From Bisporella sp. PMI_857 (lineage: Eukaryota; Ascomycota; Leotiomycetes; Helotiales; Helotiaceae), in NCBI GenBank assembly GCA_021307315.1, contig JAJSPD010000176.1, positions 1 through 33,560 of the forward strand: a stretch of 33,560 nucleotides of DNA, in the 5' to 3' direction. This document shows positions 1-33,560 of this stretch, piece after piece. The number at the start of each line of letters is the position of its first letter. The first letter of the stretch is position 1. The notes beneath the pieces are model-generated. The model worked only from the letters and a program-made list of their open reading frames with translations, was not told the origin of the DNA and did no database searches. The translations under genes and the position numbers were made by a program.

Positions 1-528
1 TCATGCGAAAGATCAATGTTCAACCCTGTGCACCTGTGAGCTAATTTGGATCTAGGCAACTCCTTACACGACCTACCTAACAATAGTTCATCCCATGCCT
101 CATCTACTTGTGAAGAAGGCGGTCCAGTATATCTGTTCTCGTCTTGGTTTGTGAAGAATCCAGCTTCACCGTTGAGCTCAATTCCTCCAGAGAACGTCTT
201 TTGGATCAAATTGATTTCACTCTTCACCGAGTCTAGAGAATGTCAGCTTTGGTTATGACATCAACCCGTGCAGTGCTCTTCTATGCTTACTTAGGTCCGA
301 TGCGAATCCGTTCTCGTATGATGATTGTGCAACATGATTTGTACCAAACCAAGAAGAAGCTAGCAAAATAACATTAAGCAATATTGAAAGGGAGAGAAGA
401 GCATAAACAAATCGTGGAAGCTTGCTCGTTGACTGAGTCGATACTATGCTCGTGTTTAGGAGGCTCTCTTTCTGTTCATATTCATTTTCATCTGTGCTCA
501 TTTCGTTGGCGTGGGGAATTCCAGACAT
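1..528 (-). CDS. UstYa-family (DUF3328) membrane protein, 3' end outside window
   Basis: UstYa/DUF3328 proteins are single-pass membrane enzymes that carry out oxidative tailoring (for example cyclisation) in fungal RiPP pathways. The model is complement(<1..25, 77..232, 291..528). Exon 1 starts at ATG 528 and encodes a polar N-terminus, a transmembrane segment (about residues 39-60, FVYALLSLSILLNVILLASS) and the family hallmark ENGFASDL. A 58-nt intron (GTAAGC donor, CTGAC branch, CTAG acceptor) leads to an exon with TFSGGIEL and YTGPPSSQVDEAWDELL, the conserved YxGPPSxxVDxAW block. A 51-nt intron then restores frame into GLNIDLSH. The C-terminal HxxHC motifs would lie left of the window, so activity cannot be judged. 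It diverges from the UstYa-like gene at 1025 across a 496-bp intergenic region. Confidence 0.85.
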
Positions 529-818
529 GATCTTTCAAAGGTAGAGATGACTACGTAGAATTTGTTTCTTCAGGAATACTGGATAGCCTGTGGAAGAAGT
601 TCAAACAAGCACCCACACAAAAGGCGGTGTTCATGAGCTTTGTTTGAATTAGAATTAACTTTAGTGAACCTTAGTCATATCATTTCATAATTTACAGAAT
701 TCTTAGCATCACCCTGCGCTGATTCGATTTACCCTTCGCCAGTTGTCACCCGCCTTGGTCTTGAATAGGACAACCAATAACAATTAATTATGTGTAAATG
801 AACTTGAATTAGTGGCAT

Positions 819-850
819 GTATATGCCGGGGACTCGCATGTCATGCGAGT
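819..850. promoter_or_regulatory. Divergent promoter elements: GC-rich motif plus 19-bp palindrome
   Basis: The 496-bp gap between the two divergent UstYa-type genes holds TATATGCCGGGG (820-831), immediately followed by a perfect palindrome, ACTCGCATG-T-CATGCGAGT (832-850). A near-identical TACATGCCGGGG occurs at 5412-5423 in the promoter of the microexon precursor gene. Placement suggests binding sites for a shared regulator; no known factor is assigned. Confidence 0.35.
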
Positions 851-1024
851 AGATTACAAATTACATCTTTCTTCAACCTGGCTTAAGCTAGGCTTTATCT
901 GTTAGCTCGATATTCATAGAGGCAGGCGTGATTCAGAGCTGAACAAGACTCTGAATCTCTCCCATCAAGTTCCAATTGCTGCTTGTCATCCCTTTATGTT
1001 TTGGGGTTGTATGTCAAATCCAAG

Positions 1025-1738
1025 ATGAAATACGATAAAATTGAGACGATAGAAGACCACGAGCTTCATGAAGAAGTCAACGAAGGTTTCCTTCATTGTG
1101 AAGAAACTTCGTCACCACCCACAACGCAGCTTTCTCGCCCCTTGTTATGGTTCCTTGCCGCTGAACATGCTTTAATTGCTTTCGTTTTCATCATCTCCTG
1201 GAACACATTCGTTCCTCCATCTACAAATCTACAATATCAAGTTCTTACGGCCGACAATAAGTCATATCCCTCGGGTCAACTTTCCTGGTCGCAAAACTTC
1301 GAGGCATTGCCTTGCGGGAAAACCCCCGAGGAAGCGAAAGCACGAGGGTGCCGCTTTGATATGCTCGCAACCGCATGGCTACCACCAAGGTGTATTGATT
1401 ATGAGCTCGTGGATGAATTCATGGAATTGGGCCATTGGCAATTTTATACGGAGATGCATGGGACGACGAAGCATAGCTCGTATGAGCCAGAGCTTCTAGG
1501 ATCCATTTCAGAACCCAGGTCAATATGGACTTCGAGAAGCTGGCACCTCATTCACTGCCTTTATATGTGGAAAAAGATTGGTCGTGCCTTGGTGAAGGGC
1601 ACGCACGTGGATTCTGAAACGGTCTCGGAGCCTCACACGACGCACTGTTTGAAATCTATAGAAGAGGTAGTGTTTGGGACGCATCGTGATCCAAATGAGA
1701 TAGATGATTTCCTGGAAATCATTTATCCACCATGTTGA
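1025..1738 (+). CDS. UstYa-like HxxHC membrane protein, 237 aa
   Basis: The ATG at 1025 is the first methionine of the frame; upstream codons to 983 are open but lack an ATG. The protein has an acidic cytosolic N-terminus, one membrane span (about residues 39-58), then a conserved domain with CGKTPEEAKARGCRFD (97-111), a WLPxRC stretch (118-123) and two histidine motifs, HLIHC (174-178) and HTTHC (204-208). Paired HxxHC motifs behind one N-terminal helix are the signature of UstYa-type proteins, proposed metal-dependent oxidases of ribosomal peptides such as ustiloxin. The CG-x-SxxEAxxxGCxFD block marks the divergent subfamily often annotated as hypothetical. No intron. It lies head-to-head with the canonical UstYa gene at 528 and upstream of a prolyl hydroxylase. 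The family call is firm; the substrate is inferred from context. Confidence 0.75.
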   Translation: MKYDKIETIEDHELHEEVNEGFLHCEETSSPPTTQLSRPLLWFLAAEHALIAFVFIISWNTFVPPSTNLQYQVLTADNKSYPSGQLSWSQNFEALPCGKTPEEAKARGCRFDMLATAWLPPRCIDYELVDEFMELGHWQFYTEMHGTTKHSSYEPELLGSISEPRSIWTSRSWHLIHCLYMWKKIGRALVKGTHVDSETVSEPHTTHCLKSIEEVVFGTHRDPNEIDDFLEIIYPPC

Positions 1739-3023
1739 GCGTTCATGATGGCGGGAGAATGTCTGTTGAGCTCTTTGGCGTACCTAGAAATCGTTCACTC
1801 CTGGGGAATATGTCGTATTAAGTGAGCTTTTATTTGTATTTGCAATTAATGAATGCCTATTTATTATCAAAAGCTCTAGCAGATGCCCAATAGTGATCGT
1901 GTATCGCTAGTAGCGGGGAATCCCTTCACCAGTGTCTCCATTATGAGAAGCTGAGAGCGAAGTTCTAAATCTAGTATATTTGATATTCAAAGTTAAATTT
2001 ACCACGAGCATTACTAGAGTCCAACGATACACGATTTCGAGCCAATTCTGCAACGCATCGATCTTGATTGCTCTATATTGACAGTGTGTAACCTCAGACG
2101 CCTAGCAAGAATCTTCTTGCCTTGGCTATAAATAGCCAAGGCTCTCATATTACTCAAGTGCTATATCCAGATTGAGCTACTAGCTTGACTTACTTCATCA
2201 CGCACCGGTACATTCTATAGTATCCTAGTGACCGATAGCCCGTACATTAACTAGTATTCTAGCATGTATGGATATGCTTTTGTAGCTGGTCAAGCAAAGA
2301 CAGAAGACGTATGCACAGGGGAAAAAACTGTCCACCCGCAAAATTGTTCTTTGATTGAGTGCAGCGTGTTTGTTGGTACTCAATGTAATAATGTAAGGAT
2401 TAATTCTCACTAATAGACTGGCAGTCTGACTTGAACTAGGTTACCAAGAAGCAGTAGATTGAAAATGATGGTCATCGCTATGTCGCGTGTTCTCTACATA
2501 TGCATACTATGTGTTGGTGGAAGGCCTGAGGTTGCATCGGCTACATACCGACCTCATTGGTGCCAGAAAATTTGGTTCGTGTTGGGCCGACTAAGTACCT
2601 GCTTTTTAATTTGTATTCTCAACATAAAACGAGACTGTAGTACGTATGGTACCGTAGGAAGTATAAGAATACCAAATATAGTAAAGATCCGCGAATATGT
2701 GGATCTTCGTGCCAACTTGCAAAGTGGTCTGCTTGGCTTCTGTCTATATCCTTGCATTGATCATATGTACGAGAAATGCTACCGGCTCTGCCTCCGATTT
2801 GTTGGACTGGGTGGCAAGTTAGGAGCACAGGACGTGGACGAGAACTGACCCTAACACAGTAATTAGTACCTGAAGTCCATCGGAAATCACAACAATGAAT
2901 ACAATCTATTGTCTGCCAGCAGAGTTTTGTAAACACTATAGGGACTCCTATCATTGACTTTGAATGGTCTTTAATCCTTCTCGAGTTTTCTCTTCAGTCT
3001 TCCTGCTACCACCCCTCAAAGCT
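1739..3023. other. Intergenic region without a convincing gene
   Basis: Short open frames occur (for example 2459-2848 on plus) but show no family motif, no splice-supported extension and opposing open frames on the other strand. The region holds one notable hairpin (2119-2142) and presumably the promoter of the gene at 3024. Confidence 0.5.
2119..2142. repeat. Perfect inverted repeat around a TATA-like core
   Basis: GCCTTGGCTA (2119-2128), loop TAAA, TAGCCAAGGC (2133-2142): a 10-bp perfect stem whose centre reads CTATAAATAG, a canonical TATA box. No ORF of quality starts just downstream, so the role is open. Confidence 0.5.
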
Positions 3024-4013
3024 ATGAACATCATGGTGCGTCGTTGCGATTCATTTCAAGAATTCCTGCTGCTTGCTACTCGTTCGCTAACTTTTCTGCT
3101 GGACTCGTAGGACACACGCCTCAAGTGGGCCATTATACTTGTGCCTCTGGCTGCAGTATTGTATAACATCTTAAACATTGGAGAATACGTCTTTAGCATC
3201 GCTGAAAAATATGGCTTATGGGATTCAACTGTCTTGAAGAATGTGCCTGGAAATGTGCCGTTTCAATGCCAGCTTCAACCATATACAATCGAGATTCTCT
3301 CTATCGACGCCTTCATTGTGTACATCAATAATTTTCTCTCAGATGCAGAGATAGACTACCTTTTGGAATGGAGGTGAGATACTCAATAATCTAATGATAG
3401 CCCGGACCAAGTGACTAACATTCTATCATGAAGTGGTAACCGCTTCAACACTGCCTTAACACTTAATGAAGATGGAAAATTGGTCCCCGACCCCAACACA
3501 GCCACATTGGCTGTCACTCTTCTAAGAAGTGACGTGGTTAGTGAGTGTCTCACAAAGCGGATGAAGTCGTTCCTCGGTAATGTTCAGCATATCGACACGG
3601 AGCCAATTCGCATCGTCAAGTACAAAGGAGGAGACAAGATCCCTCTTCATACTGATTGGGTTCCACAGACCAGGAACAAAACATGGAATCCAGCTATGCC
3701 ACACAGACCAAATAATCGGCTTGGAAGTATCTTCGCTTATCTCGAAGATGACTGTGATGGCGGCGAGACTTACTTTCCTAATGTTCAGGGTGTTTCTGAG
3801 GACGCTGATGGGGAAAAGTTCAGTACAACTGAGAGTGGATTTGGATTACTTGTTAAGCCCCGTCGAGGCAATGCTGTTTTCTGGAATAATTTGCACAGCA
3901 ACGGATCTGGTGACTCTCGAACCGCCCATGCTGGCATGCCAGTTAGAAGGGGAACGAAAATTGGAATCAACATTTGGAGCCATTATTTTTTTGATGCTCC
4001 TATGATTGGTTAA
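3024..4013 (+). CDS. Membrane-anchored prolyl 4-hydroxylase-like 2OG-Fe(II) dioxygenase, 284 aa
   Basis: The model is join(3024..3035, 3111..3373, 3434..4013). A 4-codon first exon (M-N-I-M) splices over a 75-nt intron into DTRLKWAIILVPLAAVLYN, giving an N-terminal signal anchor; the second intron is 60 nt. Joined exons keep one frame of 285 codons. The catalytic domain shows the P4H-alpha arrangement: H164-x-D166 in PLHTDWV, a GGETYFPN strand, distal H257 in HAGMPV and the 2-oxoglutarate-binding K267 in GTKIGINIW. This family hydroxylates proline (or other residues) of peptides using Fe(II), O2 and 2-oxoglutarate, usually in the secretory pathway, which fits the signal anchor. The short catalytic domain without a peptide-binding domain is common in fungi. 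It lies 1.5 kb upstream of the Pro-rich microexon precursor, a plausible substrate. Confidence 0.85.
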
Positions 4014-5432
4014 GCATAGCTTTAGGCAGTCACATAGAATATATGAGTGAGCATGTTAAGCAGAATTAGTTACAATATTGTGTTTGTGCTCAAGACTGTC
4101 AGTTCTTTTAGCCGCAATTCCATTGTCAGTGGTTTCACGAATCCTCCACTTCCTAAAGCCACTGATATTAGCTGTAAAATAAACGTGATGCCGTAGATTT
4201 AATAGGTTCTTCGGAATGATCTTGCTGAATCCGAATCTACAACTTCCTTCCATAATGGTAATGGTAAGTCACAGCTCGCCATCGTCGATGTATGACCAGC
4301 CGTTTGGAAATTCTCTTTGGTAGCCACTCGGATCATGAGTATCCTGATATCATTTGTGTATGGAGGGGGCAAGGTGGGATTGAGGTATATGCACGAACAA
4401 AATGTTACAAGGCGATTGCGTGGTTGGGGTGCACCAGAACGAAAGCGTGGTAGCTCGTTTGGCAAGACATCCCGGAGAGACAGCGATGATCTGCAAAGTT
4501 CAGTTTTTGCCTTCCACGCAGGAGTAGTAATTGTAACAGTAGCATTTGAGAAGCCTAGGCTTCTTTTAACATGCAATGTATCTAGGGGTAATACGCTAGT
4601 CGAAAACATGGGGACAAAATCAAAACAACGTTGCCACCAATTTGAAGGTACTAACCATGCATACTAAGCTACAAGTGAGTATTTGACGCTACTGCAACTG
4701 ACTTTAAACGTAAGAGAATCTGCACGACCCAACGCACGCATTAATGCATCTCATTGAAGAAAATTCATACCCCTCGGTTTGAATTTGCGCGGGACATGTA
4801 CATTGGACTGGTGGGCAAATGACCTTCTATTCTTTGGAGAGTGGGGGAACATAGGCAAATCCCCGGTGAATACATAGAGACAAAATTCACTCAGGATTTT
4901 GGCGCTTGCCATTAGAAGTTGTTGCTTGTTGACCTGCCTCAACTCTCATACTGCAAATATAGCCTAAACTACCCTCTACAGAAAGCAATGGCGGCCTTGC
5001 CTTAGGCAACGGAACTTTGTTGTATTTAGAGTTATAGCGTCACGTTGCAGCTCATCCAAGAGAACTTTTCTTTTGGCCAATGAGCCCAGGTAGTTCGAGA
5101 TTTGTTGGTTCATGCATGCTTCCCTTTGCCTGCTTTGTCACATAGCCCCAACCGTACTATTAGTAAAGGAAAGAGCATATACTGGCGGTGAGCTTTCAAT
5201 ATCAGCATGGATATTTTGAGGCAAGGAGTGCTATCGTAAAGGCATTCGAAGGGTTATCGCCACAATGCTCATTTATCACAGGGATAAGTGCACCCATGCT
5301 CCATGCTCCATGCTTCTTTGGAGTCTTTGCCTCATGATTAGTAGGGAATGCTTGGTGGATATGGGTGATCTGCTTAATCAAGAAGGAAGTTGAAATTGGA
5401 GAGGCGAAATATACATGCCGGGGCAATTTACT
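4014..5432. other. Intergenic region, no convincing gene
   Basis: Open frames such as 4199-4609 (minus) and 4317-4667 (plus) overlap antisense, lack motifs and have no splice support. A short tandem repeat of CCATGCT lies near 5294-5311. The right end is probably promoter DNA for the gene at 5561. Confidence 0.45.
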
Positions 5433-5469
5433 CCGAATTCGGGTCTTGCGGAAAGGGAGAAGTATAAAT
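5412..5469 (+). promoter_or_regulatory. Promoter of the microexon precursor gene
   Basis: Three elements are visible upstream of ATG 5561: TACATGCCGGGG (5412-5423), shared with the UstYa divergent promoter; CCGAATTCGG (5433-5442), a perfect palindrome of the CCG-N4-CGG form bound by many Zn2Cys6 regulators; and TATAAAT (5463-5469). A pyrimidine-rich stretch and an A-rich leader (about 5530-5555) precede the ATG, as in strongly expressed fungal secreted-protein genes. Confidence 0.5.
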
Positions 5470-5560
5470 TCCAGTCATTTTGCTATTACTTATTCCAATC
5501 CTCACATCTTACAACCCTCAAGCATCATTCTAAAAAATCAAGAACAATAACTCCTCAATC

Positions 5561-6632
5561 ATGAAGTTCCAACTCTTCTTCGTTTCTCTCTTCGCCGTTA
5601 TGGTTGCTGCTGCTATGGAAAAAGTTCCAGTCCGTATTGATACTAGAGTACGTTGCACTTAGCTTTCAACGATATTGATGCTGACTTTTTAGAACGTAAG
5701 GAATCTTAATCTCTAGTCATGAATGCTGTCTGGAAATAGTTCTCTGACATGAAATTATGGATTAGCCTGTAAGTTGTCTCCTGAGATATATCTCCCTACC
5801 TTCTGAATAACAGGTGCTGACATATTATATCTGGTAAAGCAAGTAAGAAATTCTCTCTTCCTACTGAAAATAACTTACTGTAGCCGCTAAAATCATGTGT
5901 AGGGTGTGAGTAGATCCGAAGCTTGAGATGAGATAGCTATCAACTCTAGGTGCTAATGTGGTTGGCGCAATCTAGCCTGTGAGTATACGTTGATTATAAT
6001 ATGGTTATATTCGGAGACAACTGCTAACATAACTTACAAAGGGTGTAAGTTTTACCTTATCAGTATTTGCAAAAGTTACTAAACACATTTGTTGACTTGA
6101 TGGCTCTTATGCAGGCTGTAAGTAGTCTCATCCTCGCAATGAAGTGCTAGCAAGTATATTTACTAATGTTGATATTGCTCCAGCCCGTAAGTAAATCCCA
6201 ATGGTCTAAGTCATTGCTACTGAACAAAGTTGCTAATGTTATGAGCATGATCTAGCCTGTAAGTGTCGCCCGATTCAACATTTACCCCCTCCCCCCCCCC
6301 CCTCCCAACAAAATGAAAACCTGATTGTTAATATTGTGATTTAGCCTGTGAGTACTCCTTAGCTGCAGATCTAAATAGCTGCTACCTACAGACGCTGATG
6401 TAACGATTGTGGTTTAGAGCGTAAGCCTTCACCACATATTGATTATACAAACTTACTAACATGAAGTCACTCAGCCCGTAAGTAGTGTACCCTGCAATTA
6501 ACTTAACTTCAAGCTTTGCTACTAGATATGTTGTTGATATTGGCACGGTTAGAACGTAAGTCCTTTCTCCTTATAAAACGAAGCTACTATTATGTTCAAA
6601 TCTTAATTTTGATATAGGAGGTCGAGTCTTAG
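5561..6632 (+). CDS. Secreted Pro-rich peptide precursor assembled from thirteen 3-nt microexons
   Basis: Exon 1 (5561-5647, 29 codons) encodes a signal peptide, MKFQLFFVSLFAVMVAAA, then MEKVPVRIDTR, and ends at GTACGT. Thirteen exons of exactly 3 nt follow, each in the form AG|NNN|GTRAG: AAC 5693, CCT 5766, CAA 5840, GGT 5903, CCT 5976, GGT 6042, GCT 6115, CCC 6184, CCT 6256, CCT 6345, AGC 6418, CCC 6475, AAC 6553 (first bases). The last exon, 6618-6632, codes EVES and TAG. All introns are phase 0, so the frame never breaks. Intron lengths are 45, 70, 71, 60, 70, 63, 70, 66, 69, 86, 70, 54, 75 and 62 nt; most have a CTRAY branch motif 8-30 nt before the acceptor, weaker in introns 4, 7, 13 and 14. 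The product is 46 aa with core NPQGPGAPPPSPN. This is read from splice signals only. The neighbours (two prolyl hydroxylases, two UstYa-type proteins, a proline-directed peptidase) suggest a RiPP-like precursor. No known family is recognised. Confidence 0.85.
6285..6305 (+). repeat. Poly-C tract in intron 10 of the precursor gene
   Basis: A tract of C residues interrupted by single T bases, including a run of 12, lies in the 86-nt intron before the tenth microexon and explains why that intron is the longest. It is likely length-variable between isolates. Confidence 0.7.
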
Positions 6633-7352
6633 ACCTGTTATCTATTTTAGTTGACGGATGTGGTACAATGGATCTCGTAATTATGAATGGTGGAGTAGGA
6701 TGACCTTGGCTAGGTTTTGTATCCCACGGTGGTTTTCCCTAGCCCTAGTGTAAATGCAGAGGTCAATATAAAACGAAAACTTACAAGGCATTAGCACCGT
6801 CTTTCTCAAGTGATAAGCATTCTCTATGGTGTTAACTTGTCTGAGCATGTAAAAGAGAGACTTTCCCTATCGCTTGAATTGGCCCCTCACAAGCCAGTGT
6901 CATAAATTCTATCCAGATCGCTATATTGGCTTCACGTACTCAAGTGAGGTGCCAGCAAGACGCCAGTTTACAATTTACGACACGACCAACTTCATTATTA
7001 AGGTGTTATAGGTCTTCTAAACCCACCATTGAAGATGCCGAATATTAGAGAGTCAATTACTGTAATGGTTTCTCCTCCAAGTCAACAGAGATAGCATTTA
7101 GATACAGCACTCAGATAGCTTCGCGTAGCGAAGAGCCTCTCAATTTAGACACTTTGATATCATAAATGAGAATCGTGATTACTGAGTCTCTATAACTACC
7201 TAGTTCACAGTGGTGGAAGATAGAGTCAGAGAATGACTATTTCGATCTGCTGAGTGCTTATTACAACAGCAGTGGAAAAATAAATTTCTTGAATTTTCTT
7301 TTCTTATTTTAGTATAATAGCATCAAATCTACAACCTTCCCACATGTTGTAT
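6633..7352. other. 3' flank of precursor gene, no gene seen
   Basis: About 720 bp between two convergent genes; it should contain both 3' UTRs. No coding signal, tRNA or repeat was found. Confidence 0.5.
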
Positions 7353-9770
7353 TCAGCAGTCTTGCAAGTGTTTCTTGAAGAAACAATCCTGTTTCTGGAT
7401 CACAAAGGGCAGTTCGATTACTTGATGGCTGCCACCTGGTATAAAGACTAAATCAAAATCTTTCCCGGCATCAATAAGAGCTTGTGCTAATCGTAACGTC
7501 GATGTTGGTTCAACATTTATGTCCATCTCGCCTACTACGAGCATTAAGGCACCGCCCAGCTTATGTGCATGAGTTATGTTAGAAGAGTCTTGGTAACTGC
7601 TATCTACTGGAAAGCCCATCCACAGCTCATTCCACCAAAGTTTGTCTATACGGTTGTCGTGGCATCCCGCTAACGCTATCGCTGCTTTGTAAAAGTTGCT
7701 GTGGTGAATCACGGCCGCTGCAGCATTTTGGCCACCAGCTGAGCTTCCATAGCACCCGACACGGGACAAATCCATCCATGGGCGCGTCTCAGCGGCGGCA
7801 TGAATCCATGAAATGCGATCGGGAAAACCAGCGTCTTTTAGATTCTTGTAACAAACGTCATGAAATGCTTTTGACCGCCAATTCGTGCCCATGCCGTCAA
7901 GGCACACTATGATATAGCCTTGATCAGCAATTCGACGAAGCTTGGGAAGGCTTTGGAATGTCTTTGGAGTATAGAAACTTTGAGGACCAGCATAAATGCG
8001 TTCAAGGACGGGATACTTCTTCGAAGCATCAAATTTACTTGGACGAATAATAATGCCATGAATGCTTGCTTGTCCGTCTCGTCCAGGCGCGGTAAAGATT
8101 TCCGGTGGTACCCATCCAGCTTCGAAAAGAGGCTCTAGTTTGCCCTTCTCTAGGAAGACGACTTCTTCCCCAGTTTCGGCGATTCGAACCACTGCCTGAG
8201 GTGAGCAATCGACGCGTGACCAGCTGTCAATGAGAAATCGCTTGCTCGGCCCCCAGCTCCAAGTATGTGTGCCATCGCCTTCCGTAATAATACGCAGACC
8301 TGACCCGTCAAAGTTAACACGAGCTAAGTGAGCATAATATGGGTCTTGCCCTTGCAGCATCCCGAATCCACGAAACCAAATCTGACGGTTGCCCTCGTTA
8401 ATCCACTCGACAGAGCGCATTACCCAGGCCCCCTTCGTAATCTGGTTTTTCAAACTTCCATCCTCGAAATTAATCAGATAAAGATGATTCCATCCATCCC
8501 TTTCACTTGCCCACAGAAGCTCGTTTGTTGATGTCATGATCTTATAATAGACTTTGTGGGCGTAATCAACAAAGGTGGTGCTACTCTCTTCTGCTAGAAT
8601 CGTGACAGTTCCACTCAGACCTATCTCCAGGAGTCGAAAATGTCGATGGCCGCGCTCATTGAATGTAAACCGGTATTTTTTGCTGTCATTTGACCACCCG
8701 ATGTGTGCGAGAGCATATGGATCCCGGAATAAAGCATTGTCAACAAAAATCTCGTGGCAGGTGACCAAGTCAAACAAACGAGGTCTCTGCACCTCTACGT
8801 TGTCTCCCGGGTTGAGGCAAGGCCTACTGCTCAGCTTAGACCGAAGCTGATCCTTCGGAGACGACTCCACCGTATAAACAAGATGCTTGGATGGAGGCTT
8901 ACACTGCCATGCCACTGCATAATGCCCATCCGAGGATAGGTAAAAGTCCTTGAACTCATTATCTGCAAAACCATCATGTGAAACTGCTCTCTCGCTCCCG
9001 TCACAGTTCCTAATCCAGAGGTTGAAATCGCGTACAAAAGCTTTAAGCCCTATACTTGGAGATGTTGCACCCCTTTCAGAATCCGAGTTTTTGCTCAACC
9101 CGTCCGTTTCCCACTTGATGGTAAGACCAAGAGATGATTCCTCAATAACAGCAATAAACGCATTTTCTTTTACCGCACAGGCAATACTCTTTCCAGAATT
9201 TTGAATAGCAAGGCGCCAAATGTGACCGACAAAGGAGCTTTGAGTTACTGTCTGGCCCGCTGATGCTGAACCATAATACTCAGGTGTCCCTTTCTCGTTG
9301 ATCCAGGAGTAGAGGATTCGATTAGCCGTATGATTTCTGAATGTGAGGGAACTCGTTTGGCGCGACAGTGGGGAAGGGACTTCATCGCAACCGCAATCGA
9401 AACCGCCATGGTCGAAATCGCCATGCCATACTTCCAGTTTACCGCTTTTCTCATACTGCCATGTATGCCCATCGAATTGAAAGCGTATCCAGGCAGCATC
9501 TGGCGCCACATTGATCCACGAAAAAGGAAGATTGTCGGGACTGAAGTTTTCCTGTGTGTGCTTACCGAGCTCGGCTGCCAACCTATCATGATCAAATGCC
9601 ACTCGCCGGAGGCCTATGTCGCAGTCTACCAAGATAAACTGCGACTTTCCTAAATCAGGTTCTTGTTTATACCAGAATACGCTACTGCTGTTGGGTAGCC
9701 ATTGTGGGTAGACAATTGCCTGTCGAAGGCAGGCCTTCTCCAAGTCTTGCCACTTGGCATTCGGATCCAT
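7353..9770 (-). CDS. S9 dipeptidyl-peptidase-IV-like serine peptidase, 805 aa
   Basis: A single uninterrupted frame; the ATG at 9770 (MDPNAKW) is preceded only by non-ATG codons. The N-terminal ~550 residues match a DPP IV beta-propeller in character, and the C-terminal alpha/beta-hydrolase carries the catalytic triad: GSSAG around S677, D750 in GEMDINVEP and H782 in GGSHQ. Length and order fit family S9B. These enzymes release X-Pro or X-Ala dipeptides from N-termini. There is no signal peptide or transmembrane helix, unlike secreted or vacuolar DPP IV, so the enzyme is probably cytosolic. It lies next to a gene for a peptide starting N-P and rich in Pro, and diverges from a prolyl hydroxylase, so precursor maturation or turnover is an attractive inference. 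General peptide catabolism is the alternative. Confidence 0.85.
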   Translation of the reverse strand: MDPNAKWQDLEKACLRQAIVYPQWLPNSSSVFWYKQEPDLGKSQFILVDCDIGLRRVAFDHDRLAAELGKHTQENFSPDNLPFSWINVAPDAAWIRFQFDGHTWQYEKSGKLEVWHGDFDHGGFDCGCDEVPSPLSRQTSSLTFRNHTANRILYSWINEKGTPEYYGSASAGQTVTQSSFVGHIWRLAIQNSGKSIACAVKENAFIAVIEESSLGLTIKWETDGLSKNSDSERGATSPSIGLKAFVRDFNLWIRNCDGSERAVSHDGFADNEFKDFYLSSDGHYAVAWQCKPPSKHLVYTVESSPKDQLRSKLSSRPCLNPGDNVEVQRPRLFDLVTCHEIFVDNALFRDPYALAHIGWSNDSKKYRFTFNERGHRHFRLLEIGLSGTVTILAEESSTTFVDYAHKVYYKIMTSTNELLWASERDGWNHLYLINFEDGSLKNQITKGAWVMRSVEWINEGNRQIWFRGFGMLQGQDPYYAHLARVNFDGSGLRIITEGDGTHTWSWGPSKRFLIDSWSRVDCSPQAVVRIAETGEEVVFLEKGKLEPLFEAGWVPPEIFTAPGRDGQASIHGIIIRPSKFDASKKYPVLERIYAGPQSFYTPKTFQSLPKLRRIADQGYIIVCLDGMGTNWRSKAFHDVCYKNLKDAGFPDRISWIHAAAETRPWMDLSRVGCYGSSAGGQNAAAAVIHHSNFYKAAIALAGCHDNRIDKLWWNELWMGFPVDSSYQDSSNITHAHKLGGALMLVVGEMDINVEPTSTLRLAQALIDAGKDFDLVFIPGGSHQVIELPFVIQKQDCFFKKHLQDC

Positions 9771-10116
9771 GGCTAAAAGCAAGACGTATGGCAGAGGATG
9801 CAGTAATGGGGCACTGAGATAGCAGCATGCGAGTGTGAGGGATATATATAAGCCAGGAATATGACGCTAGCAGGGGAGTGTGCAAGAGGGAGGCATGGGT
9901 ATTTAGCGTCATTGACAAAGATACCGTGTCGTACTTTGAGACCCAGTGACCAAGAGATACATACATCCCCATAATCAGGGCCGAGCTCACCCGAACCCCC
10001 TCCTCTATTCCTGTATTTAAATGACCTATAGTTCGTTGATATTTGTTACTTAAGTACATTTCTAGATCTCAGCAGTGTGTTCATTTTTACCCTACATTGC
10101 TAATCTTATTGTTAAA
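9771..10116. promoter_or_regulatory. Shared divergent promoter, S9 peptidase / prolyl hydroxylase
   Basis: The 346-bp gap separates the start codons of two divergently transcribed genes, suggesting co-regulation. It contains ATATATAT-type sequence (about 9841-9850). The ATGCCGGGG motif seen upstream of the other cluster genes was not found here. Confidence 0.4.
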
Positions 10117-11046
10117 ATGTCTCGATTGACCAGTCTAAGCTTCCCGCGGACTTTTTATCTCTCCGCAACTATTTCCGCCGCTGTGTCGAGTCTTGTTATT
10201 AGCTACTTCGTCGGTGTCAATATTTCCACCTCAGCTGTTGGCCAAATTGTGCACCAGAGCGCCTCTAACATGCGTGGACTGATGTGGCCCAACCCGAACT
10301 ATGACGGGCATCAGTACCAAGTGCAGCTATTTTCGATAGACCCGTTGGTAATTGTTGTCGAATCATTCCTAAGTAAAAAAGAGATTGATCATCTACTTCA
10401 CCTAAGGTACTGAGACTGATTCCATGGTGTTTGTTACCTCTTTCTAACCGCATGCATTGCTAGTGAGCATAAGTTCAAGAACTCGAAAGTCTACAGCGGC
10501 TACAAGGAGAGCCGCTATGACCCCGATTACCGTATCTCTGAATCAGCAAAGTTGGACCGCAATGACAAGATAGTGCGTCGCATCGAAAATCGCGCGCAGA
10601 AATTCCAGGGCTGGCGCGGTAACAACACCCGTCTAGATACTCCAACAATCCAGCGATATTACGTCGACGGCTTTTATAGCTATCATTATGATTGGGATCC
10701 AACCTTGACAAAAGGAAACAGAGCCACAACATTCATGGTCTACCTTGTTGCCGATTGTGCTGGTGGTGGGACCAACTTTCCATACCTAAAACAACCCGAC
10801 GATATGCAATGGTGCAATATTATTGAGTGTACTGAGGAGGGGAGAGATGGATATCAAGGCGTAACCTTCAAGCCTAAGCCAGGTTTAGCAGTATATTGGG
10901 AGAATTTCCATCCTAATGGTTCTGGGCACGAGGGAGTTTATCATGCCGGTCTTCCAGTCAAGTCAGGGGTGAAGGTCGGACTAAATATATGGTCATGGGA
11001 TTCCGCCTGGACGCGTCCAGAGGGTCAATTTAGTTCTGCTACCTGA
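10117..11046 (+). CDS. Second membrane-anchored prolyl 4-hydroxylase-like dioxygenase, 290 aa
   Basis: The model is join(10117..10406, 10464..11046); the ATG at 10117 sits in an AAAATG context, and the open codons upstream lack an ATG. The single 57-nt intron has a CTAAC branch and keeps the frame. An N-terminal hydrophobic anchor (about residues 12-36) targets the secretory pathway. The catalytic domain has H171-x-D173 in YHYDWD, a GGGTNFPYL strand, H257 in HAGLPV and K267 in VKVGLNIW, completing the Fe(II) and 2-oxoglutarate sites. It shares overall architecture and the position of one intron (AG|T splitting a Ser codon before the catalytic domain) with the hydroxylase at 3024, but the sequences are well diverged, so they are old paralogues rather than a recent duplicate. 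Two such enzymes next to a six-proline precursor suggest multi-site hydroxylation. Confidence 0.85.
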
Positions 11047-11444
11047 AAGACTTTTCGTGTAGGCTAATCTGTCCAACAGATTCTGCTAGCTTTATGTGGC
11101 TTGTGAGGTCGAAGAAAAATTCTTAAGGTAGCTAGGTTGAAATAGACTAAGACAAGTGGACTCGTACATCCCTTAATATCCCGCCTCCTATTTGTAGAGC
11201 CTATGTTATACCTTTAACTATGTAGCGAAGAAAGATGGGAAGTTTAAAAGGACAGAGACTAGTTTATTGTTTAAAAATAAGATCTTGATTATTGCACTTG
11301 TTTTTTATCACTCTGCTAGTAAACGCCTTTACACCCGAAGGTAAATCTACTTTAATATATCAAAACACTTTTTATTTGATAGAAGAATGCTTTCTAAGTG
11401 GTGGTTGTATAAGGATCGCATTGCAAGTAATGACTGTTAGCTCT
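11047..11444. other. Intergenic, no gene seen
   Basis: 3' flank of the hydroxylase gene; AT-rich with no coding signal. Confidence 0.5.
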
Positions 11445-12345
11445 ACCTAAGTAAACTTTGCCACGAGCTTTTCAACATCGCTCAGCTTGTCGGCCCGGTC
11501 AGCTTTGTTCAAACAGATACCCGTACGGAAGCTACAGAATCCTTAAAAGGTATTCTACCTGGACAATCTGTGTAACCAAAAGTTCGAGGTAGCTTAATTT
11601 CTCGATCTTGTACTTCCTTAGGATGTACTAGCGATCCTTGAGAATTAAGGAAGCTACAAGGCTGCTGCCGAGACGTGGTGATGCTGTACCGCTCGCCGAT
11701 GCCGAGGACCGTGGTGTCAATATGGGTTGCCCAGCTTCGAGAGCGACGCAGGAATATGCGATAGCATTTCTTGTGTTATCGTAGAAGTGCGTCTCGATGT
11801 CACAGCCCACGACTTTGCGTAGGGTCTCGGTCCTCTCAAAACTTCCCGCGATGTAGCACCGCCAACTGTATCGGCGATGCCCACTCGGTCCACGCCAAAC
11901 CGATCGACGAGAGTATACAGCTTCAGTATCTCATCGATATCTAAGCGGAAGGAGTCTTCGCCAGAGAAGCGGATTCAATATTCTTCGATTTGACAAATTC
12001 AATGACCTCCTTAGCTTTGGCAGCAATATAGACCACATCCTTTCTGTAGGAATGTTTCATGAGGTAGAAAGAAGTGCTAATGCACATATTGCTATGCGGG
12101 AACTGTGAGTTAAGGGTATGAAGTTCTAGAGGGGATATCATATATTCTATCAACGTCTGTTAGAACGGCGATCTTTGCGTTCTCCATATTACATCGAATG
12201 TGACACAATATCCGACCTATTTTTAACAAGAAGTTAAGGTAATCTAGGCACAGCCAACATTGGCCTCCAGACACAGCTTGCAGATAGCCTCACAATTAGC
12301 TCTTGAATGTTTTGAAGCAGCCAGCGACGTCAGCTCAATCTAATA
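11445..12345 (-). pseudogene. Decayed homocitrate synthase copy
   Basis: Homocitrate synthase condenses acetyl-CoA and 2-oxoglutarate in the fungal lysine pathway. Minus-strand translation in shifting frames gives blocks in the correct order: an IELTS-SKHSRANCEAICKL block (about 12345-12270), HIRCNMENAKIAV (about 12210-12170), AAKAKEVIEFVKSK (about 12030-11985), [19 protein letters not shown] and [21 protein letters not shown] (about 11960-11840), [14 protein letters not shown] and the LEAGQP region (about 11815-11735), then C-terminal remnants (LSDVEKLVAKF, about 11490-11455). Several stops and frameshifts break it, and key residues are changed (for example HFHDDT-type to HFYDNT). No start or complete frame survives. 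Identification is from remembered family motifs. Confidence 0.8.
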
Positions 12346-12592
12346 TATAGTGTTAACGAAACACAATACTTTTCACTGCTTCTTATGTCCATAGCTTAGG
12401 TTGGCAGTCTGACATATTCCACCCCAGACAGTCGCTTTTGCAATAAAGCTACAGCGCTCTACGTTGCGCCGTCGGGGCAGCGAAACAATCATCTCCCTCT
12501 CATAGTCTTTAGTTGCATCTACAAATTGATTCGTCCATGACAATAACGAACCTAATTTCGAATTTGGTCATTTACTCGCAGATCTAGTTCAC

Positions 12593-13078
12593 ATGACTTC
12601 CAATGGCCCTCAAGCTGTTACGGAAATTTTTCAATCTCACAAAATCCTCTGTGGCCAAGCTTCCCAACTCCTCACGAGTCCAAACCGAGGACAGAGACTT
12701 TCTCCAGGTTCGAAATTGGCAACTAAGACTCGCAAACTACTTACACTATTCAGAGCTATCATTCTCATCCTTGATGAGCTCCCTTCTGGAACCGAGATCA
12801 TCATTCCTGTCCCCACCACGATCCAAGGGACTGGCGCTGTCCGAGTAATCGATTTCCGGCATCAATTCACCGCCAAGCTTTCAGCCTACTATAGCCGCCA
12901 GTCCCAAAATGATTACGACGATATCATTTTTCTATTTGGGATCAATAGCGACGCTATATTCGGCTTTAGTCACCAACTCGATTTGAACCATCGGCAGTAT
13001 TTTGCAGAAATTTACACTTATCACAATTCTTCAGAGACGAGCTGGATAGATTTTGTTAGACGGGTACTGAGACTGTGA
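12593..13078 (+). CDS. Small hypothetical protein, 161 aa, unrecognised
   Basis: A single open frame from ATG 12593. The translation is of mixed composition with no signal peptide or clear transmembrane helix and ends in FVRRVLRL. A second frame (12603-12848) overlaps the first half, so this may instead be a fragment of a degraded gene. No family is recognised. Confidence 0.3.
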   Translation: MTSNGPQAVTEIFQSHKILCGQASQLLTSPNRGQRLSPGSKLATKTRKLLTLFRAIILILDELPSGTEIIIPVPTTIQGTGAVRVIDFRHQFTAKLSAYYSRQSQNDYDDIIFLFGINSDAIFGFSHQLDLNHRQYFAEIYTYHNSSETSWIDFVRRVLRL

Positions 13079-13455
13079 TGAAACTATAGTGTGTAGGGAC
13101 TTCTTTTTGGTCTTCCAGATAGGCTTCTAAAGTAGGGTAAAGATACTAGGAATGAATATTAACATTAAATTAACCATTATCTTTTATGTTTGAATCGCTG
13201 ACCTCCTGTTCTAACATTCTATCCCACGCTACAATCATCTATTCAAGCGGAATCTCGGTCTTTCAACCATGGATCCTCACTATCACGAAGACGAAACCTC
13301 GTTGTAAACTGTTCCTTTGGGTATTTAAAGCCAAGCCGTTTCTCCTTGCCTCGCACAGCTAATTCCCACGTTTCCCGGCGAGACACTGCCCTCGTCTCCA
13401 CCAAATGGAAAATGTTCCACGACTTTGATTATTGAGCACGAATTGCGTCATTTTT
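13079..13455. other. Intergenic, no gene seen
   Basis: No frame with coding character, no repeat and no RNA gene recognised. Confidence 0.4.
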
Positions 13456-13810
13456 TCATTTTATCCAGTGGACATCAATTGTACCCGTAAGTTCAAGGTT
13501 CTTCTCGCCACAATCTTCCGACACATCACTGCCGTCGATAACGTCGTGTAGGGCCACCATGTTATACGTATCAATCAGGCTCTGGATATAAACGTCGAGT
13601 TTTGGGTAAGGGATACCTTTTTGACTCCTCACGAAGTTCCAAGGTTCGCATTCAAAGTGATAATCTTCCGACGGAAGAAATTGGAAGAAGATATTAACAC
13701 TATTGCATTTGAATCGTGGGTACACATGGGCGAGAGATCTAGGTTTAATGGTGTATGGAGGCGCAGTTATGTAGATATCGGTATAAGGGTGTGATTTAAG
13801 AAGACAGGGG
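13456..13810 (-). pseudogene. Fragment of an unrecognised conserved-looking protein
   Basis: The minus frame open from 13929 has no ATG at its N-terminus (it starts at a GTG-type codon). The part from about 13810 down reads like real protein (LKSHPYTDIYITAPPYTI, then YPKLDVYIQSLIDTYNMVAL) and runs to a stop at 13456. The upstream ~120 nt overlap an opposite coding-like frame, suggesting two fragments meeting near 13800. Function unknown. Confidence 0.35.
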
Positions 13811-14227
13811 GCATCTAAGGAACGGCGGACACAAGTCCAGGACGAAAGACAGGCATTACTACTAGAAGGGGGAAACACTATAAAAGAGCTGTCAAGTCCG
13901 AAAGAGATTTCGGTACAGGACCAAAACACAGAAGAAGAAGAAAAGTATCAAATTGCTGTTTTCTACCAGCGTATGCTTGTGGCCGAGGACGAGTTCCAGA
14001 ACCAGCAATTATTAGAAGCAGCAAACTATTATAAGCTACAAATTATTCAGGTTATTACCTCTGGGGTTGATATTGAAACAACTCAGCACAAGGTTTTTAC
14101 TATATCTAAATTCTATCGGCAGATGTTCCGGGATCTGCAACAGCGTCGTCAAAGTCATATTGACCTAATTACAACATGGCGTAGAATCACATTGAGAGCA
14201 ATAATAGGTGGTGGTTCAATTCTGTAA
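13790..14227 (+). CDS. Partial hypothetical protein, helical, unrecognised
   Basis: An open plus frame begins after a stop near 13783 with no ATG until 13973 and runs to 14227. It is charged and probably helical (EEEEKYQIAVFYQRMLVAED, then a QQRRQSHIDLITTWRR-like tail). The coding-like character extends upstream of the first ATG, so an upstream exon is missing or the copy is truncated. No family recognised. Confidence 0.35.
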   Translation, partial: CDLRRQGASKERRTQVQDERQALLLEGGNTIKELSSPKEISVQDQNTEEEEKYQIAVFYQRMLVAEDEFQNQQLLEAANYYKLQIIQVITSGVDIETTQHKVFTISKFYRQMFRDLQQRRQSHIDLITTWRRITLRAIIGGGSIL

Positions 14228-14297
14228 ACATAAACAATTTATTCCAATTCTATTTAAACATGTCTCCTATCTAGAAACCTGGGATGTTCCTACGTAC

Positions 14298-16090
14298 TTA
14301 TAGTGAGGGCTGATAATCTGGTTCAAAGAGGCTTACCCCATCGGTAAGGTAATCTCGTACAATCCGTTGCATTTCATCTCGGATATCATCTATGGCAGAG
14401 ACTTTGAATATATATTAGCAGTTGCAAAATAGTAGAGTTGGGAACCTACCTATGACAAGCATTGTGCCATTTCTCTTATCTAAGCCCTCTAATTCGAGCT
14501 CTTTCTCTTTCTCAGTTTCTGGCTCCCAGTCAACTATGGGAACGAGTTTATTTTCTATATGAAGTTCCCTATCAAATATTGTTTGCAGTGAAGCTTTCCG
14601 TGGATAGACCTTGGCGCGTTTTCCAAAAGGTGTTGTTGGGATGTCTTTACCTTCACAGTATATTGAGATGTTGAGAATCTATCCTCCATCTGTTAGCAAC
14701 AACTCTAAAATTCACGGCTGATTGCTATGCGTACACGTCCATCATCTAATGTGTCCTCATTTAATGCACTGTTTAGCAGCTGTTCGGCAGCTTTTGTAAT
14801 GTCTAAACATGTCAGCTGTTGCGAAGGCAAATGGATGTGATCACCTACCAAGGCTTTGAACTTGCCAAACGAGATGGACTCGACGGGCACGAACCTCACG
14901 AGCATTATAGCCATGAAGAAGTTCTTTTAGATATGGCAAAAGCGCCGCGATGCCAAAGTCACTAGCCACCATAAGAATGTTCTCATACTTATTAATTGGA
15001 GCACTCTTCCCGTGTGGTCCGCTGAAGAAGACCAATGGATCTGTATCTTGCGGTTGCCGAGTCCTCGCATGATATAAAAGGTCTCGGGTGAGGCCTCTTC
15101 GGGGCTGGATGAAGAGATCTAAATGGTTCTGCGGACCCTCTGCCCAGGAGATTACCACGAAGGGATGAGTTTGCAGGAAGGACGGAAAGATAAAGAAAGG
15201 TAGCCAGAGATTTATAGTCTGCCCAGCTTCCATTTCTAAGTCCTTTTGCAGTAGAAGACGGACCCTTACCACACCATACTCCTCTGTAATATGAACCCGC
15301 GCCAGACCGTACCTAAAGAATTCGTCCCTGAAGAGGATGGTAATAACTTGCATGGTTATCATAAAGAGGAACATTCCAATGGAGATATATAAGTAAACCC
15401 TCTTATCGGATGGTATATGTCGCCATATAAAGTATACACTGAGAAATGCTAGAGCCTGATGTGTACGAAGATATAATTCAAACCACGGTCGGCGAAAGAG
15501 TGGGAAAGAAAAAAAAACAACGCTGGAAAGCACTGCTATAGCCTTTGCCTCGTCAGTACTTGTATTATGTGGGTAGATTGCGCACTTACGGTTACCGCAA
15601 ATCGATTCTCGGGTAGGGCTAAAGTGAAGGATGGTTGCGAGGAAAGTGTAATAAGTACGTGGACAAGAGCAAGCAACAGCGAAATCATGCCCATCGATCT
15701 ATGGATCTGTCTAAGCTTGGCGAGAGTCATGCCTAGTAGATCAGCGAGCAAACTGAGGTGAGGCCCGGCGAAGAGTGGCATCAAGTTGATGATTGATAGC
15801 GTACCAGCTCGAAGTCCAGCTTCCGGGATAGTAGAAGCTCGAAAGCTAAAGTCAAATACCCATAAATAGAATGTGTTGCATGCGATATAAATCAGCTGTG
15901 ATATTATCCCGGCTAGGCTCCATGGTCCCAGGAACTGGTGACGATGAATAAAGTAGCGATATCCGAGATGCTTTAACATACGAGAGGAGAGATATTCAAC
16001 GAAAGATGTTAGATAAGGGAGGGTATTGAGAAGGAGGAGGAAGCAGAAGCCACCCCCTATAACAATAGCATATACAAGACTGATATTCAT
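14298..16090 (-). CDS. Ferric reductase / FRE-type NADPH-dependent transmembrane flavocytochrome, 527 aa
   Basis: The model is complement(14298..14389, 14450..14678, 14735..14802, 14849..15542, 15590..16090), four introns of 46-60 nt that all restore frame (528 codons). ATG 16090 was chosen because the open frame beyond it lacks an upstream ATG. The N-terminal half is multi-spanning with four heme-ligand histidines in two pairs, H130/H144 (HRSMG..H) and H195/H209 (THQ..WRH), each 14 apart as in the ferric-reductase domain. HPFVVISW is the FAD-binding HPFxxxS-type motif; FFSGPHGKSAP and the following ILMVASDFGIAALLPYLKEL form the NADPH-binding region. The C-terminus includes PFGKRAKVY and DDIRDEMQRIVRDYL. 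Such enzymes reduce Fe(III) or Cu(II) chelates at a membrane. At 527 aa it is on the short side. No visible disabling change. Confidence 0.8.
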
Positions 16091-16165
16091 GATAGCGACA
16101 GGGCAAGGAGGAAACGCAAGCAGCAAAAGGGAGGAGGGGAAGCTAGAGATATAGACAAGGTGCAC

Positions 16166-16442
16166 ATAATCTTAAAAAGCACTAAAATCGCTAAATAGAT
16201 TATTCCTAATTAGGGATAATAAGTCTGCCAGCGAAACGCTGCTTCCTAGAGTGCGTCTACAAGATGCCTTATTCGCTTATAGTTAGGTCTATCGTCGCTG
16301 CCTCAGGCACCACTCATGTATTGCAGTTCATTGTAGAGCTCCAGAGGAGCTCTCCAGACATCATCCAGCTACTGAATTCAACCTTTTATTTCATCACGTT
16401 GCCCCGTGAGTTATGATCCCTTGACACTCATGAAGGTATAGA
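16166..16442. other. Intergenic, presumed promoter side of the ferric reductase gene
   Basis: No coding signal seen; contains a short inverted GAGCTC-CAGAG-GAGCTC repeat near 16337-16353. Confidence 0.4.
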
Positions 16443-17007
16443 TTAACGTATATCAGGCTCATCCTCATCCTCATCCTCACCCTCCATAATAGTATTTATC
16501 TGCGAGTCTGATTCAGATAATAGCCGAGAAACAGAAGCTTCCAGCTCTTCATTGATCTCAGTCCCGCCCGGCAACAAAAGTAATATGTGACTTTCATTAC
16601 CCAACGCAGATTCGTAAGCCATGTCCGCGGTCACAGGATTCAAGTCGGCATCATATGCCGTTAAAGGACTGACCTTCCTATTATACTTCACAACTGCCCT
16701 ATGCAACTCTTCTCTACCAGAGGAGGGAAAAATTTGGAGACGTTGAGCGGCCTTCCAAGCTTTTTGTTTCTGAATCATCAACGAGACCCAGATAACCTCT
16801 GGGTCCTGAGCCGGCGGAGTTGTCTGCAGAAGTTAGCTCGCTGAAATGAGTAGAAACTATAACAATTACCTGCCACCTCCTGGGTCTTGGTTCAGTGCTT
16901 TCTGCTGCTGGTTTTGGCCCTAGCTCAACTACATCATCTTGTCCCCGCCTCTTTTTTGTCCCCATCTCCTTCGCCCGCTTTTCTACTTTCTCCCCTTGTC
17001 CCTGCAT
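16443..17007 (-). CDS. Two-exon hypothetical protein, 172 aa, unrecognised
   Basis: The model is complement(16443..16823, 16870..17007). A 46-nt intron (GTAATT donor, CTGCAG acceptor) joins a Lys/Arg/Glu-rich N-terminus (KVEKRAKEMGTKKRRGQDD, PRPRRWQ) to a second exon with TTPPAQDPEVIWVSLMIQKQ, a central globular-looking part and a strongly acidic tail (EGEDEDEDEPDIR). Both exons are phase 0 and stay open when joined. The start lies 9 bp from the start of the divergent AAA gene, and the basic exon 1 could partly be an antisense image of hydrophobic DNA; exon 2 is better supported. Possibly nuclear or transposon-associated; no family assigned. Confidence 0.4.
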
Positions 17008-17016
17008 CTTCAAATT

Positions 17017-18513
17017 ATGCCTCCCTTGCTTGGCTCGCTCTTCTATGTCTCACTTCTAGACTTCTTGTTCCCAAGCTTCACCCGCATCTCTACCGCTACT
17101 CAATGGTATCTCAGCATCGACTTGAGCGTTTATACTCCTCTGATCTGCTTCTTTGGCTTGCTTGTGTTCGCTTGCGGGCGTATTTGCAGATACTTGTTCG
17201 GATTGCTTGAGACTTATTGTAGTAAGAACTTATAACTCATTGTCCAAGTAAGAAAACCCGCTTTCTAGAATAAGTAGCTTCAACTATTCATCTTCGATAT
17301 CGCGAGGATGCATATCATATACTTATGTTATGGATATCTTCTCAGAGCTTCGCCCAGAAAGCTCGCTCCTCTCTCGTTACCACCGACTTAGCCTGTATAA
17401 TGAACGCGTCAGGGAATGACTCTTCAAATGGCGGAGATGTAAACAAGAAGACATATTATTACACACTCTGGAATGGACGCTTTTTGATGTGGTATAAGGG
17501 CCGTCCGCTTGTATTTCGGCGCGAAAATCGGGCGGGAGACTTCAGCTGTCGGGAAGAGGTCTCTATTTCATGCTTTAGCAGATCTCCGAAAATTCTAAGG
17601 CAACTGCTGTCCGAGTGCTGCACCGAATATGGTCAGCTTCTTCAGGGCAAAACCTGTCTCTATAAGGATCAAGGTGACAATTGGATAAGGTCTGCCGTGT
17701 CAAATATAAGACGCAGTTCGACAGTTATTCTTGATGAGAGTAGAAAGAGAAGGCTACTGGAAGATATCAAGGACTTCCTCGCTTCAACATCCTAACAGTG
17801 GTATTTCGATCGTGGCATTCCCTACCAACGAGGTTACTTGCTGTACGGGCCACCTGGAACCGGGAAATCTTCTTTTTCTTGCGCGATTGCAGGGGAACTT
17901 AATTTGGATATTTATATCCTTAGCCTTTCGGCCATCAACGAAGCCAACCTGAAGAGCTTATTCAATAAGCTTCCAAGCCGCTGTGTTATACTTTTGGAAG
18001 ATATTGACGCCGTCAGTTCGAACCGAGACGCTGAAACCGAGGATATTCGCCAGATCGTAGGTGGCTCTCCACTCCGAAAGAAAAAGCCTGCGTCAGGAAA
18101 TGTGTCCTTATCTGCTCTGTTGAACGTCATCGATGGCATAGGGTCACAAGACGGCCGAATCCTGGTCATGACAACCAATTTTATAACACATCTTCATAAA
18201 GCTCTTATACGTCCTGGCCGCATAGACATAAAGGTCGAGTTCGGGCTTGCGGACAAGAAAATGGCGGCAGACATCTTCCGTCTCATCTTCAAGCCACTGG
18301 AAGCTGGGCTTGGTAAAGAGGCAGAAGTTGAGCAGCAGTTTGCTGTAAAAGTGCCTGAGCTGAAATTCAGTCCGGCTGAGATCCAGTCATTCCTACTGGT
18401 CAATAAGCGATCGCCTTGTCTAGCAGTGGCCAATGTAGATCAGTGGATCACAACTGGAGCATCCGAGAGCGCTACGTCAAGTGTGCTTGGAGATGCTCTG
18501 CCTGAGATGCATA
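17017..18513 (+). pseudogene. BCS1-type AAA ATPase, broken by an in-frame stop and a transposon
   Basis: BCS1-family proteins are membrane-anchored AAA ATPases (the founding member translocates the Rieske protein in mitochondria; fungi have many paralogues). Exon 1 (17017-17221) encodes an N-terminal hydrophobic segment; a 56-nt intron (17222-17277, donor GTAAGA) splices in frame into STIHLRYREDAYHILMLW, typical of the BCS1 N-domain. WYKGRPLVFRREN follows, then Walker A GPPGTGKSS (about 17845-17870), Walker B CVILLEDIDAV, and TTNF...RPGRID with the arginine region. A TAA at 17793-17795 sits where the family has a residue in DIKDFL...QWYFDRGIPY, with frame intact on both sides, so it is one nonsense change. 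The C-terminal end is cut by the Fot1 element at 18514. Probably non-functional. Confidence 0.8.
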
Positions 18514-20700
18514 ACCGATATCCCTGTTCAAAACCCCACCCTAACCAAAACCGCATGTGATCTACCAAACTAATCAATCACAAAACAATTAATAATAAAT
18601 CAACCACAAATTGTATTGTATTGAAAATAGGCTCATTTGATTCAGAAAAACTTGTTCTATTATTACTCCAAAGGAAAAGCTCATGTATAGCGTGAAGGGC
18701 GCTTGATTTCTCTTCCAGCTCGATTGCGCGTAACCATTCCCGATGTAGCTTCTACCTCCTCCACTGCTTGAATAGGTGCTTTGATTAGTGATTCTGAAGT
18801 AGTAGAAGCTTTAACAGAAGATTTTTGAAGGTTTGGCATCTCAGAAGAAGCTAGAATAGGTGCAGGAGCTATAGAAACCAGCTCCTTAGCAGGTGTTTTT
18901 GATCGCAGAGAATTCTGGCTCATATTCTCTTTCCGCAACTGAGATTCAGCAAGCTTAGCTTGCTTCTCTTCTGCTTTTTGCTCTTTCATTGCTTTATTAG
19001 TAGCAATACGAACCTTTCGATCAAGTTTAGCTTGTTCTATTCCTTGTTGTTCTTCTTCTTTTTGGGCTTGATAGTCAAGAGCTTTGGCGACTTTAGTAGG
19101 TGACCATATTGTAGTTCCAGTATTAGGCTCGCTACTTAAATCAAGCTTTCCACCCCTTTTTCGCTTTGCCTTTTCAGTAATAAGTGCTTGTAAAAGGCCT
19201 TGATTCACATGCTCTGCAATATCAGCTCGTGTAGTGGCGATATGTAAGCCTTTCAACAGTTTTGATATGTATTCGATACCGAGATTCTGTGTAGCTAATT
19301 TCTCAGCTGCACGTATTGCTCTTGTATTTGTAGGTGTTCGAATCATATTGATTGCTTTTTCGGCTTGTATTGTCTTCTTGCGAGTGACAATAGGAATCAA
19401 TTTGGATCGATCGATCGGCCAAATACCAGGTTTCTCAAAGGCATGAAGGATATTCTTTTCAGTAAATACTTCATCAAAAGCACTTTTGAATACTTTGAAG
19501 AACAATCTTTTTGTAATAGTAGTAAAGCCTGAGCTTTCTGCAATAATCTTATCGATTCTTACAGAGTACGCCGTAGCAAGAGGACCGAACAAACCAACAT
19601 CAAGAGGTTGCAATCTATGCGTAGAATGTGGTGGCAAAACCAATACAATAATGCGAGCTTGATTAGCCCATTTGATAAATTCGAGATTCACATGGCTAGA
19701 ATGGCCATCTACTATCAATAGACGTTTCGCTCGCAAATCAGCTGGCCGAGTATGTCGATCGAACACGTGCTTCAACCATTCTAAGCCCATCATATTACTA
19801 CTCCAGCCATTTTCGGAAGAGCTGAAATAAGTATTCGAATCCTTATCAACGTCTTGAACCCAACTAGTTCGAAGTTCGTGATTGGTTCCTTTGTAAATTA
19901 AGAGAGAAGGAATAGCGTGGCCACTTGCGGAAACACAGGCTACGCAAGTAATAAATTCTCGATTGCCGTCTTGACGATTTCGCATGCCTTGAAGCTTATT
20001 TGTAGCTTCAATACTCATGACTCTTTTAGACATTTGGCCGATGCCTATAAGGAATCCTTTCTCATCAACATTATATATATTTTCGGGTATAATGTTGTGT
20101 TTTTCGATTGCGTGGTGCATCTAAGAAATGCAACTAATCAGCCTCTTAAATAACATAAAAATTAATATTTAATCAACCACAAATTAAATTAACTTACATG
20201 GTCATAAAATAAGTTAAATAGAGTTTCATTTTCAGCTGCTACTCTTTTATTGTCGATATTGCGCAGATAGGCCGATCTAAGTTCAGTCGAATGCCTGCGT
20301 ACAAATCCTCCAACCCAGTTCTTTCCTACAGGCTGGCCACGTAGCTCTTCTGCAAGGTTTTTGACGATTCTAGCTGTTGGAGGCATTTGGCGCAGGCTTA
20401 AATAATTGATCCTATCAACCAAAACTTGCTCTGCAGCAGCTGTAAGGCACTGGTGTGTTTTCGAGTTCGCAACAGCTTTATGTTCTGTAATTCCCTTCAT
20501 TCTATTCCTGATCGACGTAGGGTCCACTCCAAAAGCTTTTGCTGCCTGGTTAGCATTCTTATGCCTCCCTGATTCGATAGAACCAATCGCCTTGTCAATA
20601 GCACTCGATTTGCTGTAGATAGCCATTTTTGAAGTTGTTGTGTGATCATTCATTAGTGTGCGGTTTTGGTTAGGGTGGGGTTTTGGTGCGGGACCTCGGT
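18514..20700 (-). mobile_element. Fot1/pogo-type DNA transposon, 2187 bp, apparently intact
   Basis: Terminal inverted repeats of about 42 bp bound the element: the inner 27 bp (18529-18555 and 20659-20685) are perfect inverse copies with core ACCCCACCCTAACC, and the outer part matches with six differences (ACCGA..TCCC). A TA dinucleotide lies at each end (18512-18513, 20701-20702), the expected target duplication. It carries one transposase gene on minus and lies in the 3' part of the BCS1-like gene. Normal base composition and intact reading frames suggest recent insertion. Confidence 0.9.
18681..20653 (-). CDS. Fot1/pogo-family transposase, 631 aa
   Basis: The model is complement(18681..20120, 20198..20653). 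A 77-nt intron (GTAAGT donor, TTAG acceptor) joins FNLFYDH to MHHAIEKHNI in frame. The N-terminal ~60 residues form a psq-type helix-turn-helix (NANQAAKAFGVDPTSIRNRM), followed by a CENP-B-like DNA-binding part (about 70-135, with VGGFVRRH). The DDE domain has D171 in NVDEKGF, D290 in IVDGHSSH and D326 in LQPLDVGLFGP, the DD35D spacing of pogo-like enzymes. The C-terminal 200 residues are Lys/Glu/Ala-rich, probably coiled coil, ending KRPSRYT. No internal stop or frameshift, so it may be active. Confidence 0.9.
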
Positions 20701-20702
20701 TA

Positions 20703-20985
20703 GCCTACGCCCATTGCCTGTCGCATGGAGCCCTGACCAGGCTGCTGACTTAGCAAATGCATCAGCCCCAATAAAGGTAACTCCAACCGCTCTGTCCTCT
20801 GACATCTCTCCTTCCAAAACACCATTCGGGAACCTACCACCCACGCCATCTCCCAGTCCAACTTGTTCAACAGAGTCATCCTCACAAGTTGCCATGGAGT
20901 TTGCACAGCAACTCGTCGAAATACTCAAATCGGTTAATGCCAATCAAGCGCCTGTCCCTCTGGCAAAGCCGCTCAATGTTGAAGC
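20703..20985 (+). pseudogene. Fragment resembling the N-terminus of another fungal AAA protein
   Basis: The open plus frame after the transposon reads SLRPLPVAWSPDQAADLANA, a Pro/Ser-rich linker, then EFAQQLVEILKSVNANQAP and AKPLNVEA, after which a possible GTATGT donor follows. The last block resembles the N-terminal region of a different group of fungal AAA ATPases. If the transposon is removed and one TA kept, this frame continues in phase from the BCS1-like gene. Whether the two were one gene is unclear. Confidence 0.35.
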
Positions 20986-21079
20986 TTGTATGTGTGCCTA
21001 AAACATAAGGCCAAAGACTGTTTCCATCTGATTGGATAGGAGGTCGTCCCCGGTCAAGTCAAACAAATATCCATGATGC

Positions 21080-21788
21080 ATGGCTTAACCGCAACCACTT
21101 TGGTGTTGACTCTAAACAATGGTCGATTGCCGTACACTTTCAAAAGCAGCGGAGCTACGAAGAGTACTCTTTACTGTTCTCCTAGGCTCTCCCAAGGACC
21201 ACAAGAGCAGGACAACCCCTCTCACTCTGTACAAAAATCTATAACTAGCCCAATAATGCAACGCCCACATACTTTGCCGGGCAAGGTTGCCATTCCACCA
21301 ATTCGACCCTCTCAAATACTGCCGTCTGCTAGGAAAGCGCGCAAAAGCGTTGTCAAAATGCTAGCGTCCCATGCATTTATGGAGATGGGAAACGTGACAA
21401 GGAGCAAAAGTAAGAAGCTATATGCAAGTCGATGAAATGTACCTTCTTATTATTTTAGGCGTATATCTAAGCTAAGCAAAGAGCTAGATTCTTTCCGCCA
21501 GTATCATTTCGATGTGGTTGAGGCTTTGCGTCTAATTAGATTTGATGTAAGCCTAACGTCTGATGATATATGGCCTGCCCTTGATAAAGTTCTAGAAATG
21601 GTAAGCATTGCTACAACGTGAAAAGGTTTATTAACTTTTTATAGAACCCGGTCCCCTTGGAGAGCGAAAAGAATCCGGAGCCTTTTGGAAGTTCCGGCTG
21701 TCCTTCATCAAGCTCTAGCGAACGGCATAGTGAACAAAGCGACAATGTTGACCATATTATGCTAGATGATATAAACCTTTTGGACTAG
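21080..21788 (+). pseudogene. Degenerate Zn2Cys6-like transcription factor fragment
   Basis: The 3' part is well supported: an exon at 21459-21600 (RISKLSKELDSFRQYHFDVV then a DIWPALDKVLEM segment), a 44-nt intron (21601-21644) and a last exon 21645-21788 ending LDDINLLD and TAG. Upstream, through a probable GTAAGA donor near 21410, the frame reads QKRCQNASVPCIYGDGKRDK, the C-terminal half of a Zn2Cys6 binuclear cluster (KRCxxxxxPCxYGDGKRDxE). The N-terminal half is broken: the next cysteine is followed by a TAG and one expected Cys reads Ser. Stops also lie further upstream. It probably encoded a DNA-binding regulator. Confidence 0.5.
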
Positions 21789-22652
21789 TCAGATCTAAGT
21801 GTTACAGATGGTTTTGTTAAGGATTATCTTAGGCATCTTGAGTATCTCTACCAATAAGAACATTGCTTGAAATAATCAAGAAAGTTATTCAAAACATTGA
21901 TTATACGCTTTATTCTGATTAGCTTATTTCCCAGACAACTTTCACAAAGGCAGCCATGCCTGCGTTACCATCCTATACCTAATATATAGCTATGTCTGGA
22001 TATAGGTAGGCAAATATATGCTACAGAGTTTGCGGCTGTTTGCCATGAATAGGTTTCTAGGACCGCTTTAATGTGGTCGGAAGCGTAGACGCTGAATTGA
22101 TTTGCCACTTGATAATGCCAAATCTGGCTCTCCAGAGATTTGAATCGTTTTATCTCAAGCCGCACTATATCTGGTGTGACCTTGGATGTTTTGACCATAA
22201 TAGTTCAAATCATTGTTAGTTCCATTCTTGAGGACATGCTTCAACATGACAGAACCCAATATCAGCAATGCTCCTTACTCGAAACTACAAAGTAGAGATA
22301 CATTTAGCAGATCCAGCTGTTGCTATTTAAACAATTCGCCAGATCATAGAAGTAACACCGGGCCTCAAGCTAATATTGTAGAATCTTCTCCACGGTTGAC
22401 AAATCCTCCTTTGTTCAGTCCCATGATCCGAGAATATTAGGCTCTTGCTGCAAGACTTTTCGTATGCCTGCCAGTTTTCAGTGTCATAAGAGCCAATTTT
22501 GAACCCAAGGTTTGCACAATAAGGGAGCCGCATTTGAACCAGCCAACTTCCAAATCTAAGCGAGCGCCCAAATCGGCCCCCTTGATCCTCAGAATAGGCG
22601 AGGCTCGTCTGGGCGCAAAGCACCAAGGGCCATTTCTGTATATGTAGTCAGC
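21789..22652. other. Intergenic, no convincing gene
   Basis: Several overlapping short frames on both strands (for example 22327-22626 minus) without motifs or splice support. Confidence 0.4.
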
Positions 22653-22748
22653 CTGAATGCCCTTGAGCGGCAAAGCGGTGTTGAAATCCCGGAAATCCTA
22701 GATGAATTTGATATCTAGGTGGTAAATACCAATAAAGCCCTTCGTCTT
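22653..22748 (+). repeat. Dispersed direct repeat, left copy
   Basis: Starts CTGAATGCCCTTGAGCGGCA and runs to AAAGCCCTTCGTCT. A second copy lies at 25049-25174 in the same orientation, with scattered substitutions and two small insertions. The pair flanks the minisatellite/LINE block. Confidence 0.65.
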
Positions 22749-22765
22749 AAAGTGTCAAAAATAGG

Positions 22766-23088
22766 CTGGTACTAGAAAACCACTAGTACAAGGAAATGGT
22801 TGGCACAAACATTGGTTTGGTACCAAAATACTGTTGGTACAGAGGCAAAGTTGGTGCCATAAAAGCATTGGTACCAAAATACTATTGGTACAAAGGCACA
22901 GTTGGTGCCATAAAAGCACTGGTGCCAGGAAACTGTTGGTACTATTCAATTACCAGTACAAGAAATTAGCTGGCACAACAAAACCATTGGTACTAAGAGG
23001 CTAGTGGTACTAGAGATTTATTAGTACTATTAAACCACCAGTACTATTAATTTGTTAGTACAAACAATTTGTTGGTACCATAAGCCAG
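22766..23088 (+). repeat. 17-bp minisatellite, 19 units
   Basis: The stretch divides exactly into 19 consecutive 17-nt units with core YTGGTACNANNAANNNN. Units 4-6 and 7-9 are near-identical triplets, a 51-bp higher-order repeat. Each unit has a GGTAC(C) core, so both strands look alike. About three more units continue at 24659-24704 beyond the inserted LINE. Confidence 0.85.
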
Positions 23089-23090
23089 TA

Positions 23091-24643
23091 GTAGTAGTAG
23101 TAGTAATTCTATTACGCCCAGGACAGGGTGCGAAACCCTCAGGCAGCTATCGAAGATCCGCTAAGCATACACTAGAACTGTCCAAACTCGGTGCTGAGCC
23201 CTACACAATCAAACCCGTAGCGATCCAATGTCTGTTTTTTATAGCGTTTTTTATCTTTTATACTTAACTTCGCTTACTTTATCCCAATTCCGGAGCCCGT
23301 AACTAAAGCTTAAAACTACTTTTTTTTATCGCAACTAATGAAAAGTATAACGTCGTATAATCGTTAGAAATAGCTAACTTACTTAAACGCGAGCAACTAC
23401 GTGCAGCAAATAAAAGAATTGTGCTGAATTGAAATAAGTTAAAATAAATAGCGTTAGTCGTACGAATGTAATAATAACGGTCGTAACTTAGCGAACTCTC
23501 GTCGATATACTGGACACTTTGAATCCGTTGTTTTGTAGGCGCTTTTTTTACTACACGCCGCGCACTTAAAAGTCGTCGAAATGCATGTCGATGCTGCGTG
23601 CTTCGGAAGTGTACACTGTCTACAGACTAGAACCGGCGCTCGGCAACGGTAATGTAAATAGCTATAAAAGTAACAGCGATAGCATCGCGCAAGTTAACGG
23701 CTTATAACGAACAAGCAAGTGTATGCACATTTTCCGTTAGCTATAATAACAGTTATTTTCGCAATAAGTTTGTCAACTTTTTTTTTAGTATTCAAATATA
23801 CTACTATCGAACGATACTTTTTATTTACAAACACATTTTCGAACTACTGCATTTTATAAACTTTGACTTTATTTAACCGGCCGAAAAAAGCACAGTTAAC
23901 TTCGTTTGTAGCTACTTCGCCATATACTTTATCGACTTTTATAAAATACTACTGCTTTCCGTACAGCGTTTTTTTATCAAAGTATGTTTTAAGCTAAGTG
24001 TCATTTTTTCGTACTTTATCGACGTCGTCGCTATGAAAAAGAAGCCGATAACGACCGTTTTTTTTTTGAATTGACTTTTAAACAAGTTATTTTTTTATTT
24101 CTGAAAGTCTCGTTTACTCGCTTGCGCACTGTTTTCGTGTTCTTTTTTTTTATTTCCGGGATAGCAATTCGATTTAAGTCGAGTTTAACACCTGGAATCT
24201 GTCTAGAAGCAATAGACAGCGGTGAAAATAAAAGAAACGATAGTAGCGAAAAGGCATTAGCAGTAAAAGTTGTGCTAATTCTAAAAAAAAACTCGTTTCG
24301 TATAAACTTTTCCAAGGCTTCGATGCGCTTTTCTGCTTTCTTTGCCCGCTGTTCCGCGCTGGCAAAAGTAGTTTCCACGCGCGTAAAGAGGTTTTAACTT
24401 GCTTCTACTTATCGGAACTTGATGCTGCTGATGCTAGTTTAGGTATCGTAGCTTTAGTCGAGTTCGTCCGTTTTGCCCGTGGCGGTGAGTTGGGTTCGAA
24501 CGGTTGCGTACGCTTCAGGGGGCGCCCGCGGGCGCTCGTAGTATCGACAGTAATTGACTCATCATCATTTGATTCGCTCAGCAATTCAAATGAATTGCCT
24601 CTCGGACCGTTCTTGCTGTTCTTGCTGTTCTTCGGCATTTTCC
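23091..24643 (-). mobile_element. Tad-like LINE copy with 15-bp target duplication, internally decayed
   Basis: Identical 15-mers TACCATAAGCCAGTA at 23076-23090 and 24644-24658 flank the insert. On the minus strand it begins near an ORF1 start (about 24639, MPKNSKNSKN, then RGRPLKRTQPFEPNSPPRAK) and ends with a 3' region (CCCTGTCCTGGGCGTAATAG) and a (TAC)n tail at 23091-23105, typical of fungal Tad1-clade LINEs. At 1.55 kb it lacks almost all of ORF2, and the interior is AT-rich with many stops, so it is an internally deleted, mutated copy. Confidence 0.75.
24412..24639 (-). pseudogene. LINE ORF1 N-terminal remnant
   Basis: The frame from ATG 24639 encodes a basic, Ser/Pro/Asn-rich start (NSKNSKNGPRGNSFELL, ARGRPLKRTQ) like Tad-type ORF1 (gag-like RNA-binding) proteins and stops near 24405. 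Downstream minus frames continue as further remnants to about 24030. Confidence 0.6.
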
Positions 24644-24658
24644 TACCATAAGCCAGTA

Positions 24659-24704
24659 CCAGGAAATAAATGGGGCAAACATTTAATTGGCACAAGGAAA
24701 GTGG
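24659..24704 (+). repeat. Continuation of the 17-bp minisatellite
   Basis: About three further 17-nt units after the LINE target duplication, including TTGGCACAAGGAAAGTG, showing that the LINE inserted inside the array. Confidence 0.7.
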
Positions 24705-25048
24705 AGTCTCTCGCTAAGGCGATAACCACTTGCCTGATCTACATGGCCCTCATTATATGGGTGCATAAACCGCCGAGGGCCATCATTATACAGATAGTTA
24801 TATATGGATCGGTTCTGACATATTGTCAGAACCGACGATGTTATTGCCAAGGCCGGTATGACAGACTATGCCTCAAGTATCTATAATCTCCATAGAGGTA
24901 GAGGCTAAATAATCGCTTGCTCTAGCAGCCGAAGTGTTCTAGCTAGAGAGATGAGCTGGCGTTTACGCGCCAGCGCCAGAGGAGCGCCAGCGCGATTTCG
25001 CTAGAGCGGTTGGTGAGGCAGAGCAAGTGCTTTAACACACATATCGCG
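24705..25048. other. Non-coding spacer with inverted repeats
   Basis: No gene. It holds a perfect 11-bp inverted repeat, CGGTTCTGACA-TAT-TGTCAGAACCG (24810-24834), and three GCGCCAG motifs near 24970-24990 that can pair with an upstream CTGGCG. Confidence 0.5.
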
Positions 25049-25174
25049 CTGAATGCTCTTGAGCGACAAAGCGGTGTTCAAATCCTGAGGCTAGTTAAGA
25101 AATTCTAGATAAAAATTTGATCATTTGTGTGGTAAGGTAGCCACGATATTGTGTCAACAAAGCCCCTTTGTCTA
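25049..25174 (+). repeat. Dispersed direct repeat, right copy
   Basis: CTGAATGCTCTTGAGCGACA through ACAAAGCCCCTTTGTCT, matching 22653-22748 in order and orientation. Confidence 0.65.
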
Positions 25175-25308
25175 CTTTTTGTTAGGGAGAATACGTCCTT
25201 CTCCACAGTATAAATTAAATCACATCTTGATTGAAAAGTTCACATACAAAGCTAGAAATCGTTATATTGATAATATTTTGCAAGACAAACCATAGCTCCA
25301 AATCTAGA

Positions 25309-26345
25309 TCAACCTCTCAGCCGGACCCCTGAGACGGTTCCATGAACCCTCTCTGCGTGAATTAGTAACTTTAATCGATCTTCCAGCCTGACATTGCAGA
25401 TCTGACAGTCAATATACGTCCCTTGTAACTTGCTCACGTGCTTCCTCAAAAAGTGCCTGCTTAGAGGCCCTGGGTAGCATACGAAATAACCCGCTCGCGA
25501 ATTGGCAACGACGGATTCCCAAGACAAAGGAAACATTTTGTCGGCCGCTTTTCTCCCTTAATAGATCGTATCGCGCTGCCCAAGGCATCAGGCTCTTCGG
25601 ATTTGACGACCGGAGGATTGTTATCCTTTACTGGGCGCCTCTGCTGGATTCGACAAGCCGGTCCCTTCTCCACGCCGCAGTATAATGTTATAGCATTGAT
25701 TGCCGCGATTTTACGTCGACTCTCGTTTTCGAGAAACGTTTCGGGGAGTGTCAAAATAGCGTCGATCAGAAGAAGGTGTTCTGGAGGCAGTTAATTTAAT
25801 TACTATAATACGTCTTGCGTGATCTCGTCGACTACTTTTCCAAACAACTGCCGCTCGCTATCAATCACAGGCTGCTCTTTTTTAAACCGCTCCACAAGGT
25901 CAACTAAAAAGAGCCTACGCTGCCGTTGCTTCTCACTCCGAAAGCGCCGAATAGCCTCCTGGTACTTCTTTTTTCTTTTAGCATCTCTTCAAACCATTAA
26001 CAATCTGGCGATACGACCATCCAGCTTTACAATGCACGGAAGGCTATTGACTGACGCAGATTGCTCCGTAGTTAGAAACCGTGGCCGGCGAGAATCGATT
26101 GAGCGGCTTATAGAGTATATAAACCTTATTAATTCTTTTTAAGGCGTTTGGCCACGGTAAATATTCTGCACGTCAATGTTGATATTCCGATCAAGGTAAT
26201 GTTTGAGAAAGGTCTCGATGCTGGAATGTTGGAGAATCAGATTCTGTATCGAGTCGGTAACATGCGCTATAAAAAAACTTAGTATTAGTTGACATTTTGG
26301 GATACTTGTAGATTATACTTACGACTCTCGTTCAGCGCCTTAGCA
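25309..26345 (-). pseudogene. DUF3435 (FluG-domain-type) recombinase relic, C-terminal half
   Basis: DUF3435 proteins are fungal tyrosine recombinases; some drive the giant Starship elements. Minus-strand blocks in order: NLILQHSSIETFLKHYLDRN and INIDVQNIYRGQTP (about 26270-26145), SRSIDSRRPRFLTTEQSASV (about 26115-26055), KYQEAIRRFRSEKQRQRR, DSERQLFGKVVDEITQDVL (to about 25800), LPPEHLLLIDAI and NESRRKIAAINAITLYCGVE, RPTKCFLCLGNPSLPIRERV, and a C-terminal zinc-finger-like RHFLRKHVSK...CQICNVRL...HAERVHGTVS. An apparent intron lies near 26266-26322. TAA stops after the RGQTP and QDVL blocks and a frameshift near 25480 disable it. Confidence 0.75.
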
Positions 26346-26354
26346 GCCCCGTTG

Positions 26355-26528
26355 TGTCACGGCACGAGCTGTGGATCTACAGATACAGAGGGCAGCTGTG
26401 GTACTATACGAAAATCTATAGCTAAGGAAGGAAAAGGAAGCTCGAGGAAAGCAGGCTATATATACACGAGGAGCTCGGAGAGCTCGCTTAATATAGATTA
26501 CGTGTGCTTGAAAGCACGCGACGTGACA
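26355..26528. repeat. Possible LTR at the edge of the AT-rich block
   Basis: Begins TGTCACGGCACG and ends GCACGCGACGTGACA, inverted TGTCACG/CGTGACA termini of LTR type. Composition changes abruptly to AT-rich right after 26528, so this may be the 5' LTR of a decayed element. No target duplication was found. Confidence 0.4.
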
Positions 26529-27793
26529 TTACTTTTTTTTTCCGGAAAAAGCGAGTTTTCGAGCTTTAAAAGCACGGCAAGTTGTTATTTAAATAGTCGT
26601 AATTGTTAATACTTTTTTTTTATGCTTTAATTTTAATTTTCTAGCTTTAAAAGCGGCTTTTTCGCGTTTAAGTTTTGTAAATAAAACGTTTTTAACAAAT
26701 AAAAAACGTACTTTAAGTTAAAAGCTAAATACCATTCGGAATTTTTTTTTTAGTTTATTTAACAAGTTTTGTATTTAAGTTTACTACGTACTAGTTTGCA
26801 AGCCAACACTTTTTTTTAGTTTTTACTTTAGTTCGTTTTGAATTATAATTAGTTAAATTTTTTCTGTAATTTGTTTTAGCAAAAAAGCGTTTTTTGTTTT
26901 ACGCAAATAATCGGCTAAAAACACGAAATGTATTTTTATAAAGTTCGAAAGTTTTAATCGGAAAAAATAGCTTTTTTAAGCAATAATAAACTAAAAACTT
27001 TTTATTTAAATATCGAATTTAATACTCAGCTGTTTTTTGTGCTAGTTTTTTGCTAGTATATAAACGTAATTATTTACGCCGAAATTTATTAATCGGCAGC
27101 GTTTGTTAGCGCTTTTAACATAAGTTTTTTGTGTTTATTACAAACATTTTTTAGCTTTTTTTTATACTTTATGCATTTTTTGCGCGTATACTTAAACTTT
27201 TTTTAGTTTAGCTTTTTTCGCGCGTTTTTTAGTGTTTTTTTTGCCAGTTCTTAGTTTAAAAATATATTCAGCTTGTAATTATATTAAATTTCGAACAAAA
27301 ATATTATTTTTAAACTTTTGTACAGTAATATAAACTGCGCGTAGTTTACTATAAAAATTAGTTTCGGCTAGTTGTTTTAATAGTAATTAATAAAAAGCTT
27401 AAACTGTAAATTAATATACTAATTAACAATTTTTATTTAGTTGTTTGTTTAAAAGTAATATACTGTAAAAGAATTTAGTTTTATTTTTGAAATACGCGTA
27501 AACTCGTTTTAAAACAACGAAATAAATTAAAAGCTTTTGATTAATACTATTGTTTAAAAAGCTTTGTAATAGTAATAAATACGTTCGATATATATACAAA
27601 TTATATTTTAAGTATTTGCCGATTTCGAACAAAATATTAATATTGTTTATTTACAAAATTTATCGACTATTACAAAAAAGTTGTTATATTTGTTTTTTGC
27701 TGCAAAAAACGATTTATAATTTATAAACATATATTGCTATAGTCGGTCGAAAATAAAAAACAAATACAAATAATTAAACGTGCAATTATATAG
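26529..27793. other. AT-rich decayed repeat DNA
   Basis: Very AT-rich, stop-dense in all frames, with homopolymer T/A runs. No protein family could be read through. The frame at 27423-27632 is a chance product of composition. Confidence 0.6.
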
Positions 27794-28102
27794 TGTGGCG
27801 GGGAACATGCTGAAGAGCAAGAACAGCAACAGGATCTAGCACAAAACTTATAGGCACAGTAGCGGTCGCTGTAGTATACTGGAGAGAGCACCGGCGAGCC
27901 TAAGCTTTATATAATAGATAAACGTTAATAGCTTATAAAAGTGTAAAATATAGAAAGGTGGAAAGGTGTGTTGTATTGATAATGATGTGCCTTCCTTCGG
28001 AGGCGAAGGTTATATACAACTCATGCTCATCAGGTCACATGACTGACCACTCATAGTATCACGTGACAGAGTGTCAAAGGAAAGAAAATCGTCCCCACCA
28101 CA
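27794..28102 (+). mobile_element. Probable solo LTR, 309 bp
   Basis: Starts TGTGGCGGGG and ends CCCCACCACA (inverted termini), flanked on both sides by ATAG (27790-27793 and 28103-28106), a short target duplication. Its composition is near normal while both flanks are AT-rich, so it arrived after the surrounding DNA decayed. It contains a TATAAAAG-type box (about 27935). Confidence 0.6.
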
Positions 28103-28361
28103 ATAGTATTGTTGCTTTTCGGCATACTTTATAAAAATAAACGTAATTAAATACGTCGTTTAAAAAACTTTTTTACTAATAGTTTCGAGTAATAAAAAAC
28201 TTAGTTTTAAAATTTTTTAAGTATACTGTTAATACTTAAATATAAACTTTATTTCAAAACTGCGCGCGAAACGTTTTTTTTATTAACACTACAAGTTTTT
28301 TTTTTGCTACAAAAACAGTTTGTTTTTTAGTTTTCAGTTTTGAATTTTAATACAAACTTAA
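28103..28361. other. AT-rich decayed DNA
   Basis: Continuation of the block left of the solo LTR; no feature. Confidence 0.5.
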
Positions 28362-28401
28362 TGTCACGAACCGAATCCTGAGGCACTCAATGTGTTGATG
28401 G
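28362..28401 (+). repeat. Left part of an interrupted LTR-like sequence
   Basis: TGTCACGAACCGAATCCTGA begins at an LTR-like TGTCACG terminus and is cut after 40 bp by the Tc1 element. The other half probably continues from 29705 (GGCACAGTTGGGCCAGCACA onward). A gypsy gag relic follows on the same strand. Confidence 0.4.
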
Positions 28402-29704
28402 TACAAATCACGTGTCGGAAGTGATCGACACTTACCGAAATTCCAACTACTGTATTACAATGGCTACAACTCATGCAAAATACGTTCAATTGACTATATA
28501 ATAGGCATTCTGAATAGCCAATCTAATATTTAGTGCTTCCTCCTTTGTTTTTTAGCATCATTGCAATCTTTTTAGGCATACTCTCAACTAATGCCTTAAG
28601 GGTTTTCTTCTGAATCTTGGCCTATTTTTGACGAAGAGCATGCTTTATTTCTTTAATACTTCTAATTCTATAGCGCTTTCTACTAATTGCATTTTTCAAT
28701 TGCTTCCATAAATTCTCAATAGGATTAAGATCGGGTGATTGTAGAGGCCAAATTAAAAACTTGACTTTGTGAAAAGCTTTGTAAGCAGTAAGAACTTTAG
28801 CAAAGTGATATTTTGTTCTATTTTCTATAATTACTACTCTTTTGCTATATTTTCGAACTATTTTTTTATAAAATGGAACAAAAGCTGGTTTAAGGACTTC
28901 ATTTGTATAGCGGTGTTGATTCATTCGAGCTTTTTTTGGAAGAATAACCAAAAGACTTAATTCATTGCTTATAAAACATCTTTAGACTTTTACACTTGTT
29001 TTTTTTGACTTGAATGAAAGTTTGAGGTTCTTGTCGAAGTATTTTTCTTCTGGGCCGCGTGTAATCTACTAGTTTCTGCTATTATATCCAATCTTAAAAG
29101 TAAACTCGTTTGACTATATAACCAAGTTTTAATTCTTTTTTTTTCGGCTTTTCCAAAAACCATTCTTTTCTTTTTGTGTGCAGGCTTAAGCCAAGGCTTC
29201 CGACGAGCGCGTCTGCGAGCTTTGTTGTACTTTTTGAGGGTTTTTCGGACGAGCTTTTTAGAAAGTTGCTTCTCCGATTTAGAAGGTGTTGCAAGTGCAG
29301 CCAGACATGCTTTGGTGTCGGTAGTAGCATAGCGTACTAGCTTTTTTTCGGCTTGAACAGTAAGTTTAGGCTTAATTCCAGGCTTAGTTTTGTTCTTAAA
29401 ACGGTCGGTGCTAGTACTAGTTTTTGCTTTTGTAATAATATCGTGGCAGGTAGTGCGGGGTAGGTTTTCAAGGCGTCCGATAGCACTGATGGTTTTGCTA
29501 GCTAAATACCAGGTCTATACTGCTCTTCGCTGTTCTACAGTAGTTTTTCGACGTGAGGTTTTGGGCTTGGAAAGCATGTTTGTAGAATTGAAGGAATAGA
29601 GAGAATAGAGCAGGTTGTACGGGCATAGAAAGGAGATGGTGGGGTTGTCCCGATTGGGATTTTAATCTCGATAAAATGTCGATCACTTCCGACACGTGAT
29701 TGTA
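28402..29704 (-). mobile_element. Dead Tc1/mariner transposon, about 1.3 kb
   Basis: Inverted ends TACAAATCACGTGTCGGAAG... (28402-28430) and its complement (29677-29704) differ by one base, and TA marks both ends. Length fits Tc1. The minus strand holds transposase remnants in two main blocks, both broken by many stops. Confidence 0.8.
28622..29330 (-). pseudogene. Tc1/mariner transposase relic
   Basis: The C-terminal block (28622-28951) contains IWPLQSPDLNPIENLWKQLK, the diagnostic Tc1 motif with the third catalytic acid region. The second catalytic Asp is lost: the expected DN-type motif reads IIENRTKYHF. The block at 29094-29330 has KRKEWFLEKPKKKELKLGYI, matching the WSDE-type central region in order only. 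Stops separate the blocks, so no functional product. Confidence 0.7.
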
Positions 29705-30289
29705 CAATGTGCAAAAACGGTGATCGTCCTGGCACAGTTGGGCCAGCACAGTTATTAAAGCTAGAACAAGCGTGCTAGCACAGATAAGCTAGCACAACTA
29801 AGTAACTAGCACAGTTAGTTATAAAGTATTATATATAACGGTTAGCAGGATCTAAGTTTAAAGCTAGTTACGTAATAAAGTCTAAAAAGTCCGAAAACTT
29901 TAAAAAAAATCTCGAAATTTTAAAGTAAAACAAAAACTTTAGCAATTTAACTATAGTATATAAATACTTATAGTTTCGTAATTTAAAAGTTTTGTGTTTA
30001 ACTTATATTATAGTTTAGCAATATAGTTTATTTTGTTATATTTGTAACGTTTTACTTTTTAGTAAAAAACAGTGTTTAGTTTATTTTATATATATTATAT
30101 TAACTAACAAGCTTTAAGTTTAGCTATTTAAGTTTAAAACTATTTTATACATTATATTTAAATACTCGAATTTTAAAATAACTAAGCAATATAACACTCG
30201 ATACTAGTTTTTTTTTTAGCGCAACTAAAAAAAAACGAAAAAAACAGTTATTTTAAACACTATTAACAAAAATAAAAATATCGAACTTT
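29705..30289 (+). other. Right part of LTR-like sequence, then AT-rich leader
   Basis: 29705-29860 has near-normal composition with repeated short GCTAGCACA-like motifs. It then passes into AT-rich DNA ahead of the gag relic; probably the rest of the LTR begun at 28362 and the leader of that element. Confidence 0.35.
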
Positions 30290-30720
30290 TAAACTGTAAA
30301 TTACAGCAAGTAAAAATCTTGAAAACAATTAAAGTCGTACGATTTAACAAGTTTAACGAAAAACGCAGTAAACTTGAAACTTTTTTAATATAGCTCGAAA
30401 TATACTTTGAATTTAACGAAAATAAATTTGCAATTTATAAAAGCAATATTTTATTTGCGGTTTTTTACTTTAAAAAAAAAGCTATAAAATAAATGCAGCT
30501 TTTTGCTCGAAACTACTTTAAATATAAAAACATTAACAAAAGTATAGTTACTATTTAAGCGATTTTTAAAAAATTTACGAAATTTAAAAAAGAAATTAAA
30601 AAAGTATTCGAAAACGTAAAAAAAAAAAAAAAACAGCTAAACGTTACTTTTATAAACTTAAACAAACTAAATCGGCTATTAACTGCGTTACCGAATTCAA
30701 AAAACATTTTGTTTAAACGA
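30290..30720 (+). pseudogene. Heavily mutated Ty3/gypsy gag remnant
   Basis: The plus-strand translation with stops reads KVRRFNKFNEKRSKLETFL, then LEIYFEFNENKFAIYKSNIL, KYKNINKSIVTI and KFKKEIKKVFENV, the order and spacing of a fungal gypsy gag N-terminal region. Many codons show C-to-T or G-to-A type changes. Non-functional. Confidence 0.65.
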
Positions 30721-30899
30721 ACTAAAATACTTAAGTTTTACTTAACTATTATACTAAAAAATTAAAGTTAAAAATTCAAACTAAACTTGCTAAACTAAAC
30801 TTGTTTAAAACTATTAATAATATAATCGAACTATTTATTAAAATTAATAATAAACAATACGACTTTAAAAAAAATCAACAGTTTTTCAGTTGTTATTTT

Positions 30900-31091
30900 T
30901 GTCACGGTCCTCAATATTGCACCAGACGCCCATTGGTTCGCTTACCAGCTCGCCTATTGTGGTCACGTGGTCATGGTCTTTATGTTAGGGATGCCACAGC
31001 AACAGCTACACTTTTCCTTTTAAGTTTAGTATTCTTGTATTGAAGCACTTATACTACGCCTTATCAGGCTTATAAAATCGTAATCGTGACA
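30900..31091 (+). mobile_element. LTR-like insertion of normal composition, 192 bp
   Basis: Begins TGTCACGGTCCTCAATATTG and ends TAATCGTGACA, inverted TGTCACG/CGTGACA-type termini, within AT-rich DNA right after the gag relic. Less mutated than its surroundings, so a younger insertion or solo LTR. No clear target duplication was identified. Confidence 0.5.
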
Positions 31092-33560
31092 TTATACTAA
31101 ACTCAATCAACTCTCATTTCTGCGAAAGAACCAAAACTACTTTTTTCTCGAACGTGCAAAACTTACGCTTTGCGTATTGCTTTAGCACAACCCGAAAAAC
31201 TTTTACAGTTACTAATTCACTGATAATTAATAATTGATCATTAATACCGCTTATTTGCAACTTACTAAAATAGCACGCTTTTCGAATACTGAAAAAGCTT
31301 TAGCTTTAACATTTCGACTTAACGATAGTTTACTTAACAATAATTCACTCAAAAAAATCTTTATAGCGTTCGGCAAACTAAATACAGTTTCAGAATTAAC
31401 TAGATTCTTAAATTGCAGAACTTTTAAAAATATAACAAATTTAAGCGTAAAAAGCTTGCTTGCAACTGCAAAGCAAACTAAATATACAATAAAAAATTAG
31501 AAAGCAAAAATTGTAAATTAAAAAACAAGCAACATTTAAATAACGTTATACTAACAAAAAAAGCAGTTATTATACACTTAAACGCTTTAAAGCTTTGTTA
31601 GCTTGCTGCAGCTAGTTTTGTTAAAAAAAATCTTTAATTTAATTTTTTTAAATAGTACTAGTTTTAAAATGAAAATTCAAATCGAAAACAAGTTAAAGTT
31701 AATACCGATTATTTTGCTATAAAGCAAGCTAAAATAAGTTATTTGTATAGCTGTACCGATAAAAATGTTCGAAACATTTACAAACTCGATACAAATTAAA
31801 AAACGCAAACAAGTTCGTTTTAGTTAAAAATAATTCAGCATTTGTTAAATATTTACACCGATTTTTATAAAGTTCAAAACGTCGCAACAACTATCGACAG
31901 TTTACAATAAAAAGTTTACAGTTTTTTTTCGAATTTTATACTTAGTTTTTGCATTTCGCTAGTATTGCTTAAATTTTTAAAAACGACTAAAAGCTTGATT
32001 TGTATAACAAGCTTACAATAAACTTTAAACTGCGATTTTTTTTATACTTAATAATTCGATACTTGCAAAACTTTTGCTAATTAATGCTTATTGCTCGATT
32101 AAAGTTTCAAAAAAATCAAAAAACGTACTAATCGTTTTTAAAAACAAAAGCGCACTGTTTATAGTTTTAGCAAATACTCGATCGTTTAGCTAGCTATTTA
32201 AAGCTGCAAAAACAACTGTTATTCGAAAATCGAATTTTTTCGACTAGTACTTTTGTTCGCTAATGCAGTCGCCGACAAAAATATATAAATAAAGTGTGTT
32301 TTTATTGCAAAACGTTTAGTTATATTTCGAAAAATTGCTTTTAACTTTTAAAGTCACATTACAACAATTAAAAAAGTGTTAAACAAACTAAAAAATCGAA
32401 AAAAGCCGATTTTTAAAACAAACTTTTTTTTAAAAATAACGACGTTAATATTAGTAGCGTTAATTTAAGTTAATTGCTTAAAAAACAAAACTTTACTTTT
32501 TTTTGCGTAATTAGTAAAATAAAATTAGCATTTAAACTATAATATTATTAATACAAAACAAACAGTTTATTGTTTATTAACACAATTTCGCTAATTTAGC
32601 TTACAAGACTTAAATATTAGTTTATATGCTTTTTAACACTCGGCGTTATACCAGTTATAATAGCGAAAGTAGTACTTTTTATTATTATTATTTTGTTATT
32701 GATTTAACGATAAATCAACATTTTTAAAAAAAAGTGCCGATATTGTTACTAAACTAAAAAATAAAAGATAATATTAAGCAAAAAATAAACGGCAAAAACA
32801 AAGTTTTTATTAATTGCGAAAACTATCGATTAATATAGCAAAAAATCGACTTGCTAATTAAGCTTAAAATCGAATTATTACAGTAAGAAAAAAATTTAAT
32901 TACAAAACTTAACTCGGTCACTAACTAAATACTATTCGGCAAATTAGTTATACAAAATTTCTAAAATCGAAAAAGCTATTACAGCAGTCGAGCGCTAGCT
33001 TATAACAAAAAATCAACAAAAGCAATACAAAGTTATAAAAAACGAATTAAAAATAACGACTTGTAACGAACCGTAAATATTAGTTTATTTAATTTTCGAA
33101 GCAAAAACCGACTATCGATATTTGCAGCGTTTTCGCTTTGAATTTTATACTAGTTTACAGCAAAAAAAAACGTGCTTTTCGCAACAAGCTTGTACAAAAT
33201 AAACAAAATTTAAAAAAACGCAAAATTGCTAAACTCGGTATCGACGAACAAAAGCTAAAAAAACAAAAATAAAATAATTACGACGTGTTTTGCCGGAAAA
33301 AATATCGATTTTACGCTAATGTTTGCTCGAAAATAGCTTTTAATATACTACTATTTTATCGGCTGTATAATTATAAAATTTAATTCGAAAATCCGAACAA
33401 CAAAAAAAGCTTAAACTATAGTTTATTCGTTAACAGTTTACAAAAAGCTAAAAAAAATCAAACGATTTTTAATCGAAAACTTAAATAAAAGATTTATTGC
33501 TACTAGTTAAAACACTTTTCGCTGTTTTTGTGCTATTTATACAAAAGTTTAACAGAAGTT
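31092..33560. other. AT-rich decayed retroelement DNA to window end
   Basis: Very AT-rich and stop-dense. The longest frame (31234-31500) is Lys/Asn/Leu-rich and may carry retroelement traces, but no family can be assigned. CG and CA dinucleotides persist while GG/CC are rare except inside CGG/CCG. Confidence 0.6.

Follow-up and report, generated by a model that had tools for sequence, protein, structure and literature searches.

Gene content of the contig

The window described here is one whole contig of 33,560 nucleotides from Bisporella sp. PMI_857 (Helotiales), and the genome examined alongside it comprised 55.6 Mb in 284 contigs. The features considered in this analysis are the following.

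1..528, minus strand: UstYa-like protein 1 (UstYa 1), a fragment, with the contig end inside the gene; Pfam 23.4 bits against a cut-off of 25
1025..1738, plus strand: possible UstYa-like protein 2 (UstYa 2), marked by two HxxHC motifs only; Pfam E 0.23, under the cut-off
3024..4013, plus strand: prolyl 4-hydroxylase 1 (P4H 1), PF13640, with an N-terminal hydrophobic stretch; two introns placed by eye
5561..5647, plus strand: exon 1 of the array gene, signal-peptide-like start and leader, MKFQLFFVSLFAVMVAAAMEKVPVRIDTR; signal peptide assigned by eye from a hydrophobic run
5693..6555, plus strand: thirteen predicted single-codon exons and the introns between them, AAC CCT CAA GGT CCT GGT GCT CCC CCT CCT AGC CCC AAC, encoding NPQGPGAPPPSPN
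6618..6632, plus strand: terminal exon of the array gene, EVES-stop
7353..9770, minus strand: S9 (DPPIV-like) peptidase with a match to the VHL beta domain at residues 137-199 of its protein, P0001
10117..11046, plus strand: prolyl 4-hydroxylase 2 (P4H 2), PF13640; one intron placed by eye

The array gene is flanked by P4H 1 upstream and, 3.5 kb downstream, by P4H 2, and the PF13640 matches of both pass the Pfam cut-off. P4H 1 and a Bisporella sp. PMI_857 protein of 281 aa at NCBI are 100% identical, the NCBI model (P0002) apparently starting at the ATG at 3033. Alignment of P4H 1 with the P4H structure 2jig (E 7.6e-15) places H, D, H and K in register; we take these to be the catalytic residues (HxD...H...K), a pattern that in P4H 2 was seen by eye only. 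A protein search with P4H 1 returned 72 proteins at E <=0.001, the first being P4H 1 itself, and included sequences from Fusarium, Beauveria, Xylaria, Nemania and Colletotrichum; no P4H relatives were found in viral contigs.

The S9 peptidase gene sits between the array gene and P4H 2 on the opposite strand. Its VHL domain scores 23 bits in Pfam against a cut-off of 21 and matches human VHL chains by phmmer with a best E of 0.0078. In the alignment to human VHL, all five of the residues W88, Y98, S111, H115 and W117, which presumably form the hydroxyproline pocket, are retained. The putative VHL domain of this peptidase is likely of the hydroxyproline-binding type, and a DPPIV paralogue on contig C209 of the same genome gave no VHL match.

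UstYa 1 aligns with the N-terminal, UstYa half of Sarocladium strictum P0009 (42% over 114 aa, BLAST E 3e-27) and with Beauveria asiatica P0005 (47% over 64 aa). UstYa 2, identified from HxxHC motifs that we assume to be those of UstYa proteins, gave no BLAST match to P0009 and no Pfam match at E 0.001. Both P0005 and P0009 are annotated as a single UstYa+P4H protein, the P4H being the C-terminal half of P0009, and may be genuine fusions or pairs of neighbouring genes that gene prediction has merged. UstYa and P4H genes of this type thus adjoin or are fused in at least two other fungi. Pfam identified no tyrosinase-type or other cyclising partner among 15 distinct frames and proteins of the window, a set in which spliced genes are partly modelled and which is bounded by the contig end inside UstYa 1. 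Further along the window, 14841-16165 and 17325-18560 hold pieces resembling ferric reductases, of which one is under the Pfam cut-off, and an AAA ATPase of BCS1 type, and a DDE_1 transposase with a weak Tc5-type DNA-binding match under cut-off marks transposon remains at 18681-20653. No RNA gene was found in the window at Rfam gathering cut-offs, and no tRNA was found. As judged from gene content, the array gene, the P4Hs, the S9/VHL peptidase and one or two UstYa-like genes likely form a RiPP-type cluster acting on a proline core.

Layout of the array gene

A first-pass annotation had proposed that 5561-6632 holds thirteen consecutive one-codon exons, each of the form AG/NNN/GTRAG, and we located all thirteen where it had placed them, with 3-nt exons starting at 5693, 5766, 5840, 5903, 5976, 6042, 6115, 6184, 6256, 6345, 6418, 6475 and 6553. 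Every site fits the stricter pattern [CTA]AG/NNN/GTRAG; the acceptors are TAG (8), CAG (3) and AAG (2), and the donors are GTRAG in 13/13. The 14 predicted introns of the gene are all GT-AG, 45-86 nt long and in phase 0. The longest, intron 10 (86 nt), contains a run of C bases at approximately 6290-6305. A branch-like motif, YTRAY, occurs somewhere in 13 of the 14 introns, with GCTAAAA in its place in intron 4; in 11 of the 12 introns separating microexons it falls within the last 30 nt. In-silico joining of the exons yields a 141-nt CDS in one continuous frame, MKFQLFFVSLFAVMVAAAMEKVPVRIDTR-NPQGPGAPPPSPN-EVES-stop, with the core decoded exactly as in the first-pass annotation. The predicted precursor has 46 residues and a single core containing six prolines.

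Retention of any single intron introduces a stop inside the kept intron (14/14), and without splicing the frame stays open for 33 codons. Joining 5647 directly to 6618, with the array skipped whole, keeps the frame and gives a 102-nt sequence encoding MKFQLFFVSLFAVMVAAAMEKVPVRIDTREVES. By computation, the 8192 possible include/skip subsets of the thirteen exons all keep the frame and encode 2383 different core strings, counting the empty one. The decoded precursor contains no Kex2-type KR or RR, and none flanks the core, which is also free of Tyr and Phe. Pfam assigned the 46-aa precursor to no family at E up to 10, hence without a NACHT or ANK domain match. A search of the protein database recovered no homologue of the precursor and no candidate with three 5-residue words in common. 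The core may bear some resemblance to plant CLE-type peptides.

That such an array would hardly arise by chance, as had been argued, is borne out by dinucleotide shuffling. At intron-like spacing, 3-nt sites formed a chain of 13 in the window, and in 400 shuffles of it the longest chain was between 1 and 3 (1 in 364, 2 in 35 and 3 in a single shuffle). For exon lengths of 0-2 and 4-18 nt, the longest chain on either strand of the window was 1. The shuffles rule out chance or a reading-frame artefact as the source of the window array. A tandem-repeat origin was also considered and is unsupported: the introns have a mean similarity of 0.596, hardly above the 0.577 of shuffled introns, and Tandem Repeats Finder reported nothing at the array. 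Some intron pairs do stand out (n=91, mean z 1.0, top z 4.7), and short direct repeats of 12-37 nt fall into seven families.

Longer arrays elsewhere in the genome

A genome-wide pattern search for codon exons gave 95 matches, compared with 32 for a reversed control pattern, and 82 of the 95 fell in four arrays (39 on C258, 30 on C226, 12 on C269 and one on C86). The search consisted of a few exact short patterns, and other arrays may exist. Three arrays are longer than that of the window.

C258:148500-158500, minus strand: HET (PF06985) gene with 60 consecutive 3-nt exon sites at 64-75 nt spacing
C269:177000-185000, plus strand: HET (PF06985) gene with 40 counted 3-nt exon sites, after a 6-nt exon
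C226:28500-38000, minus strand: ULD_2 (PF22893) gene followed by an array of 51 3-nt exon sites

These counts were made with relaxed donors, four kinds of non-GTRAG donor each occurring at one or two sites, and the C269 figure excludes the two leading members of a 42-site chain, these being in competition with the start exons ATGGAG and GAGGAG. The C258 and C269 arrays lead into HET-domain proteins, whereas the C226 array comes after the ULD_2 protein. On C258 the array follows a proline-rich first exon with a GC donor, seen by eye. The C226 array has three introns enlarged to 339-444 nt, one GC donor and one 147-nt gap that is possibly an unrecognised unit. It spells a charged, coiled-coil-like stretch with a transposase-like frame, seen by eye, beyond it, and the end of this gene was not found within the 9.5 kb examined. 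At 44.8 kb on C258 (C258:44000-46000), an ankyrin-repeat gene shows two similar introns around the 3-nt sites TAT and CGT followed by an apparent insertion; this may be an array that is either young or broken.

None of the 164 codon-exons (60 + 40 + 51, and 13 in the window) is a stop, whereas position-wise base shuffles (n=2000) produced 4.8 stops on average and none in 0.15% of trials. Mean intron similarity is 0.78 on C258, 0.72 on C269 and 0.88 on C226, compared with 0.62-0.64 for shuffled introns. This likeness holds at all separations on C258 and C226 and drops with distance from 0.78 to 0.69 on C269. Base agreement between the codons themselves is only 0.31, 0.34 and 0.45 on C258, C269 and C226, respectively. 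For intron pairs with a similarity of 95% or above, the codon is equal in 8% of 12 pairs on C269, 35% of 40 pairs on C226 and both of two pairs on C258. The codon is the position that varies most, between a fixed AG and GT, which is not expected of a freely drifting repeat.

Searches with the C258 and C269 units found matches in their own arrays only (26 and 11), a genome search with the window array matched only itself, and a sequence model of unit pairs gave nine matches, all in the window array, when scanned over the window and six other loci. The paralogous P4H loci, 16 kb on each of C112 and C252, had 3-nt chains of 1 at most, and no array was found within 1.5 kb of 30 of the 75 UstYa matches. 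The counts for the P4H and UstYa families are lower bounds, since the genes of the window itself escaped those searches. Over 212,499 bases of loci, with overlaps counted twice and loci overlapping the window excluded, the longest 3-nt chain was 2; by locus-strand (n=108), the longest chain was 2 in two, 1 in 57 and 0 in 49.

Homologous proteins bear on the coding status of the C269 array. A search with residues 1-200 of the C269 protein recovered two relatives, P0075 from Xylaria bambusicola and P0074. Ahead of the large exon, P0075 has RLKLQRRIEAVRDGLE where the C269 array encodes RLKYGLNDRIETVKTGLE. Within this, array-encoded LNDRIETVKTGLE and LQRRIEAVRDGLE of P0075 are identical at 8/13 positions, in a match that ends exactly at the large-exon junction. 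A score as high was reached in 4/200,000 shuffles when anchored at the junction; the match is weaker without that anchor (98/20,000 shuffles), and it takes in only the last 18 of the 40 counted codons. P0074 is the closer HET homologue (63% identity across the 153 residues that follow the junction) and is annotated with an unrelated 15 residues at its start in place of the array-encoded stretch, which neither helps nor settles the question of array coding. Peptides of the C258 and C226 arrays gave local scores of 27-32 against P0074 and P0075, below the C269 score of 38.

Interpretation and comparison with known systems

Reading the gene through thirteen single-codon exons, as the first-pass annotation had done, remains the best reading in the light of the three longer arrays, the lack of stops in all four and the homologue match to part of the C269 array. 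We consider it probable that 5561-6632 encodes a secreted peptide precursor with a proline-rich core of 13 residues, which is spliced from thirteen single-codon exons and then hydroxylated by both cluster P4Hs. Following the signal peptide, MEKVPVRIDTR would serve as leader, NPQGPGAPPPSPN as core and EVES as tail. The P4Hs, with UstYa-type oxidases, would modify prolines of the core, and recognition or trimming of hydroxyproline peptides would fall to the VHL-bearing S9 peptidase. Hydroxylation of the core is our best guess because six prolines are encoded beside two P4H genes and a peptidase with a reader apparently of the hydroxyproline type; the +16 Da mass steps hinted at in the first-pass annotation would fit the two P4Hs flanking the gene. 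Released with exactly these ends, the unmodified core would have an [M+H]+ of 1229.5909, to which each hydroxylated proline, six at most, would add 15.9949.

Splicing of such a gene may not require the exons to be seen at all. Short fungal introns with strong donors would be recognised and removed as units, which would spare the spliceosome from detecting the 3-nt exons. Were introns removed in 5'-to-3' order, the exon upstream would lengthen by one codon at each step, and a normal exon would then flank the next GTRAG donor. Each removal would make a 3-nt exon the tail of a normal one, so that no step would require recognition of a lone 3-nt exon. The third codon base is G in 17 of the 164 codon-exons and in none of the 13 in the window, and because it is so rarely G, U1 pairing would rest on the intron side, GTRAGT. 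As for the origin of the arrays, every one of the three longer arrays has a distinct family of alike introns together with unlike codons, which suggests that intron-plus-codon units may multiply or be homogenised locally in Bisporella sp. PMI_857. This idea rests on those three arrays because the window introns have no clear overall kinship.

The array might instead be mostly skipped from 5647 to 6618, the 3-nt exons being included rarely or never. Such skipping would preserve the frame, and very short exons are generally difficult under exon definition, but the near-consensus splice signals at all 13 exons and the lack of stops argue against it, as do the position of a proline-rich core next to two prolyl hydroxylases and the agreement of the last array-encoded residues of the C269 HET gene with a homologue; we regard it as unlikely. 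We think it most improbable that the arrays are decayed or non-coding tandem repeats that mimic splice sites. The units with near-identical introns on C258, C269 and C226 and the enlarged C226 introns would fit that explanation. It is opposed by a 3-nt position that varies while its AG and GTRAG flanks hardly do, by the complete lack of stops, by the homologous protein matching C269 array residues and, in the window, by introns no more alike on average than shuffled and by the silence of Tandem Repeats Finder.

A different question is what becomes of the peptide. Tyrosine or phenylalanine is the usual cross-link partner in dikaritins, and the proline- and glycine-rich core has no aromatic residue for a dikaritin-type cross-link; the two P4Hs also pass the Pfam cut-off where the UstYa assignments do not. 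Both observations would suit a peptide that is secreted, rich in hydroxyproline and active in signalling or in the cell wall, instead of a cyclised RiPP; the UstYa genes would then have another role. In two fungi, however, UstYa and P4H are so close as to be annotated as one protein (P0005, P0009), and we hold this alternative to be possible but the less probable one. The P4Hs of the window could also act on another substrate.

The first-pass annotation had also suggested that no fungal gene made of an unbroken run of 3-nt exons has been described, and this is not supported. According to three papers, the NACHT-ANK (nank) genes of Tuber melanosporum contain dozens of 3-bp mini-exons, or tens of codon-sized microexons, that are alternatively spliced (PMC3689799, PMC4986451, PMC9815663, citing Iotti et al. 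2012). As far as those descriptions go, both ascomycetes share many codon-sized exons, which here are consecutive and in phase 0, and in both they occur in genes of nonself-recognition type, the Bisporella arrays lying in HET and ULD_2 genes and two units in an ankyrin gene. Unlike the nank genes so described, the window gene would encode a small secreted precursor in a biosynthetic-type cluster, without NACHT or ANK. Alternative splicing of mini-exons is a feature reported for nank; in the window gene, skipping of 3-nt exons would keep the frame.

In dikaritin RiPP clusters of the ustiloxin, phomopsin and asperipin types, UstYa-family oxidases are described beside a secreted-precursor gene (PMC12048977). 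The window resembles these clusters in having a UstYa homologue (UstYa 1) near a predicted secreted precursor. It differs in that this precursor has neither repeated cores between KR sites nor an aromatic core residue, and in its two P4Hs, its VHL-bearing S9 peptidase and its codon-by-codon exon layout. Aphid effector families have miniature exons behind a signal-peptide exon (PMC7495047), as do the bicycle genes (PMC9168663); like the window gene, these code for secreted proteins and have a tail of very small exons after the part for the signal peptide, but they belong to insects and, by description, apparently have no unbroken run of 3-nt exons. Fungal introner-like elements are many near-identical introns with copies in unrelated genes (PMC4457414); near-identical introns also occur on C258 and C269, where the unit families are confined to their own arrays. 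A 1-nt exon in Fusarium CYP621A (PMC12940212) and a microexon in Trichoderma Xlr2 (PMC11121469) are very short too, but occur, as described, once per gene and in no unbroken run. Among the literature matches listed, covering titles, the starts of abstracts and few subscription journals, none described a 3-nt exon array in a peptide precursor, RiPP cluster, HET or ULD_2 gene. New here is the predicted peptide precursor built of 3-nt exons, together with the HET/ULD_2 arrays; mini-exon arrays as such are known from Tuber.

Runs of 3-nt exons likely escape ordinary gene finders and read aligners, and because of this the gene class is probably missed in many fungal genomes. Such a run would hide a whole peptide precursor and leave a biosynthetic cluster seemingly without a substrate. 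The arrays also offer a direct test of the smallest exon that the spliceosome can join many times in succession, and a possible route for proteins to grow or change one residue at a time. More speculatively, and with the odds in our view against it, inclusion and skipping of single-codon exons might yield more than 2000 in-frame core variants decorated by the hydroxylases and oxidases, an RNA-level combinatorial RiPP, with intron-plus-codon arrays remodelling recognition and secreted proteins residue by residue. The window array would then be a possible source of ribosomal peptide libraries. That arrays occur in HET, ULD_2 and ankyrin genes, and in NACHT genes of Tuber, suggests that fungal recognition proteins are diversified by a recurrent mechanism.
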